From positions 62,001-126,000 of the forward strand of contig NZ_BONP01000010.1 of the NCBI RefSeq assembly GCF_016862775.1: DNA of 64,000 nt, read 5' to 3'. A program made the position numbers and the translations under genes. Source of the DNA: Cellulomonas phragmiteti (lineage in GTDB: Bacteria; Actinomycetota; Actinomycetes; Actinomycetales; Cellulomonadaceae). Under the pieces are notes generated by a model. The model did not search any database. It was given only the letters and a program-made list of their open reading frames with translations, and had not been told where the DNA came from. Positions 1-64,000 of the stretch are shown in pieces (position 1 is the stretch's first letter; every line of letters begins with the position of its first letter).

Positions 1-261
1 CAGCCGCTGACGCTCGCGCTCATGGCGGACCACACGCCCGCGGACCGCCGGGGGCTGGCGTCCGGGCTGCGCTCGACGGCCAACCGCGGCGCCCAGCTCG
101 CCAACCCCGCGGCGTTCGGCCTGCTCAGCGGCGTCCTGCCGCTCGTCGGGGCGTTCGGCGTGGTGGGTGGTGCGCTGCTGGTCACGTCGGTGCTCAGCAC
201 GTGGGCGCTGCGCCGCACGGCGCGCGCCGCGCCCGAGCCCGCGCTCACCGCGCGCCGCTGA
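1..261 (+). CDS. MFS transporter, C-terminal end (5' truncated by window)
   Basis: The frame is open from the first base and stops at 261, so only the last 86 residues of a longer protein are visible. They contain a polar stretch with ADRRGLASGLRSTANRGAQL, followed by two hydrophobic segments and a basic, alanine-rich tail. This is how the end of a 12-14 helix major facilitator superfamily permease looks, with the loop before the last helices rich in R and G. No substrate can be inferred. It converges on the alpha-glucuronidase gene and shares a bidirectional terminator with it. A small integral membrane protein beginning at the internal ATG (22) is possible but less likely, because the reading frame continues upstream. 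Confidence 0.6.
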   Translation, partial: QPLTLALMADHTPADRRGLASGLRSTANRGAQLANPAAFGLLSGVLPLVGAFGVVGGALLVTSVLSTWALRRTARAAPEPALTARR

Positions 262-267
262 CGGCGC

Positions 268-314
268 GAGCGTGAGGGGTTGCCGTCGCCAGGCGACGGC
301 AACCCCTCACGCTC
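268..314. terminator. Bidirectional intrinsic terminator hairpin
   Basis: Two perfect 22-bp arms (268-289 and 293-314) flank a 3-nt loop between the converging MFS and alpha-glucuronidase genes. The right arm overlaps the alpha-glucuronidase stop codon. There is no T-tract, as is usual in high-GC actinobacteria. The outer part of the stem (AGCGTGA, then GTTGC) recurs in the terminator at 53346-53390. Confidence 0.85.
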
Positions 315-2352
315 AGTAGATCGGGCGGCCGCTGGCGTCCGGGACGCCGGACTTGCGGAAGAAGTACGTGCGGACCTGGTCGCGCCACTCGGTGGCGGAG
401 CGCACCTGCTCCGTCAGGCGCTCGGCGACGCGCGCGTGCAGGCGGTCGTCGACGAGCCCGCGCAGGGCCTCCCAGCGCGGCACCCACGACTCGACCAGCT
501 CGACCGCGTCGGCCCGCGTGTCGTAGACGTGCTGGATCACCGTCGTGCCGCTGTGCAGCACGTGGCCGTACGGCACGTGGTGGAAGAACAGCAGCAGCTC
601 GTCCGGGCACGTCGCCAGGTCCTCGTACACGTCGCGCCACGGCGCCGGGTACTGGCCGGTGTACCCCGTGCCCGTGGCGACGGTCCGGTCGACGCCGATG
701 CCGTCCCGGTCGGCGAAGTGGTACGTGCCCCACTTGGAGTACTCGTACCCGTCGACGTTGGGCCCGTAGTGGCCCCGCAGCGGGTCGACCATGAAGCACA
801 CGCCCAGCGGGGCGGTGTACGCCTCGTACGTGAGCCACGAGCGGTCCATGAGCCCGTGCAGCGTCTCGCGCACGCGCGGGTCCGCCCCGGGGAAGGTCAG
901 GCCGATCCACTCGTCGAGCAGCGCGACCGGGTCCGCCGCCGGGTCCCACGCGAGGCGCCCGTACGCGTACAGGTTGGCCTGCGCGAGCGGGTGGCCGGTC
1001 CAGAACTCGTCGTCGCCGACGTTGGACACGGCCGTGATGCCACCGGCGCGCAGGTCGGCGTCCTCGGGCGTCCCCGGACCGGGCGCGCCCGAGGCGATCG
1101 ACGCGACCGTGCGCGTCGCGTTCTCCGCGAGCGGGAAGCCCAGCACGTCCGACCACAGCGGGCCCAGGTAGCACACGTGCTTCTGGTGGCCGGTGTACTC
1201 CTGCGTGACCTGCAGCTCCACCGCGACGCGCGTGCGCGGCACCGCCGCGATGACGGGCGAGACCGGCTCGCGCACCTGGAAGTCCAGCGGCCCGTACTTC
1301 ACCTGCAGCACGACGTTGTCGTCGAACCGGCCGTCGAGCGGCGCGAAGTGGTCGTACGCGGCCCGGGCGCGGTCGGTGCGCCGGTCGCGCCAGTCCTGCT
1401 CGTGGTTGTAGACGAACGCGCGCCAGAACACCGTGCCACCGTGCGGGGCGACGGCACGGGCCAGCAGGTTGGCGCCGTCGGCGTGGTCGCGGCCGTACGC
1501 GAACGGCCCCGGCTGCCCCTCGGAGTCGGCCTTGACGACGAACCCGCCGAAGTCGGGGATCGTCGCCCACACGCGGTCGGCCGTCGCGGCCCACCACGCC
1601 TGCACGTCGGGGTCCAGCGGGTCGTTGGTCGCGAGCCCGCCCAGGCGCATCGGCGACCCGAACGACACCGACAGGTACGTGCGCACGCCGTGGGGCCGGA
1701 AGACGTCGGCGACGCGCGCCACGTCCGCGAGGCCGTCGGTGAGCAGCCGCGCCTCGGTGGCGTGCACGTTGACGTTGTTGATCGCGACCGCGTTGATCCC
1801 GACCGACCCGAGCATCCGCGCGTAGGCGGCGACGCGCGACAGGTCCTCGCGCACGCGTCCGTCGGCGTAGAAGATCGACCCGCCGGCGTACCCGCGCTCG
1901 ACCTGCCCCATCACGGGGTGGACGTCGATGTTGTCCCAGTGGTCGAGCATCCGCACGGGCGCGAGGGGCCGGGAGACGACCGGCGGGTGGTCGGCGCCGA
2001 ACGCCGCCTCGCCCGCGCGGACCACGTCGTGCAGGCCGTGCAGCAGACCGGTGGCGTCGCCGGCGACGACGACGGTGACACCACCGGTCCGCAGTCGGGT
2101 GAACCCGGTGTCCGGGCCGTCGGGTGCCACGCGGAGCACCAGGTCGTGGTCGTCGGCCGACGCGAGGTCGGCGACGGTGAGGGTGCCGCCGTGCGTGGTG
2201 ACCGCGCGCCGGACCTCGTCGACGACGGTCGCGCCGACAGGACCGGCGTCGGGTCCCGTCACGACGAGCACGCGGCGCGACCCGAGCGGCGCGAACGCCG
2301 CGTCGGGCAGCCACGCGGGGTGGACGGGGGGAGTCTGCGTCGTGTCGCTCAC
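313..2352 (-). CDS. aguA: GH67 alpha-glucuronidase
   Basis: This enzyme releases (4-O-methyl)-D-glucuronic acid from short xylo-oligosaccharides produced by xylanases. The product is 679 aa, the normal family length, with no signal peptide, so it probably acts in the cytosol on imported oligosaccharides. Family hallmarks are visible: [52 protein letters not shown] and [14 protein letters not shown]. The expected acid E278 and base pair D357/E385 are present, and the 28-residue spacing of the last two equals that in Cellvibrio GlcA67A. The GTG start overlaps the upstream mannonate dehydratase stop as GTGA, so the two genes are translationally coupled. The pair is probably controlled by the divergent LacI regulator. 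Confidence 0.96.
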
Positions 2353-3584
2353 CAGTCGTGCACCGTGCCGTCCTTGAGTCGGTTGAACGGCAGGTACGCC
2401 GCCTGGTACGGGTGCCGGGACGCCGCGTCGTCGTCGTACGTGACGCCCAGGCCCGGCTGGTCGCCGGGGTGCAGGTAGCCGTCGGCGAACGTGAACGACG
2501 TGCGGAACACCTCGTCGGTGGTCGCCGAGTGCGTCATGTACTCCTGGATGCCGAAGTTGTGGATGGCGAGGTCCAGGTGCAGCGCGGCGGCCATGCCGAC
2601 GGGCGAGATGTCGGTGGGCCCGTGGATGCCGGACTTGATCTGGTACTGCGCCGCGAAGTCGAGGATCCGGCGCAGCGCCGTGATCCCGCCGGTGTGGGTG
2701 ACGGCCGAGCGGACGTAGTCGATGAGCTGCTCGCGGATGAGCGTCTGGTAGTCCCACACGGTGTTGAACACCTCGCCGATCGCCAGCGGCGTGACGGTGT
2801 GCTGCCGGACCAGGCGCAGCGCGTCCTGGTTCTCGGCGGGCGTGCAGTCCTCGAGCCAGAACAGGTCGTACGGCTCGAGGTCCTTGCCGAGGCGCGCGGC
2901 CTGGATGGGCGTCATGCGGTGGTGGCCGTCGTGCAGCAGCGGCAGCTCGGGGCCGAACTCGTTGCGCACGGCCTCGAAGACCCGGGGGATGTGCCGCAGG
3001 TACGCGCGGGTGTCCCAGTCCTCCTCGGCCGGCAGGGGTGCGCGCTGGGCGGGCTCGTAGTCGTACCGCCCCGACGACGACGGCTGCGCGGCGACCCCGT
3101 AGACGGCGTCGACGCCGGGCACGGACGTCTGGACGCGGATGGAGCGGAAGCCCTCGTCGAGGTGCTGGCGGATCGAGTCGAAGAGCTCGGGCAGGTCGCG
3201 CCCCGACGCGTGCCCGTACGCCATGATCCCGTTCCGGGACGCGCCCCCGAGCAGCTGGTAGAGCGGCATGCCGGCGAGCTTGGCCTTGATGTCCCACAGC
3301 GCGACGTCGACGGCGGCGATCGCGGCCATGGTCACGGGTCCGCGGCGCCAGTACGCGCTGCGGTAGAGGAACTGCCAGGTGTCCTCGATCTTGTGCGCGT
3401 CCCTGCCGATGAGGAGGGGGACGACGTGGTCGGTGAGGTAGCTGGCGACGGAGAGCTCGCGCCCGTTGAGGGTGGCGTCGCCCAGGCCCTCGACGCCGTC
3501 CTCGGTGACGACGCGGAGCGTGACGAAGTTGCGGCCAGGACTGGAGACCAGTACCTCGGCCGTGCGGATCGCAGTGCCGGACAT
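2349..3584 (-). CDS. manD: D-mannonate dehydratase (enolase superfamily, ManD)
   Basis: The enzyme dehydrates D-mannonate to 2-keto-3-deoxygluconate, a late step of glucuronate catabolism, which fits its coupling to alpha-glucuronidase. It is 411 aa. The N-terminal capping domain is followed by a TIM barrel with metal ligands D219, E245 and E271. The 26/26 spacing is that of characterised ManD proteins. [26 protein letters not shown] and [13 protein letters not shown] are all present. Start ATG 3584 is preceded by a GAAGGAG ribosome-binding site. ManD-family members range from efficient dehydratases to very poor ones, so true activity on mannonate is inferred from the family and context. It is the first gene of the operon downstream of the LacI-type operator. 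Confidence 0.92.
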
Positions 3585-3633
3585 CGTGACATGCTCCTTC
3601 CGCCCGGTCGCGACGTCGCGAGGGGCACTGGTG

Positions 3634-3663
3634 AGACTAGGCAGGGACACGCTAGGCTGGCAA
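3634..3663 (-). promoter_or_regulatory. Promoter of the manD-aguA operon
   Basis: On the minus strand TTGCCA (3663-3658) and TAGTCT (3639-3634) are separated by 18 bp. The -35 box lies inside the LacI-type operator, so a bound repressor would block RNA polymerase directly. Confidence 0.65.
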
Positions 3664-3675
3664 TCGTTTGCCAGC
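3656..3675. promoter_or_regulatory. LacI-family operator
   Basis: GCTGGCAA and TTGCCAGC form perfect 8-bp arms around TCGT. The core GCAA-TCGT-TTGC, with a central CG, matches the classic LacI/PurR-family operator. It sits between the divergent manD and LacI-type genes, about 56 bp ahead of the regulator start. Confidence 0.85.
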
Positions 3676-3731
3676 AAGATCGGTCCGACGCACCGTCGCG
3701 TCGGGTCGTGACGAGCCGACCGGGAGGGTGC

Positions 3732-4784
3732 ATGGCCGTCAGGCGACAGCCCACGCTGCGCGACGTCGCAGCAGCGGCAGGGGTGGCCGTGTCGACCGCG
3801 TCGCGGGCGCTCACGCGGCCCGGTCGCGTCAACGCCGACACGGCCGACCGCGTCGTGGCGGTCGCCAAGGAGCTCGGGTACATCCCCAGCGCCTCGGCCC
3901 GTGCGCTGCTCTCGGGCCGCACCGCGACCGTCGCGCTCGTGCTCCCCGACGTCACCAACCCGTTCTTCTTCGGCCTCGTGCGCGGCACGGGGGCCCGCCT
4001 GCGCGAGTCCGGGTACGTGCAGGTGCTCGCGGACACCGAGGAGTCCGCCGAGGTCGAGCTCGACACGCTGCGCAAGCTGCGCGGGCAGGTCGACGGCGCC
4101 GTCCTCGCCGCCTCGCGGCTGTCCGACGAGCAGATCGCCGGTGCGGCCGCGGACCTCGCCCTCGTCGTGGTCAACCGGACCATCCCCGGCACGCCCGGCG
4201 TGCTGCTCGACACCGCCGGCGGCATGGTGCAGGCCCTCGAGCACCTGGCCGGGCTGGGGCACACCCGCGTCGTCTACGCCTCGGGACCCGTGACGTCGTG
4301 GTCCGACCGCCGGCGCCGCGAGGCGCTCGAGCCCGCGGCCGCCCGGCTCGGCGTCGAGCTCGTCGTGCTCGGTCCGTACGCGCCCGTGCGCTCGTCCGGC
4401 GCGCAGGCCGCCGACGCGGCCCTGGAGGCGGGGGCCACCGCCGTGATCACGTTCAACGACCTGCTCGCGTTCGGGGTCCTCGAGCGCCTCGACGCGCGGG
4501 ACGTCCCCGTGCCCGGGGGGATGAGCGTCATCGGGTGCGACGACATCTTCGGCGCCGACCTGGTGCGTCCCGCGCTGACGACCGTCGAGTCACCCGTCGA
4601 GCGCGCCGGTCGCATGGCCGCCGACCTGCTCCTCGCGCGCCTCGAGGGCGACCGCCCGGGCGACGAGGACGACCTCGGCGGCGATCCCGACGACGAGCCC
4701 GCCGTGGTCGCCCGTGGCGCCGCCGACCCCGTGCTGCTGCCGACGCACCTGGTGGTCCGGTCGTCCACGGGGCCGGTGGACTGA
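3732..4784 (+). CDS. LacI-family transcriptional regulator
   Basis: This is a 350-aa sugar-responsive repressor. The N-terminal helix-turn-helix with hinge is at residues 8-60 ([21 protein letters not shown], then the [11 protein letters not shown] hinge helix). It is followed by a periplasmic-binding-protein-like ligand domain ([13 protein letters not shown], then [18 protein letters not shown]). There is an unusual acidic insertion rich in D, E and G near the C-terminus, before the final beta strand. It is divergent from manD-aguA and the intervening operator fits its DNA-binding class, so it most likely senses glucuronate or an aldouronic acid. The inducer is inferred from context only. 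The ATG is preceded by GGGAGG. Confidence 0.93.
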
Positions 4785-4834
4785 GCGCCTGCGTCGAGCA
4801 GCGCCGGCCGGGCCGCCGGGCGCCGTGCCGGACG

Positions 4835-6928
<2,094 letters not shown>

Positions 6929-7000
6929 GCGCCCACCCTACGAGCCGCGGGCGACGGCGCGAGCCGCCGCGGTCGGTCCTGTGGACGGACCGGCCCCCGC

Positions 7001-7822
7001 TCAGCCCTCGTCGGGCCCGCCGGACCCCGTCGGCTCGGTGGCGCGGGCCTGCAGCGCGGCACCCGCGCCGTCGCTGAGCAGCGCACCGGCCGCCGCCTGG
7101 CCCCGGGCGAGCACCGAGCGCACGACGACCTTCTCGTCGCCCTTCAGCAGCCCGTCGACGGCCTGCCGGGCGACGTCCGCCGGGTCGTCCTTGCGGCTGT
7201 GCGCCACCCGCGTGTCCTGCATGCCGGCCCGCTCGAAGAAGTCGGTGTCCGTGGGGCCGGGCAGCAGCGCCGTCACGGTGACCCCGGTGTCCCGCAGCTC
7301 GTACCGCAGGGCCTCGGCGAAGGACAGGTCGAACGCCTTCGCCGCCGCGTACGTGGAGTAGTACGGACCCGGCATGAGCGCCGCGACCGACGACGTCACC
7401 AGCACCCGTCCCGCGCCGCGCGCCACCATCGCCGGCAGGAGCGCGTGCGCCAGGCGGACGGGCGCGACCACGTCGACCTCGATCGTGGCCAGGTGGTCCT
7501 CGAGCGGGACCTCGAGGAACGGCCCGCCCGCCCCCGTGCCGGCGTTGAGCACCAGCAGGTCCAGGGGGCGTCCGGTGCCGACCACGTCGACCACCAGCGC
7601 CTCCACGTCCTCCGGCCGTCGCAGGTCGGCGCGCACCGCCCGCACCGCCCGGCCGTGCTGCCGCAGACCGTCGGCCGCGAGCGCGAGCCCGTCGTCCTCG
7701 GCCGTGACGACGAGGTCGTGGCCCGTCTCCGCCAGGCGCAGGGCGATCTCCAGCCCGATGCCGCTCGATGCGCCCGTGACCAGGGCCAGGGGTGCGGGGA
7801 CCATCTCGGGCTCCGTGCTCAC
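7001..7822 (-). CDS. SDR-family NAD(P)-dependent oxidoreductase
   Basis: This is a classical short-chain dehydrogenase of 273 aa. The Rossmann cofactor motif TGASSGIG lies near residue 17, followed by LNAG, the catalytic serine (LVTSSVA) and YAAAK. LLPGPTDTDFF follows. D in the position after beta-strand 2 is not obvious, so NAD versus NADP is not called. The substrate is unknown. GTG 7822 is chosen as the start because GGAGG lies 8 nt upstream of it, whereas the in-frame GTG at 7831 abuts the same Shine-Dalgarno. A second SDR starts divergently at 7949. Confidence 0.85.
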   Translation of the reverse strand: MSTEPEMVPAPLALVTGASSGIGLEIALRLAETGHDLVVTAEDDGLALAADGLRQHGRAVRAVRADLRRPEDVEALVVDVVGTGRPLDLLVLNAGTGAGGPFLEVPLEDHLATIEVDVVAPVRLAHALLPAMVARGAGRVLVTSSVAALMPGPYYSTYAAAKAFDLSFAEALRYELRDTGVTVTALLPGPTDTDFFERAGMQDTRVAHSRKDDPADVARQAVDGLLKGDEKVVVRSVLARGQAAAGALLSDGAGAALQARATEPTGSGGPDEG

Positions 7823-7935
7823 GGTGCTCACCTCCGTGTCGGCGTGGACGCTCCACGCTACGGGTGGGTGCGTCGACCCGCACGAGGGGGACGGCACGTG
7901 CCCGGAACGCGCGGGCGCGGCGCGGCCGCTGTCCG

Positions 7936-7941
7936 TAGGGT
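7936..7941 (+). promoter_or_regulatory. -10 box (TAGGGT) for leaderless SDR transcript
   Basis: TAGGGT ends 7 nt before ATG 7949. This spacing would place the transcription start on or next to the start codon. The same arrangement recurs at many genes in this window. Confidence 0.5.
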
Positions 7942-7948
7942 GAGCCGC

Positions 7949-8734
7949 ATGGGTACCGCACTGGTCACCGGCGCGAGCGCCGGCCTGGGTCTGGAGTTCG
8001 CCTGGCAGCTCGCCACGGCGCGGCACGACGTCGTCCTCGTGGCGCGCGACGAGGGCCGGCTCACCCGGCTCGCGGGGCAGCTCGAGGCGGCCGCGGGCGT
8101 CCGGGCGGAGGTGCTGCCCGCCGACCTCACCGACCACGCCGACGTGGCGCGCGTCGCCGACCGTCTGCGCAGCGACGAGCGGCCCGTCGGGCTGCTCGTC
8201 AACAACGCCGGTCTCGGGCTCAACCAGGGGTTCGTCGACGGCGACGTGGCGGCCGAGGAGCGCGCGCTCGAGCTCATGGTCCGCACCGTCATGGTGCTCT
8301 CGCACGCCGCGGCCGGCGCGATGACGGCGCGCGGGCGGGGCGCGATCCTCAACGTCGGGTCCGTGGCCGGGCTGACCGCGACGGGCACGTACGCGGCGCA
8401 CAAGGCGTGGGTGCGGGTGTTCACAGAGGCGCTCGCGCGCGAGCTGAAGGGCACCGGTGTCACCGCCACGGTCGTGGCGCCGGGGTTCACCCACACGGAG
8501 TTCCACGAGCGCGGGCGCATCGACACGGGCCACTACCCGGCCGCGGCCTGGCTCGACGCGGAGGACGTGGTCGCCGCCGCCCTGGCGGACGTCCGGCGCG
8601 GTGCCGTCCTGTCGACCCCGAGCCTGCGCTACAAGGCCGTCTCGGCGCTGCTGCGCGTCGCGCCGCGGTCCGCCGTCCGGGCCTTCGGCGGGTACCGGCG
8701 TCCGCTCGAGGACGCACCGGCCACCGACGCCTGA
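7949..8734 (+). CDS. SDR-family oxidoreductase (YqjQ/DltE-like)
   Basis: This 261-aa short-chain dehydrogenase shows TGASAGLG at the N-terminus, LVNNAGLG, a catalytic serine in LNVGSVAGL, and YAAHKA, in which the usual YxxxK is kept. VVAPGFTHTEFH follows. The C-terminal part (SLRYKAVSALLRVAPRSAVRAFGGY) resembles the membrane-associating tail of short SDRs annotated as acyl or lipid modifying, but no substrate can be assigned. The start is ATG 7949 because a -10 box ends 7 nt upstream. It is oriented opposite to the neighbouring SDR, with about 126 bp between starts, and the two are not close paralogs. Confidence 0.83.
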   Translation: MGTALVTGASAGLGLEFAWQLATARHDVVLVARDEGRLTRLAGQLEAAAGVRAEVLPADLTDHADVARVADRLRSDERPVGLLVNNAGLGLNQGFVDGDVAAEERALELMVRTVMVLSHAAAGAMTARGRGAILNVGSVAGLTATGTYAAHKAWVRVFTEALARELKGTGVTATVVAPGFTHTEFHERGRIDTGHYPAAAWLDAEDVVAAALADVRRGAVLSTPSLRYKAVSALLRVAPRSAVRAFGGYRRPLEDAPATDA

Positions 8735-8831
8735 GCCGACGACCTCCGACCCCGGGCGTGCGTCCGGTGCGTCCGGTTCGTCCCCGCACGGTAGCGTCGG
8801 GACCGACCCCGACCGTCCCGGAGGACCCCGC

Positions 8832-9479
8832 ATGCGTCTGCCCGCCCGTCTTGCCCTGCGCCGTGCCGCGGTCGCCCTGGTGGCCGTCGCGGTGGTCGCG
8901 CTGACGTCGGCCTGCACCGGCGGCACGGACGACCCGACCCCCGGCACGACGACGAGCGGCGCGGCCGCGCCCGGCGACGCGACGGAGCAGGCCGCGCCCG
9001 TCGACGACGTCGCCACCCGCGTGATGGCCGAGCAGACGGTCGACACCCCCGCGGGGTCCGAGGTCGCCGGCGGCGAGATCACCCTGACCCTGCGCGACGT
9101 CCGCGTCGACGAGGGCGTGCTCACGGTGCGGTGGGCGCTGCGCTGGGACGCGCCAGAGCGCGGCGACGACGAGGAGATGAGCCTGTTCGACCTGGGCATC
9201 GACCCGGCGCCGCTGGTCACGGACACCACGCACCTGCAGGCGTTCATGCCGCTGTGCACCAAGGGCGACTGGAACGGCGACGGCGCCGACCGCCAGCTCT
9301 GCGGCGCGACGATGCTCGCCTCCCCGCTCAACCACCTCACCACGAGCCTGCGGAACCACACGACGCTCGAGGGCTGGGCCGCGCTCCCCGCCCCGGACAA
9401 CGCCGGGGGCACGCTCGACGTGCTCATCGCCGACGGGCTGCCGGTGTTCTCCGGGGTCACCGCGCGCCAGGGCTCGTGA
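8832..9479 (+). CDS. Putative lipoprotein, coupled to an OmpA-like protein
   Basis: The product is 215 aa. Residues 1-28 form a lipoprotein signal with lipobox LTSAC, followed by a Thr/Gly/Ala-rich tether and a folded domain. That domain has two cysteines (LCTKGDWNGDGADRQLC) that could form a disulfide, and an immunoglobulin-like strand pattern (EITLTLRDVRVDEGVLTVRWALRW). I do not recognise a named family. It overlaps the following OmpA-like gene by GTGA, so the two are probably made together and may act together at the cell envelope. A GGAGGACC Shine-Dalgarno precedes ATG 8832. Confidence 0.8.
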   Translation: MRLPARLALRRAAVALVAVAVVALTSACTGGTDDPTPGTTTSGAAAPGDATEQAAPVDDVATRVMAEQTVDTPAGSEVAGGEITLTLRDVRVDEGVLTVRWALRWDAPERGDDEEMSLFDLGIDPAPLVTDTTHLQAFMPLCTKGDWNGDGADRQLCGATMLASPLNHLTTSLRNHTTLEGWAALPAPDNAGGTLDVLIADGLPVFSGVTARQGS

Positions 9480-10093
9480 GGCCGCCGGTGCCGGGGCCGG
9501 CGCACCGGGTCGTCGCGCTCGCGGCGGCGCTGCCGCTCGTGCTGGGTGCGGCGGCGTGGCCCGTCGCCCCGGCCGCCGCGCCCGGCGACGAGCCGCCGTG
9601 GGCCGAGCTCGCCGCCACCCCGGTGACGCCGGACATGGTCGAGCGCGCCACGCTGCGGCTGACCGGGGGCCCGCTGCAGCTCATCGGCGCGCCGCTGGCG
9701 CTCGTCCGCGAGAAGTCCGTGCGCGAGCTGGCGCGCGAGGCCGACGGCGTGACGACGCTGACGTCGGACCTGCTCTTCGGGTTCGACAGCGCCGAGCTCG
9801 CCCCCGGCGCGCGCGAGGCGGTCGGCGCGATCGCGGCCACGCTGCCGCAGGGCGCCGCCGTGACGGTCGACGGGCACACCGACGGCCTCGGCGGCGACGG
9901 CGTCAACGTCCCGCTCTCGCAGGCCCGCGCGCAGGCCGTCGCCGACGCGCTGAGCGCCGCACGCCCCGACCTCGCCCTGACCGTCACCGGGCACGGCAGC
10001 TCCCGGCCCGTCGCCGAGGAGCGCGCCGGCGGGAGTGACGACCCCGCGGGCCGTGCGCTCAACCGGCGCGTCGAGGTGCGTGTCACCGGCTGA
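9476..10093 (+). CDS. OmpA-family (peptidoglycan-binding) secreted protein
   Basis: This 205-aa protein has an N-terminal hydrophobic signal or anchor (residues 10-35) and a C-terminal OmpA/MotB domain from about residue 95. The domain reads LLFGFDSAELAPGAREAV, VDGHTDGLGGDGVNVPLSQARAQAVADAL and LNRRVEVRV. Such domains bind peptidoglycan diaminopimelate through conserved Asp and Arg residues, both of which are visible. In a Gram-positive organism it probably tethers the upstream lipoprotein, or itself, to the wall. The GTG start overlaps the lipoprotein stop codon (GTGA). Confidence 0.85.
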   Translation: MRPPVPGPAHRVVALAAALPLVLGAAAWPVAPAAAPGDEPPWAELAATPVTPDMVERATLRLTGGPLQLIGAPLALVREKSVRELAREADGVTTLTSDLLFGFDSAELAPGAREAVGAIAATLPQGAAVTVDGHTDGLGGDGVNVPLSQARAQAVADALSAARPDLALTVTGHGSSRPVAEERAGGSDDPAGRALNRRVEVRVTG

Positions 10094-10124
10094 CCGCAGC
10101 AGCCCCGGCGGCGGACGCGGCCGG

Positions 10125-10130
10125 TACCCT
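10125..10130 (+). promoter_or_regulatory. -10 box (TACCCT) for leaderless pyrE
   Basis: TACCCT ends 6 nt before the GTG start of pyrE. This suggests a leaderless mRNA. Confidence 0.55.
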
Positions 10131-10136
10131 CGGGCC

Positions 10137-10712
10137 GTGACCGACGCCCCCGCCGCAACGCCCCGCGACCAGCTCGTCGCCCTCGTCCGTGACCTCGCCG
10201 TCGTGCACGGCACGGTCACGCTGTCGTCCGGTCGGCAGGCCGAGTACTACGTCGACCTGCGCCGCGCGACCCTGCACCACCGGGCGGCGCCGCTCATCGG
10301 GCACCTGATGCTCGACATGCTCGAGGAGGCCGGGCTCGGCACGGCCGAGATCGACGCGGTCGGCGGGCTCACCCTGGGGGCCGACCCCGTCGCGGCGGCG
10401 CTGCTGCACGCCGCGGCCTCGCGCGGGCAGGACCTCGACGCGTTCGTCGTGCGCAAGGAGGCCAAGACCCACGGCATGCAGCGCCGCATCGAGGGCCCCG
10501 ACGTGGCCGGCCGTCGGGTCGTCGTGGTCGAGGACACCTCGACCACGGGCGGCTCGCCGATCGCCGCCGTGCAGGCGGTGCGGGAGGCGGGCGGCGAGGT
10601 CGTGGCCGTCGCGACGATCGTGGACCGCGGCACGGGCGCGCGCGAGGCGATCGAGGCGCTCGGCGTGTCCTACCACCACCTCCTCGACCTGACCGACCTC
10701 GGCCTGGCCTGA
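10137..10712 (+). CDS. pyrE: Orotate phosphoribosyltransferase
   Basis: PyrE transfers phosphoribose from PRPP to orotate, giving OMP in de novo pyrimidine synthesis. The product is 191 aa, the length of the short actinobacterial form. The PRPP-binding loop VVVVEDTSTTGGSP lies near residues 122-135. The flexible catalytic loop has RKEAKTHGMQRRIEG, and the N-terminal FTLSSG-like segment reads VTLSSGRQAEYYVDLR. It starts at GTG 10137 directly downstream of a -10 box. The next gene follows 12 bp after its stop and may be co-transcribed. Confidence 0.95.
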   Translation: MTDAPAATPRDQLVALVRDLAVVHGTVTLSSGRQAEYYVDLRRATLHHRAAPLIGHLMLDMLEEAGLGTAEIDAVGGLTLGADPVAAALLHAAASRGQDLDAFVVRKEAKTHGMQRRIEGPDVAGRRVVVVEDTSTTGGSPIAAVQAVREAGGEVVAVATIVDRGTGAREAIEALGVSYHHLLDLTDLGLA

Positions 10713-10724
10713 GCCGGGGCCGTC

Positions 10725-11495
10725 GTGCGACGAGGGGTGCAGGTCGGCGCGGTCGTCGTGCTCGGGCTGCTCGGCCTGACGGTTGCCGCGGCCTCGTCGG
10801 GGGCGGGCCACCCCTCGGGCGGGATCGTCGTGCTGATGGTGCTCGTCGTGGTGCTGGTCGCGGTCGGCGGCTGGTGGCTGGAGCGTCGCCGCCGCGAGCA
10901 CCTCGCGGCGTGGGCGCACGCCTCGGGGTGGACGTACACGCCGCGCGACCCCGGGCTCGGGCTGGCGACCCTGCAGACGGGCACGCCGTACGGGCAGGGG
11001 CACAGCCGCACCGTGACGGAGGTCCTCACCGGCACCTACGAGGGCCGCACCGCCGTGTCGTTCACCTACGGGTGGACCACGGGCAGCGGCAAGGAGCGGC
11101 GCGAGCACCGTGCGCACGTCGTCGCGATCGCGCTGCCGGCCTACCTGCCCGTCCTCGAGGTGACCCCCGAGGGCTTCGGGGCCCGGGTCGCCAAGGCCTT
11201 CGGTGCACGGGACCTGCAGCTCGAGTCCGCGGCGTTCAACGCGGCCTACCGCGTCGACGCCCGCGACGCGCGCACGGGGCACGCGATCCTGCACCCGCGC
11301 CTGCTGGAGCGCCTGCTGCGGCCCGACGCGCTGGGCACGAGCTGGCGCATCGAGGGCACGTGGCTGCTGTCGTGGGCGTCCGGCCCGACCAGCACGGCGA
11401 GCATCGCGCCCCGCCTGGGCGTCCTGGCGGCCGTGGTGCGCGGCGTCCCGCGGCACGTCTGGCTGGACCACGGCTACGACCCGGCTGCTCGGTAG
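10725..11495 (+). CDS. Membrane-anchored protein of unknown function (DUF3137-like layout)
   Basis: This is a 256-aa protein with two adjacent transmembrane segments (residues 6-24 and 30-50) followed by a short basic patch and a cytosolic domain. The domain has the pattern AWAHASGWTYTPRDP, then a two-strand repeat VTEVLTGTYEGRTAVSFTYGW. That layout resembles proteins annotated as DUF3137, which often neighbour LemA genes, as here. The function is unknown. It starts at GTG 10725, 12 bp after pyrE, and a LemA gene follows 31 bp later. Confidence 0.72.
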   Translation: MRRGVQVGAVVVLGLLGLTVAAASSGAGHPSGGIVVLMVLVVVLVAVGGWWLERRRREHLAAWAHASGWTYTPRDPGLGLATLQTGTPYGQGHSRTVTEVLTGTYEGRTAVSFTYGWTTGSGKERREHRAHVVAIALPAYLPVLEVTPEGFGARVAKAFGARDLQLESAAFNAAYRVDARDARTGHAILHPRLLERLLRPDALGTSWRIEGTWLLSWASGPTSTASIAPRLGVLAAVVRGVPRHVWLDHGYDPAAR

Positions 11496-11526
11496 GATCG
11501 CGGCAGTACCGACCCTAGGAGTCCTC

Positions 11527-12096
11527 GTGACCGGTGGCACCCTCGCCCTCGTCGTCGTGATCGCCGTCGTCGTCCTCGTCCTGCTGTGGGGGGTGGCGCA
11601 GTACAACGGGTTCGTCCGGCTGCGGAACCTCGTGCAGGAGTCGTGGCGGCAGATCGACGTCGAGCTGCACCGCCGGCACGACCTCATCCCCAACCTGGTG
11701 GAGACCGTCAAGGGCTACGCCGCCCACGAGCGCGGCGTCTTCGACGAGGTCACGCGGGCCCGCGCGGCGGCCGCCGGGCCGGGCGCCGGGCCCGCCGAGC
11801 AGGCGGTGCAGGAGAGCGCGCTGAACTCCGCGCTGGGCCGGCTCCTCGCCGTCGCGGAGAACTACCCAGTGCTGCGCGCGAGCGAGAACTTCCAGCAGCT
11901 GCAGGCCGAGCTGGCGAACACGGAGGACCGCATCGCGGCGGGCCGGCGCTTCTACAACGCGAACGTCCGCGAGCTCAACACCAAGGTCGAGACGTTCCCG
12001 CCCAACCTCGTCGCGAGCATGTTCGGGTTCACCCGCGCCGAGTACTTCGAGGTCGACGATCCGCAGGTCCGGCAGGCGCCCGCCGTCGGCTTCTGA
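11527..12096 (+). CDS. LemA family protein
   Basis: LemA proteins are single-pass membrane proteins with a cytosolic helical bundle of poorly known function. This 189-aa member has the N-terminal membrane segment (residues 5-24). It is followed by the characteristic YNGFVRLRNLVQESWRQIDVELHRRHDLIPNLVETVKGYA region (given here only as landmarks: YNGFVRLRN, RHDLIPNLVETVKGYA), ENYPVLRASENFQQLQ and a C-terminal YNANVRELNT...FPPNLVASMFGF. AGGAG precedes GTG 11527, and a TAGGAT -10 candidate lies at 11494-11499. It is probably functionally linked to the preceding DUF3137-like membrane protein. Confidence 0.92.
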   Translation: MTGGTLALVVVIAVVVLVLLWGVAQYNGFVRLRNLVQESWRQIDVELHRRHDLIPNLVETVKGYAAHERGVFDEVTRARAAAAGPGAGPAEQAVQESALNSALGRLLAVAENYPVLRASENFQQLQAELANTEDRIAAGRRFYNANVRELNTKVETFPPNLVASMFGFTRAEYFEVDDPQVRQAPAVGF

Positions 12097-12141
12097 CGCA
12101 GCCGCCCGACGCCCGGCCCGGACGCCGGGCGCACCGGGCGC

Positions 12142-13167
12142 TCAGTGGGAGAACGTCGCGATGTGCTCGTCGGACGGCGGCGTGTGACGCCCGGGGGCGA
12201 CGAGGGCGGGCAGCCGGTGCAGGAGCGGGTCGACCAGGCCGCGGCGCGGGTCGAGGACCTGGGCCTGCTCCAGGCGCTCGAGCAGCAGGGCGACCTCGGA
12301 CGTGCTGAGGTCGAGCCTGCGTGCCAGCGGCTCGGGCTCGACGAACCTGTCGGCCGTCGCGCACACCGCGTCGAGCAGCACGTCGAGCGGGCAGCGCTCC
12401 TCGCCCCGGCACACGTCGAGGTGCAGCCCGGACGCGATCCGGGCGACGAACTCCGCGCTCACGTCGCCCAGGTCGCGGTGCTCGCCGACGGCCCGGGGAA
12501 GGCCGCCGTGGCGCAGGTACGCCGCGCGCACGTCGCCCGTCCCCGCCCCGGGGCGCGCCAGCAGCAGCTCGGACATGCTCGACGGGTGCAGGTGGCGGAC
12601 CGTCACGGTCCCGGCCGGCGCCGCGGCCTCGAGCGCGGCCACGTCGGCCGGGTCGAGGACGGACGTGGTGGCGACGACCTGGTCGCCGCGCCGGCAGGCG
12701 TCGGCGAGCACGCGCGGCCAGCCGTCGACCGCCCCGACCTCGTCGACGACGAGCACCCGCGGGCCGTCGCAGGCGGGCGCGCCCGTCCGGGTGGGCGTGC
12801 GCACCGTCGTCGCCAGGTCGGCCGGCGCGAGGCAGGTGATGGCGCCCGTCGCGTCCTCGCGCTGCGCGGGCACGAGCACGACGCGCCGGGGGTCGGTCGC
12901 GGGGTCCGACACGAGGTGGGCCACGACGTCCTTGACGGCGGTGGTCTTGCCGACACCGCGCAGCCCGACCACGAGGGTGAGGGTGCGGGGCAGGGGGCGC
13001 TGCGCGAGCGTGGACAGCTCGGCGCGTGCGGCGCTCGTGGCGGGCGCCCACTCGTGGCGGGCGCGCGTGGCGAGGTCGGCGTCGTCGAGCACCCAGGACG
13101 CGCGGCGGCGACGCGACCACCAGGGGTTGGCCGCGCGCAGCACCTGGGCGAGCTCGCTGTTGCGCAT
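12142..13167 (-). CDS. P-loop ATPase with winged-helix-like C-terminus, unknown role
   Basis: The product is 341 aa. A Walker A motif (GLRGVGKTT) lies near residue 68 and a Walker B-like strand RVLVVDEVGAVDGW follows. A sensor-like segment TTSVLDP comes next. The rest (LARRLDLSTSEVALLLERLEQAQVLDPRRGLVDPLLHR) looks like a winged-helix domain. The overall plan recalls archaeal-type/STAND ATPases that sense or remodel protein partners, but no specific family can be named. It is preceded by a gap of about 100 bp and lies downstream of the HAD phosphatase gene on the same strand. Confidence 0.65.
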   Translation of the reverse strand: MRNSELAQVLRAANPWWSRRRRASWVLDDADLATRARHEWAPATSAARAELSTLAQRPLPRTLTLVVGLRGVGKTTAVKDVVAHLVSDPATDPRRVVLVPAQREDATGAITCLAPADLATTVRTPTRTGAPACDGPRVLVVDEVGAVDGWPRVLADACRRGDQVVATTSVLDPADVAALEAAAPAGTVTVRHLHPSSMSELLLARPGAGTGDVRAAYLRHGGLPRAVGEHRDLGDVSAEFVARIASGLHLDVCRGEERCPLDVLLDAVCATADRFVEPEPLARRLDLSTSEVALLLERLEQAQVLDPRRGLVDPLLHRLPALVAPGRHTPPSDEHIATFSH

Positions 13168-13265
13168 GCCCCAGGGTCGTCCCTGCGGGGGACCCGTGGT
13201 CGGGACGAACGGCCCCGGCGGCTCGCTGGACGGCGACGACGCGCCGAGCGGCGCCGCCGCGTCGC

Positions 13266-14042
13266 TCAGATGAGCTCGATGAGGTCCTGCACGGAGTCCA
13301 GGACCGCGGTCGGGCGGAACGGGAACCGGTGGACGTCCTCCGCGCGCGTCGAGCCCGTGAGCACGAGGTAGGTCCGCAGGCCGGCCTCGATGCCGGCGAC
13401 GACGTCGGTGTCCATGCGGTCGCCGACCATCACGGTCGTCTCGGAGTGCGCGTCGATCCGGTTGAGCGCCGAGCGGATCATCATGGGGTTGGGCTTGCCC
13501 ACGAAGTACGGTTCGCGACCCGTGGCGGCGGAGATCATCGCCGCCACGGCACCCGTCGCGGGCAGGTCGCCCTCGGCGGTGGGCCCGGTGACGTCCGGGT
13601 TGGTGGCGATGAACCGGGCCCCGCCCTGGATGAGCCGGACGGCCTGGGTGATCGCCTCGAACGAGTACGTGCGCGTCTCGCCCAGCACGACGAAGTCGGG
13701 GCGTGCCGCCGTCAGCGTGTAGCCGGCCTCGTACAGCGCGGTGGTCAGGCCGGCCTCGCCGATGACGTAGGCGGAGCCGCCGGGCATCTGGTCGGTGAGG
13801 AACTGCGCCGTGGCCAGCGCCGACGTCCAGATCGCCGCCTCGGGCACGTCGAGACCCGTCGCGGCGAGCCGTGCGCGCAGGTCGCGCGGCGTGAAGATCG
13901 AGTTGTTGGTGAGGATGAGGAAGGGCCGGTCCGCGGCCTTCAAGGCGTCGATGAACTCCACCGCGCCGGGCAGCGCGGTGCCCTCGTGCACGAGGACGCC
14001 GTCCATGTCGGACAGCCACGAGGCGATCTTCCGTTCGGTCAC
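13266..14042 (-). CDS. HAD-superfamily (NagD-like, class IIA) phosphatase
   Basis: This 258-aa enzyme has HAD motif I as WLSDMDGVLV (nucleophile Asp plus general acid Asp), motif II LTNN, motif III lysine in FVGKPNPMM and motif IV VGDRMDTDVVAG. The C2-type cap between motifs II and III puts it in the NagD/4-nitrophenylphosphatase group, which dephosphorylate small sugar phosphates or nucleotides. The natural substrate is unknown. The GTG start at 14042 gives the normal N-terminus, which begins just before motif I. It is divergent from the DUF368 gene, with only 36 bp between the two starts. Confidence 0.88.
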   Translation of the reverse strand: MTERKIASWLSDMDGVLVHEGTALPGAVEFIDALKAADRPFLILTNNSIFTPRDLRARLAATGLDVPEAAIWTSALATAQFLTDQMPGGSAYVIGEAGLTTALYEAGYTLTAARPDFVVLGETRTYSFEAITQAVRLIQGGARFIATNPDVTGPTAEGDLPATGAVAAMISAATGREPYFVGKPNPMMIRSALNRIDAHSETTVMVGDRMDTDVVAGIEAGLRTYLVLTGSTRAEDVHRFPFRPTAVLDSVQDLIELI

Positions 14043-14066
14043 GTCCTCAGGGTAGCCGGGGGTGGC

Positions 14067-14072
14067 TACGCT
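14067..14072 (+). promoter_or_regulatory. -10 box (TACGCT) for leaderless popT-like gene
   Basis: TACGCT ends 6 nt before GTG 14079. Confidence 0.5.
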
Positions 14073-14078
14073 TCCCGG

Positions 14079-15062
14079 GTGACCCGAGACGCCACCCGCG
14101 ACACCGCCGCACCCCCCGCCACCGCGCCTCCCCGGCGCTCGTGGCGCCGCGCACCCCTGGACGCGGTCCGCGGTGGTCTCATCGGTGCGGCCGAGTCGGT
14201 GCCCGGCATCTCGGGCGGCACGATCGCCCTGGTGGTGGGCCTGTACGACGAGCTGGTGACCGCCGCCGGGCACCTCGTGCACGCGGTCCGGGCGCTGGTC
14301 ACGGGGGTCGTGCGGCGGCGGGGCGTCGGTGACGCGCTTGCCGCCCTGCGGCAGGTGGACTGGCGCCTGCTGGTGCCGGTGCTCGGCGGGATGGTCGTGG
14401 TGCTGCTCGTCTCGCTGCGCACGCTCGCGCCGCTGCTGGAGAGCCACCCGGTGCCGACGCGGGCCGTGTTCTTCGGCATGATCCTCGCGTCCGTGGCCGT
14501 GCCGCTGGGCATGCTGCCCGGGCGGCTGCGGGTCCGCGACGTGGTGCTGCTGGCCCTGGGCGTCGTCGTCGCGTTCGGACTGACGGGCCTGGCGCCCGTC
14601 GAGGTCGCGGACCCCTCGCTCTGGTACGTGTTCCTCGGCGCGGCCGTGGCGATCAACGCCCTCGTCCTGCCCGGCGTGTCCGGCTCCGCGCTGCTCGTCG
14701 TCCTCGGCCTGTACGTGCCCGTGCAGGCGGCCGTGGAGAACCTCGACCTGGCGTTCGTCGGGGCCTTCGCGCTCGGGGCGGTCGTCGGGCTCGGGTCCTT
14801 CGTCAAGCTGCTGCAGTGGCTGCTGCGCGAGCGCCGCCAGGCGACGATGGCGGTGCTCGCCGGGCTCATGGTCGGCTCGCTGCGGGCGCTGTGGCCGTGG
14901 CAGGACGGCGAGCGCGGCCTGCTGGCCCCGTCGGGCGACGTCGGCGTGCCGGTGCTGCTGGCCGTCGCCGGTGCCGCGGTCGTCGCGACGCTCGTCGTCT
15001 GGGAGCGGCGACGCATCCGGCGCGAGCTCGACGCGGCCGCCGCCCCCGAGCCGGAGGCGTGA
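14079..15062 (+). CDS. DUF368 polyprenyl-phosphate flippase (PopT family)
   Basis: This 327-aa integral membrane protein has about 8-9 hydrophobic helices and two related PG-SGG/SG motifs: AAESVPGISGGTIALVVGLYDEL near residue 40 and INALVLPGVSGSALLVVLGLY near residue 195. This inverted-repeat signature defines DUF368. Members have been shown to return undecaprenyl phosphate across the membrane for reuse in envelope synthesis. That function is assigned from the family. It probably starts at GTG 14079, and its stop overlaps the next gene (GTGA), so a joint transcript with the RNA methyltransferase gene is likely. Confidence 0.88.
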   Translation: MTRDATRDTAAPPATAPPRRSWRRAPLDAVRGGLIGAAESVPGISGGTIALVVGLYDELVTAAGHLVHAVRALVTGVVRRRGVGDALAALRQVDWRLLVPVLGGMVVVLLVSLRTLAPLLESHPVPTRAVFFGMILASVAVPLGMLPGRLRVRDVVLLALGVVVAFGLTGLAPVEVADPSLWYVFLGAAVAINALVLPGVSGSALLVVLGLYVPVQAAVENLDLAFVGAFALGAVVGLGSFVKLLQWLLRERRQATMAVLAGLMVGSLRALWPWQDGERGLLAPSGDVGVPVLLAVAGAAVVATLVVWERRRIRRELDAAAAPEPEA

Positions 15063-15697
15063 GCGGCGCCACCGACGGCGACGAGGTCGGCGTCGGGCCG
15101 TGGCCGGGCGGCCCCGCCGCGTGGCCCGACGACCCCCGGTACGACCCCGAGCTGCTCGCGCACGGCGACCGGCGCAACGTCGTGGACGCCTACCGGTACT
15201 GGACGGTCGAGGCGATCGTGGCCGACCTCGACACGCGGCGGCACCCGTTCCACGTCGCGATCGAGAACTGGTCGCACGACCTCAACATCGGGTCGGTCGT
15301 GCGCACGGCCAACGCGTTCAACAGCGCGGGCGTGCACGTCGTGGGCCGCCGTCGCTGGAACCGCCGGGGTGCGATGGTCACCGATCGCTACCTGCACGTG
15401 CACCACCACCCCGACGCCGCGGCGCTGGCGACGTGGGCCGCCGGCGCCGGCCCGGGCGGCACTCGCCTGCCGATGGTCGGGATCGACAACGTGCCCGGCT
15501 CCGTGCCGATCGAGGGCCACCCGCTGCCCCGTGCGTGCGTGCTCCTGCTCGGGCAGGAGTCGACGGGCCTGACGCAGGCGGCGCAGGCGGTGTGCGACGT
15601 CGTCCTGCACATCACGCAGCACGGCAGCACGCGCTCGCTCAACGCAGGCGCGGCCGCCGCGATCGCCCTGCACACGTGGGTCCTGCAGCACGCCTGA
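15059..15697 (+). CDS. TrmH/SpoU-type rRNA or tRNA 2'-O-methyltransferase
   Basis: The product is 212 aa. The SPOUT-class motifs are visible. Motif 1 is ENWSHDLNIGSVVRTANAFNSAGVHVVG with the RNA-binding/catalytic N and R. Motif 2 is LLLGQESTGL and motif 3 is ITQHGSTRSLNAGAAAAIALH. The enzyme transfers methyl from SAM to a ribose 2'-OH, and the target RNA cannot be read from sequence. It starts with GTG 15059 inside the stop of the DUF368 gene, with GGAGGC just upstream. It lies directly upstream of fba, an arrangement common in actinobacteria. Confidence 0.9.
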   Translation: MSGATDGDEVGVGPWPGGPAAWPDDPRYDPELLAHGDRRNVVDAYRYWTVEAIVADLDTRRHPFHVAIENWSHDLNIGSVVRTANAFNSAGVHVVGRRRWNRRGAMVTDRYLHVHHHPDAAALATWAAGAGPGGTRLPMVGIDNVPGSVPIEGHPLPRACVLLLGQESTGLTQAAQAVCDVVLHITQHGSTRSLNAGAAAAIALHTWVLQHA

Positions 15698-15785
15698 CGG
15701 TCCCGGTGGACGTCCCGGAACGCCACGGGCCGGGTGGTGGCAGACTCGTGTCGTACCGCTCCCCGAGCCATCAGGAGATTCTGCG

Positions 15786-16808
<1,023 letters not shown>

Positions 16809-16825
16809 GTCCCCGCACCGACGTG

Positions 16826-16864
16826 CGACGGCCCCGGTCCCCCGCGAGGGGGCCGGGGCCGTCG
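16826..16864 (+). terminator. Terminator hairpin after fba
   Basis: The stem CGACGGCCCCGG / CCGGGGCCGTCG encloses a second CCCCC-GCGA-GGGGG stem, 18 bp after the fba stop. There is no T-run. It may also serve the converging STAS gene that ends at 16914. Confidence 0.85.
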
Positions 16865-16913
16865 GCCGTCACGGGCCGCCCGGTGCGGGACCGGGAGCCG
16901 GTTCGCCTGGCGG

Positions 16914-17336
16914 TCAGCCCGCCGTGTCGACCGGCTCGAACGGGGCGGCGTCCTCGTCCCCGTCGTCGACGACGTCGAGCAGCTCGCCGATCCGCGTGAC
17001 CTCGAGGAGGAAGCGCACGGTGGGGGGCACCCGCAGCAGACGCACGCGGTGCTCGCTGCGGATCGACAGCCGGGCGAGGAACGCGACACCCGACGAGTCC
17101 ATGAACGTCACGTGGTGCGCGTCCACCTCGATGGGCAGACCGCGCTGCTCGGCCTCCGCGGTGGCCTCCTGCAGCTCGGGACCGAGGTCGGCGTCGACCT
17201 CTCCCGAGAGCACGATGCGGGTGCGGTCGGTCCCCACGATGACCTGCACGGCGCCGGGCTCCCCGACGGTCGTGGCCTCCGTCGCGTCCGACGTGGCGGC
17301 GTCCTGGTCGGTGGAAGGACTGTTAACGTCTCGCAC
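16914..17336 (-). CDS. STAS-domain anti-anti-sigma factor
   Basis: This is a 140-aa protein with an N-terminal acidic/Thr-rich segment of about 35 residues and a STAS domain. The phospho-acceptor serine lies in FMDSSGVAFLARL (around residues 79-83). Dephosphorylated STAS proteins of this type sequester anti-sigma kinases and free a sigma factor. The gene is divergent from the SpoIIE-type phosphatase, which would be the enzyme that activates it. GTG 17336 has GGAAGGAG upstream. The atypical C-terminus is very acidic (VVDDGDEDAAPFEPV). Confidence 0.9.
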   Translation of the reverse strand: MRDVNSPSTDQDAATSDATEATTVGEPGAVQVIVGTDRTRIVLSGEVDADLGPELQEATAEAEQRGLPIEVDAHHVTFMDSSGVAFLARLSIRSEHRVRLLRVPPTVRFLLEVTRIGELLDVVDDGDEDAAPFEPVDTAG

Positions 17337-17420
17337 GATGCTCCTTCCGGGCGCTGGCGGGGCTCGCCGGGGTGGTCGAGCCGTCCGTCCGTTCGGCACG
17401 CTAGACGATCGGAGGTGGTG

Positions 17421-19574
17421 GTGGTCAACTCCCACACCGCCGAACCGATCCCCGAGCCTACGCCCGCCGGGTCGCAGCACGGCACCGACCCGCTGTCCGG
17501 GACGCCGTCCGCGGCCCTGGCCGCGGCCCTGGCCGCGACGCACGTCCCGATGGCGCTGCTGCACCGGCGCCTGGATGTGATCCGCGTCACCTGGGTCAAC
17601 GACGCGCTCGCGCGGGCCGTCGGGCACGCACCCGAGGACGTCGTCGGCGTCGACGTGCTGACGGACCCCCGCGTCCGCCCCTCGGACCCCGACGCCGTGC
17701 GGGTGGCCGCGCGCGGTCCGGCGACCCACCCCGTCGTGCTGCGCCGCGCGGACGGGACCGACGTGCGGTGCGTGGTGCACGTGTCCCCCGTGCCCCCCGG
17801 GCCGGGGGTGCCGGTCGGGACGTTCGTCGCCGCCGTGCAGGACCTCACCGCCGAGCTCACGGCGTCCGCGGAGCAGGCGGCGCTCGTCGCCGAGGAGCGC
17901 CGCGAGCGGCGCAGCCTGTCGCTCGTCGCCCGCGTCTCGGACCTGCTGGTCGACGTCGACGAGCCGCAGGGCCTGCGGGAGATCGCCGACCTGCTCGAGT
18001 CCCACGTCGTGGAGCGTGCGCACTTCTTCCTGTTCGACCACGGGCTGTGGGCGGCCGACGGCCTCGCGCCCGCGCACGGCGTGCGCGAGCGGCACCACGG
18101 CCCCGCGGGCCGGGTGGTGTCGCACTGCCCGCGCGACGCCGTGGGGCACCTGCTGGCGGGGACGCGCGAGGGCGTCGTCGAGCTCGACCTGGACGCGGAG
18201 CACCCCGACGGCACGTACATGCAGTGGCTGGCCCACCGGCTGGGGCCGGGGACGGACGCCGGCACCGGGGACCGTCGGCTCGTCGTGCAGGCCGTCCCGG
18301 GGCGTCGCCGCGCGGTCGGTCTGCTCGTGGTGCGGCCCCACGGCGGCGGGGGCGTCGCCGCCCTCGGGCCGTCCGAGCGGACGGTGGTCGAGCTCGTCGC
18401 GCGCCGCGTGGGACTGTCCGTGGACAACGTGCGGCTCTACGACCGCGAGCACCGGCTGGCGGAGACGCTGCAGCGCGCGATGCTGCCGGAGCAGGCCGAG
18501 GTCGACGGCCTGGACGTGTGGACGTACTACTCGCCCAGCGCGGACGATGCGCAGGTGGGCGGCGACTGGTACGACGTCCTGCAGATCGACCCGGAGACGG
18601 TCAGCGTCGTCATCGGCGACGTGGTGGGGCACGACGTGGAGGCCGCGGCCACGATGGGCCAGCTGCGCTCGGTGGTCCGGTCGTACGCGTTCGACATCAC
18701 CACGCCCGGGCCCGTGCTGGACCGCGTGGACCAGCTCTTCGGTGGCATGCGGATCCCGCGCGCCGCGAGCATGGTCTACTCCACGCTGCGACGCGACGGG
18801 GCCGGCGGGTGGACGCTGCAGTACTCCCGGGCCGGCCACCTCCCGCTGCTGCTGGTGCGCGACGGGCACGCCCGCCAGCTGCGGGGCACGGGCGGCCGGC
18901 TGGTGGGTTTCGGCTCCGGCGGGCGGGCCACGGACGAGGTCACGCTGGTGCCCGGGGACGTCGTCGTCTACTACACCGACGGTCTCGTCGAGCGTCGCGA
19001 CCGCAGCCTGCGCGACGGCCTGACCGTCCTCGAGACCGTCGCGGCGGGCATCACGGCCCGGGACGCCGCGGGCATCGGGGAGGACCTGCTCTCGCGGCTC
19101 GCCGACCACCCCGAGGACGACGTGGCGGTCGTCGTGCTGCGGGTGCCCGGGCCCGACGACCACCTGGCCGGCGCCGTCAGCCCGCGGCGGCGGCGGTGGG
19201 CGCTGCCGAGCGAGCCCGCGTCGATCGGCCGTGCGCGGCACGCGGTGCTGCGCACGTGCGAGGCCTGGGACCTCGGGGACGCGTCGAACGCCGAGCTCAT
19301 CGTCTCCGAGCTGGTCGCCAACGCCGTGCTGCACGGCTGGGGCCACGTCGCGCTGCAGCTGTACGACACGGGTGACGGGCTGCGCATCGAGGTCGAGGAC
19401 GACAACCCCACGCCGCCCGTGACGACCGACGGGCACCCCGGTCGGGTCGGGGGGTTCGGGATGCAGATCGTCGAGCGGCTGGCGGACTGGGGCTGGCGGC
19501 AGTCGCGCGGCGGCAAGGTCGTGTGGGCCAAGGTGCGCCCCGGGGCGCTACCCGCGTCGGCGCAGCAGGCGTAG
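17421..19574 (+). CDS. PAS-GAF-SpoIIE phosphatase with C-terminal anti-sigma-like kinase domain
   Basis: This is a 717-aa signalling protein. Domains in order are a PAS-like sensor (about 40-140), a GAF domain (about 165-340), a PP2C/SpoIIE serine phosphatase (about 350-575) and a GHKL kinase fold (about 590-710). The PP2C domain has the metal-binding GGDWYDV, GDVVGHD and YYTDGLVERRD. The kinase fold has ELIVSELVANAVLHG, the N-box of RsbW/SpoIIAB-type anti-sigma factors, and GGFGMQIVERL. Phosphatase and antagonist kinase activities are thus in one chain. It is flanked by two STAS genes, its probable substrates. GTG 17421 is 5 nt after GGAGG. The sigma factor controlled is not in the window. 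Confidence 0.92.
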   Translation: MVNSHTAEPIPEPTPAGSQHGTDPLSGTPSAALAAALAATHVPMALLHRRLDVIRVTWVNDALARAVGHAPEDVVGVDVLTDPRVRPSDPDAVRVAARGPATHPVVLRRADGTDVRCVVHVSPVPPGPGVPVGTFVAAVQDLTAELTASAEQAALVAEERRERRSLSLVARVSDLLVDVDEPQGLREIADLLESHVVERAHFFLFDHGLWAADGLAPAHGVRERHHGPAGRVVSHCPRDAVGHLLAGTREGVVELDLDAEHPDGTYMQWLAHRLGPGTDAGTGDRRLVVQAVPGRRRAVGLLVVRPHGGGGVAALGPSERTVVELVARRVGLSVDNVRLYDREHRLAETLQRAMLPEQAEVDGLDVWTYYSPSADDAQVGGDWYDVLQIDPETVSVVIGDVVGHDVEAAATMGQLRSVVRSYAFDITTPGPVLDRVDQLFGGMRIPRAASMVYSTLRRDGAGGWTLQYSRAGHLPLLLVRDGHARQLRGTGGRLVGFGSGGRATDEVTLVPGDVVVYYTDGLVERRDRSLRDGLTVLETVAAGITARDAAGIGEDLLSRLADHPEDDVAVVVLRVPGPDDHLAGAVSPRRRRWALPSEPASIGRARHAVLRTCEAWDLGDASNAELIVSELVANAVLHGWGHVALQLYDTGDGLRIEVEDDNPTPPVTTDGHPGRVGGFGMQIVERLADWGWRQSRGGKVVWAKVRPGALPASAQQA

Positions 19575-19592
19575 GCGTCGGCAGGTCCGTCG

Positions 19593-19958
19593 TCAGGCGG
19601 GGGTGGGTGCGCCCTCGGGGGTGCTCGACGCCTCGGCCTCGAGCTCGCAGCGGTGGTCCGCGTCGATGCGGAACAGCTCGAGCGCCCCGCAGATCTCCAG
19701 GACGAACAGGTCGCGGTCGTCGGCGCCGCGCAGCACGGTCGCGCCGCCGCGGCGCCGGCCGGAGTCGGCCAGCGAGATGAGGAACGCGGCGCCGGTGGAG
19801 TCCATGAAGGTCACCCGGCACATGTCGATGACGAGCAGCTGACGCCGCAGGCCGACGACGCGCGCGGTCACCTCGGGGAACTGCTCACGCTCGGCGAGGT
19901 CGAGGTCACCTGCGACGAGGAGCGTCGTGGTGGTGGACGACGTCGAGATCTCGATCAT
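19593..19958 (-). CDS. STAS-domain anti-anti-sigma factor
   Basis: This 121-aa STAS protein, from ATG 19958, has the phosphorylatable motif FMDSTGAAFLISL near residues 52-60. Three cysteines (DMCRV, EICGAL, HRCELE) are unusual for the family and could be redox-sensitive, which is speculation. It converges on the SpoIIE-type gene and ends 18 bp from that gene's stop. With the STAS gene at 16914 it gives two different candidate substrates for one phosphatase. Confidence 0.88.
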   Translation of the reverse strand: MIEISTSSTTTTLLVAGDLDLAEREQFPEVTARVVGLRRQLLVIDMCRVTFMDSTGAAFLISLADSGRRRGGATVLRGADDRDLFVLEICGALELFRIDADHRCELEAEASSTPEGAPTPA

Positions 19959-20120
19959 GGCTGTCCTGTGCTCCGTGCCGACCGGGGGGAGGGGGCCGTG
20001 GGGAGGGTGCTGGTCGGCCGTTCGACTGTAACGGCGGTGTCCAGGGCGGGCGACCGCTGGTCGGGTCACGCCACCCCTCCGCCGGACGACCCGCGGGCAC
20101 CGCGGTGCGAGACTGGCGCC

Positions 20121-22011
<1,891 letters not shown>

Positions 22012-22035
22012 TCGCGGACTGCTGGCCCGGTCGTG

Positions 22036-22065
22036 CGGACCCGCCCCCGGTCGGGGGCGGGTCCG
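22036..22065. terminator. Bidirectional terminator between purA and MFS gene
   Basis: Perfect 13-bp GC arms (22036-22048, 22053-22065) surround a GGTC loop, between two converging stop codons. Confidence 0.87.
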
Positions 22066-22071
22066 TCCGCG

Positions 22072-23403
22072 TCAGGCGGCCGGGGACTCCTGCGGCAGCT
22101 CGTGGGCATCGACGTCGCGCTGCCGCAGCACCGTCCCGACGGCGGCCACGGCCGCCACGCTCAGGGCCGCGGCCCCGAGGAGCACCGGCGCCAGCCCGTG
22201 GCGCCCCGCGAGCACGCCGGCGGTGACGGCGCCCAGCGGCATGAGGCCGTAGGCCAGCGTGCGCGACGCCCCGCCGACGCGGCCCAGCAGGCGGGCCGGG
22301 ACGAGTCGCTGGCGGACGGTCTCGCTGATGACGTTGCCGACGGTGCTGAGCGCACCGAGCGGCACGAGGACGACGACCAGCGCCGGGACCCGCGGCACCA
22401 GCACGGGGACGACGAGGAGCGAGAACGAGACGGCCCAGCAGCCGACCATGAGCCGCACCTCGCCGATCCGGCGGGCCAGGGCCTCGCCGGCCACGGAGCC
22501 GGCCACCGCCCCGGCGGCGAGGCCGAGCATGAGCAGCGGGTAGGTCTGCTCGGTCATGCCGACGCGGGAGCCGGGGCCGACGACCCAGAGCACGAAGACC
22601 GCGAAGTAGGCGGCACTGGCCATGTTGAGCACGGCGGCCGTGAGGACGACCGGGCGCAGCACGGGGTGCCGGGTGATGAAGCGCAGCCCCTCGCGCACGT
22701 CGGCCCACGCCCGCGGTGCGCCCGGCGCCGGCGCGTCGCCGGCGCCGGAGGTCGGGTCGGGCCCGGGTGAGGGTGCGTCGGTCCGGGCGTGCCGGTAGCG
22801 CCCGGGGACGCCGCGCCACAGCACCGCGACCGCGGCGACGGCCAGGGCGGCCGGCACACCGAGCACCCAGCCGGTGCCCAGCGTGAGCAGCGCGCCGGCG
22901 AGGGGCGCGCCCAGGAACGCGTTGGCGACCTGCTGGACGGCCACGACGCGCCCGTTGGCGGCGGGCAGGCGCTCGCGGGGGACCAGGTCGGGGATCATCG
23001 CGGTCGACCCCAGGTCGACGACGACCTCGGTGACGCCGTACGCGAGCACGAGCCCGACGAGCACGGGCAGGGTCAGGGCGCCGGTGACGGCCAGCCAGGC
23101 GCCTGCGGCCAGCAGGAGCGCACGCGCCCCGAGGCCGACCATCTGGACGCGGCGGCGGTCGCTGCGGTCGACGAGGACGCCGGCGGTGATGCCGAGCAGC
23201 AGCCACGGCAGCCACGTCGCGGCCGAGAGCAGCGCGATCTGCTCGGGCGAGCGGGTCAGGCCGAGGGCGACGAGCGGCACGCCGACGGCGATCACGCCGT
23301 CGCCGAGGTTCGCGGCCCCGGCGGCGGCGAGCAGTGCGGTGAAGCGGCGCCCGAGGCGGGGGGCCGCGGGGCGGGGGACAGGCGGTGCCGAGGGCGCGGC
23401 CAT
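22072..23403 (-). CDS. MFS transporter (drug-efflux type)
   Basis: This 443-aa membrane protein has about 12 hydrophobic helices. It has the MFS loop motif after helix 2 (GVLVDRSDRRRVQ) and a long hydrophilic central loop (HARTDAPSPGPDPTSGAGDAP). The pattern LGDGVIAVGVPLVAL...WLPWLLLGITAGVLVDR is that of the enterobactin-exporter/MFS_3 group, which export drugs or small hydrophobic compounds. It is divergent from an HTH regulator. The repeats between them overlap the promoter region, so the exporter is most likely repressed by that regulator. ATG 23403 has GAGG upstream. Confidence 0.9.
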   Translation of the reverse strand: MAAPSAPPVPRPAAPRLGRRFTALLAAAGAANLGDGVIAVGVPLVALGLTRSPEQIALLSAATWLPWLLLGITAGVLVDRSDRRRVQMVGLGARALLLAAGAWLAVTGALTLPVLVGLVLAYGVTEVVVDLGSTAMIPDLVPRERLPAANGRVVAVQQVANAFLGAPLAGALLTLGTGWVLGVPAALAVAAVAVLWRGVPGRYRHARTDAPSPGPDPTSGAGDAPAPGAPRAWADVREGLRFITRHPVLRPVVLTAAVLNMASAAYFAVFVLWVVGPGSRVGMTEQTYPLLMLGLAAGAVAGSVAGEALARRIGEVRLMVGCWAVSFSLLVVPVLVPRVPALVVVLVPLGALSTVGNVISETVRQRLVPARLLGRVGGASRTLAYGLMPLGAVTAGVLAGRHGLAPVLLGAAALSVAAVAAVGTVLRQRDVDAHELPQESPAA

Positions 23404-23436
23404 GGGGACCTCACGTCGGGTTAGGGTGGGAGAGAG

Positions 23437-23487
23437 CTTTGCAGAGGAACTCTGCAAAGAGAACTCTGCAAAGGTATCTCTGCGAAT
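23437..23487. promoter_or_regulatory. Phased operator repeats between MFS exporter and HTH regulator
   Basis: CTTTGCAGAG (23437-23446) and CTCTGCAAAG (23450-23459) form a 10-bp inverted repeat with 3-nt spacer. The right arm is repeated at 23464-23473 and, with one change in its first nine bases, at 23478-23487. The three direct copies start exactly 14 bp apart, and the last reaches the regulator's ATG. This would support cooperative binding and autoregulation. Confidence 0.75.
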
Positions 23488-24073
23488 GACGGATGACAAG
23501 ACCCCGACCGCGGACACGCGCGCCGTCGAGCCCGAGGCGCTCAAGGCGTTCGCCCACCCGCTGCGCATGGCCATGTACTCCGCCCTGCGCAACGAGGGCC
23601 CGGCCACCGCCACGATGCTCGGCCAGCGCCTCGGCGAGTCGAGCGGCCAGACCAGCTACCACCTGCGCCAGCTCGAGAAGCACGGGTTCGTCGAGGACGA
23701 CCCCGACCGCTCGCGCGGACGCGAACGGTGGTGGCGCGCCGTCGGCTTCCGCATGGACCGGCTGGACATGCTCGAGGACCCCACGTCCGCGACGGCGGTA
23801 CGCGCCGTGCTGCAGGCGGTCATCGCGGAGCGCGCGCAGACCCTGACGGCCTGGGCCGCCGCGCTGGAGGAGCGCCACGGCGACTGGAGCGCGCAGATGG
23901 CCTCCAACATCACCCTCGACCTCACGGAGGACGAGACGTCCGAGCTCATCGAGCGGCTCACCGCCGTCGTCGACGACCTCGGTGCGCGCAGCGGCGCGGC
24001 GGGCATCGACGGGCGCCGACGCGTCCGCGTCTACCTGGACGTCCTCCCGCTGCCCGACACCGCGGCGCGCTGA
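23486..24073 (+). CDS. ArsR-like winged-helix transcriptional regulator
   Basis: The product is 195 aa. An HTH_20/ArsR-type winged helix occupies residues 15-90 (EALKAFAHPLRMAMYSALRNEG, LGESSGQTSYHLRQLEKHGFVEDD, then a wing with RGRERWWR). A helical C-terminal half includes MASNITLDLTEDETSELIERL, typical of the YdfF-like group. It is divergent from the MFS gene and shares the phased operator with it, one copy of which overlaps its own start codon. It is therefore probably an autorepressor responding to an exported compound. The ligand is unknown. Confidence 0.88.
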   Translation: MTDDKTPTADTRAVEPEALKAFAHPLRMAMYSALRNEGPATATMLGQRLGESSGQTSYHLRQLEKHGFVEDDPDRSRGRERWWRAVGFRMDRLDMLEDPTSATAVRAVLQAVIAERAQTLTAWAAALEERHGDWSAQMASNITLDLTEDETSELIERLTAVVDDLGARSGAAGIDGRRRVRVYLDVLPLPDTAAR

Positions 24074-24102
24074 CGCCGGACGCCCGCGCCCGCCGCGGCC
24101 GG

Positions 24103-24108
24103 TAGGGT
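24103..24108 (+). promoter_or_regulatory. -10 box (TAGGGT) for leaderless purD
   Basis: TAGGGT ends 8 nt before GTG 24117. The transcript would carry purD-purC. Confidence 0.5.
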
Positions 24109-24116
24109 CGGGCGCC

Positions 24117-25424
24117 GTGGAGATCCTCGTCGTCGGCACCGGTGCCCGTGAGCACGCCCTGGCCCGCACGCTGTCCCTCGACCCGGCGGTGACCCGCGTG
24201 CACGCGGCCCCGGGCAACCCGGGGATCGCGCAGCGCGCGACGCTGCACGCGGTCGACCCGCTCGACGGTGCGGCGGTCGCTGACCTCGCGCGGTCGCTCG
24301 GCGTCGGCCTGGTCGTCGTCGGTCCCGAGGCGCCGCTCGTCGCCGGTGTCGCCGACGCCGTGCGGGCGGCCGGCATCCCCGTCTTCGGGCCGTCTGCGCA
24401 GGCCGCCCGGCTCGAGGGGTCCAAGGCGTTCGCCAAGGAGGTCATGGCGGCTGCCGGGGTGCCGACGGCCGCCGCGCGCGTCGCGACCACGCTCGACGAG
24501 GTCGCCGCCGCGCTCGATGAGTTCGGCGCGCCGCACGTCGTCAAGGAGGACGGCCTCGCCGCGGGCAAGGGCGTCGTCGTCACCGACGACCGCGACGCGG
24601 CGCTCGCGCACGCGGGCGCGTGCCTGGCCAAGGAGGGCGGCCGCGTCGTCGTCGAGGAGTACCTCGACGGCCCGGAGGTCTCGCTGTTCGTGCTGTGCGA
24701 CGGCACCGACGTCGTCCCGCTCGTGCCCGCGCAGGACTTCAAGCGGGCGCTCGACGGCGACCAGGGGGCCAACACCGGCGGCATGGGCGCGTACTCGCCG
24801 CTGCCGTGGGCGCCCGAGGGGCTGGTCGACGAGGTCGTCGAGACCGTCGCGCGGCCGACCGTGGCCGAGATGGCCCGTCGCGGCACGCCCTTCATCGGGG
24901 TCCTCTACTGCGGCCTGGCGCTGACGAGCCGCGGCGTGCGGGTCGTGGAGTTCAACGCGCGGTTCGGCGACCCCGAGACGCAGGTCGTGCTGGCGCGGCT
25001 CGCGTCCCCGCTCGCGGGGGTGCTGCTGGCCGCGGCGCAGGGCCGGCTCGCGCAGGTCGAGCCGCTGCACTGGCGCGCCGACGCGGCCGTCACGGTGGTC
25101 GTCGCCTCGCACGGCTACCCGGGCCAGGTCCGCACCGGCGACCCGATCACCGGTCTCGACGCCGCCGGCACCGTGCCCGGCGTCCACGTGCTGCACGCCG
25201 GCACGGCGGTGCGCACCACCGAGGACGACCCGGAGAACCCGCTCAACGACCCGCTGCTCGTGTCCGACGGCGGCCGGGTCCTGTCGGTCGTCGGCGTGGG
25301 GGAGACCCTCGCCGCGGCCCGGCGGGCGGCCTACGTCGCGGTCGACCAGGTCAACCTCGCCGGCTCCCACCACCGCACGGACATCGCGCTGGCCGTCAGC
25401 GAGGGCACCGAGGTGCAGGCGTGA
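24117..25424 (+). CDS. purD: Phosphoribosylamine-glycine ligase
   Basis: PurD ligates glycine to phosphoribosylamine, giving GAR, the second step of purine synthesis. The 435-aa ATP-grasp enzyme begins with the diagnostic VEILVVGTGAREHALA. It continues with GPEAPLVAGV, VVKEDGLAAGKGV, NTGGMGAYSP and FNARFGDPETQVVL (metal-binding Glu/Asn). GTG 24117 is the start because the conserved N-terminus begins there. The next gene overlaps by GTGA, so purD and purC are translationally coupled. Confidence 0.97.
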   Translation: MEILVVGTGAREHALARTLSLDPAVTRVHAAPGNPGIAQRATLHAVDPLDGAAVADLARSLGVGLVVVGPEAPLVAGVADAVRAAGIPVFGPSAQAARLEGSKAFAKEVMAAAGVPTAAARVATTLDEVAAALDEFGAPHVVKEDGLAAGKGVVVTDDRDAALAHAGACLAKEGGRVVVEEYLDGPEVSLFVLCDGTDVVPLVPAQDFKRALDGDQGANTGGMGAYSPLPWAPEGLVDEVVETVARPTVAEMARRGTPFIGVLYCGLALTSRGVRVVEFNARFGDPETQVVLARLASPLAGVLLAAAQGRLAQVEPLHWRADAAVTVVVASHGYPGQVRTGDPITGLDAAGTVPGVHVLHAGTAVRTTEDDPENPLNDPLLVSDGGRVLSVVGVGETLAAARRAAYVAVDQVNLAGSHHRTDIALAVSEGTEVQA

Positions 25425-26338
25425 GCGACGCCGCCCTCACGCTGCCCGGCTGGCGGCACGTCTACTCCGGCAAGGTCCGGGACCTGTATGAGCCGGACGC
25501 GTCCGCCGCGGGCGTGGCGCTGCGGGAGCGGCACGGTGACGTCGTCCTGGTCGTGGCCTCGGACCGCGTGTCCGCGTACGACCACGTGCTGTCCCCGGGC
25601 GTCCCCGGCAAGGGCGTGGTGCTCACGCAGCTCAGCCTGTGGTGGTTCGAGCAGCTCGCCGACCTCGTCCCGAACCACGTCGTGTCGACCGACGTGCCCG
25701 GCGCCGTCGCGGGCCGCGCGATGGTGTGCCGGCGCCTCGACATGTTCCCGGTCGAGTGCGTCGCCCGCGGCTACCTCACCGGGTCCGGTCTCGCGGAGTA
25801 CCGCCAGAACGGCGAGGTCACGGGCATCGCGCTGCCTGCCGGGCTCGTCGACGGGTCGCGCCTGCCGGAGCCGGTCTTCACGCCCGCGACCAAGGCCGAG
25901 CTGGGCGAGCACGACGAGAACGTGCGGTTCTCCGTGGTCGTCGACACCGTCGGCCCCGAGACGGCCGAGACGCTGCGCGACCTCACGCTCGCCGTGTACG
26001 CGCGGGCCGAGCGCGTCGCGCGCGAGCGTGGCGTGATCCTCGCGGACACCAAGCTGGAGTTCGGCACCGACCCCGTGACGGGTGCGGTGACGCTGGGCGA
26101 CGAGGTGCTCACCCCCGACTCCTCGCGCTTCTGGCCCGTCGACGGCTGGGAGCCCGGCCGCGCGCAGCCGAGCTTCGACAAGCAGTTCGTCCGTGACTGG
26201 CTCACGTCGTCGGCGTCGGGCTGGGACCGCGCGTCCGACACGCCCCCGCCCCCGCTGCCGGCCGACGTGGTCGAGCGCACCCGGGCCCGCTACATCGAGG
26301 CGTTCGAGCGACTCACGGGGCGCACGCCCGACCTGTGA
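25421..26338 (+). CDS. purC: SAICAR synthetase
   Basis: PurC joins aspartate to CAIR, giving SAICAR in purine synthesis. The 305-aa protein has the family markers YSGKVRDLYE, VVASDRVSAYDHVL, VARGYLTGSGLAEY, FTPATKAELGEHDENV and DTKLEFG, ending in the DKQFVRDWL segment. It starts with GTG 25421 within the purD stop. There is no recognisable terminator before the converging nuclease gene, whose stop is 30 bp away. Confidence 0.97.
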   Translation: MSDAALTLPGWRHVYSGKVRDLYEPDASAAGVALRERHGDVVLVVASDRVSAYDHVLSPGVPGKGVVLTQLSLWWFEQLADLVPNHVVSTDVPGAVAGRAMVCRRLDMFPVECVARGYLTGSGLAEYRQNGEVTGIALPAGLVDGSRLPEPVFTPATKAELGEHDENVRFSVVVDTVGPETAETLRDLTLAVYARAERVARERGVILADTKLEFGTDPVTGAVTLGDEVLTPDSSRFWPVDGWEPGRAQPSFDKQFVRDWLTSSASGWDRASDTPPPPLPADVVERTRARYIEAFERLTGRTPDL

Positions 26339-26367
26339 CCCGGCGCGCCTCGGGGTACCGGCGTGCG

Positions 26368-27183
26368 TCACGTGCCGAGGTCGACCTCCGGCAGCGCGTG
26401 CAGCTCGCGCCACGCGATCGCCTGCGGCGCCGTCACGGCCAGGACGTCGGCCCCCGCCAGCGGCCCCAGGTCGAGGCCCGTGAGCTCGGCGACGTCCGCG
26501 ACCGGCACCTGGAACGTGCGGAACGGCCCCAGGGGCGGGGGCTCGTCGGCGGCCGCTGCCGCGTGGGTGCGCGCCGCGAGCTCGGTCGCGGGCAGCAGCG
26601 GTGTCTGGTCGAGCACGAAGGCCGCAGCGGCCAGCCGGTCGGCGTCGAGCGCCCACGCGGCGACCTTCCAGAACCGGCGCGGCAGCAGGACGTCCCGATA
26701 GAGCGGGTCGTCGCCCGCGAGCACAGGGCCCGTCAGCACCGACAGGCGCAGGCGGTGCACGCGGGCGTGCTCGAGCACGTGGTCCTCGAGACCCAGCCAC
26801 AGCGCGCGGCTCTGGTTGAAGCCGGACGCCTGCGGCGCCGCGTTGGGGTAGGCGAACGTCTCGCGGTTGGCCTGGGCCGCGACGCCCGGTGCGCCCCACA
26901 CCGGGTCGCGCCGACGCACGAGGTGCCCGCGGTCGAGGTCGTTGCGCGCGTAGAGCTCGGGGCCCGTCTGATCGGCGGCGGGCACGCGCGGGTCGAGGTA
27001 CCAGGCGTCGTCCCGCGGCACGTCGCGCAGCGAGCGGCCGTCGACGTTGACCGCGGTGGCGGCCGCCAGCCGGCGCACCGGGTCCAGCAGGACCGTGAAG
27101 TGCGTGGCCGGCAGCTCGCGCACCGCCTGCGCCGCCACCGGCAGCGGGACCTGCGGCCCCAGGAACGTCGGGTCGTACCCCAT
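26368..27183 (-). CDS. DNA/RNA non-specific endonuclease (beta-beta-alpha metal, DRGH)
   Basis: The product is 271 aa. The NUC motif [21 protein letters not shown] near residue 80 provides the catalytic His of the beta-beta-alpha-Me nucleases (DRGH). It is followed by ANRETFAYPNAAPQASGFNQ, which supplies the metal-binding Asn, and WLGLEDHVLEHA. The family degrades single- or double-stranded DNA and RNA without sequence specificity. There is no signal peptide and no neighbouring immunity gene, which is unusual for an active broad nuclease. The expected export signal may be non-canonical or the activity restrained. ATG 27183 has GGGGTGG upstream. Confidence 0.85.
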   Translation of the reverse strand: MGYDPTFLGPQVPLPVAAQAVRELPATHFTVLLDPVRRLAAATAVNVDGRSLRDVPRDDAWYLDPRVPAADQTGPELYARNDLDRGHLVRRRDPVWGAPGVAAQANRETFAYPNAAPQASGFNQSRALWLGLEDHVLEHARVHRLRLSVLTGPVLAGDDPLYRDVLLPRRFWKVAAWALDADRLAAAAFVLDQTPLLPATELAARTHAAAAADEPPPLGPFRTFQVPVADVAELTGLDLGPLAGADVLAVTAPQAIAWRELHALPEVDLGT

Positions 27184-27318
27184 GTGCCACCCCTGCCCAC
27201 GAGCGGACTGCCGGACGTGACCCACCGTACCGACGCACCGCGGCGTGCGCGGGTGGCCCGGCGCCCGGCGGCGTAGTGTCCCGAGACGTTCTCGTCCCGT
27301 CCCACCTCCGGAGGCCCG

Positions 27319-28818
27319 GTGGACGTCCCCCGTCCCCTCGTCCTGCACCGCGCGCGCCTGCTCGGGCGGGACGCCCCCGTCGACCTGGTGCTGCGCGACG
27401 GGCGGCTCGCCGCTGTCGCGCCGTCGTCCTCCGGCCCCCGCGCGCACGGCGCCCCGGACGGCGACGTCGTCGACCTCGACGGCCGGCTCGTCGTGCCCGG
27501 CCTGTGGGACCAGCACACCCACCTCACCCAGTGGGCGCTCGCGCGCGGGCGGCTCGACGTGTCCGGGGCGACGTCGGCCGCGCAGGCAGCCGCGCTCGTG
27601 GCCGCGCGGCTGCGGACCGACCCGCCGCCCGCCGGCCGGCCGCTCGTCGGCATCGGGTTCCGGGACGGCACGTGGCCCGACGCGCCGTCCGCGGCGGTCC
27701 TCGACGCGGTCGCCGGCGAGGTGCCGGTGGTGCTGGTCTCCGGCGACCTGCACTGCGCGTGGGTGTCGACCGCGGGCCTGCGGCTGTTCGGGGTCGCGCA
27801 CCACCCGACGGGCGTGCTGCGCGAGACCGAGTGGATGCCGCTCATGGGGGCGCTGGACCACGTGCCCGACGACGTGCAGGACGCCCTCGTGGCCGACGCG
27901 CTGCGGGCCGCCGCCGCGCGGGGCGTCGTCGGCGTCGTCGACCTGGAGATCGCCGACAACGTGGCCGTGTGGCGCCGCCGGGTGACCACGGGTGACCCGG
28001 TCGTGCGCGTGCGCGCCGGCGTGTGGCCCGCGTACCTCGAGCGCGTCGTGCACGACGACCTGCACAGCGGTGACCGCGTCGCGGGCCCGCGCGTCACGCA
28101 GGGGCCGCTCAAGGTCATCGTCGACGGCTCGCTCAACACCCGCACCGCCTGGTGCCACGCGCCCTACCCGGGCGTCGAGGGGGCCCTCGCGCACGGCGTG
28201 CTCAACGTGCCCGCGGACGAGCTGGTGCCGCTGCTGCGGCACGCGCACGCGCACGGGCTGCGCTGCGCCGTCCACGCCATCGGCGACGCGGCCAACGCGC
28301 TGGTCCTCGACGCGTTCGCGACGACCGGTGCGCACGGCTCGGTCGAGCACGCCCAGCTGCTCGCGGTGGCCGACGTCGCGCGGTTCGCGCAGCTGGGGCT
28401 GACGGCCAGCGTGCAGCCCGCCCACCTGCCGGACGACCGCGACGTCGCCGACCGGCACTGGGCCGGCCGCACGGACCGCGCCTTCCCGCTGGCCGACCTG
28501 CACGCCGCGGGCGTCCCGCTGGCCCTCGGGTCCGACGCGCCCGTCGCGCCGCTGGACCCGTGGCTCGCGCTGGACGCCGCCGTGTGGCGCACCGGCGACG
28601 AGCGCCTGCCGTGGCACCCCGAGCAGGCGGTCGACGCGGTCACGGCCCTCGCCTCGTCCGTCGACGGGCGCCCGCTGGGACTGCGCGTCGGGGATCCGGC
28701 GGACCTGGCGGTGCTCGACGACGACCCGCTCGCGCTCGCGGGCACGCCGGGTGCCGTGCGGTCCACCCGGGTCGCCGCCACGCTCGTCGCCGGCGCCTGG
28801 ACCCACGCGGCCCTGTGA
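27319..28818 (+). CDS. Amidohydrolase (YtcJ-like, amidohydrolase 3 family)
   Basis: This is a 499-aa metal-dependent hydrolase. The N-terminal beta-sandwich part leads into the metal motif VVPGLWDQHTHLTQ (HxH). The metal-bridging and second histidines lie in VHAIGDAANALVLDAF and EHAQLL. The catalytic Asp is in LGSDAPVAPLDPW. A GDPADLAVLDDDPLA segment closes the sandwich, typical of proteins annotated as amidohydrolase 3. The substrate is not determinable. GTG 27319 follows GGAGG by 6 nt. Confidence 0.88.
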   Translation: MDVPRPLVLHRARLLGRDAPVDLVLRDGRLAAVAPSSSGPRAHGAPDGDVVDLDGRLVVPGLWDQHTHLTQWALARGRLDVSGATSAAQAAALVAARLRTDPPPAGRPLVGIGFRDGTWPDAPSAAVLDAVAGEVPVVLVSGDLHCAWVSTAGLRLFGVAHHPTGVLRETEWMPLMGALDHVPDDVQDALVADALRAAAARGVVGVVDLEIADNVAVWRRRVTTGDPVVRVRAGVWPAYLERVVHDDLHSGDRVAGPRVTQGPLKVIVDGSLNTRTAWCHAPYPGVEGALAHGVLNVPADELVPLLRHAHAHGLRCAVHAIGDAANALVLDAFATTGAHGSVEHAQLLAVADVARFAQLGLTASVQPAHLPDDRDVADRHWAGRTDRAFPLADLHAAGVPLALGSDAPVAPLDPWLALDAAVWRTGDERLPWHPEQAVDAVTALASSVDGRPLGLRVGDPADLAVLDDDPLALAGTPGAVRSTRVAATLVAGAWTHAAL

Positions 28819-28927
28819 GCCCGCCCGCGGTGCGGGCGCGGCCCGGGGAGTGGGACGGCGGCGGGGTGCGTCGCGGCGCGCCGTAGGATCTGCTGCGAAA
28901 CCCCGTCGCGCACACCTGGGAGCACCC

Positions 28928-29215
28928 GTGGGACGAGTCGTCGTCGACGTCATGCCGAAGCCCGAGATCCTCGACCCGCAGGGCAAGGCCGTCGCCAACG
29001 CGCTGCCGCGCCTCGGGTTCGGCCAGTTCACCGCCGTCCGTCAGGGCAAGCGGTTCGAGCTCGAGGTGGACGGGCCGGTGACGCCCGAGGTCCTCGAGGC
29101 CGCCGCGGCCGCCGCCGAGCAGGTGCTGTCGAACCCGGTGATCGAGGACGTCGTGCGCGTCGCCGACATCGAGGCCGACGCCGCCGCGACCGTCGCGTCG
29201 CAGGGTCTGGCCTGA
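28928..29215 (+). CDS. purS: FGAM synthase subunit PurS
   Basis: This is the small (95 aa) subunit of the three-part formylglycinamidine ribonucleotide synthase (PurS-PurQ-PurL), which channels ammonia. The sequence [19 protein letters not shown] and the [11 protein letters not shown] strand are characteristic. GTG 28928 is the start, and a TAGGAT -10 candidate lies at 28884-28889. The stop codon overlaps the purQ ATG by one base. Confidence 0.94.
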
Positions 29216-29910
29216 TGGGTCGGATCGGCGTCGTCACGTTCCCCGGGACGCTCGACGACCGGGACGCCGCACGCGCCGTGCGCCTGGCCGGCGGCGAGCC
29301 CGTCGCGCTGTGGCACGCGGACGCGGACCTCCAGGGCGTCGACGCCGTCGTGCTGCCCGGCGGGTTCTCCTACGGCGACTATCTGCGGGCCGGGGCGATC
29401 AGCCGGTTCGCGCCCGTCATGGGCGAGGTCGTCGACGCCGCGGGCAAAGGGCTGCCCGTGCTGGGGATCTGCAACGGCTTCCAGGTCCTCACCGAGGCGC
29501 ACCTGCTGCCGGGGTCGATGATCAAGAACGACCACCTGCACTTCGTGTGCCGCGAGCAGGTCCTCGTCGTGGAGAACGCCGGCACCGCGTGGACCAACGC
29601 GTACACGGCCGGCGAGCGGATCACGATCCCGCTGAAGAACCAGGACGGCCAGTACGTCGCCGACGAGCGCACCCTCGACGAGCTCGAGGGCGAGGGCCGC
29701 GTCGTGTTCCGCTACGAGGGGACCAACCCCAACGGGTCGCGCCGGGGCATCGCAGGCGTGAGCAACGCCGCGGGCAACGTCGTGGGGCTCATGCCGCACC
29801 CCGAGCACGCGGTCGAGTCCGGGTTCGGCCCCGACGGCGCCGCCGGTCCGCGCTCCGGGACCGACGGGCTGCGGTTCTTCACGTCGGTCCTGCACGCCCT
29901 CGTCGGCTGA
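29215..29910 (+). CDS. purQ: FGAM synthase subunit PurQ (glutaminase)
   Basis: PurQ hydrolyses glutamine to supply ammonia to PurL. It is a 231-aa class I glutamine amidotransferase with the oxyanion and nucleophile segments [15 protein letters not shown] and [10 protein letters not shown] (catalytic Cys). The His/Glu pair lies in [11 protein letters not shown]. It starts at the ATG that shares an A with the purS stop (TGATG). Unlike most actinobacterial loci, purL does not follow. It is at 56357. Confidence 0.97.
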
Positions 29911-29915
29911 CCCGG

Positions 29916-30926
29916 GTGACGGAGCGGCCGCAGCCGCGCGTCGAGCGCGTGGCCTGGGACGACCCAGCCGCGGCCGCGCTGCGCGTCGCGCAGCAGGTCG
30001 AGCTGCGCGCCCGCTACGGCGACGACGACACGGGCCACGCCCTCACCGGCGACGGGATCGTCGCCACGGTGGTGCTGCGGCTCGGCGACGACGCGGTGGC
30101 GTGCGGTGCGCTGCGGGACGTGTCCGCCACGCTCGGGGCGGGCACCGGCGAGCTCAAGCGCATGTTCGTGCGCCCGGACGCCCGTGGTCGTGGCCTGTCC
30201 CGCCAGGTGCTGTCCGAGCTCGAGCACGCCGCCGCCGAGCACGGCCTCGACCGGCTCGTCCTGGAGACCGGGGTGCTCCAGCCGGAGGCGATCGGGCTGT
30301 ACCTGGCGGCCGGGTACGGGCCCGTCGAGAACTACGGCGAGTGGGTCGGCGTGACCGACTCCCGCTGCTTCGCCAAGGACCTGCGCGCAGCCGCCGGCAG
30401 CCCTGTCGTCGGGCCCGCCGGCGCGGCACGCGCGGCCGCGGCGCCGGACGTCGTCGTCGAGGCCGTCCCGTGGGACCACCCGGACGCGTCCGCGCTGCGC
30501 CGCGACATGGTCACCGAGCTCGCCCCCCTCTACCCGGAGCACGCGTTCACCGCGCCCGACGGGTTCGAGCGCCTGGACGCCGCCCACGGCCGCGACGCCG
30601 TCACCACGTTCCTCGTGCGGCGCGCGGGCGCACCCGTCGCCTGCGCCACGCACCGGCGGGCCACCGGGTGGCGCGCCGACGACGCCGAGCTCAAGCGGCT
30701 CTACGTCGCCCCGTCCGCCCGCGGGCTCGGGCTGGCCCGGCGGCTCGTCGCGCTCGTCGAGGGGGACGCCCGCACCCACGGCGCCCGCCGCGTCGTGCTG
30801 GACACCGGCATCCGCCAGCCCGAGGCGATCGCCCTGTACCGCCGCCTCGGCTACCGGGCCGTCGAGCCGCCCGCCGGCGCGTGGGTGGAGCTGCCCGTGT
30901 CCCTGTGGTTCGCGCGCGACCTGTGA
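29916..30926 (+). CDS. Tandem double GNAT N-acetyltransferase
   Basis: This 336-aa protein has two GNAT folds in a row. The first (about 10-160) has the acetyl-CoA loop RMFVRPDARGRGLSRQVL and GLYLAAGYGPVENYG. The second (about 180-330) has RLYVAPSARGLGLARRLV and ALYRRLGYRAVEPP. The halves are alike and joined by an Ala/Gly/Pro linker, so the gene arose by internal duplication. Both halves keep the pyrophosphate loop. The substrates are unknown. GTG 29916 follows the purQ stop by 5 nt, so it may be co-transcribed with purSQ. Confidence 0.85.
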   Translation: MTERPQPRVERVAWDDPAAAALRVAQQVELRARYGDDDTGHALTGDGIVATVVLRLGDDAVACGALRDVSATLGAGTGELKRMFVRPDARGRGLSRQVLSELEHAAAEHGLDRLVLETGVLQPEAIGLYLAAGYGPVENYGEWVGVTDSRCFAKDLRAAAGSPVVGPAGAARAAAAPDVVVEAVPWDHPDASALRRDMVTELAPLYPEHAFTAPDGFERLDAAHGRDAVTTFLVRRAGAPVACATHRRATGWRADDAELKRLYVAPSARGLGLARRLVALVEGDARTHGARRVVLDTGIRQPEAIALYRRLGYRAVEPPAGAWVELPVSLWFARDL

Positions 30927-31077
30927 CCTGACGCTCCGCCGTGCGCGCGACGGACGGGCCGGGGGAATTCACGGGCCCGGGCTGAGCGGTCCTTCCGTGC
31001 TCGCCCTCAGGCCGTGCGCCGCTCGTGCCGATGCCTCCTCGACGCCGCGTCCCGCGGTGCGCGACGAGGAGCGCCTC

Positions 31078-31584
31078 ATGAACCCGAGACCGCAGCGTGC
31101 ACCGCGGCCGACCGGCCCGCTGCCGAGCACGCCGCGACCGCACCCGACGGCGCCGCGCAGCCCCGACGGCGCCTGGTGGTGGGACGGCACGCGGTGGTGG
31201 CCGACGGGCGACGCCCCGGCGACCGCGGCGGCCCGTCCGCGCCGGGGCTGGCTGATCGTGCTCCTCTGCGTGCTGGTCGTGGTCGTCAACGGGGGGCTCG
31301 CGGCGCTCGCGATCCCCGTGTACCGGCAGGAGCGGGCCCGCTCGGTGGAGACGGCCCTGCGCCTCGCGGCGGGAGCGCAGGAGCGCGCCTGGGTGGACGA
31401 GCTCACGTACACGACGGACGCCGAGTTGCTGGAGGCCTACGGGTACGCCCCCGACGGCGTCGTCGACGTCACCGTCGTCAGCGCCACGGCGGACGACTTC
31501 TGCCTCGCCGCGGCGCTGGACGACCATGACCCCCGGTGGTGGTACGCCCACGACACCGGCCCGTCCGCGGTGCCCTGCGACTGA
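31078..31584 (+). CDS. DUF2510-like single-pass membrane protein
   Basis: The product is 168 aa. The N-terminus is Pro/Arg-rich and carries a W-rich motif (PDGAWWWDGTRWWPTG) that resembles the DUF2510 module. A single transmembrane helix follows (about residues 57-79), and then an extracellular domain with two cysteines (DDFCLAAAL, AVPCD at the extreme C-terminus). The extracellular part looks like the end of a minor pilin, but that is weak. The function is unknown. The start is ATG 31078, after CGAGGAG. The 150 bp upstream (30927-31077) holds no gene that I can see. Confidence 0.68.
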   Translation: MNPRPQRAPRPTGPLPSTPRPHPTAPRSPDGAWWWDGTRWWPTGDAPATAAARPRRGWLIVLLCVLVVVVNGGLAALAIPVYRQERARSVETALRLAAGAQERAWVDELTYTTDAELLEAYGYAPDGVVDVTVVSATADDFCLAAALDDHDPRWWYAHDTGPSAVPCD

Positions 31585-31629
31585 CGCCGTCCTGGTGCGC
31601 ACCGCCGCCGTCCGCGAGACCGTACGGGG

Positions 31630-32358
31630 GTGACGATCCGCATCGGCACGTCGGGGTGGTCCTACGACCACTGGGACGGTGTGCTGTACCGGCCGGGCCT
31701 GCCCGCGCGGGACCGGCTGGCCCGGTACGTCGAGGCGTTCGACACCGTCGAGCTCAACGCGAGCTTCTACCGCTGGCCGCGGGAGGCGGCGTTCGCGTCG
31801 TGGCGTCGCCGCCTGCCCGACGGCTTCACGATGTCGGTGAAGGCGCCGCGCGGGCTGACGCACGCGAAGCGGCTGTACGGGCCGGAGGTGTGGGCCGAGC
31901 GCATCGCGCGCTCGTGGCACGAGCTGGGGGACCGGCGCGAGGCGCTGCTGGTGCAGCTGCGGCCGGACCAGGAGCGTGACGACGCCCGGCTCGACTGGTT
32001 CCTGGGGACGCTGCCGGACTGGGTGCAGGTCGCCGTCGAGCTGCGGCACCCGTCGTGGCAGACCGACGCGGTGCTCGACCTGCTCGCGCGGCACGGTGCG
32101 GCGTCCTGCGTGGTGTCGGGCGCGGGCCTGCCGTGCGTGCTGCGGGCGACGTCGCGCCTGGTGTACGTGCGGCTGCACGGCCCCGACCACCAGCACCTGT
32201 ACGCCGGCTCGTACTCCGACGACGACCTGCGGTGGTGGGCCGACCGGATCCGCGAGTGGGACGGCACCGGGCACGACGTCGTCGCGTACTTCAACAACGA
32301 CGGCGGCGGCAACGCGGTCCGCAACGCCTGGACGCTGCGCGAGCTCCTCGGGGCGTGA
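31630..32358 (+). CDS. DUF72 family protein
   Basis: This is a 242-aa TIM-barrel protein. The family signature is IRIGTSGWSYDHWDG at the N-terminus, then FDTVELNASFYRWP, FTMSVKAPRGLTHAKRL, VAVELRHPSW and VVAYFNNDGGGNAVRNA. The predicted active site resembles that of other metal-dependent barrel enzymes, but the function of DUF72 proteins is not established. GTG 31630 gives the conserved N-terminus. Confidence 0.93.
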   Translation: MTIRIGTSGWSYDHWDGVLYRPGLPARDRLARYVEAFDTVELNASFYRWPREAAFASWRRRLPDGFTMSVKAPRGLTHAKRLYGPEVWAERIARSWHELGDRREALLVQLRPDQERDDARLDWFLGTLPDWVQVAVELRHPSWQTDAVLDLLARHGAASCVVSGAGLPCVLRATSRLVYVRLHGPDHQHLYAGSYSDDDLRWWADRIREWDGTGHDVVAYFNNDGGGNAVRNAWTLRELLGA

Positions 32359-32392
32359 CACCGGGGGCTGGTCCTCGGCCGGGTCGGGCGGG

Positions 32393-32398
32393 TACGGT
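32393..32398 (+). promoter_or_regulatory. -10 box (TACGGT) for leaderless Cys leader transcript
   Basis: TACGGT ends 7 nt before the ATG of the short cysteine leader ORF, so transcription would begin at its start codon. Confidence 0.6.
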
Positions 32399-32405
32399 GT
32401 CGCCC

Positions 32406-32435
32406 ATGTCCTCGACCCGGGTGTGTTGTCGCTGA
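32406..32435 (+). CDS. Cysteine leader peptide (MSSTRVCCR), probable attenuator
   Basis: This is a nine-codon ORF beginning at the likely transcription start and ending in Val-Cys-Cys-Arg-stop. Both cysteines use TGT, a rare codon in this G/C-ending genome. Short ORFs with clustered cysteines near their end precede sulfur-metabolism genes in actinobacteria and regulate them by ribosome stalling when cysteine is scarce. The next gene, at 32504, is a flavin-monooxygenase-like fragment, consistent with a sulfur role. The leader is seen directly, and its regulatory action is inferred. 68 nt separate its stop from the next start. Confidence 0.7.
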   Translation: MSSTRVCCR

Positions 32436-32503
32436 TCCAGTGACCCCGCGCGCCTGCGGCTCCGCCCTCGCTGCGCACCCCGATCGACCCGAGGACACAC
32501 CCC

Positions 32504-33043
32504 GTGGCCCAGCACGTCCTCACGCCCGCCCGCGTGACCTCCCACCCCCGTCCCACGTCCGCCCCCGGCGGTGCGCCGCGCGTCGAGGTCGCCGGCCGCC
32601 CGCGGCCCGGCACGGTCGAGTTCCTCCTCGACGCGGACGCCCTCGACCCCACGACGCTCGCGCTCGCCGCCGCCCGCGCCGACGTCGTGCGGGTCGTCCA
32701 CTCCGCCGCCCTGCCGACCGAGGCGGCCGTGCGCGCACTGGTCAGCGTCCTGGAGGACGAGGTCGCGGCCGTCGGGCGGGACCGCCGTGACGTCCGGCTC
32801 GTCCTCGAGGTCGAGGCGGTCGTCGCGGCCGACGACGCGGACGTCGCCCGGCGCCGCACCGCGATCGCCTACGCCGAGGCGTTCGCGGCGCTGACGTGGT
32901 CGCCGTCGGCGACGTGGCTCGTCGCGCCCCTCGACCGGCTGTCGTCCGACGCCGCCGCCCTCGCGGCGCGCACCGGGGTCGACGCGGTCGCTCTCGCGCT
33001 CGTCGGGGAGTCCCGTCGGCACGCGTCGGCCGTCGTGGCCTGA
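32504..33043 (+). CDS. Half-length LLM flavin-monooxygenase-like protein (tentative)
   Basis: The product is 179 aa. The pattern ARADVVRVVHSAALPTEAAVRALVSVLEDEVAAVGRDRRDVRLVLEVEAVVAADDADVARRR (landmarks ARADVVRV, AAVGRDRRDVRLVLE, VVAADDADVARRR) resembles the C-terminal third of bacterial luciferase-like enzymes such as alkanesulfonate monooxygenases. The flavin-binding N-terminal barrel is absent, so a catalytic role is doubtful. The cysteine leader upstream supports a sulfur connection. It starts at GTG 32504 after GAGGA. It may be a degenerate paralog kept for another purpose. The family call is moderate at best. Confidence 0.5.
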   Translation: MAQHVLTPARVTSHPRPTSAPGGAPRVEVAGRPRPGTVEFLLDADALDPTTLALAAARADVVRVVHSAALPTEAAVRALVSVLEDEVAAVGRDRRDVRLVLEVEAVVAADDADVARRRTAIAYAEAFAALTWSPSATWLVAPLDRLSSDAAALAARTGVDAVALALVGESRRHASAVVA

Positions 33044-33129
33044 GCGCGCCCGCCCGGGTGCGGGTGGCGCCGGCCGTCCCTAGGGTGGCCGGGGCGGGTG
33101 ACCCGCCCACGACGACGGACGGAGCGACC

Positions 33130-33645
33130 ATGACGAGCACGACGTGGCAGGAGCAGGACGAGCCGACGCACGCCGAGGCCGTCGCCAAGGTGCGCGAGCT
33201 GCTGGCCGACCACCACGTGGCGATGCTGACGACCGTGGACGCGGACGGTGCGCTGGTGAGCCGCCCGATGGGCGTCCAGGACGTCGAGTTCGACGGCGAC
33301 CTGTGGTTCTTCACGTCGCTCACGAGCCACAAGGTCGCCGAGATCGGCGCGGGCAGCGCCGCCAACGCCGCCTTCGCCGGGTCGTCGTCCTGGCTGTCGC
33401 TGGCCGGGACGGCCGAGGTCGTGCGGGACCGGGCGAAGATCGACGAGCTGTGGAGCCCCGTCGCGGAGGCGTGGTTCCCGGACGGGCCGTCGACCCCCGA
33501 CCTGGCGCTGATCCGGCTGCGGGCGCAGAGCGCCGAGTACTGGGACAGCCCCGGCGGCCGGCTGGCGACCGTCATCAGCCTGGTGAAGGCCAAGGTCACC
33601 GGGCAGGCGTACGACGGCGGGGAGAACGCGTCCGTCGACCTGTGA
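33130..33645 (+). CDS. Pyridoxamine 5'-phosphate oxidase-like (general stress protein 26) flavoprotein
   Basis: The product is 171 aa. The split-barrel flavin-binding fold is indicated by HHVAMLTTVDADGALVSRPMGVQDVEFDGDLWFFTSLTSHKVAEI (landmarks MLTTVDADGALVSRPM, LWFFTSLTSHK) and the later LIRLRAQSAEYWDSPGGRL. This pattern is that of the stress-protein 26 group, which bind FMN or F420 and reduce unknown substrates. ATG 33130 follows GGAG. It stands alone between the monooxygenase-like fragment and a lipoprotein gene. Confidence 0.9.
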   Translation: MTSTTWQEQDEPTHAEAVAKVRELLADHHVAMLTTVDADGALVSRPMGVQDVEFDGDLWFFTSLTSHKVAEIGAGSAANAAFAGSSSWLSLAGTAEVVRDRAKIDELWSPVAEAWFPDGPSTPDLALIRLRAQSAEYWDSPGGRLATVISLVKAKVTGQAYDGGENASVDL

Positions 33646-33715
33646 GGGCGGTGCCCGGATCGTCCCGGTTCGCCCTTGTGGTGGACGGGGGTGACGCGGT
33701 CACAGGTCGCTGCGC

Positions 33716-33721
33716 TACCGT
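33716..33721 (+). promoter_or_regulatory. -10 box (TACCGT) for leaderless lipoprotein gene
   Basis: TACCGT ends 7 nt before ATG 33729. Confidence 0.5.
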
Positions 33722-33728
33722 CCCGGCC

Positions 33729-34244
33729 ATGCGGATCCGACGACGCCTCGCAGCGGCCCCCTTCCTCCTGCTCGCGCTCGCCGCGTGCTCCGACGACGCG
33801 GCGACGACGCCCGACGCGGACGCGGACGCGCCGGAGGACAACCTGTCCCTCCCGCCCATCACCGGGGAGGGCAGGGGTTCCACCGAGCTGCCGGCCCTCG
33901 AGGACCAGACCGGCGCTCTCGAGGCGTCGGGCGGTGGGCCGGCCGCGCTGGCCGCGACGATCGCCGCGGGCGCGACCGAGGCCGGGCAGGTCGCCGAGGC
34001 CGCGGCCGGGTCGTACACGCTGCGGGTGGCCTGCACGTCGTCCGACGGCGCGCCGCTGACCATCACCGTCAGCGCGGCGGGCAGCGACCTGACGCAGTAC
34101 CAGGCGCCGTGCACCCCGGTGTTCCAGGGCGGCACGACCATGGCGGACAGCGACCCGTTCCAGGTGCCCGGCGGGCCGCTCGAGCTGGGCGTCGTCGCCG
34201 CGTCGGACTCCGCGGTCGCGGTCGGCCTGGTCCCGGCGGGCTGA
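33729..34244 (+). CDS. Putative lipoprotein
   Basis: The product is 171 aa. The signal peptide ends in lipobox LALAAC (Cys about residue 20), followed by an acidic D/A-rich tether. The mature domain has two cysteines (RVACTSS, QAPCTPV) in a beta-sandwich-like pattern (YTLRVACTSSDGAPLTITVSAAGS). Similar small actinobacterial lipoproteins have no assigned function. It converges on metZ, with 9 bp between the stops. Confidence 0.8.
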   Translation: MRIRRRLAAAPFLLLALAACSDDAATTPDADADAPEDNLSLPPITGEGRGSTELPALEDQTGALEASGGGPAALAATIAAGATEAGQVAEAAAGSYTLRVACTSSDGAPLTITVSAAGSDLTQYQAPCTPVFQGGTTMADSDPFQVPGGPLELGVVAASDSAVAVGLVPAG

Positions 34245-34253
34245 CCCGCCGCG

Positions 34254-35510
34254 TCAGGAGTCCAGCGCCGCCAGCGCCTGCGCGAGGTCCTCGCGCAGGT
34301 CCTCGACGTCCTCGAGCCCGACCGAGAGCCGGACCGTGGCCTCCCCGATCCCCACGGCCGCCCGGCCGGCGAGGCCGAGCCTGCGGTGCGTCGTCGTCGC
34401 GGGGTGCGTGACGATGGACTTCGCGTCGCCGAGGTTGTTGGAGATGTCGACGACGCGCAGCGCGTCGAGGACCGTGAACGCGGCCTGCTTGGCGGCCCCC
34501 GGGCCCGCGTCGCCCGGCACCGCGAGGTCGAACGTCACGACGGTGCCGCCGCCGGTCTGCTGGGTGCGCGCGAGGTCGTGCTGCGGGTGGGACTCGAGGT
34601 AGGGGTAGCGCACCTGCGCGACGCCCGGCTGGTCCTGCAGCCACCGGGCCAGGCTGAGCGCGGACGCCGCCTGGTGGCGGACCCGCACGCTCAGCGTCTC
34701 CAGGCCCTTGAGCAGGACCCACGCGTTGAACGGGGACAGCGACGGGCCGGTGTGGCGCAGCATGGTCTGCACGGGGCCGCGCACGTAGTCCGACGAGCCG
34801 AGGATCGCCCCGCCGAGCACGCGGCCCTGCCCGTCGATGTGCTTGGTCGCCGAGTACACGACGACGTCCGCGCCGTGCTCGAGCGGGCGGGAGAAGACCG
34901 GGGTGGCGAACACGTTGTCGACGACGACCGTCGCGCCCGCGGCGTGCGCGAGGCGGCTGACCGCGGCGATGTCGACGAGGTCCTGCATGGGGTTGGACGG
35001 CGTCTCGAAGAAGACGACGTCCGCGGGCGTCGCGAGCGCCTGCTCCCACTGCGCCGGCACGTGGCCGTCGACGTAGTCGGTCCGGACGCCCCACTTGGCG
35101 AGGATCTCGTCGAGGATCACCACCGTGGACCCGAACAGCGCGCGCGCCGCGACGACGCGCGAGCCGGAGCGCACGAGGGCCGCGAGCGCCGTGAAGACCG
35201 CGGACATGCCCGTCGCGGTGGCGTAGCAGGCCTCGGCGCCCTCGAGCAGGCGCAGCCGCTCCTCGAACGTCGTGACCGTCGGGTTGCCGTAGCGCGAGTA
35301 CAGGAACCGGTCGACGTCGCCGGCAAACCCGGCCTCGGCCTGCGCGGCCGACGCGTACGTGTAGCCCTGGGTGAGGTACACCGCCTCGGACATCTCGCCG
35401 AACCCGCTGCGCACCAGGCCGCCGCGGACCGCGAGGGTGTCGGGTCGCAGGGCCGCGCGGTCGAGCCGGTGGTCGTCCCAGTCGCCCGGGCCGGGCGCGG
35501 GCGTGCTCAC
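34254..35510 (-). CDS. metZ: O-succinylhomoserine sulfhydrylase
   Basis: This 418-aa PLP enzyme of the Cys/Met metabolism family uses sulfide to turn O-succinylhomoserine into homocysteine, a direct route to methionine. Key features are YLTQGYTYASAAQAEAGF, RYGNPTVTTFEERLRLLEGAE, FETPSNPMQDLVDIAA, VVDNVFATPV and the PLP lysine in YSATKHIDGQGRVLGG near residue 222. The GTG start overlaps the rhodanese stop (GTGA). The pair is downstream of a SAM-I type riboswitch, as expected for methionine-biosynthetic genes. The distinction from O-acetylhomoserine sulfhydrylase rests on family resemblance only. Confidence 0.92.
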   Translation of the reverse strand: MSTPAPGPGDWDDHRLDRAALRPDTLAVRGGLVRSGFGEMSEAVYLTQGYTYASAAQAEAGFAGDVDRFLYSRYGNPTVTTFEERLRLLEGAEACYATATGMSAVFTALAALVRSGSRVVAARALFGSTVVILDEILAKWGVRTDYVDGHVPAQWEQALATPADVVFFETPSNPMQDLVDIAAVSRLAHAAGATVVVDNVFATPVFSRPLEHGADVVVYSATKHIDGQGRVLGGAILGSSDYVRGPVQTMLRHTGPSLSPFNAWVLLKGLETLSVRVRHQAASALSLARWLQDQPGVAQVRYPYLESHPQHDLARTQQTGGGTVVTFDLAVPGDAGPGAAKQAAFTVLDALRVVDISNNLGDAKSIVTHPATTTHRRLGLAGRAAVGIGEATVRLSVGLEDVEDLREDLAQALAALDS

Positions 35511-35950
35511 GGCTGGACCCAGGGCAGCCCGTCGGCGCGCCAGCCCGTGTGACCGCGGTGGCCGTCGGGGCCCGTCGCGCCCTCGAACCCGTCGAGGACG
35601 TTGTACGCCGGGCCGTACCCGGCCGCGGTCGCGGCCTGCGCGGCGCCGATCGAGCGCTGTCCGGAGCGGCACAGGAAGACGACGGGGCGACCGTCGCCCG
35701 GGGTGACGCCCGTCGCGGCGAGCTGCTCGACGAACCGCGCGTTGGGCTGCCCGGAGGGGTAGGAGACCCACTCGACGAGGGCCGCCTGACGGCCGAGCCG
35801 GCGCAGGTCCGGCACGCCCACGTAGCGCCACTCGGCGTCGGTGCGCACGTCGACGAGCACGGCGTCGTCGCGCTCGGTCAGCAGGTCCCACGCCTGGGTC
35901 GGCGTGATGTCCCCGGCGTACCCGGGGGCGGGGCGCGGCTGCACGCTCAT
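35507..35950 (-). CDS. Rhodanese-like sulfurtransferase
   Basis: This is a 147-aa single-domain rhodanese. The active-site loop is FLCRSGQRSIGAAQAA with the catalytic Cys in CRSGQRS. VDVRTDAEWRYVGVPDL is the conserved N-terminal strand and turn, and GYGPAYNVLDGFEG closes the domain. It is coupled to metZ and could deliver persulfide sulfur to it. It is the first gene after the SAM riboswitch. The GGGAGGA ribosome-binding site lies in the riboswitch's P1 end. Confidence 0.92.
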   Translation of the reverse strand: MSVQPRPAPGYAGDITPTQAWDLLTERDDAVLVDVRTDAEWRYVGVPDLRRLGRQAALVEWVSYPSGQPNARFVEQLAATGVTPGDGRPVVFLCRSGQRSIGAAQAATAAGYGPAYNVLDGFEGATGPDGHRGHTGWRADGLPWVQP

Positions 35951-35956
35951 GGTCCT

Positions 35957-36050
35957 CCCATCGTCTCTGGCGGTAGCACCCTCGGCCACGGTCTCCCGTG
36001 CGGGTTGCTGCGGCGTCGTCGAGCCAGATCTCTCGGCCGCTCTGGATGGT
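35957..36050 (-). promoter_or_regulatory. SAM riboswitch (S-box, SAM-I type)
   Basis: On the minus strand the core shows CCATC-AGAG, GAGAGATCTGGCTCGACGA, GCAGCAACC and GGTGCTACCGCC, ending in GACGATGG. These are the conserved joining and P2/P3 segments of the S-box aptamer. P1 pairs CCATC (36049-36045) with GATGG (35962-35958). The ribosome-binding site GGGAGGA begins within P1's 3' strand, 4 nt before the rhodanese ATG, so SAM binding would hide it and reduce translation. No separate terminator is seen. Confidence 0.82.
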
Positions 36051-36058
36051 CGCCGAGG

Positions 36059-36064
36059 ATGCTA
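36059..36064 (-). promoter_or_regulatory. -10 box (TAGCAT) for SAM-I riboswitch transcript
   Basis: TAGCAT on the minus strand ends about 8 nt before the first paired base of the aptamer. The riboswitch would therefore be at the very 5' end of the rhodanese-metZ mRNA. Confidence 0.6.
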
Positions 36065-36150
36065 CGCCACGACCGGCGCCGGTGTCCGGGCCGTCTCAGA
36101 TCGGCCGCGCCCGTGCGGTCGCACCCGGCCGCGTGCCAGGCTGGTCGTCG

Positions 36151-36690
36151 ATGGATGCCCTCGAGGACCTCGTGCTGCGACCCGTGACCGCCACCGACGT
36201 GCCCGCGCTGACGCTGCTGCTGCACGACGCGTACGCCGACCTCGCGGCCGACGGGCTGAACTTCACCGGCGCGTCCCAGGACGAGGTCACCACCGCGAGC
36301 CGGACCCTGGGGGTCGGGGCGTCGTGGGTGCTCACCGGCCCGGCGGGGCAGCTGCTGGGGACCATCACGGCGACCAGCCCGCCGGGGCGCGGCATCCGGG
36401 CGCTGACCAGCCTGGCCCTGGAGCCGGACCGCGTGTGGCTCAACCAGCTCGCCGTGCACCCCGACGCGCGGGGGCGGGGACTGGCCAAGGTGCTCTGGGG
36501 AACGGTGCGGGACTGGTCGCTCGCCCACGGCATGCGGTCCGTGGGGCTCGACACCGCCGAGCCCGCGGCGGCCCTGCGGCAGATGTACCGCCGGTGGGGG
36601 TTCGTCGACGCGGACACCGTGCAGTGGCCGGGCAAGACCTACCGCAGCGTCGTCATGCTCCACGACCTGCGGCGTCCGCACGTCGCCTGA
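36151..36690 (+). CDS. GNAT-family N-acetyltransferase
   Basis: The product is 179 aa. The GNAT acetyl-CoA site is LAVHPDARGRGLAKVLWGTVRDW. The N-terminal strand LVLRPVTATDVPALTLLLHDAY and the C-terminal DTAEPAAALRQMYRRWGFVDADTVQWPGKTY are normal for the fold. No substrate is implied. The start is ATG 36151, preceded by a short divergent region with the SAM-I transcript. It is followed by an 8-bp inverted repeat. Confidence 0.88.
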   Translation: MDALEDLVLRPVTATDVPALTLLLHDAYADLAADGLNFTGASQDEVTTASRTLGVGASWVLTGPAGQLLGTITATSPPGRGIRALTSLALEPDRVWLNQLAVHPDARGRGLAKVLWGTVRDWSLAHGMRSVGLDTAEPAAALRQMYRRWGFVDADTVQWPGKTYRSVVMLHDLRRPHVA

Positions 36691-36725
36691 CGACGTCCGC
36701 GCCCGAGCCCTCCGGAGTCCGTCGC

Positions 36726-36744
36726 GCGAGACGCCGCGTCTCGC
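36726..36744 (+). terminator. Hairpin downstream of GNAT gene
   Basis: GCGAGACG and CGTCTCGC form perfect 8-bp arms around a 3-nt loop, 36 bp after the GNAT stop and just ahead of the SAM-IV promoter. It is a probable terminator, isolating the riboswitch transcript. Confidence 0.6.
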
Positions 36745-36760
36745 ATGATGAGCCGCCACG

Positions 36761-36790
36761 TTGACACGCACGCGGCGCGCGCCCGATCCT
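36761..36790 (+). promoter_or_regulatory. Promoter of the SAM-IV controlled gene
   Basis: TTGACA (36761-36766) and GATCCT (36785-36790) are separated by 18 bp. The expected start, near 36797, coincides with the first base of the SAM-IV riboswitch. Confidence 0.7.
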
Positions 36791-36797
36791 CGTCGCA

Positions 36798-36912
36798 GGT
36801 CATGAGCGCCAGCGTCAAGCCCCGGCTCGCTGGCCGGCAACCCTCCTCCGCGGTGGGGTGCCCCGGGTGACGACCAGGCCGTGCACCGTTCGGTGCCGGC
36901 AAGCGCGGGACC
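36798..36912 (+). promoter_or_regulatory. SAM-IV riboswitch
   Basis: The sequence follows the actinobacterial SAM-IV consensus block by block. It begins GGTCATGAGCGCCAGCGTC, continues with AAGCCCCGGCT, GCTGGCCGGCAACCC, CCGCGGTGGGGTGCCCCGGG and TGACGACCAGG, and ends with CGGCAAGCGCGGGACC. P1 pairs GGTC with GACC. The downstream gene is the cysteine-desulfurase-like protein at 36947. A possible anti-termination or sequestering hairpin (GGGACCTCACGGGTCCC, 36907-36923) lies between aptamer and start. Confidence 0.93.
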
Positions 36913-36946
36913 TCACGGGTCCCCGGACCGTTCCCGGAGGAGCACC

Positions 36947-38389
36947 ATGACCACGATCACCGAGCTGTTCTCGTGTGCCGACGAGGTCACGGGCACCGCG
37001 ACCTCGGCCCCGCTGCCGCGCCCGGGCGAGGCGCCGCTGCTGCCCGTCGTGGGCGCGTCGACCACCGTGCCGCTCGTCGACGGCACCAGCCGCACGTACG
37101 CCAACCTGGACTGCGCGGCGAGCGCGCCCGCCCTCGAGGCCGTCACGGCCCGCCTCACCGAGGTGCTGCCCCTCTACGCGTCCGTGCACCGCGGCGCCGG
37201 CTACCTCTCGCAGGTGTCCACCGCGCTCTACGAGGCGTCGCGCGACGCGATCGCACGGTTCGTCGGGGCACGTCCCGACGACGTCACGGTCATCACCCGC
37301 AACACCACGGACTCCCTCAACCTCCTCGCGGGCGTCGTGCCTCCTGGCGGGGCCGTCCTGGTCCTGGACGTCGAGCACCACGCGAACCTGCTGCCGTGGG
37401 TCCAGCGCAGCGGCGGCGCGCACGCCGGCACGGGGCGCATCGCCACGATCCTGCCGCTCGAGCCGACCGTCGCCGCGACGCTCGACGCGCTGCGTGCCGA
37501 GCTCGCCCGGCGCCCCTACGCGCTGCTCACGCTCACCGGCGCGTCGAACGTCACGGGCGAGGCGCTGCCGCTCGACCGCGTCGTCGAGATCGCGCACGCG
37601 GCGGGCACGCGCGTGGCCGTGGACGGTGCCCAGCTCGTGCCGCACCGCGGGTTCTCCCTCGCCTCCACCGACGTCGACTACGTCGCCTTCTCCGGGCACA
37701 AGACGTACGCGCCGTTCGGGGCCGGGGCCCTCGTGGGCCGCCGGGACTGGCTCGACACGGGCACGCCGTACCTCGCAGGGGGAGGTGCGGTGCGCGACGT
37801 GCGGACCGACCGGACCGTCTGGCAGCCCGCCCCGGCCCGGCACGAGGCCGGGTCGCCCAACGTGCTGGGCGCGATCGCGCTCGCGCAGGCCTGCGACACC
37901 CTCGCGTCGCTGCCCGCGGGAGCGCTGGAGGAGCACGAGCAGGCGCTGCGCACGCGCCTCGTCGCCGGGCTCGAGGCGCTCGACGGCGTGCGGGTCGCGC
38001 GGATCTGGCCCGACTCCGCGGACCCGGTCGGGGTCGTGACGTTCACGGTCGGGGACCTCAACCCGGGCCTGGTCGCCGCGTACCTGTCCGCCGAGCACGG
38101 GATCGGGGTGCGTGACGGCCGCTTCTGCGCCCACCCGCTGCTCGCCCACCTCGGGGCGTCGCACGGCGCCGTCCGGGCGTCCGTCGGGGTCGGCACGACG
38201 GCCGAGCACGTGGACCGGCTCGTCGACGCGCTCGCCGCGCTGCTGCGCCGCGGCGCCCAGGCCGAGTACGAGGTCGTCGACGGCTGCTGGTCGGTCGTCG
38301 ACGACACCCGCCCGCTCATCGAGGTGCGCGGCCTGGACCACCTGGCCGCGACGGCGGCCGCCGCCTGCGGACCGGCGCTCGACGACTGA
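36947..38389 (+). CDS. Class V aminotransferase (SufS/cysteine-desulfurase-like), SAM-IV controlled
   Basis: This is a 480-aa PLP enzyme. The PLP lysine is K252 in FSGHKTYAPFGAGALVG, and the conserved cysteine of group II desulfurases is C394 in VRDGRFCAHPLL. The N-terminal pattern YANLDCAASAP and ASVHRGAGYLSQVSTALYEASR is that of SufS-like proteins. It is longer than SufS (about 410 aa), with an added C-terminus and an N-terminal lead. A SAM-IV riboswitch precedes it, so expression is tied to methionine status rather than to iron-sulfur demand. Cysteine desulfuration or a related sulfur-liberating reaction is therefore likely. The exact substrate is inferred. Confidence 0.87.
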   Translation: MTTITELFSCADEVTGTATSAPLPRPGEAPLLPVVGASTTVPLVDGTSRTYANLDCAASAPALEAVTARLTEVLPLYASVHRGAGYLSQVSTALYEASRDAIARFVGARPDDVTVITRNTTDSLNLLAGVVPPGGAVLVLDVEHHANLLPWVQRSGGAHAGTGRIATILPLEPTVAATLDALRAELARRPYALLTLTGASNVTGEALPLDRVVEIAHAAGTRVAVDGAQLVPHRGFSLASTDVDYVAFSGHKTYAPFGAGALVGRRDWLDTGTPYLAGGGAVRDVRTDRTVWQPAPARHEAGSPNVLGAIALAQACDTLASLPAGALEEHEQALRTRLVAGLEALDGVRVARIWPDSADPVGVVTFTVGDLNPGLVAAYLSAEHGIGVRDGRFCAHPLLAHLGASHGAVRASVGVGTTAEHVDRLVDALAALLRRGAQAEYEVVDGCWSVVDDTRPLIEVRGLDHLAATAAAACGPALDD

Positions 38390-38449
38390 CCGGACCCGCC
38401 GCGTGAGACGCGGGGGCGTGCGGGGGCGGGGACCGGCGACCATGGGCGC

Positions 38450-39535
38450 GTGCTGCACGATCTGATGCTCGAGGGTCATGGTGTCCGGCTCGTCCCGCTC
38501 ACGGACGAGCACGCCGAGGCGCTGGCCGGGTTCGTCGACGACCGGGTGTGGGCCGGCATGACCTCCCCGACGCCGCGGGGCGTCGAGGACGTGCGCGCCG
38601 TCGTCGCCGCCGCGTCGTCGACGCCCGGGCGGTACGGGTTCGCCGTGCTCGTCGACGGCGAGGTCGTCGGGTCCACGTCCTTCTACGACGTCGACCTGGC
38701 GATGGGCCGCCTGGAGATCGGGCACACCTTCTACGACCCCCGGGTGTGGGGCACCCACGTCAACCCCGCGTGCAAGCTGCTGCTGATGTCCCACGCGTTC
38801 GAGGCGTGGGGCGTGGCGCGCGTCGCCTACCGCATCGAGGCCCGCAACGCCCGGTCCGTCGCGGCCGTCACCAAGCTCGGGGCGCGTCCCGAGGGGCGCC
38901 TGCGCGGGCACCGCGTCGCCGCCGACGGCACCCGGCAGGACTCGCTGTACTTCTCGGTCCTCGCCGACGAGTGGCCGCACGCCCGGGCGCGGCTGGAGGC
39001 CCGGCTCGCCGGGCAGGGCGCCGCCGACGAGCGCACGTCGGTGCTGCTGATCGGCGGCCGCTCGGGCGTCGGCAAGTCGACCGTCGCGGCTGCGGTCCAC
39101 GACCTGCTCGTCGCGCGGGACGTGCCGCACGCCGTCGTCGAGGGCGACGCGCTCGACCTCGCGCACCCCGCCCCGTGGGAGCACGGCGTCGCGGCCGCGA
39201 ACCTCGCGGACGTGTGGCGGCGCTACCGGGCGCTGGGTCACCGGCGGCTGGTCTACACCAACACGGTGTCCGTGCTGGAGGCGCACGCGCTGGCCGACGC
39301 CGTCGGCGACCGGCCGCACGTGACGTCGGTGCTGCTCACGGCGTCGGACGCCACCGCGCGCGACCGCCTGGGGCGGCGCGAGCACGGGGCGTCGTACGAC
39401 GCGCACGTGACCCGCTCGGACGCGGCCGCCGCGCGGCTCGAGGTCGCGGCGGGCGAGGGTGTGCACCGGGTGAGCACCGACGGGCGGTCGCCGGCCGAGA
39501 TCGCCGCGGAGGTCGTCGCCCTCGCGGGGTGGTGA
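38450..39535 (+). CDS. Fusion of GNAT acetyltransferase and P-loop kinase-like domain
   Basis: This is a 361-aa fusion. Residues 1-190 form a RimJ/RimL-type GNAT (VRLVPLTDEHAEALAGF, EIGHTFYDPRVWGTHVNPACKLLLMSHAFE, RIEARNARSVAAVTKLGARPEGRLR). From about 195 to the end is a P-loop domain with Walker A IGGRSGVGKSTVA, a VEGDALDL segment and a DRLGRREHGASYDAHV region, as in small-molecule kinases. Each half occurs alone elsewhere, and their fusion suggests one pathway. The start could be GTG 38450 or ATG 38465. A 17-bp direct repeat brackets the stop codon. Confidence 0.8.
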   Translation: MLHDLMLEGHGVRLVPLTDEHAEALAGFVDDRVWAGMTSPTPRGVEDVRAVVAAASSTPGRYGFAVLVDGEVVGSTSFYDVDLAMGRLEIGHTFYDPRVWGTHVNPACKLLLMSHAFEAWGVARVAYRIEARNARSVAAVTKLGARPEGRLRGHRVAADGTRQDSLYFSVLADEWPHARARLEARLAGQGAADERTSVLLIGGRSGVGKSTVAAAVHDLLVARDVPHAVVEGDALDLAHPAPWEHGVAAANLADVWRRYRALGHRRLVYTNTVSVLEAHALADAVGDRPHVTSVLLTASDATARDRLGRREHGASYDAHVTRSDAAAARLEVAAGEGVHRVSTDGRSPAEIAAEVVALAGW

Positions 39536-39558
39536 GCGTCGCGGGGTGGTGAGCGGGG

Positions 39559-40164
39559 TCAGTCGTCGACGACCAGCCCCACGTGGTGCGCGAGCAGCGG
39601 CGCGAGATCCAGGAGCTGGTCCCGGGTGACCTTGGCGCCGCCGAGCCCGCCGACGCCCTCGAGGACGCGCAGCCGGGCACCGCGCAGGTCGCAGTCGGCG
39701 AGCCGCGCCGCGGTCGTGTCCAGCCGGCGCACGTCGCAGTCGACGACCACGAGGCGCTGCACGCGCGCGTGGCTGAGGTCGAGGTCGCCGAGCGTGACGT
39801 TCTCGAGCCGCAGCTCCTCCACCGTGGACTCGCGCAGGTCGAGGTAGTCGATCTTGCCGCCGGTCACCGTCACCCGGGTCCACGTCGAGGCGAACGCGGT
39901 GAACGCCCCGATGCGCAGGTCCGTCATGGTCGCGTCGCGCCACGTGGACGACGGGGCCCGCAACGCCCCGGCCCGCACGCCCGTCCACGACGTGTCGAGG
40001 ACGCGCGCGCCGTCGAGCACGACGCCCTCCAGGTCGCAGTCGTCGAGCGTGCAGTCGAGGAACCGCGCGCGCGACGCGTCACGCTGCGTCAGGTCCAGAC
40101 CACGGAAGGCCAACCCGTCGAGGTCGGCGTCGGGTTCGAGGTCGTAGGCGTCACCGCTGAGCAC
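39559..40164 (-). CDS. Pentapeptide-repeat-like (right-handed beta-helix) protein
   Basis: The product is 201 aa. About 170 residues consist of irregular five-residue turns such as LAFRGLDLTQRDASRARFLDCTLDDCDLEGVVLDGARVLD and LDLSHARVQRLVVVDCDVRRLDTTAARLADCDLRGARLR (landmarks FLDCTLDDCDLEG, LADCDLRGARL). This resembles pentapeptide-repeat proteins, which fold as square beta-helices. Some mimic DNA and inhibit gyrase, but no role can be given here. GTG 40164 is the best start. The same strand upstream is open through the tandem repeats, which I do not consider coding. Confidence 0.75.
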   Translation of the reverse strand: MLSGDAYDLEPDADLDGLAFRGLDLTQRDASRARFLDCTLDDCDLEGVVLDGARVLDTSWTGVRAGALRAPSSTWRDATMTDLRIGAFTAFASTWTRVTVTGGKIDYLDLRESTVEELRLENVTLGDLDLSHARVQRLVVVDCDVRRLDTTAARLADCDLRGARLRVLEGVGGLGGAKVTRDQLLDLAPLLAHHVGLVVDD

Positions 40165-40205
40165 CCCCCGAGCCTGCCACCACCCCCCGACACCCGTGGG
40201 GTGGC

Positions 40206-40523
40206 GAGAGCGCATTCCAGCCCCCGGGGGTGGTGAGAGTGCGATCCAGCCCCTGGGGTGGTGAGAGCGCATTCCAGCAACCCCTTGGGGGGTGAGAGGG
40301 CAATCCAGCAACCCCCTGGGGTGGCGAGAGCGCATTCCAGCCCTCTGGGGTGGTGAGAGTGCAATCCAGCAACCCCCTGGGGTGGTGAGAGCGCATTCCA
40401 GCCCTCTGGGGTGGTGAGAGTGCGATCCAGCAACCCCCTGGGGTGGCGAGAGCGCATTCCAGCAACCCCTGAGGTGGTGAGAGTGCAATCCAGCCCACCT
40501 GCGGTGGCGAGAGTGCCATCCGA
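40206..40523. repeat. Tandem array A: 11 units, 28-32 bp period, alternating subtypes
   Basis: Eleven copies of a unit with the core GAGAG-Y-GC-NNTCCAG begin at 40206, 40235, 40263, 40294, 40326, 40355, 40387, 40416, 40448, 40479 and 40509. Odd units 1-9 read GAGAGCGCATTCCAG and even units read GAGAG(T/G)GC(A/G)ATCCAG. Linkers are CAACCCC-TGGGGTGG-like with a CCCCTGGGG palindrome. The array fills the gap between the pentapeptide-like gene start (40164) and the MaoC-like gene stop. All three minus-strand frames are open across it. Confidence 0.95.
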
Positions 40524-40530
40524 CCGTCCA

Positions 40531-40640
40531 CTGGATTGCCCGCGCCGCGGGTGGGCTGGATTGCTTTCTCGCGCGCGCGGATGGGGCGGGTGCTCGCTCG
40601 CGCGCGGAGGGCTGGATTGCTCTCTCGGCGCGGGGGGGTG
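40531..40640. repeat. Inverted, diverged copies of the array A unit
   Basis: CTGGATTGC occurs at 40531, 40556 and 40612, the last two followed by TTTCTCGCG and TCTCTCGGCG. These are reverse-orientation relatives of the array A unit, giving the whole gap (40165-40644) an inverted layout. The last copy lies just beyond the MaoC-like gene stop. Nothing else is recognisable in this interval. Confidence 0.8.
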
Positions 40641-40644
40641 GGGG

Positions 40645-41541
40645 TCAGGGGTGGAGCGGGGTGACCGTGCCGGCGAGGTGGAGGCGGCCCGAGCGCGGGT
40701 GCCACGCCGTGAACGCGAAGCCGTCGGCCTCGGGCACCACGCGGACGTCGGGCGTCGCGGGCAGCAGCACGGGCGCCGCGAACTCCACCGCCCACGTGAA
40801 CGCGTCGCCCCGCGCCGCGCCGACGTCGGCGAGCGCGCGCGAAGCCGTGTACATGCCGTGGGCGATGGCACGCGGGAACCCCAGCGCGCGCGCCGTCACC
40901 GGGGACAGGTGGATGGGGTTGCGGTCACCGGAGACGGCCGCGTAGCGCCGGCCGACGTCCGCGGGCAGCTCCCAGCGACCCGTCCGCACGGGCGGGGTGA
41001 ACGCGGGACGCTCCGCGTCGTCGCGGGGCGCGTCCGGCAGGCGCACGCCCTTGGCGAGGTACGTCGAGACGCCCAGCCACGCGACCGCCCCCGCGGTGCT
41101 CACCTCGGTGACCAGGTCGACCTGCGTCCCCGAGCGGTGCGGGCGCAGGTCCCGGGCCCACGCGCGCACCGAGAGCCGGTCGCCGAGCGTCAGGGCCTGC
41201 CGCTGCTCGACCCGGTTGGCCACGTGGACCATGCCGAGCAGCGGCAGCGGGAAGTCCGGCCGGACCATCAGCGCCATCGCCACGGGGAACCCGAGGACGT
41301 GCACGTACCCCGCGGGCAGGGCGTCCGTCGCCGGCTCGTGCAGCAGGTGCTGGTAGGTGGTCAGGTGGTCCGGCTCGGCGCGGACGTCGTCGACGACGTA
41401 CGTGACGTCAGGCAGGGCGGGGGACGGGGTCCGCGTGCCGCGCGCGGCCGCGAGCCGCGCCGCCGCCCACGCCCCGCGCCCGTACAGGCCACCCAGACCC
41501 GGCACGCGCGGCAGCGCGACCTGCGTCGCCGGCGACGTCAC
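40645..41541 (-). CDS. MaoC-family acyl dehydratase (hotdog)
   Basis: The product is 298 aa, a double-hotdog enoyl-CoA hydratase/dehydratase of the MaoC type. The hydratase motif is YAAVSGDRNPIHLSPVTARALGFPRAIAHGMYTASRAL, with catalytic Asp and His in DRNPIH. It is translationally coupled to the upstream reductase gene (GTGA overlap). It supplies the hydration step in a fatty-acyl cycle, probably beta-oxidation or short-chain fatty-acid synthesis. Repeat-rich DNA follows its stop. Confidence 0.9.
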   Translation of the reverse strand: MTSPATQVALPRVPGLGGLYGRGAWAAARLAAARGTRTPSPALPDVTYVVDDVRAEPDHLTTYQHLLHEPATDALPAGYVHVLGFPVAMALMVRPDFPLPLLGMVHVANRVEQRQALTLGDRLSVRAWARDLRPHRSGTQVDLVTEVSTAGAVAWLGVSTYLAKGVRLPDAPRDDAERPAFTPPVRTGRWELPADVGRRYAAVSGDRNPIHLSPVTARALGFPRAIAHGMYTASRALADVGAARGDAFTWAVEFAAPVLLPATPDVRVVPEADGFAFTAWHPRSGRLHLAGTVTPLHP

Positions 41542-42929
41542 CGGCCCACCATGTTCTGCCCGCAGACCCGCAGGGTCCGGCCGAGGATCCCGCCGGCCGC
41601 CGGCGACGCGAGGAACGCGATCGCCTCGGCGACGTCCACGGGCTGTCCGCCCTGCTGCAACGAGTTCAGGCGACGCGCGACCTGCCGCGTGACCGCGGGG
41701 ATCCGCGCGGTCATCTCGGTCTCGATGAACCCGGGCGCCACGGCGTTGGCGGTGCCGCCGAACGGCGCGAGCAGCGGCGCGGTCGCGCGGACCATGCCGA
41801 TGACGCCGCCCTTGGACGCCGCGTAGTTGGTCTGGCCGCGGTTGCCCGCGATGCCCGACGTCGAGGCGAGCGACACGATGCGCGGCTCGTCGGCGAAGTC
41901 GCCGGACGTCAGCAGGGCCTCGTTGATGCGCAGCTGGGCGGCGATGTTGACGGCCAGCACGGACGCCCACCTGTCGTCGCTCATGTTGGCCAGCAGCTTG
42001 TCCCGCGTGATGCCGGCGTTGTGGACCACCACGTCGAGCCGGCCGTGGCGCGCCTTGGCGTGCGCGATGATGCGGTCGCCGGCGTCCGGCGCCGTCACGT
42101 CCAGCTGCAGCGCGGTGCCGCGCACCCGGTTGGCCACCTGCGCGAGCTGCTCGCCGGCGGCGGGCACGTCGACGGCCACGACGCTCGCGCCGTCGCGTGC
42201 CAGGACGTCGGCGATCGCGGCGCCGATGCCGCGGGCGGCGCCCGTGACGACCGCGACCTTGCCGGCCAGCGGCTTCTCCCAGTCGGTCGGCAGCTCGCCG
42301 GCGGCGGAGTCCACCTCGAGCAGCTGGCCGTCGACGAACGCCGAGCGCGCCGACAGGAAGAACCGCAGCGCCGCGACGACGCTCGGTGCGCTGACGGGCA
42401 CGCCCGGCGCGACGACGACCCCGTTGCCCGTGGCGCCCTGGCGCAGCTCCTTGGCCAGGGACCGCAGGAACCCGTCGACGCCCTGCCGTGCCGCGGCGAC
42501 CGCCGGGGCGTCGGAGTCGAGCGCGGGGTGCGACAGCGTCACGACGCGGCCGCCCGGGCGCAGGCGCTTGAGGGTCGACGCCGCGGCGAGCACCGGGGCC
42601 GTCAGGTCGTCGGGGTGCTCGACGCCCGTCAGGACGAGGACGACGGCGGCGTAGCGCACGTCCGGCGTGGCGTGCCGGTGCACCTCGACGTCCCAGCCGT
42701 CGAGGACGGCAGGGGTCTCGCCGGTCGTCGGGGCGCCCCCGGCGGGCGAGGACAGCAGGCGGGCGACGAGGTCGGCGTCGGGGCCGGTGCCGAGCACGAG
42801 CGCCGGGCCGTCGAGCAGGGGGCGCCCGGGGCGGTGGCGCCGCAGGACGGCGGGGCGGGGCAGGCCGAGCTGCTGCGCGAGCTTCTGGGTGAGCCCGCTG
42901 TTGACGAGCTCGAGGTAGCGGTCGGTCAT
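41538..42929 (-). CDS. 3-oxoacyl-ACP/CoA reductase (FabG4-like, long SDR)
   Basis: This is a 463-aa protein with an N-terminal degenerate Rossmann domain (about 1-210) and a C-terminal active SDR domain. TGAARGIG begins the active domain near residue 225. Further SDR motifs are VHNAGITRDKLLANM, SLASTSGIAGNRGQTNYAASKGG (Ser, Tyr, Lys) and VAPGFIETEMTARIP. This two-domain plan is that of the high-molecular-weight FabG4 proteins of actinobacteria, which reduce 3-oxoacyl thioesters. It heads the MaoC gene and lies downstream of the thiolase gene, separated by array B. The start is ATG 42929 after CAGGAG. Confidence 0.93.
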   Translation of the reverse strand: MTDRYLELVNSGLTQKLAQQLGLPRPAVLRRHRPGRPLLDGPALVLGTGPDADLVARLLSSPAGGAPTTGETPAVLDGWDVEVHRHATPDVRYAAVVLVLTGVEHPDDLTAPVLAAASTLKRLRPGGRVVTLSHPALDSDAPAVAAARQGVDGFLRSLAKELRQGATGNGVVVAPGVPVSAPSVVAALRFFLSARSAFVDGQLLEVDSAAGELPTDWEKPLAGKVAVVTGAARGIGAAIADVLARDGASVVAVDVPAAGEQLAQVANRVRGTALQLDVTAPDAGDRIIAHAKARHGRLDVVVHNAGITRDKLLANMSDDRWASVLAVNIAAQLRINEALLTSGDFADEPRIVSLASTSGIAGNRGQTNYAASKGGVIGMVRATAPLLAPFGGTANAVAPGFIETEMTARIPAVTRQVARRLNSLQQGGQPVDVAEAIAFLASPAAGGILGRTLRVCGQNMVGR

Positions 42930-42957
42930 CACGACTCCTGCGTCGTCGGGTGCGGGG

Positions 42958-43072
42958 CTGGATCGCTCTCTCGCGGGGGAGAGGGCGGCTGGATCGTCCT
43001 CTCGCGGGGGAGAGGGGGGCTGGATCGTCCTCTCGCGGGGGAGGGGGGCGGCTGGATCGCTCTCTCGCGGTG
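42958..43072. repeat. Tandem array B: four units, 31-32 bp period
   Basis: CTGGATCG(CTCT/TCCT)CTCGCGG recurs at 42958, 42989, 43020 and 43052, with GGGAGAGGG-type linkers. The core resembles the array A unit on its opposite strand (CTGGATTGC-CTCTC). It fills the gap between the reductase start and thiolase stop. Confidence 0.93.
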
Positions 43073-43090
43073 AGGGGGTGATCCAGCCGC
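43048..43090 (-). terminator. Hairpin after the thiolase gene, formed by the last repeat unit
   Basis: GCGGCTGGATC (43048-43058) and GATCCAGCCGC (43080-43090) form perfect 11-bp arms around a 21-nt loop. The hairpin begins 3 nt after the thiolase stop on the minus strand. It could terminate the thiolase transcript. Confidence 0.6.
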
Positions 43091-43093
43091 TGG

Positions 43094-44434
43094 TCAGGCG
43101 GCTTCGAGGAGGGCGGTGAGGCCCAGGCCCCCGGCGGCGCAGACCGAGACCAGCGCGCGGACGGGGGAGTCGTCGCCGGCCGCGACCTGGGAGGCGCGCC
43201 GGGCGTGCAGCTCCTTGGCGATGGTCGCCACGATGCGTCCGCCGGTGGCGGCGAACGGGTGCCCGGCGGCCAGCGACGACCCGTGCACGTTGAGGCGTGC
43301 GGGGTCGACGGTGCCGAATGCGCCGTCCAGTCCCAGGCGCTCGCGGCCGAACTCCTCGGACCCCCACGCGGCGAGCGTGGTGAGCACGGTCGAGGCGAAC
43401 GCCTCGTGGATCTCGACGTACTCGAGGTCCTCCAGGCGCAGGCCGTGGCGGGCCAGCAGGCGCGGCACCGCGAAGACCGGTGCCATGAGCAGGCCGTCGA
43501 CGCCGTGCACGAAGTCGACGGCGCCGGCCTCGGCGTCGACGACCGCGGCGAGCGGGGTGAGGTCGTGCGCGGCCGCCCAGTCGGCGGAACCCAGCAGCAC
43601 GGTCGACGCGCCGTCGGTGAGCGGCGTGGAGTTGCCGGCGGTCATGGTCGCGGGGGCGTCCAGGCCGAGGCCGAAGGTCGGCTTGAGCTTCGCGAGCTTC
43701 TCCAGCGAGGTGTCGGCGCGCAGGTTCGCGTCGCGCGTCAGCCCGCGGTAGGGAGTGACGAGGTCGTCGAAGAACCCGTCGTCGTACGCGGCTGCCAGGC
43801 GCTGGTGGCTGCGCAGCGCGACCTCGTCCTGGGCCTCGCGCGTGATCTCCCACTGGGCCGTCGTCAGGGCCTGGTGCTCGCCCATCGACAGGTGCGTGCG
43901 GGGCTCGGACGTGCGCGGCGTGGCGGGGGCCAGGTCCTTCGGGCGGAGGCGGGCCAGTGCCTGGAGGCGCTGCTGCGGGGTCTTCGCGTGCGAGACGTCG
44001 AGCAGCACGCGGCGCAGCTTCTCGCTGACGGCGATCGGGGCGTCGGACGTGGTGTCGACGCCGCCGGCGATCGCGGACTCGAGCTGGCCGAGGCGGATCT
44101 TGTTGGACAGCGAGACCACGGTCTCCAAGCCCGTCGCGCAGGCCTGCTGCACGTCGTACGCCGGCGTCGTGGGGGCCAGGGCCGAGCCGAGCACGGCCTC
44201 GCGCGTGAGGTTGAAGTCGCGGCTGTGCTTGAGGACGGCGCCCGCGGCGACCTCGCCGATGGACTCGCCCTGCAGGCCGTACCGGGCGACGAGCCCGTCG
44301 AGGGCGGCCGTGAGCATGTCCTGGTTGGACGCCTGCGCGTACTTCCCGCCGGCGCGGGCGAAGGGGATCCGGTTGCCCCCCAGGACGTACGCGGCGCGGG
44401 GGGTCGGGGACGTGCTGGGGGTGCGGGTGGCCAT
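43094..44434 (-). CDS. Acetyl-CoA acetyltransferase / 3-ketoacyl-CoA thiolase
   Basis: This is a 446-aa thiolase (FadI-like). The nucleophilic Cys is in VQQACATGLETV, the second catalytic Cys in VSVCAAGGLGLTALLE, and the His sites are EIHEAFASTVL and NVHGSSLAAGHPFAATGGR. The GHPFAATG form in place of GHPxGxTG marks the trifunctional-enzyme-type clade. It performs thiolytic cleavage in fatty-acid oxidation. The gene is divergent from the TetR gene and starts at ATG 44434. Confidence 0.94.
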   Translation of the reverse strand: MATRTPSTSPTPRAAYVLGGNRIPFARAGGKYAQASNQDMLTAALDGLVARYGLQGESIGEVAAGAVLKHSRDFNLTREAVLGSALAPTTPAYDVQQACATGLETVVSLSNKIRLGQLESAIAGGVDTTSDAPIAVSEKLRRVLLDVSHAKTPQQRLQALARLRPKDLAPATPRTSEPRTHLSMGEHQALTTAQWEITREAQDEVALRSHQRLAAAYDDGFFDDLVTPYRGLTRDANLRADTSLEKLAKLKPTFGLGLDAPATMTAGNSTPLTDGASTVLLGSADWAAAHDLTPLAAVVDAEAGAVDFVHGVDGLLMAPVFAVPRLLARHGLRLEDLEYVEIHEAFASTVLTTLAAWGSEEFGRERLGLDGAFGTVDPARLNVHGSSLAAGHPFAATGGRIVATIAKELHARRASQVAAGDDSPVRALVSVCAAGGLGLTALLEAA

Positions 44435-44497
44435 GTGGCGCTCCCTCTCGCATCGGCGTCGATGACGGGCTCTACCGGACGACCACCCCTCGGAGGA

Positions 44498-44511
44498 GGG
44501 ACGTTCGTCCC
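44498..44511. promoter_or_regulatory. Candidate operator dyad in the thiolase/TetR intergenic region
   Basis: GGGACG and CGTCCC (6-bp arms, TT spacer) form a 14-bp palindrome. The region also holds a second dyad, CGCAACC (44523-44529) / GGTTGCG (44549-44555), around the TetR gene's -10 box. Either could bind the TetR protein. The choice is not decided. Confidence 0.4.
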
Positions 44512-44541
44512 GAACTGGTGTCCGCAACCCACAGTACCTGA

Positions 44542-44547
44542 TACCTT
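44542..44547 (+). promoter_or_regulatory. -10 box (TACCTT) for leaderless tetR-type gene
   Basis: TACCTT ends 7 nt before GTG 44555 and lies within the CGCAACC/GGTTGCG dyad, which suggests autorepression. Confidence 0.5.
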
Positions 44548-44554
44548 CGGTTGC

Positions 44555-45472
44555 GTGAGCCCCGTCACTCCGGGAACGTCGACGACGACCTCCCCGCACC
44601 GCGCGAGCGACGACGGACCGGACCGGACCGTCGTCCGGCGCCTCGCGCCCGCCGCCCCGCCCCTCGCGACGGGGGCCCTGCCCGCGCCGGGCGAGGACGC
44701 ACCGGTCGACGGCCGATCCACCCGCTGGGCCGACCACCGCGAGGCGCGCCGCGCGGAGCTCGTCCGCGTCGCCCGGCGTACCGTCCACCACGGCGGGCCC
44801 GACGTCTCGATGGAGGAGATCGCGGCGGCCGCGGGGACCTCCAAGTCGATCGTCTACCGCTACTTCAGCGACAAGACCGGGCTGCAGATCGCGGTCGCCG
44901 AGATGGTGGTGGCGCAGATCCAGGGCGCCCTGGAGGGTGTCCTGCGCGTCGCTCCCACCCCGCGCGAGGGCCTGCGCGCGATGGTCGCCGTGTACCTGGA
45001 GATGATCGAGTCCTCGCCGCACGTCTACGCGTTCGTGACCCGCGACGGCTCGGTGGAGTCCGGCGGCCCGCTCGGCCACTTCCTCGACTCCGTCACCGCG
45101 CTCGTCGCCGCGCCGTTCGCGCGCGGCCTCACCGAGGACCGTGACGGCAGCCGCGTCGCCCGCCGCCCCGGCGCGGACGACGGCGCCCTCGACCCGACGG
45201 CCGCGGCGCTCGCCGAGTCCTGGGCCGCGGGCGCCGTCGGGTTCGTCCGCGGCGCCGGCGAGTGGTGGCTGGCGCACCGCGGCGAGCCCGGCACGCCCGA
45301 CCGCGAGGCGCTGACCGCGCAGGTCGCGGCCTGGCTGTGGGCCGGCCCCGTCGGTCTGCTCGCCCGCGAGCACCCCCGCACCACCACCCCGACCACCGCA
45401 CCCGCCCACCCGGCGGACCCGCACCCCACCGGCGGCGACGAGGCCGCCCCCACCCCCAGGGAGCAGCGATGA
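44555..45472 (+). CDS. TetR-family transcriptional regulator
   Basis: This is a 305-aa regulator. A long N-terminal tail of about 60 residues (Thr/Pro/Ala-rich) precedes the TetR HTH (ELVRVARRTVHHGGPDVSMEEIAAAAGTSKSIVYRYFSDKTGLQIAV; landmarks VSMEEIAAAAGTSKSIVYRYFSDKTGL). The ligand domain follows, and the C-terminus is His/Pro/Thr-rich. It is divergent from the thiolase gene and overlaps the acyl-CoA oxidase gene by ATGA, so it most likely controls this fatty-acid module. A second start closer to the HTH is possible. Confidence 0.9.
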   Translation: MSPVTPGTSTTTSPHRASDDGPDRTVVRRLAPAAPPLATGALPAPGEDAPVDGRSTRWADHREARRAELVRVARRTVHHGGPDVSMEEIAAAAGTSKSIVYRYFSDKTGLQIAVAEMVVAQIQGALEGVLRVAPTPREGLRAMVAVYLEMIESSPHVYAFVTRDGSVESGGPLGHFLDSVTALVAAPFARGLTEDRDGSRVARRPGADDGALDPTAAALAESWAAGAVGFVRGAGEWWLAHRGEPGTPDREALTAQVAAWLWAGPVGLLAREHPRTTTPTTAPAHPADPHPTGGDEAAPTPREQR

Positions 45473-47544
45473 CGACGACGACCGAACGCCCCACCACCGG
45501 TGCCACGTCCCGCGACAGGGCCCCCCGCGTCGACGTCGCCGCCCTGGAGGAGACGCTGCTGGGCACGTACGCGCAGCTGCGGCGCGAGGCGCGTGCCATC
45601 ACCGCCGACCCCGAGTTCCAGAAGATCGAGGGCCAGTCCATGGCCGAGCACCGCGAGCGCGTGCTCGGCCAGCTGCGGCGCCTCGAGGCCGAGCACGACG
45701 TGCTGCGCGCCTTCCCCGCGCACCTCGGCGGCGCCGACGACCACGGCGGGTCCCTCGCGCGGTTCGAGGAGCTGGTCGCCGCCGACCCGTCGCTGCAGAT
45801 CAAGGCGGGCGTGCAGTGGGGGCTGTTCGCGTCCGCGATCCTGCACCTGGGCACCGAGCACCACCACGAGACGCTCCTGCCCGACGCGATGCACCTGCGC
45901 GTCCCGGGGGCGTTCGCGATGACCGAGGCGGGCCACGGCTCGGACGTCGCCTCGATCGGGACCACCGCGGAGTACGACCCCGAGGCGCAGGAGTTCGTCC
46001 TGCACACCCCGTTCCGCGCGGCGTGGAAGGACTACCTGGGCAATGCGGCCGTCCACGGCACCGCCGCCGTCGTGTTCGCGCAGCTCATCACCGCCGCCCC
46101 CGGCCAGGCGCGGGTCAACCACGGCGTGCACGCCTTCTACGTGCCGCTGCGCGACCCCGCGACGCACGAGTTCCTGCCCGGCATCGGCGGCGAGGACGAC
46201 GGGGTCAAGGGCGGGCTCAACGGGATCGACAACGGGCGCCTGCACTTCACGCACGTCCGCGTGCCGCGCACGAACCTGCTCAACCGGTACGGCGACGTCG
46301 CCCCCGACGGCACGTACTCCTCGCCCATCGCGAGCCCCGGTCGCCGGTTCTTCACGATGCTCGGCACGCTCGTGCAGGGTCGCGTCTCGCTCGACGGCGC
46401 GGCGGCCAACGCCAGCAAGATCGCGCTGGCCATCGCCGTGACCTACGCCAACCAGCGCCGCCAGTTCGCCGGCGGCAGCGGCGAGGAGGTCGTGCTGCTC
46501 GACTACGGCCAGCACCAGCGCCGGCTGCTGCCCCTGCTCGCCGACGCGTACGCCACGTCTTTCGCGCACGAGGAGCTGCTCGCCGCGTTCGACGAGGTGT
46601 TCTCGGGGCGCGGCGACACCCCGGAGAACCGCGAGGACCTCGAGACGCTCGCGGCCGCGCTGAAGCCGACGTCGACGTGGAACGCGCTGGCGACGCTGCA
46701 GGCGTGCCGCGAGGCGTGCGGCGGTGCGGGCTTCATGGCCGAGAACCGGCTGACGGGCCTGCACGCGGACCTCGACGTCTACGTGACGTTCGAGGGCGAC
46801 AACACGGTGCTCTACCAGCTCGTCGCCAAGCGGCTGCTCGGCGACTACGCGACGTCGCTCACGGCGCTGCAGGCCGACCGCGGCGACCTGGCCCGGTTCG
46901 TCGTCGACCGCGTCACCGACGCCGCGCTGCACCGCACGCCGCTCGTGCGCGCCGTGCAGACGCTCGGCGACCGGGGCGACGCACGCCGGTCCGTGGGGCA
47001 GCTGCGCGACACCGACACCCAGCGCGACCTGCTGACCGACCGCGTGGAGACGATGGTCGCGCAGGTCGCCCAGGCCTTGGCACCGGCCCGCAAGATGAGC
47101 CCCGAGCGCGCCGCGGAGCTGTTCAACGCCCACCAGCACGAGCTCATCGAGACGGCGCGCGCGCACGCCGAGCGCGTCCAGTGGGAGGCGTTCACGCGGG
47201 CCGTGGAGCGCATCGAGGACCCGGGCACGCGTCAGGTGCTGACGTGGGTGCGCGACCTGTTCGGCCTCACGCTCGTCGAGCGGAACCTCGCGTGGTACCT
47301 GGTGAACGGGCGCCTGTCCGCCGGGCGCGCGCGCACCGTGACGTCGTACATCGAGCGGCTGCTGGCGCGGCTGCGGCCGCACGCGCAGGACCTGGTCGAC
47401 GCGTTCGGCTACGGCCCGGAGCACCTGCGGGCGCCGATCGCGTCGGGGCAGGAGCGGGCGCGGCAGGACGAGGCGCGCGCGTACTACCGCGCGCAGCGGG
47501 CCAGCGGCGACGCGCCGATCCCGGAGAAGCACCACCGGAGGTGA
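45469..47544 (+). CDS. Acyl-CoA oxidase/dehydrogenase family protein
   Basis: This is a 691-aa flavoprotein of acyl-CoA oxidase size, larger than the 380-400 aa dehydrogenases. The dehydrogenase core has the segments FAMTEAGHGSDVASIGTTAEY (flavin-binding), GRVSLDGAAANASKIALAIAVTYANQRRQF, and the catalytic region CREACGGAGFMAENRLTGLHADLDVYVTFEGDNTVLYQLVAKRLL, where E in TFEGDN is the expected base. An extra C-terminal helical domain follows. It is coupled to the TetR gene (ATGA) and partners the thiolase, reductase and hydratase in fatty-acid breakdown. Confidence 0.93.
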   Translation: MTTTTERPTTGATSRDRAPRVDVAALEETLLGTYAQLRREARAITADPEFQKIEGQSMAEHRERVLGQLRRLEAEHDVLRAFPAHLGGADDHGGSLARFEELVAADPSLQIKAGVQWGLFASAILHLGTEHHHETLLPDAMHLRVPGAFAMTEAGHGSDVASIGTTAEYDPEAQEFVLHTPFRAAWKDYLGNAAVHGTAAVVFAQLITAAPGQARVNHGVHAFYVPLRDPATHEFLPGIGGEDDGVKGGLNGIDNGRLHFTHVRVPRTNLLNRYGDVAPDGTYSSPIASPGRRFFTMLGTLVQGRVSLDGAAANASKIALAIAVTYANQRRQFAGGSGEEVVLLDYGQHQRRLLPLLADAYATSFAHEELLAAFDEVFSGRGDTPENREDLETLAAALKPTSTWNALATLQACREACGGAGFMAENRLTGLHADLDVYVTFEGDNTVLYQLVAKRLLGDYATSLTALQADRGDLARFVVDRVTDAALHRTPLVRAVQTLGDRGDARRSVGQLRDTDTQRDLLTDRVETMVAQVAQALAPARKMSPERAAELFNAHQHELIETARAHAERVQWEAFTRAVERIEDPGTRQVLTWVRDLFGLTLVERNLAWYLVNGRLSAGRARTVTSYIERLLARLRPHAQDLVDAFGYGPEHLRAPIASGQERARQDEARAYYRAQRASGDAPIPEKHHRR

Positions 47545-47855
47545 CGGGAGTACGGGTCGGCATGACCCTCGTCCAGCTCGCGCAGGCCACGGGTGTCACG
47601 GTGGCAGACCTCAGTGTGCTGAAGAACGGGCGGGCGAGGGTGGTGCGGTACAGCACGCTGACGGCCGTCCGCGACGCGCTCGGCTGTCAGCCGGGCGACC
47701 TCCTGGTGGTCGAACCCGCCGCTGACGCTCCCCCCGGAGTGAGGCGGGCCGTCAGCCTTCGCGTTCCCGGGCTCCACGGCTCCCTGCGGACGGCGCGCAG
47801 TGGCCGCGACGGCGACCGGCCCCCGCAGGGGCCCGGGCCTCACCCGCGCACCTGA
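47541..47855 (+). CDS. Cro/C1-type helix-turn-helix protein, N-terminally short
   Basis: This is a 104-aa HTH protein. The core MTLVQLAQATGVTVADLSVLKNGRARVVRYSTLTAVRDALGCQPGDLL matches the YozG-like HTH_26 family. That family usually begins about ten residues earlier with a helix like RLDRLLAERGMTL, which is missing here. The tail after VVEPAAD is Arg/Gly/Pro-rich and unlike the family. Start options are GTG 47541, overlapping the oxidase stop, or ATG 47562 with GGGAG 11 nt upstream. It may be a partly eroded gene. Confidence 0.55.
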   Translation: MTGVRVGMTLVQLAQATGVTVADLSVLKNGRARVVRYSTLTAVRDALGCQPGDLLVVEPAADAPPGVRRAVSLRVPGLHGSLRTARSGRDGDRPPQGPGPHPRT

Positions 47856-48109
47856 CCGAGGACGGCCATGTCGGCGGGGCAGTGTTCCGGCAGCCAGTGG
47901 TCCGCATCGAGGTCGACCCGCGTGAACGGTGAATCGACGCGCCGGACCGTCGCGGCGACCGACGCGGGCGCGAGGAACGGGTCGCGGCGTGCCGAGACGT
48001 ACGTCGTCGGGACGCGCACCGCCCGAGGACCGTGTCCCGTGGCGGGGGCCGCGTCCACGCCGCGGCCGCGCACGTCGAAGCGCAGGCCGTCACGCGTGCA
48101 GCCCTGCAT
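47840..48109 (-). pseudogene. Alpha/beta-hydrolase C-terminal remnant
   Basis: The minus frame encodes VRVPTTYVSARRDPFLAPASVAATVRRVDSPFTRVDLDADHWLPEHCPADM (landmarks VPTTYVSARRDPFLAP, DADHWLPEHCP). It resembles the last 70 residues of alpha/beta-hydrolases with the acid Asp (RDP) and catalytic His (DHWLPE). No upstream lid, nucleophile elbow or N-terminal strand is found, and the preceding bases are unrelated. It is a fragment left by deletion, ending inside the HTH gene's 3' end. Function is unlikely. Confidence 0.55.
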
Positions 48110-48185
48110 GCCCGCAGCACCAGCAAGGCGGCGGTCGACGGGCGAACGCAAGGGCGGAGCGGGCGAAAGTCCTAGTGAACGCAAA

Positions 48186-48201
48186 CAAGAATCGTTATCA
48201 T
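48186..48201 (+). promoter_or_regulatory. Zur/Fur-like site overlapping a -10 box (TATCAT)
   Basis: On the minus strand the 15 bp at 48186-48200 read TGATAACGATTCTTG, close to Zur/Fur boxes of actinobacteria (TGAAAACGATTTTCA type, 11 of 15). TATCAT at 48196-48201 is the -10 element. This AT-rich run is exceptional in the window. It precedes a leaderless ATG by 6 nt and the metal-uptake operon. Confidence 0.55.
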
Positions 48202-48207
48202 GAGACC

Positions 48208-48330
48208 ATGAGACACCGCCGCGTTGCACCCGGGTGCCGTCCGGGAGTGCTCGAGCGCACGCCGCCCTCGGGTCGCGGCCGGCCGTCGGTACCCGCAGCC
48301 ACGATGGACCCCGGGGTGGGTGCGCCGTGA
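48208..48330 (+). CDS. Leaderless 40-residue ORF coupled to methyltransferase
   Basis: ATG 48208 lies 6 nt after the TATCAT -10 box, the spacing seen at other leaderless starts here. The 40-codon ORF is Arg/Pro/Gly-rich (beginning MRHRRVAPGCRPGV) and its stop overlaps the GTG of the next gene (GTGA). No family is recognised. It could be a regulatory leader whose translation is needed for the methyltransferase, or a small protein. It is not certain that it is translated. Confidence 0.4.
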   Translation: MRHRRVAPGCRPGVLERTPPSGRGRPSVPAATMDPGVGAP

Positions 48331-49082
48331 CCGGGGTGCTGGACGCCGCCGTCGCGGCCGAGTGGGTCGAGTCGTGGGACCGGCAGCAGGAGCGGTACGC
48401 GGTCGCACGCGACGAGCGCTTCGCGGTCGTCTGCGAGGTCGTCGCCGCCGTCACGCGATCCGAGCCGACGCCCGTCGTGGTCGACCTGGGCTGCGGCCCG
48501 GGCTCGCTCACGGTGCGGGTGGCGCGCCGGGTCCCGCGGGCGCGCACGCTCGGGGTCGACGCCGACCCGCTGCTGCTGGCCCTCGGTCGTGCCGCCTCGC
48601 CGGACGTGGAGCTGGTCGAGGCCGTCGTCGGCGCGCCGGGGTGGACGGACGTGCTGCCTGCCCGGCTCGACGCCGTCGTGTCCTCGACCGCCCTGCACTA
48701 TCTGCCGCCCGATGCGCTCGGCACGGTGTACGCCGACCTCGCCGTGCGCCTGCGTCCGGGAGGGGTCCTGGTCAACGCGGACCACCTGCCGGCCGACGAC
48801 GTCGTGCTGGACGTGCTCGGGCGGGCTGTGGCTCGGCGCAGGACGTCGGTACTCGCCACGCCGGCCCCGGACGCCCTCGACTGGTCGGGCTGGTGGGAGG
48901 CCGTCGCGCGCGATCCCCGCCTGCACGCTCTACGGGCGCAACGCGTCCCGCAGCCGGCGGTCGCCGGCGAGCACGTCGTGCCCGTCGGCGTCCACAACCG
49001 CCTGCTGCTCGCCGGCGGCTTCAGCCGTTGCGGGGTGGTCTGGCGGGACGGCCCGAGCGCGGTGCTCGTCGCCGTCCGCTGA
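48327..49082 (+). CDS. Class I SAM-dependent methyltransferase
   Basis: The product is 251 aa. The SAM-binding motif I is VVVDLGCGPGSLTVRVA, with the Asp of motif II in TLGVDADPLLLALG and motif IV-like SSTALHYLPPDAL. The N-terminal AEWVESWDRQQERY is family-like for a group found beside metal-chelate transporters. The methyl acceptor is unknown. It may modify a small-molecule chelator. The GTG start overlaps the 40-codon ORF stop. Three ABC importer genes follow on the same strand. Confidence 0.83.
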   Translation: MTGVLDAAVAAEWVESWDRQQERYAVARDERFAVVCEVVAAVTRSEPTPVVVDLGCGPGSLTVRVARRVPRARTLGVDADPLLLALGRAASPDVELVEAVVGAPGWTDVLPARLDAVVSSTALHYLPPDALGTVYADLAVRLRPGGVLVNADHLPADDVVLDVLGRAVARRRTSVLATPAPDALDWSGWWEAVARDPRLHALRAQRVPQPAVAGEHVVPVGVHNRLLLAGGFSRCGVVWRDGPSAVLVAVR

Positions 49083-49157
49083 GCAGCACCCCATCCCCGA
49101 TGCCGGCCCGCCCGGCACCCGCACCCGCCCTCCGGGGCCATGAGAGGACGACCTCCT

Positions 49158-50306
49158 GTGAACCGCTCACGCACGACCGCCCGCCGGCTCGCGCCCCTCG
49201 CGCTCGCCTGCGCCGCCGTGACCGCCCTCGCCGCCTGCGCGCAGTCCGGCCCCGCGCCGGCCGCCGCGGACGAGCCCGGTGGCACCCGCGTCATCGTCGA
49301 CCACTGGGACCGCGAGGTCGTCGTCCCCGAGGTCGTCGACCGGGCCGTCGTCATGGAGTGGGAAGGGCTGGTCGCCAAGTCGATGATGATCTTCGGCATC
49401 GAGGACCGGATCGTCGCCGTGGACACGGCCACCAAGAAGCAGTCGTTCCGCAACGAGCTCGTCCCGGCGCTCCAGGACGCGGTCGACGTGGGTTCCGCGT
49501 GGAGCGGGGTCGACTACGAGCAGATCGCGGCGCTCGACGCCGACGTCGTGTTCCTCGAGGCGTGGGTCGCCAGCGAGGAGAACCGCACGATGCACGCCGA
49601 CGAGATCGAGAAGATCGAGGCCCTCGGCATCCCCGTGATCGTGTTCGTGTCACCGTCGAACTTCGCCGAGCCTGACATCGCGACAGCGTGGGAGTACGTC
49701 GAGATCGTCGGCGAGGTGTTCGACAAGCAGGACGAGGCCACGGCGCTCGTCGAGCGGCTCGAGAGCGAGCTCGACGTCATCCGGGAGCGGACGGCCGACA
49801 TCGCCCCGGAGGACAGGGCCGACGTACTGATGTTCGCGACGGTCGACAACGTCATGGGGGAGAAGAGCATCCAGTCGTACTTCCTCACCGAGATCCTGAA
49901 CGCGAACAACATCGCCGGGCCGGGAACGTTCATCACGGTCGCCGAGGAGCAGATGCTCGCCCTGGACCCGGACGTCCTGCTGGTGCTCGGGCACGACGGT
50001 TATCTCGACCCCGAGCGGATCTACGCCGGTGAGAGCGTGGGGCTGAACTGGGCGAACCTGCAGCGCATGCGCGCCATCGCCGAGCGGAGGGTGGCCTCGG
50101 TCGGGTACGACGAGTGGCGAGCGACCGTCGAGACGCCGATCGGGCTGCTCAAGATGGCCGCCGCGGTCTACCCGGAGCGGTTCGCCGACATCGACCTGGT
50201 CGCCGCCGAGCAGTCCTTCTACGAGGACGTCTACGGGTTGGCCGCCGGCGACGCACGGACGGCGATCGACGCCCAGCACTACCTCGGGGAGCTGGCGAAC
50301 CGGTGA
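49158..50306 (+). CDS. ABC transporter substrate-binding lipoprotein (metal-chelate, Peripla_BP_2)
   Basis: The product is 382 aa from GTG 49158 (or 388 aa from ATG 49140). The signal peptide ends in a lipobox ALAACAQ. The body follows the FecB/BtuF fold (VIVDHWDREVVVPEVVDRAVV, then SAWSGVDYEQIAALDADVVFLEAWV, and RVASVGYDEWRATVETPIGLLK). Members bind ferric siderophores, haem, cobalamin or other chelates. The ligand cannot be told from sequence. The permease gene overlaps it (GTGA). Confidence 0.88.
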   Translation: MNRSRTTARRLAPLALACAAVTALAACAQSGPAPAAADEPGGTRVIVDHWDREVVVPEVVDRAVVMEWEGLVAKSMMIFGIEDRIVAVDTATKKQSFRNELVPALQDAVDVGSAWSGVDYEQIAALDADVVFLEAWVASEENRTMHADEIEKIEALGIPVIVFVSPSNFAEPDIATAWEYVEIVGEVFDKQDEATALVERLESELDVIRERTADIAPEDRADVLMFATVDNVMGEKSIQSYFLTEILNANNIAGPGTFITVAEEQMLALDPDVLLVLGHDGYLDPERIYAGESVGLNWANLQRMRAIAERRVASVGYDEWRATVETPIGLLKMAAAVYPERFADIDLVAAEQSFYEDVYGLAAGDARTAIDAQHYLGELANR

Positions 50307-51385
50307 CCATGCCATCCGCCGACGTGGCCGGGCGGGGGACCGGGCGCCTCGTGCGCCCGGCCCTGCCGCGCCGCCGGTCCCGTCGCAAGGTCGCGGTGCT
50401 GGTCCTGGCGGGCGTGGCGCTCGTCGCCGCCGGCCTGTTCTCGGTCACGACCGGCGCGTACGCGGTGCCCGTGGCGGACGTCCTGTCCGTGCTCTCCGCC
50501 CGCCTGGGCCTGCGCGAGGGTGGCGCGAGCGTGCACGACACGGTCGTGTGGGACATCCGGCTCACCCGCATCCTCATCGCGATCGCGGTCGGAGCCGCCC
50601 TGGCGACCAGCGGTGCGGTCTACCAGGGGGTCTTCCGCAACCCGCTCGTCGAGCCGTACGTGCTCGGGGTGTCGTCCGGTGCCGCGTTCGGCGCCGGGCT
50701 GGCCGTGCTGACCGCGTTCGCGCTCTCCGTGCAGGTCCTCGCGTTCGTGTTCGGCATGGTCGCGGTCCTGGCCACCTACGGGCTCTCGCGCGTCCGCGGC
50801 CAGACGCCGACCGTCACGATCGTGCTGGCGGGGGTGGTGATCGGCTCGGTGTTCATGGCGGGCTTCTCGCTCTTCCAGTACCTGGGCACCGAGGAGCAAC
50901 TGCGCCGGCTGGTGTTCTGGATCATGGGCGGGCTGCACCGCTCGACCTGGTCGGACGTCGCGGTGGTCCTGCCGATCGTCCTCGTCGGTTGCGCGATCGT
51001 CTGGACGTACGGGTGGAAGCTCAACGTCTTGACGCTCGGGGACGAGGAGGCGTCGTCGCTCGGGATCCGCGCGGAGCGGACGAAGCGCGTCCTCATCGTG
51101 CTCGCGACGGCCATCACGGCGATCGCCGTCTCCGTGTCCGGGATCATCGCCTGGGTCGGCCTGATGGTCCCGCACGCCGCGCGCCTCATCATCGGGCCCG
51201 ACCACCGGTACCTGCTGCCGCTGTCCGCGATGCTCGGGGCGATGTTCGTCATCGTGTGCGACACCATCGCGCGGACGATCACCACCGGCGAGGTGCCGAT
51301 CGGGATCATCACGTCGATCCTCGGCGCCCCGTACCTCATCTACCTGCTGCGCACGCGCCTCGACTACTTCTCCGGGAGGGGCTGA
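50303..51385 (+). CDS. FecCD-family ABC transporter permease
   Basis: This 360-aa membrane protein has about 9-10 helices. Markers are IRLTRILIAIAVGAALATSGAVYQGVFRNPLVEPYVLGVSSGAAFGAGLA (landmarks GAALATSGAVYQGVFRNPLVEPYVLG), FWIMGGLHRSTWSDV, LGDEEASSLGI and VSGIIAWVGLMVPHAARLIIGPDHRYLLPLSAMLGA. The segment GIIAWVGLMVPH is the FecCD signature. It starts at GTG 50303, or ATG 50309 two codons later. It shares one base with the ATPase gene (TGATG). Confidence 0.95.
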   Translation: MTMPSADVAGRGTGRLVRPALPRRRSRRKVAVLVLAGVALVAAGLFSVTTGAYAVPVADVLSVLSARLGLREGGASVHDTVVWDIRLTRILIAIAVGAALATSGAVYQGVFRNPLVEPYVLGVSSGAAFGAGLAVLTAFALSVQVLAFVFGMVAVLATYGLSRVRGQTPTVTIVLAGVVIGSVFMAGFSLFQYLGTEEQLRRLVFWIMGGLHRSTWSDVAVVLPIVLVGCAIVWTYGWKLNVLTLGDEEASSLGIRAERTKRVLIVLATAITAIAVSVSGIIAWVGLMVPHAARLIIGPDHRYLLPLSAMLGAMFVIVCDTIARTITTGEVPIGIITSILGAPYLIYLLRTRLDYFSGRG

Positions 51386-52215
51386 TGCTGGACGTCCGCG
51401 ACGTGTCCTTCGCCTACGGCAGCACGCCCGTGCTCGACGGGGTGAGCTTCGGCCTCGTCCCGGGGGAGCTGTGCGCGCTCTTCGGTCCCAACGGCACCGG
51501 CAAGTCGACCCTGTTCAAGTGCATCCTCGGTCACCTCGCCCGGCGCGGTGACGTGAGCATCGCCGGCCAGGACACCGCGCGCCTCGGCACGTCCCGGTTG
51601 GCGCGGCTGGTCGCCTACGTGCCGCAGGAGCACCGCCCGCCGTTCCCCTACCTGGTGCGGGAGATGGTGCTCATGGGCCGCACGCCCCACCTCGGTGGCG
51701 TCTTCGGCCCCAGCCGGCAGGACGAGGAGGCAGCCGAGGTCGCCATGGAGCGCATCGGGGTCGCCGACCTGGCCGACCGCAGCTACACCACCCTGAGCGG
51801 TGGGCAGCGCCAGCTTGTCCTGCTGGCCCGCGCGCTCGCGCAGGACACCCCGCTGCTGCTGCTCGACGAGCCGACGGCCAGCCTCGACTTCGGCAACCAG
51901 CTGCTGCTCTGGCAGACGGTGCGGAGCCTGACCGCCGAGGGGCGGACCGCCCTGATCTGCACCCACGACCCGAACCACGTCGTGTGGTTCTGCGACCGGG
52001 CGCTCGTCCTGGGCCGCGAGGGCCGGCTGATCGAGGACGGTCCCGTGCGGGCCGTCGTGCGCGACGACCTCGTCCGGACGTTGTACGGGCCGGTGAGCGA
52101 AGTCGTCGGGTACGGCGAGGACACGGTCGTCCGACCGTTGGCACGTGCGTCGTCGTCGGGCGTCGACCCGTCGTCGGCGCGGGCCTCCGCGGGTCACGCC
52201 CTCGGGGCGGAGTGA
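51385..52215 (+). CDS. ABC transporter ATP-binding protein (metal-chelate)
   Basis: The product is 276 aa. Walker A is FGPNGTGKST, the Q-loop is YVPQEHRPPFPYLVREMVLMGR, the ABC signature is TLSGGQRQLVLLARAL, Walker B is LLLLDEPTASLD, and the H-loop is CTHDPNHV. This is the FepC/BtuD type that works with FecCD permeases. The ATG shares its A with the permease stop. The C-terminal tail of about 25 residues (ASSSGVDPSSARASAGHALG) is low complexity. Confidence 0.95.
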   Translation: MLDVRDVSFAYGSTPVLDGVSFGLVPGELCALFGPNGTGKSTLFKCILGHLARRGDVSIAGQDTARLGTSRLARLVAYVPQEHRPPFPYLVREMVLMGRTPHLGGVFGPSRQDEEAAEVAMERIGVADLADRSYTTLSGGQRQLVLLARALAQDTPLLLLDEPTASLDFGNQLLLWQTVRSLTAEGRTALICTHDPNHVVWFCDRALVLGREGRLIEDGPVRAVVRDDLVRTLYGPVSEVVGYGEDTVVRPLARASSSGVDPSSARASAGHALGAE

Positions 52216-52227
52216 CCGACCCGCCCC

Positions 52228-52398
52228 TCAGGCGTGCCGGATCATCCACTCGTGGTTCGGGTCGCGCCCGCCGTCCGGGTCCGGCACCGGCCGGACGTCG
52301 TGGACCGCGACGGTGTCCTCGAGCGCGATCGGCTCGGGAAGGCGGCGGAAGTCGACGGCGGGCGCGTCTGCCTCCGGGCGGGGCTGCGGGTCCGGCAC
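52228..52398 (-). CDS. Small hypothetical protein (56 aa)
   Basis: The product is 56 aa from GTG 52398, preceded by GAGAGGA 6 nt upstream. The sequence includes VDFRRLPEPIALEDTVAVHDVRPVPDPDGGRDPNHEWMIRHA (landmarks VDFRRLPEPI, DPDGGRDPNHEWMIRHA). It is charged, without membrane segments, and ends in an aromatic/basic tail. No family was recognised. The good Shine-Dalgarno and balanced composition support it as real. It converges on the ABC ATPase gene (12 bp between stops). Confidence 0.6.
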   Translation of the reverse strand: MPDPQPRPEADAPAVDFRRLPEPIALEDTVAVHDVRPVPDPDGGRDPNHEWMIRHA

Positions 52399-52476
52399 GG
52401 TGCGTCCTCTCGTCGGTCCGGCCAATCTCCCACCGCGCAAAGGTCCTGTCCATCCCCGCCGGCACCTCCGGGGCGC

Positions 52477-52482
52477 TACGGT
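52477..52482 (+). promoter_or_regulatory. -10 box (TACGGT) for leaderless lipoprotein gene
   Basis: TACGGT ends 6 nt before GTG 52489. Confidence 0.5.
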
Positions 52483-52488
52483 CGCGGC

Positions 52489-53295
52489 GTGGTGCTACGG
52501 GCTGTAGGTCGGGGTGGGGTGGTCGCGGGCGCCGTGCTGCTCGCTGCGGCGTGCGGCGTGCCGGGTGACGTGACGACCGACCGCACGTCACCGGCCGGTC
52601 CCACGACGCCACCCGCGGCCGTCGCCCCGGCTCCGGCGGCCGAGCCGGGGAGCGGCGTCGTCCGCGACTCCGGCGGCCCGCTCGCCGACTCGGCGCGGGG
52701 GGTCGACGCCGGGGCGCTGCTGCCGGCACCCGGCGCCGCGTGGTCGCGGACGGACGGGGCGGACGGTGCCGCGACCCTGACCGTGACGGGCGCCGCCGGC
52801 ACCCTGGCGTGGGTCGCACCCCCGCGGGGCGGGCGCCCCGAGGCGCAGGCCGACGGGTCCCTCACCCTGCACGACGAGGCCGGCACCGTCGTCGCCGCGC
52901 TCGCGGCACCGGCCGGCGACGACGGCAGCCGGGGTGCCTGGCGCCCGGAGGGTGACGTGGTCGCGCTCGAGTCGGCGACGGGGTCGGTGTCGTTCGTCGT
53001 CGGGACCGCCGCGCTGGAGTCGGTGACGTGGGGTGAGGCGGAGGGCGGTCGCTCGCTCATGGTGGTCCCGGCCGGCTGGGTGCGGGGCGGCAGCCTCGCC
53101 GCGCAGGAGGCGCTCGCCTCCCAGCTGCGCGCCGCCGAGCCCGAGGCCGCCTCCGGGTCCATGCAGGCGCAGCTGTGGTGCCACGTGCTGGGCGCTCCGG
53201 ACAAGGCGTCGTGGAACCTCGAGCCGTGGCGGCCCGAGGTGTCGACGACGACGCTCCTGACGACCCGCTGCAACCCGACGGACGCGGACGTCTGA
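52489..53295 (+). CDS. Putative lipoprotein, unknown function
   Basis: The product is 268 aa. The signal peptide ends in LLAAACG (lipobox), followed by an Ala/Pro/Thr-rich tether. The mature domain has a regular beta pattern (AATLTVTGAAGTLAWVAPP, SLTLHDEAGTVVAAL) and a conserved-looking C-terminus with two cysteines (QLWCHVLG, TTRCNPTD), which suggests a disulfide. This resembles DUF2599-type secreted proteins in its C-terminal W-C arrangement, but that is weak. The start is GTG 52489. Confidence 0.75.
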   Translation: MVLRAVGRGGVVAGAVLLAAACGVPGDVTTDRTSPAGPTTPPAAVAPAPAAEPGSGVVRDSGGPLADSARGVDAGALLPAPGAAWSRTDGADGAATLTVTGAAGTLAWVAPPRGGRPEAQADGSLTLHDEAGTVVAALAAPAGDDGSRGAWRPEGDVVALESATGSVSFVVGTAALESVTWGEAEGGRSLMVVPAGWVRGGSLAAQEALASQLRAAEPEAASGSMQAQLWCHVLGAPDKASWNLEPWRPEVSTTTLLTTRCNPTDADV

Positions 53296-53300
53296 GTCCG

Positions 53301-53342
53301 GTCCTGGTCCTGGTCCTGGTCCTGGTCCTGGTCCTGGTCCTG
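53301..53342 (+). repeat. (GTCCTG)7 hexanucleotide tandem repeat
   Basis: Seven perfect tandem copies of GTCCTG sit between the lipoprotein stop (53295) and the terminator hairpin. A repeat of this kind is prone to length change by slippage. It lies in the 3' UTR, so phase variation of coding sequence is not expected. Confidence 0.97.
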
Positions 53343-53345
53343 GAA

Positions 53346-53390
53346 AGCGTGAAGCGTTGCTGCCGGGATGCGGCAACAACGCTTCACGCT
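53346..53390. terminator. Bidirectional terminator hairpin
   Basis: 20-bp arms (53346-53365, 53371-53390) have a single mismatch and a 5-nt loop, between the converging lipoprotein and LAATG-anchored protein genes. Its outer stem shares AGCGTGA and GTTGC with the terminator at 268-314. Confidence 0.88.
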
Positions 53391-53425
53391 CCCTTCCGCC
53401 CGGCCGTCCACCGGGCGGCGGGTGG

Positions 53426-54259
53426 TCAGGGGTGGGTGGTGCGGTGGCGCCGCCACAGGACGAGCGCGGTGCCGACGGTCACGGCGAGGGCCGCACCGCC
53501 CAGCAGTCCGCCCGTGCGGGCACCGGTCGCGGCGAGCACCTCGGACCGCTCCGCAGTGGCGGCGAGGGTCGTCGGCGACGGCGCGGGGGTCGGTCCGCCG
53601 GCGGACAGGACCTCGGCGCGCTCGGTCGACGCGGGGCTCGGGGCAGGGCTCGGTGCGACCGGGGACGGTGCCGCCGCGACCTCGGTGGCGGGGGTCGGCG
53701 CCGCGTCGGTCCCGGTGGGCGGCGACGGCGCGGCGGGTGCGGGTGCCGCGGCGTCGCCGGCGGGCGGCGCGACCGGGGGCGCGGCGGGCGGGGCGGCCTG
53801 CGCCGGCGGTGCCGGCGGAGCGGTCGGCGGGGTCGTCGGCGCGGGCACCGACGGGACGGCGGGCGGGGTGGACGTGCGGCAGACCGGTGCCTGGCCGCCC
53901 TCGCCGTGGTGCTCGTCGTACCCGCCGACCTGCACCCAGGTGATGCATGCGTCCGGCGGCAGCCCGGCACGGTCCCACGTGAGCGTCGACGTGCCGGCCA
54001 GGTCCCCGAACCGCGTGCCCGGGCCCTCGATGTGGATGTTGCGCGCCCCGCCGCCCAGTGCGGACGTGAAGACGACGTTGACGTGCCCGTGCACCTGGAA
54101 CGCCGCACCCGCAGGCAGCTCGAGCCCCGTCCCGGTGACCCGGTAGGGCGTCGGTGCGTCCGACCCCGCGCTCGCGGCCGTGGCCGCGCCGACGAGCGTC
54201 AGCGCGGTGACGACCGTGGCGGTGGTGGTGCTGAGCACGGTGGTGCGGCGCGCGGACAT
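53426..54259 (-). CDS. Sortase-anchored secreted protein (LAATG motif)
   Basis: The product is 277 aa with a signal peptide (about 1-31), a 95-residue N-terminal folded domain and a long Pro/Ala/Thr linker. The domain contains YRVTGTGLELPAGAAFQVHGHVNVVFTSALGGGARNIHIEGPG and two cysteines (DACITWV, APVCRT). The C-terminus LAATGARTGGLLGGAALAVTVGTALVLWRRHR has an LAXTG sortase signal (class E type), a hydrophobic segment and a basic tail. It is therefore attached to peptidoglycan. No function is assigned to the folded domain. It starts at ATG 54259. Confidence 0.85.
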   Translation of the reverse strand: MSARRTTVLSTTTATVVTALTLVGAATAASAGSDAPTPYRVTGTGLELPAGAAFQVHGHVNVVFTSALGGGARNIHIEGPGTRFGDLAGTSTLTWDRAGLPPDACITWVQVGGYDEHHGEGGQAPVCRTSTPPAVPSVPAPTTPPTAPPAPPAQAAPPAAPPVAPPAGDAAAPAPAAPSPPTGTDAAPTPATEVAAAPSPVAPSPAPSPASTERAEVLSAGGPTPAPSPTTLAATAERSEVLAATGARTGGLLGGAALAVTVGTALVLWRRHRTTHP

Positions 54260-54400
54260 CTGACCTCGACCTCGGGGGAGCGGACGGTGACGGCCGGTCA
54301 GGGCTGAGCCGCTGACCTGGCAGATCGCAGGTTAGCGGGCACAAGGTGCAAAACGGGTGAGAGGGGCATGAGAGTTCGCCCCCTCCCCGGGCGACGTCGG

Positions 54401-54685
54401 TCAGACCCACCGGGCGTCCGAGACGAGGCACATCCCGCCGACCTCCTGCAGGAGCGGCTGCAGCGCCGCCACGACCTCGTCCACCCGGTCGGGCGGGACG
54501 GCCACGAGCAGGTAGGTGTTGTCGAAGGTGGCGAAGGGGTCGCTGCCGCGCGGGCCGTGCTGGCCGTACCCGTGGACGCCCGGGATGACGGTGCGGTGCG
54601 GCAGGCCGAGGGTGTCCAGCGCCTCGAGGAACCGCGTGGCGACGCGGGACCCCACCACCAGGTCCAGGCGCTTCACGTGCTGCAT
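54401..54685 (-). CDS. sbtB: PII-like protein, SbtB family
   Basis: This is a 94-aa PII-like regulator. It lies 13 bp downstream of the SbtA-type permease gene on the same strand. The ferredoxin-like fold pattern LDLVVGSRVATRFLEALDTLGLPHRTVIPGVHGYGQHGPRG...NTYLLVAVPPDRVDEVVAALQPLLQEVGGMCLVSDARWV (landmarks VHGYGQHGPRG, NTYLLVAVPPDRVDEV) includes the T-loop glycine-rich region. SbtB binds adenyl nucleotides and inhibits SbtA bicarbonate uptake in cyanobacteria. ATG 54685 has GAAGGAG upstream. Confidence 0.85.
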   Translation of the reverse strand: MQHVKRLDLVVGSRVATRFLEALDTLGLPHRTVIPGVHGYGQHGPRGSDPFATFDNTYLLVAVPPDRVDEVVAALQPLLQEVGGMCLVSDARWV

Positions 54686-54698
54686 GGTCGCTCCTTCG

Positions 54699-55757
54699 TC
54701 AGCCGACCAGGGCCCGGGCGGCCGCGTGGTAGAGGGGGATGCCGATCACGATGTTGAAGGGGAACGTCACGGCGAGCGCCATGGTGAAGTACCGCGACGG
54801 CCGCGCCTCGGGGATGGCGTAGCGCACGACGGCGGGGACGACGATGTAGGACCCGCTCGCCGCGAGCACCGCGAGCAGGGCGAGGTCGCCGACCGAGAGG
54901 CCGGCGACGGTGCCGAGCGCCAGGGCGAGCGTCGCGCCGACGAGCGGCATCCCGATGGCGAACCCGACGAGGAACGGGCCGACGTCGCGGGCCTCCCGGA
55001 GCTGACGTGCCACGAGCAGCCCCATCTCGAGCAGGAAGAACGCGAGCAGGCCCGTGAACACCCCGTCCACGAACGGCGCCATCGCCCGGCCGCCCGTCGG
55101 CCCTGACGCGGCACCGACCACGAGCGACCCGATGAGCACCAGGTGGGCGCCGTCGGTGAACGCCTCGTGCAGGATCGCCCTCATCGACATCGGGGGTGTC
55201 GGCACCGGGTGGCCCGCCGTCACCCCGGACGCGGTGGGCGGCTGGGGCGGGCCGTGGACGCCGGCCAGGACCGTCGCCTGCTCGGTGACGTGGCGCCGGG
55301 CGCGGGCCCAGGTGGCCAGCAGCACGGCCATGATGATGGCGGGCGACTCCATGAGGACCAGCGCCACGGTGAGGTACCCGCCGGGGGCGTCGCCGCGCGC
55401 GGTGAGGAACTGGGTCCCGGCGATGAAGGTCACCGCACTGACCGACCCGTACGTGGCGGCGATGGCCGCGGCGTCGAAGTGGTCGATGCGTCGGCGCAGC
55501 ACGACGAACCCGAGGGCGGGGATCGCCAGGGCCAGGACGACCCCGATCGCGACCACGCGGACGGCGGCGTCCGTGACGCCGGTCTGGCCGAGGGCCTGCC
55601 CGCCCTTGAAGCCGATCGCCATGAGCAGGTAGAGCGAGAGGAACTTGGCGACCGGGGCGGGGATCTCCAGGTTCGACCGGACCGCCCCGACCAGCAGGCC
55701 GACGAAGAAGAACAGGATCGCCGGGTCCGTGAGGTTGCCGACCATGCTGAGGTCCAC
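54699..55757 (-). CDS. sbtA: Sodium-dependent bicarbonate transporter, SbtA family
   Basis: This is a 352-aa permease with about 10 membrane helices in two inverted halves. Markers are ILFFFVGLLVGAVRSNLEIPAPVAKFLSLYLLMAIGFKGGQAL, ATYGSVSAVTFIAGTQFL, VALVLMESPAIIMAVLLATW, and LLAVLAASGSYIVVPAVVRYAIPEARPSRYFTMALAVTFPFNI. It imports bicarbonate with sodium in cyanobacteria. In heterotrophs it probably supports anaplerotic carboxylation. GTG 55757 has GGGAG 5 nt upstream. It is divergent from a winged-helix gene and followed by sbtB. Confidence 0.92.
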   Translation of the reverse strand: MDLSMVGNLTDPAILFFFVGLLVGAVRSNLEIPAPVAKFLSLYLLMAIGFKGGQALGQTGVTDAAVRVVAIGVVLALAIPALGFVVLRRRIDHFDAAAIAATYGSVSAVTFIAGTQFLTARGDAPGGYLTVALVLMESPAIIMAVLLATWARARRHVTEQATVLAGVHGPPQPPTASGVTAGHPVPTPPMSMRAILHEAFTDGAHLVLIGSLVVGAASGPTGGRAMAPFVDGVFTGLLAFFLLEMGLLVARQLREARDVGPFLVGFAIGMPLVGATLALALGTVAGLSVGDLALLAVLAASGSYIVVPAVVRYAIPEARPSRYFTMALAVTFPFNIVIGIPLYHAAARALVG

Positions 55758-55812
55758 CGGGTCTCCCAAAAGGCGTCTCGACCGTGGTGCGAGGGCCGAC
55801 CCCCCGCAACAT

Positions 55813-55842
55813 CGGTAGGAGAATACCGGTAGTACAGTACCG
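55813..55842. promoter_or_regulatory. Double-dyad operator between sbtA and the winged-helix regulator
   Basis: CGGTA-N6-TACCG occurs twice, at 55813-55828 and 55827-55842, overlapping by 2 bp and offset by 14 bp. It lies in the shared promoter region, so it is the probable site for the divergent regulator. Confidence 0.75.
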
Positions 55843-55857
55843 CCGTGAGGGTGAGCC

Positions 55858-56169
55858 GTGTCACGCCGCGCTAGGGTGCTGCGGGTGGTCGGGAGCGAGC
55901 GTGCGTGGACCTTCCTCAGCAACCACGGTCACGTCCTGGTGCTGGTGGCCCGGGAGCCCGGCATCCTGCTCAGCGAGCTGAGCCAGCGGGTCGGCATCAC
56001 CGAGCGCGCCGCGCGCAGCATCCTGCGGGACCTGGAGGGCGCCGGCTACCTCAGCCGCAGCAGGGTGGGGCGCCGCAACCGGTACGAGGTGCACGCGGAC
56101 GGCCCCCTGCGTCACCCCGAGGAGTCGACCGCGCTCGTGAGCGACCTCCTGCAGATCTTCCCCCGGTAG
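55858..56169 (+). CDS. Winged-helix transcriptional regulator (MarR-like) divergent from sbtAB
   Basis: This is a 103-aa wHTH protein. The helix-turn-helix [43 protein letters not shown] (landmarks [33 protein letters not shown] wing) has a strong wing. The short C-terminus ends in LLQIFPR. Such genes commonly sit next to sbtA in actinobacteria. The CGGTA-N6-TACCG sites suggest it controls sbtAB. The inducer is unknown. The start is GTG 55858. Confidence 0.85.
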
Positions 56170-56269
56170 GCCGGGTCGCCCCCGGGACCGCGAGAAGGCG
56201 AGGGGGTGCGGGAGGCGCTCGGCGCCCCGTCACCGTGGACGCCGGATCCGGGCGACCGGCCCGCGCCGG

Positions 56270-56275
56270 TACGCT
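56270..56275 (+). promoter_or_regulatory. -10 box (TACGCT) upstream of purL
   Basis: TACGCT ends 81 nt before the purL ATG, giving a leader of about 75 nt. That leader contains GC hairpins but no riboswitch that I recognise. Confidence 0.4.
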
Positions 56276-56356
56276 GACCTGCGTCTGCCGACCTGCGGCG
56301 CGGGACCCGCGCGGGCGAGCCGCCCGGAGAGGACCCGGCCTCCATCGAGGGAACCG

Positions 56357-58756
56357 ATGACCACCGCACCTGCGCGCCCCGACGTCCCGTCCGCCCCGCA
56401 CACGTCCGACACCGTCGAGCACGCCGCGGCCACGCCCGAGCTGGACCAGCCGTACGCCGAGCTCGGCCTCAAGCCGGACGAGTACCAGCGGATCCGCGAC
56501 ATCCTCGACCGCCGCCCCACCGCGGCCGAGCTCGCCATGTACTCGGTCATGTGGTCCGAGCACTGCTCCTACAAGTCGTCGAAGACGCACCTGCGGCAGT
56601 TCGGCGACAAGACGACCCCCGCGATGCGCGAGCACCTGCTGGTCGGCATCGGCGAGAACGCCGGCGTCGTGGACATCGGAGACGGCTGGGCGGTGACGTT
56701 CAAGGTCGAGTCGCACAACCACCCGTCGTACGTCGAGCCGTACCAGGGGGCCGCGACGGGCGTCGGCGGCATCGTGCGCGACATCATCTCGATGGGCGCG
56801 CGGCCCGTGGCCGTCATGGACCAGCTGCGGTTCGGCGCCCCGGAGCACCCGGACACCGCGCGCGTCGTGCACGGCGTGGTGGCGGGCGTCGGTGGCTACG
56901 GCAACAGCCTGGGCCTGCCGAACATCGGCGGCGAGCTCGTGTTCGACTCCTGCTACCAGGGCAACCCCCTGGTCAACGCGCTGTGCCTGGGGGTGCTGCG
57001 GCACGAGGACATCCACCTTGCCAACGCCTCGGGCGTCGGCAACAAGGTCGTGCTGTTCGGCGCGCGCACCGGCGGCGACGGCATCGGTGGCGCGTCGATC
57101 CTGGCGTCGGAGACGTTCGACGACACCAAGCCGTCCAAGCGCCCGAGCGTGCAGGTCGGCGACCCGTTCATGGAGAAGGTGCTCATCGAGTGCTGCCTCG
57201 AGCTGTACGCGGCCCGCGTCGTCGAGGGCATCCAGGACCTGGGCGCCGCCGGCATCTCCTGCGCGACGAGCGAACTGGCGTCCAACGGCGACGGCGGCAT
57301 GCACGTCGACCTCGAGAACGTGCTGCTGCGCGACCCGTCGCTGACGGCCGGCGAGATCCTCATGTCGGAGTCGCAGGAGCGGATGATGGCGGTCGTCAGC
57401 CCCGCCAAGCTCGACGAGTTCCTCGCGATCACCCGCAAGTGGGACGTCGAGACGGCCGTGATCGGTGAGGTCACCGGCACCGGTCGCCTGACGATCGACC
57501 ACTTCGGCCAGCGGATCGTGGACGTCGACCCGAAGACCGTCGCGCACGAGGGCCCCGTCTACGACCGCCCCTACGCGCGGCCCGCGTGGCAGGACGCCCT
57601 CGTCGCGGACTCCGTCAGCACCCCGCAGGGTGCGCAGCGGTACGCGCGCCCGGCGGGCGCCGACGAGCTGCGCGCGACGCTGCTGGCGCTGCTCGCCTCG
57701 CCCAACCTCGCCTCGCCCGCGTGGGTCACGGACCAGTACGACCGGTTCGTGCAGGGCAACACCGCGCTCGCGCAGCCCGACGACTCGGGCGTCGTGCGCG
57801 TCGACGAGACGACGGGCCTGGGCGTGGCCCTGGCGACCGACGCCAACGGCCGCTACACCAAGCTCGACCCGTACACGGGTGCGCAGCTCGCGCTCGCGGA
57901 GGCCTACCGCAACGTCGCCACCGTCGGCGCCCGGCCGATGGCCGTGACGGACTGCCTCAACTTCGGCAGCCCCGAGCACCCCGACACTATGTGGCAGCTC
58001 GTCGAGGCGATCCGGGGCCTGGCGGACGCGTGCCAGACGCTCGAGGTGCCCGTGACCGGCGGCAACGTGTCGCTCTACAACGGCACGGGGGAGCCCGGCC
58101 AGATCGACTCGGCGATCCACCCGACGCCCGTCGTCGGCGTGCTCGGCGTGCTCGACGACGTGGCGGACGCCGTGCCCTCGGGCTGGACCGCGCCCGGGCA
58201 GGCCGTGTACCTGCTCGGCACGACGCGTGCCGAGCTCGACGGCTCCGCGTGGGCCGAGGTCGCGCACGGCCACCTCGGCGGCGTGCCGCCGCGCGTGGAC
58301 CTCGACGCCGAGCGCCGCCTCGCGCAGGTGCTGGTCGCCGCCGCGCGCGACGAGCTCGTCGACGCCGCGCACGACCTGTCCGAGGGTGGGCTCGCGCTCG
58401 CGCTCGTCGAGTCGTCCCTGCGGTACGGCGTCGGGGTGCAGGTCTCGCTCGACGCGCTGTGCGAGCGCGACGGGCTGACCCCGTTCGAGGCCCTGTTCTC
58501 CGAGTCGCAGGCCCGCGCGATCGTGGCCGTCCCGCGCTCGGAGGAGGTCCGGCTGATCGACCTGTGCACCGCGCGCGGCGTCCCGGCGCTGCGCCTGGGG
58601 GAGACGGCCGAGACCTGCACGCCCGGCGCGGGCACGCCCGCCGACGACACCGACCACGCGCACGCCGCCGCGGTCGAGGTGCGCGGGCTGTTCACGCTGC
58701 CCCTGACCGAGGCGCGCGAGGTGTGGGAGGCGACGCTGCCGCGCCTGTTCGCCTGA
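56357..58756 (+). CDS. purL: FGAM synthase subunit PurL
   Basis: PurL (799 aa, the small form used with PurQ and PurS) converts FGAR to FGAM using ammonia and ATP. Features are [16 protein letters not shown] (catalytic His region), [49 protein letters not shown], and [12 protein letters not shown], with the repeated PurM-like domains. It has its own promoter and lies 26 kb from purS-purQ. ATG 56357 is preceded by GAGGGAACC. Confidence 0.97.
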
Positions 58757-58821
58757 CGGCGGCGTCGCGGGTCCGGGTCGTCGGGAGCGTCCCCGGGCAG
58801 GTCGCGCGCGCACGGGACGCC

Positions 58822-58827
58822 TACAGT
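58822..58827 (+). promoter_or_regulatory. -10 box (TACAGT) for leaderless RNB gene
   Basis: TACAGT ends 6 nt before GTG 58834. Confidence 0.55.
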
Positions 58828-58833
58828 CGTCCC

Positions 58834-60324
58834 GTGCCCGGTCGCCCCGTCCGTCTCCCCGGCTCCTCCGACGACGCCACGGCCGCCTCGGTGGCGGACG
58901 GGCTCGACGCGCTGCGCGCCGAGGTCGAGCTGCCCGTGGACTACCCGGCGGACGCGCTCGCGGAGGCGGACGCCGCCGCCCGGCGTCCCGCCGACGCGCC
59001 GCACGCGCCCGGGCGTCGCGCGGACCGCACCGACGTGCCGCTGGTGACGGTCGACCCCGTCGGGTCGACCGACCTCGACCAGGCCGTGCACGTCGAGCGC
59101 CGCGGCACCGGGTGGCGCGTGCGGTACGCGATCGCCGACGTCGCCGCGTTCGTCGTCCCCGGCGGGGCGCTCGACGCCGAGACCCACCGCCGCGGCCTGA
59201 CCTGCTACAGCCCCGACGGTCGCGTCCCGCTGCACCCGACCGTGCTCTCCGAGGGCGCGGCCAGCCTGCTCCCCGACCAGGTGCGACCCGCCGTGCTGTG
59301 GCAGATCGACCTCGACGCGGACGGCGAGCCGCTCGACGTGCACGTCGAGCGGGCACTGGTGCGCAGCCGGGCCCAGCTGTCCTACGCCCAGGTGCAGGAC
59401 GCGCTGGACGCGGGCACGGCCGACGACCTGCTGCGCGGCCTGGCCGAGGTCGGCCGGCTGCGGGACGCGCGGGAGCGGGCGCGCGGCGGGGCGTCCCTCG
59501 ACGTCCCCGAGCAGGAGGTCGTGCGGGCCGACGACGGCACGTACGACCTGCGGTTCCGGGCCACGCTGCCCGTCGAGGGCTGGAACGCGCAGATCTCGCT
59601 GCTCACGGGCATCGTCGCCGCACGGCTGATGCTCGACGCGGGTGCGGGCGTGGTCCGCACGCTGCCGCCGGCCGACCGTCGGGACGTCGCGCGGCTGCGG
59701 CGCACGGCCGCGGCCCTGGGGATCGACTGGCCCGACGACCTGCCGTACCCCGACCTCCTCGCGCGGCTCGACTCCCGGCGGGGCACCCACGCGGCGTTCC
59801 TGCGCGAGGCGACCACCCTCTTCCGCGGAGCGGGCTACCGCGCGTTCGGCGCCGCCGACGCGCCGGCCCCCGCGGGTGACGACGCCGAGCACGCGGCGAT
59901 CCGTGCGCCGTACGCGCACGTCACCGCGCCGCTGCGCCGGCTCGTCGACCGGTACGGCACCGAGGTCTGCCTCGCGGCCGTCGCGGGACGTGCCGTGCCC
60001 GGCTGGGTGCACGACGCGCTGCCCGACCTGCCGGCGACCATGACGCGCACGGGGCGCCGCGTGGCGGCGTTCGACCGCGGCGCCCTCGACCTGGTCGAGG
60101 CCGTCGTGCTCGCGCCTCGGGTCGGCGAGAGGTTCACGGGCGTGGTCGTCGACGCCGACGAGCCGCGCGACGGGCGGGTGCGCGGCGCGCTGCAGCTGCG
60201 GGACCCGGCGGTCGTGGCACCCGTGACGTCCGCGGCGGGCGGGCTGCCGCTCGGGGGGACGGTCGACGTTCGGCTGGACGAGGTGTCCGTGGCACACCGA
60301 CGGGTGACCTTCGTCGCCGGCTGA
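58834..60324 (+). CDS. RNB-domain ribonuclease (RNase II/R family)
   Basis: This is a 496-aa protein with an RNB catalytic domain. The Asp cluster PVGSTDLDQAVHVERRGTGWRVRYAIADVAAFV is the conserved active site (DxDD-type Asp residues), followed by the RGLTCYSPDGRVPLHPTVLSEGAASL segment. YAHVTAPLRRLVDRYGTEV matches the RNB C-terminus. It is shorter than RNase R and lacks the cold-shock and S1 domains, apart from a short beta-rich tail. It degrades RNA 3'-5'. The start is GTG 58834. Confidence 0.9.
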   Translation: MPGRPVRLPGSSDDATAASVADGLDALRAEVELPVDYPADALAEADAAARRPADAPHAPGRRADRTDVPLVTVDPVGSTDLDQAVHVERRGTGWRVRYAIADVAAFVVPGGALDAETHRRGLTCYSPDGRVPLHPTVLSEGAASLLPDQVRPAVLWQIDLDADGEPLDVHVERALVRSRAQLSYAQVQDALDAGTADDLLRGLAEVGRLRDARERARGGASLDVPEQEVVRADDGTYDLRFRATLPVEGWNAQISLLTGIVAARLMLDAGAGVVRTLPPADRRDVARLRRTAAALGIDWPDDLPYPDLLARLDSRRGTHAAFLREATTLFRGAGYRAFGAADAPAPAGDDAEHAAIRAPYAHVTAPLRRLVDRYGTEVCLAAVAGRAVPGWVHDALPDLPATMTRTGRRVAAFDRGALDLVEAVVLAPRVGERFTGVVVDADEPRDGRVRGALQLRDPAVVAPVTSAAGGLPLGGTVDVRLDEVSVAHRRVTFVAG

Positions 60325-60345
60325 CCGGTTCGTCCTGATTCGCCC

Positions 60346-60351
60346 TACGAT
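60346..60351 (+). promoter_or_regulatory. -10 box (TACGAT) for leaderless VanY-type gene
   Basis: TACGAT ends 7 nt before ATG 60359, with CTGACC about 18 bp further upstream as a possible -35. Confidence 0.55.
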
Positions 60352-60358
60352 CGCGGCT

Positions 60359-61159
60359 ATGAGACCCCGTCCGTGGCGCAGCGTCGTCGTCGCCGTCCTG
60401 GCGCTCGTCGCGGTCGTCGCCGTGGGCGGGGCGGCCACGGGCCTGTGGGGCATGCTGTCGGGCAGCGAGGCGTCCCAGTTCCGGGGGCTGACGGAGTCGG
60501 TGCCCTGGGACGAGGCGATCTCGGCACCGACGATCGCCCCGCGTGCCACCCCCGAGCCGACGTTCGACCTGCAGCAGCACTCGACGAGCGACCCGGCGAG
60601 CCCGTGGGTGATCGTCAACAAGCAGCACCCCGTGGCCGAGGAGTACGAGCCGACCGACCTGGTCGACGTGGACGGGGTCCGGGTGCGGGCCGCCGTCGAG
60701 CCGGACCTGCGGGCGATGGTCGACGCGGCGGGGGCCGCGGGTGCGCGGCTGGTCGTGCGCAGCGGGTTCCGGTCGTACGCGGAGCAGGCGGCGGGCCGCG
60801 CCGCGATCGAGGCGCGTCGCGGGTTCGCGCACGCCGAGCGGTACTCCGCCCGCCCCGGGTTCTCGGAGCACCAGACGGGTCTCGCGGTCGACCTCGACTC
60901 CGGCTCGGAGCCGGGCTGCAACCTGCAGACCTGCTTCACCCGGACCACCGAGGGGGTGTGGCTCGCCGAGCACGCCTGGGAGTTCGGGTTCGTCGTGCGG
61001 TACACCGAGGCCAACACCGCCGTCACGGGGTACGCCCCCGAGGGCTGGCACCTGCGGTGGGTCGGGCGCGAGCTCACCGCGCACCTGCACGCCGAGGGCA
61101 TCGGCTCGCTCGAGGAGGCGTTCGGCGTCGTCGGCGGCCCGGAGTACGTGGGCGGCTGA
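60359..61159 (+). CDS. VanY-type D-Ala-D-Ala carboxypeptidase
   Basis: This is a 266-aa secreted or membrane-anchored peptidase with an N-terminal hydrophobic segment (about 8-32). The zinc site is RPGFSEHQTGLAVDLDS (His, Asp) with EGWHLRWVGREL (second His). The SGFRSYAEQ motif binds substrate and WEFGFVVRY closes the domain. It trims the C-terminal D-Ala from peptidoglycan stem peptides. There is no Van-resistance context, so it is a housekeeping cell-wall enzyme. Confidence 0.93.
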   Translation: MRPRPWRSVVVAVLALVAVVAVGGAATGLWGMLSGSEASQFRGLTESVPWDEAISAPTIAPRATPEPTFDLQQHSTSDPASPWVIVNKQHPVAEEYEPTDLVDVDGVRVRAAVEPDLRAMVDAAGAAGARLVVRSGFRSYAEQAAGRAAIEARRGFAHAERYSARPGFSEHQTGLAVDLDSGSEPGCNLQTCFTRTTEGVWLAEHAWEFGFVVRYTEANTAVTGYAPEGWHLRWVGRELTAHLHAEGIGSLEEAFGVVGGPEYVGG

Positions 61160-61221
61160 CGCCTCCGGTGCCACCGGGGACGGCACCGGAAATCCCGTCG
61201 CCGCGGGTGCGGGGGCCGTCC

Positions 61222-61227
61222 TACCGT
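61222..61227 (+). promoter_or_regulatory. -10 box (TACCGT) for leaderless rsgA
   Basis: TACCGT ends 6 nt before GTG 61234. Confidence 0.55.
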
Positions 61228-61233
61228 CGCCGG

Positions 61234-62277
61234 GTGACCACGTCCGACGCACCGCACCCCGACGCCGGGGCGCTCCTGCGCGCCCGCGTCGTGCGCGCGG
61301 ACCGCGGCGCGCTGCACGTCGTGCCCGACGACGACCTCGGCGCGGACGCCGTGCGCGCGGAGCTGCCGCGCGACGGGCTGCTGCCGCTGCCGGACGGCAC
61401 GCGCGTGCCGGCCACCGTGGGGGACGTCGTCGACGTGCGTCCCGGCGACCCGGCGCACGTGACGGCCCTGCACGCCCGGCGCACCGCCGTCGTCCGGGAC
61501 TCGGCGGGACGCACGTCGCTCGAGCAGGTGGTCGCGGCGAACGTCGACGTCGTCCTGGTCGTCGAGCACCTGGACCCCGACCCGGACCTCGGGCGGGTCG
61601 AGCGCCTGCTGACGCTCGCGTGGCGGTCCGGGGCCCGGCCCGTCGTGGTCCTCACCAAGGCCGACCTGGTGCCGGACCCCGACGGCATGGCGGCGGAGGT
61701 CGCGCAGGTCGCGATCGGTGTCGACGTGCACGCGGTGAGCGTCGTGGACGGCACGGGGCTGGACCCGGTGCGGGCCCTGCTCGCGCCGGGGGTCGCGCTC
61801 GTGGCGGTCGGCCCGTCGGGTGCCGGCAAGTCGAGCCTCGTCAACGCCCTCGCGGGTCGGGACGTCATGGCGACGGGCGGGCGACGGGCCGACGGGCGGG
61901 GACGGCACACCACGACGCACCGTGAGCTGGTGCCCCTCGCCGGCGGCGCGGTGCTCGTCGACACCCCGGGCGTGCGCGGCGTGGGGCTGGTCGCCGCACC
62001 CGACGCGCTGGACACGACGTTCGCCGACGTCACGGACCTCGCGGCGCGCTGCCGGTTCGCCGACTGCGCGCACGTCGCCGAGCCCGGGTGCGCCGTGCGG
62101 GAGGCGGTCGAGAGCGGCGAGCTGCCCGAGCGCCGCCTGGCGAGCTGGCGCAAGCTCGCGCGGGAGGCCGCGTACGCGGCACGGCGGTCGGACGCCCGCC
62201 TGGCGGCCGAGGAGCGGGCGCGGTGGCGGCGCGTGATGCGCGACCGTCACCGGCAGGTGCGCCACCAGGCGCCGTGA
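61234..62277 (+). CDS. rsgA: Ribosome small subunit-dependent GTPase A
   Basis: RsgA is a circularly permuted GTPase that checks late 30S maturation. The 347-aa product has an OB-fold N-terminus. The GTPase motifs appear in permuted order: G4 VVLTKADLV, then G1 VGPSGAGKSSLVNAL and G3 VDTPGVRGVGL. The C-terminal zinc finger is CRFADCAHVAEPGCAV. The last 40 residues are a basic helix. The start is GTG 61234. Confidence 0.95.
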   Translation: MTTSDAPHPDAGALLRARVVRADRGALHVVPDDDLGADAVRAELPRDGLLPLPDGTRVPATVGDVVDVRPGDPAHVTALHARRTAVVRDSAGRTSLEQVVAANVDVVLVVEHLDPDPDLGRVERLLTLAWRSGARPVVVLTKADLVPDPDGMAAEVAQVAIGVDVHAVSVVDGTGLDPVRALLAPGVALVAVGPSGAGKSSLVNALAGRDVMATGGRRADGRGRHTTTHRELVPLAGGAVLVDTPGVRGVGLVAAPDALDTTFADVTDLAARCRFADCAHVAEPGCAVREAVESGELPERRLASWRKLAREAAYAARRSDARLAAEERARWRRVMRDRHRQVRHQAP

Positions 62278-62313
62278 GGGTGCTCCCGTAAGCGGTTCGA
62301 CACCGGCTCGGAA

Positions 62314-62325
62314 CGATACGAATCG
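62314..62325 (+). promoter_or_regulatory. Near-palindromic site (possible LacI-family operator) upstream of cellulase
   Basis: CGATACGAATCG is a 12-bp near-palindrome (10 of 12) with a central CG, in an AT-richer patch 150 bp before the cellulase start. Regulators of actinobacterial cellulases are often LacI-family. A -35/-10 pair could include TTCGAC (62296). This is suggestive only. Confidence 0.35.
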
Positions 62326-62477
62326 ATTAGGGCCCGGCGTCCGCTCGCCAGCGGGCGCCACGGTCGGATGTGATCAGCGAGTCGTCCGAGACGGCGTCGC
62401 CGCCGACACGTCCCCCGAGCTCCGGCGGCGGGGTCCGTCGCGCGACGCGCAGCAGCCGACCGATCCGAGGAGTACCC

Positions 62478-63866
62478 ATGTCCCCCCGCACGATGGCGGC
62501 ACCAGCCGCCCGGCGCACGATCGTCGCCGCCCTCGCGGCGACCGCCGTGGCCGCCACCGGACTCACCGCACTGGCCACGGCGGCGAACGCCGCCCCCGGG
62601 TGCCGCGTCGACTACGCCGTCAGCAGCCAGTGGTCCGGCGGCTTCGGTGCCAACGTCACCGTCACCAACCTCGGCGACCCCCTGTCGTCCTGGGACCTGC
62701 GCTGGACCTTCCCGAACGGCCAGTCGATCCAGCAGCTGTGGAACGGCACGGTCTCGCAGTCCGGCGCGCAGGTCTCGGTGCGCAACGTGGCCTGGAACGG
62801 CAGCCTGGGCACCAACGCCAGCGCGCAGCTGGGCTTCAACGGCTCGTGGAGCGGGGCGAACGGCGTCCCGACGTCGTTCACGCTCAACGGCACCACCTGC
62901 ACCGGTGCGGTGACGCAGCCGACGACTCAGCCGACCACCCAGCCCACGACGCAGCCCACCACGCAGCCGACGTCGCAGCCCACCACGCAGCCGACGACCC
63001 AGCCCACGACGCCGCCGGTGACCAGCGGCGACTTCTACGTCGACCCGCAGACCGCCGCGTACGCCGCGTGGCAGGCCGCGTCCGGCAACGACAAGGTGCT
63101 GCTCGCCAAGATCGCGCAGACGCCGCAGGCGCTGTGGATCGGTGACTGGGCGACCGCCCAGGCCACGCAGGAGCAGGTGCGGGACTACACCGGCCGCGCG
63201 CGCGCCGCCGGCAAGACGGCCCAGATCGTCGTCTACGCGATCCCGGGCCGTGACTGCGGCTCGTACTCCGGCGGCGGCGTCTCGACGTCCGAGTACGCGC
63301 GCTGGATCGACACCGTGGCCGCCGGCATCCAGGGCAACCCCTGGGTGATCCTCGAGCCCGACGCGCTCGCCCAGCTCGGCGACTGCAACGGCCAGGGGGA
63401 CCGCGTCGGCTTCCTCCAGTACGCCGCGAAGGCGCTGACCGCCCGGGGTGCGCGGGTCTACATCGACGCGGGCAACTCGGCGTGGCTGTCGGCCTCCGAG
63501 GCCGCCAACCGCCTCAACCGGGTCGGGTTCAGCGACGCGGTCGGCTTCGCGCTCAACGTGTCGAACTACCGGACGACGGCCGAGGCGAAGGCGTACGGCC
63601 AGGAGGTCTCGCGCCTCACCGGCGGCAAGCGGTTCGTCATCGACACGTCCCGCAACGGCAACGGCGCGACGGGCAGCGAGTGGTGCAACCCCAGCGGGCG
63701 CGCCCTCGGCGACCGGCCGACCCGGGTCAACGACGGCAGCGGTCTGGACGCGCTGCTGTGGGTCAAGCGCCCCGGCGAGTCGGACGGCACCTGCAACGGC
63801 GGCCCGACGGCCGGCGCCTGGTGGCAGGCCATGGCACTGGAGCTGGCCCGCAACGCCCGGTGGTGA
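62478..63866 (+). CDS. cenA: Endoglucanase, CBM2-linker-GH6 (CenA-like)
   Basis: This secreted beta-1,4-endoglucanase hydrolyses cellulose with inversion. Its 462 aa are arranged as signal peptide (cleavage after ANA, residue 38), CBM2 (about 39-145, CRVDYAVSSQWSGGFGANVTVTNLGD...TCTG), a TTQP-repeat linker (about 146-180) and GH6. The catalytic region has D259 in IPGRDCGSYSGGG and proton donor D295 in VILEPDALAQLGDC. Their 36-residue spacing equals that in C. fimi CenA, and GESDGTCNGG carries the putative base. RBS GAGGAG precedes ATG 62478. It is a clear CenA ortholog. Confidence 0.97.
   Translation: MSPRTMAAPAARRTIVAALAATAVAATGLTALATAANAAPGCRVDYAVSSQWSGGFGANVTVTNLGDPLSSWDLRWTFPNGQSIQQLWNGTVSQSGAQVSVRNVAWNGSLGTNASAQLGFNGSWSGANGVPTSFTLNGTTCTGAVTQPTTQPTTQPTTQPTTQPTSQPTTQPTTQPTTPPVTSGDFYVDPQTAAYAAWQAASGNDKVLLAKIAQTPQALWIGDWATAQATQEQVRDYTGRARAAGKTAQIVVYAIPGRDCGSYSGGGVSTSEYARWIDTVAAGIQGNPWVILEPDALAQLGDCNGQGDRVGFLQYAAKALTARGARVYIDAGNSAWLSASEAANRLNRVGFSDAVGFALNVSNYRTTAEAKAYGQEVSRLTGGKRFVIDTSRNGNGATGSEWCNPSGRALGDRPTRVNDGSGLDALLWVKRPGESDGTCNGGPTAGAWWQAMALELARNARW
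62914..63012 (+). repeat. 12-bp coding repeat of the cellulase linker
   Basis: The linker DNA repeats a 12-bp unit encoding Thr-Thr-Gln-Pro, eight or so times with a few substitutions (one Ser). This differs from the (Pro-Thr)n box of C. fimi CenA. Confidence 0.9.
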
Positions 63867-63948
63867 CCCACCGCCCCGGTCGGTGACGCGTCGGTGACGG
63901 CGCCACCGGCCGGAGCGGGGGCGCGACGCACCGACGCGCGCGCCCGAC

Positions 63949-63990
63949 GAGGCCGCGGGAACGCCCGGACGGGGGCGCGCCCGCGGCCTC
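63949..63990 (+). terminator. Terminator hairpin after the cellulase gene
   Basis: GAGGCCGCGGG and CCCGCGGCCTC form 11-bp perfect arms with a 20-nt inner GC segment, about 80 bp after the stop. Confidence 0.75.
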
Positions 63991-64000
63991 GGCCGTTCCG

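Follow-up and report, generated by a model that had tools for sequence, protein, structure and literature searches.

What is an array of short, regularly spaced repeats doing in the gap between a MaoC-like dehydratase gene and a pentapeptide-repeat gene? In the 64,000-nucleotide stretch of DNA analysed here (the window), an initial annotation had described this array (array A) as eleven direct units recurring every 28 to 32 bp in a gene desert, the first ten alternating strictly between two subtypes so that the effective unit would be a dimer of about 60 bp, with inverted, diverged copies beyond. Two explanations were offered: duplication of a dimer, or selection for two half-sites on one face of the DNA.

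Structure of array A

Gene calls, made throughout with a purpose-written codon-usage script, place the array in the following setting.

40165..40644, no strand: intergenic gap of 480 bp with array A inside; the MaoC-like gene lies upstream of it and the pentapeptide-repeat gene downstream (gene calls, Pfam)
40206..40523, plus strand: eleven direct cores, the first ten ATTCC and RATCC by turns, with a 61-bp dimer (Tandem Repeats Finder and core listing)
40531..40545, minus strand: inverted, diverged core CTGGATTGCCCGCGC (core listing)
40556..40570, minus strand: inverted core CTGGATTGCTTTCTC (core listing)
40612..40626, minus strand: exact core CTGGATTGCTCTCTC in inverted orientation, 18 bp away from where the MaoC-like gene ends (core listing)
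39559..40164, minus strand: pentapeptide-repeat gene, its called start 41 bp from the first core of array A (gene call, Pfam)
40645..41541, minus strand: MaoC-like dehydratase gene, ending 18 bp from the last core of array A (gene call, Pfam)
42958..43086, minus strand: another array of this family, made up of four CTGG-oriented cores plus one inverted core (core search, gene calls, Pfam)

The eleven direct cores, of the GAGAGNGCNNTCCAG type, start at 40206, 40235, 40263, 40294, 40326, 40355, 40387, 40416, 40448, 40479 and 40509, giving core-to-core spacings of 29, 28, 31, 32, 29, 32, 29, 32, 31 and 30 bp. Cores 1 to 10 alternate between GCATTCCAG and GCRATCCAG without exception, as had been claimed, and core 11 reads GCCATCCGA. 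The proposed dimer was borne out by Tandem Repeats Finder, with which a 61-bp period scored best (88% matches, versus 77% at 29 bp and 79% at 32 bp), and three inverted copies, CTGGATTGC, follow the direct cores at 40531, 40556 and 40612. The gene desert had to be given up: the array occupies a 480-bp gap between two called minus-strand genes. The second array sits between thiolase and short-chain dehydrogenase genes, both on the same strand.

Within the fetched loci of the genome that carries the window (G000), which were picked around exact RATCC cores and so define the part of the genome covered by this count, there are five cores of the ATTCC subtype, and all five lie in array A. Because of this confinement we take the strict alternation to be the likely trace of an amplified two-unit 61-bp block, and the duplicated dimer of the initial annotation fits the alternation and the best-scoring period as well.

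A repeat family of one Cellulomonas clade

Array A belongs to a large family. The 15-mer core CTGGATYGCNCTCTC has 92 exact matches across G000, far beyond chance when set against none for a control pattern read backwards, and 164 when one mismatch is allowed. These counts are lower bounds, because arrays reach ten contig ends: cores lie within about 200 bases of the ends of C2, C7, C18, C23, C24, C30 (both ends), C35, C36 and C42, as if the arrays were breaking the assembly. The initial annotation had named the absence of further copies as the outcome that would count against it, and the abundance of cores in this genome and in its relatives contradicts that outcome.

A degenerate 18-mer, GYGAGAGNNCRATCCAGY, was present in 10 of 200 family-level genomes, comprising 10 of 60 from the same genus and 0 of 140 from other genera. 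With G093 and G101, both outside that 200-genome draw, the bearers number twelve, and the same twelve, no more and no fewer, share 91% or more identity with G000 in the Lsr2-like protein, where the next genome reaches 85%. Matches to the 15-mer with one mismatch range within the clade from 10 (G100) and 22 (G096) up to 312 (G016), compared to at most 7 in each remaining genome of the genus. The exact 15-mer occurs once each in G045 and G049, from other genera, and once in G065, from the genus but outside the clade; exact 18-mers are scarce in two clade members, G100 (4) and G096 (11). Because the 18-mer bearers coincide with the group defined by the Lsr2-like protein, and few cores occur elsewhere in the genus, the repeat family is, by these genome comparisons, the mark of one 12-species Cellulomonas clade.

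Among named records, a closely spaced inverted pair of cores was found in Cellulomonas avistercoris, C. iranensis, Cellulomonas sp. B6 and a Cellulomonas metagenome bin, a partial list, since the search covered spacers of 4 to 8 bp. The same inverted-pair pattern matched no stretch of the viral contigs, and carriage of the repeat by viruses was set aside. At the gathering threshold, Rfam matched nothing at the arrays in the window, leaving no known RNA family to which they could be assigned; its only matches there were a SAM-IV riboswitch (36798-36911, plus strand) and a SAM (S box) riboswitch (35955-36052, minus strand), on opposite strands within 1 kb of each other. Among the papers listed in our literature searches, none described this family, and the available part of PMC12306157 does not mention Cellulomonas.

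Unit structure and helical phasing

Each unit consists, in order, of a C-tract, SGY, GAGAGNGCRATCCAG and Y, making a polar, asymmetric site of 15 to 19 bp. In an ungapped logo built from one exact core per array (104 arrays in G000, G093, G101 and G102), positions -16 to -8 are C-rich, -3 is C or G, -2 is G, and -1 is C or T; after GAGAGNGCRATCCAG come C or T and two weak C positions, and elsewhere the logo is near background. Variants differ by species. The N position is A in 34 of 41 G093 arrays and T in 15 of 28 G101 arrays, GAGAGGTCGATCCAG accounts for 9 of 10 G096 sites among the matches listed, and at the Lsr2 junction the units of G068 are of the GAGCCGTCACTCCAG kind, with a period of about 41 bp. 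This last array, at about 1970-2150 of locus L186, stands where relatives carry the standard core.

Spacings between neighbouring cores follow the turn of the helix in two of three pair classes. Taking cores with at most one mismatch from nine genomes, and one spacing per array and length class, same-orientation neighbours (n = 149) gave R = 0.40 at 10.5 bp, with a best period of 10.7, and pairs with their CCAG ends facing (n = 68) gave R = 0.60, with a best period of 10.3. None of 2,000 control sets jittered by up to 6 bp reached the value of either class. Phasing was absent from pairs with their CTCTC ends facing (n = 61), where 102 of 2,000 jittered sets reached the observed value. For the same-orientation and CCAG-facing classes, respectively, R was 0.53 (n = 37) and 0.74 (n = 22) in G093, 0.35 (n = 42) and 0.74 (n = 14) in G101, and 0.30 (n = 49) and 0.50 (n = 13) in G000; with exact cores only, the best periods were 10.6 and 10.4. 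The sampled pairs, like the clusters treated below, include orthologous loci, and the statistics are not independent. A peak of same-orientation spacings at 31 bp may reflect the length of C-tract plus core. We read the phasing as the pattern expected when proteins come together along the same face of the DNA duplex. The suggestion that array A offers sites on one DNA face is thus supported family-wide, by a period near 10.5 bp in two of the three classes of pairs, but draws no support from the two subtypes.

Cores also appear to change less than the spacers between them, depending on how units are compared. Differences per site between neighbouring units were 0.070 in the core versus 0.234 in the spacer for 106 triples with at most 4 of 13 core mismatches, and 0.074 versus 0.250 for 144 pairs with one exact core (core 0.038 after removal of 12 misaligned-looking pairs), both selections restricting core mismatches. 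With no limit on mismatches the comparison reverses (core 0.297 versus spacer 0.232, n = 230), because 87 of the 230 pairs have at least five core mismatches; we take these pairs to be probable misalignments of C-rich sequence.

Distribution around the chromosome

In five single-contig genomes dnaA lies in the first 1.3 kb, and the point opposite dnaA was taken as the terminus. Of 96 clusters pooled from these genomes, which are not independent, as the species share loci, 81 fall in the half nearer the origin and 4 in the quarter farthest from it. Taken singly, every genome also departs from uniformity (Kolmogorov-Smirnov p from 0.0006 to 0.038), the sites of G093, G101, G102 and G068 being of the CTGGATCGC subtype only and the lengths of G102 and G068 being rounded.

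A shortage of suitable gaps or of conserved genes would be a simple cause of this depletion, and neither is supported. The mid-chromosomal stretch of G101 from 2.0 to 2.4 Mb contains 94 tandem or convergent gaps of at least 100 bp and no cores; 400 kb nearer the origin, picked as likely counterparts of G093 segments, contain 88 such gaps and 28 cores (2 in the left part, 26 in the right). In four mid-chromosomal segments of G093, 13 of 14, 9 of 12, 9 of 9 and 7 of 11 genes have G101 counterparts of at least 70% identity, and in three origin-side segments 7 of 14, 8 of 11 and 6 of 9 do. The other four of the eleven G093 segments sampled (at 2550, 2650, 3860 and 4180 kb) had no match in the fetched G101 stretches, and their counterparts probably lie outside these. 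Because the middle of the chromosome has as many gaps and conserved genes, the depletion is unexplained by either.

One array pair in the depleted part of G093 (2.08 Mb) is shared with G000, where it lies beside an AbiEi/REase-like gene. In G000 locus L038 the gene stands between the two arrays (145-1050); in G093 (L136, 2644-3057) only a 137-amino-acid piece of it was called.

Clusters as proposed sites for a putative DNA-binding protein

Our preferred reading, to which we give a probability of about 45%, is that the arrays are clusters of binding sites for a putative DNA-binding protein, acting chromosome-wide and locally amplified, with the alternation of array A as an amplified 61-bp dimer. 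The core would be read as double-stranded DNA by a sequence-specific protein, and neighbouring sites would be bound cooperatively from one face of the helix. Bound clusters would act on the whole chromosome, by organising the nucleoid or marking the origin side, rather than on adjacent genes. Individual arrays would grow and shrink by local tandem amplification, and amplification of a two-unit 61-bp block would have produced the alternation. The family, its restriction to the clade, the build of its unit, its position behind genes, the phasing, the depletion and the turnover at fixed junctions are observed; the protein, its cooperative binding and the chromosome-scale role are what we infer.

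Support comes from the phasing of two pair classes, which no jittered set reproduced; from a core that changes less than the spacer in the mismatch-limited selections; from a logo near background outside the C-tract and core; and from clusters depleted opposite the origin despite available gaps. The lack of a clear strand bias points the same way. Cores fall on the two strands relative to transcription 80 versus 96 times (15 versus 26 for the stop-proximal core, p = 0.12), and among the sites listed (the first 100 of 177 in G093 and the first 50 of 123 in G101) there was no clear replichore-strand preference. Against the reading stand the absence of any binder found, the ParB family having one member in each of the 12 bearers; the unphased CTCTC-facing class; the chance that the 31-bp peak is mere C-tract plus core length; the greater core change in the unlimited comparison; arrays missing from whole junctions in clade members; and species-specific preferences at the N position, an outcome also expected of copying between loci.

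If the arrays are protein sites, the twelve related species offer a comparison of how a site system originates, how its sequence changes and how it turns over at fixed junctions, and the sites would be a pointer to a new chromosome-organising protein in actinobacteria.

Turnover, placement and a selfish alternative

The main rival, a possibility that we take seriously and hold at appreciably less than even odds, is a selfish or neutral repeat of the STAR or REP kind, spread by a putative transposase or by recombination, amplified by slippage and without host function. Copies would survive where they do least harm, behind stop codons, and the phasing would have been left over from the spreading enzyme or from a few founder pairs.

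In favour of this alternative, one and the same junction can be filled in some clade members and empty in others. At the Lsr2 junction, six clade members carry arrays of 3 to 8 cores and G003 has one core with one mismatch; G029, G007, G096, G100 and four outgroups have none, and four more genomes gave no junction that the script resolved. Allowing at most two mismatches, the MaoC junction holds 13 cores in G000, 7 in G016 (where part reads N), 6 in G102, 4 in G019, 3 in G068 and 2 each in G101, G096 and G100, and none in G003, G029, G007 or the outgroup G011; G093 and G006 fall outside the resolved set, and G075 and G081 seem, by eye, to have another gene next in line. Judged by the genes on both sides, a fetched G093 array could be paired with seven of the 36 G000 arrays (of these 36, 10 have a neighbour missing at an edge), and the paired arrays differ in copy number, order and spacers. 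From these filled and empty junctions, and from the few copies in G100 and G096, it follows that no single array is essential. At the MaoC junction two facing units make up one long palindrome in G096 and in G100; this could be a whole mobile unit and may be the older form. Subtypes that are species-specific across unlinked arrays favour a spreading repeat as well.

Placement is also REP-like (PMC3733652, available part). Of 91 arrays in fetched loci, 6 have cores that fall inside called ORFs, and 11 sit at the edge of a locus or contig with a neighbour uncalled; the 75 classed, flanked by called genes on both sides and free of cores within ORFs, comprise 41 in tandem, 28 in convergent and 6 in divergent gaps. 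Background gaps of at least 100 bp in twenty 12-kb sample stretches of G093 divide into 48 tandem, 9 convergent and 30 divergent. The initial annotation had called for positions to be tabulated relative to stop codons, and array edges proved to lie a median of 25 bp behind stops (n = 97), compared to 87 bp from start codons (n = 53).

REP and BIME elements, associated with RAYT transposases, are high-copy intergenic repeats found behind genes, in tandem and convergent gaps and in mixed orientations, according to the available parts of PMC2817692 and PMC3733652. The Cellulomonas arrays share this position behind genes and the preference for tandem and convergent gaps, but a single core is non-palindromic and lacks a GTAG- or CGTC-type head in the 104-array logo, and a palindrome arises only from two facing units, a long one in G096 and G100. 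The Y1 (HUH) transposase domain, PF01797, the one transposase family covered, was found in none of the 12 bearers and in 1 of 81 genus genomes, a non-bearer, which counts against a selfish repeat and rules out a REP/RAYT origin for the bearers.

STAR elements of staphylococci come closer. The portion of PMC3532100 available describes a 14-bp core with recurring spacers distinct to each locus, at tens of intergenic loci, variable in copy number per locus and present in some species of the genus, with function and spreading mechanism not known. A short core, locus-specific recurring spacers and variable copy number are common to both families, and a build shared with an element of no known function is a further point for the selfish alternative. 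In contrast to STAR, the Cellulomonas core is unlike TNTGTTGNGGCCC by inspection, occurs in both orientations, is helically phased in two pair classes and is depleted opposite the origin; its loci are shared between species, whereas that portion of the STAR paper reports none between the species compared.

Noc sites in B. subtilis and SlmA sites in E. coli number in the tens and are dispersed, palindromic, bound by one protein each and rarer around the terminus (PMC4726725, available part). Cellulomonas clusters are likewise under-represented around the terminus (4 of 96 in the farthest quarter), but their sites are asymmetric and clustered behind stop codons, and no extra ParB-family protein accompanies them. 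One ParB_N match in each of the 12 bearers leaves no Noc paralogue, and the REP/RAYT system and a Noc paralogue are excluded as explanations because Y1 transposase is lacking and ParB single. That the clusters are nevertheless actinobacterial chromosome-marking sites similar to those of Noc and SlmA, phased and asymmetric, read by a putative binder, arisen in one Cellulomonas clade and setting the origin side apart from the terminus, we consider unlikely. The nearest known systems are STAR elements in build and Noc and SlmA sites in distribution.

An actinobacterial counterpart is found in mycobacterial MIRU-VNTR loci, intergenic tandem arrays of variable unit number, whose units are longer than the 15- to 19-bp core with free spacers seen here. 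We file the Cellulomonas repeat as a new variant of interspersed intergenic repeats.

Three further observations sit poorly with a selfish repeat: loci are alike only in C-tract and core, in ungapped register; depletion where gaps and conserved genes are as many is unexpected; and the spacings are phased at 10.5 bp. If the family is selfish after all, it is an interspersed family spreading without the known REP transposase, yet phased and avoiding the region opposite the origin, and this would need explaining.

Transcript-level and regulatory readings

Inverted pairs might instead serve at the RNA level, as transcription terminators or 3' stabilisers of mRNA. The position 25 bp behind stops and the ratio of 41 tandem and 28 convergent to 6 divergent gaps would suit such a role, and inverted pairs could fold into long hairpins. 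Facing arms agree somewhat above the level expected from random within-genome pairing (51 of 83 at N, 41 expected; 55 of 83 at R, 46 expected), but less than same-orientation neighbours do (184 of 244 at N, 186 of 244 at R). Moreover, 31 of 91 arrays have a single orientation, 14 of them being single cores, a sense-strand bias is not clear, and helical phasing plays no part in RNA. At the Lsr2 junction a hairpin-like sequence, judged by eye and common to the species shown, already stands between stop codon and array. The hairpin, the arm agreement and the single-orientation arrays weaken the terminator reading, and we regard an RNA-level element as improbable.

Operators of one regulon, controlling adjacent genes, seem more improbable still. 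The gap before a tandem gene is often filled by an array, the pentapeptide gene being an example, but 28 of 75 lie between convergent genes, and divergent gaps, with two promoters, hold 6 of 75. Nor does a gene family strongly recur beside the arrays: when proteins from fetched loci of three genomes, most lacking annotation, were grouped by similarity, the two largest groups flanked arrays in 3 of 15 and 3 of 6 cases. A gene travelling with the arrays was set aside on the same grounds.

Simple local slippage without wider meaning would account for the 61-bp dimer and for ATTCC cores confined to array A among fetched G000 loci, but is barely credible: the 92 exact cores of the genome, and the many that relatives have at unlinked loci, already contradict it.

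Other features were noted along the way. In locus L035 a tRNA-Leu gene (anticodon taa; 3933-4008, minus strand) separates a called gene from the array at 4037. Elsewhere in the window, a tandem repeat with a 24-bp unit in 4.4 copies (62912-63017) lies within a called gene, and about eight copies of the hexamer GTCCTG (53296-53343) stand directly behind another.
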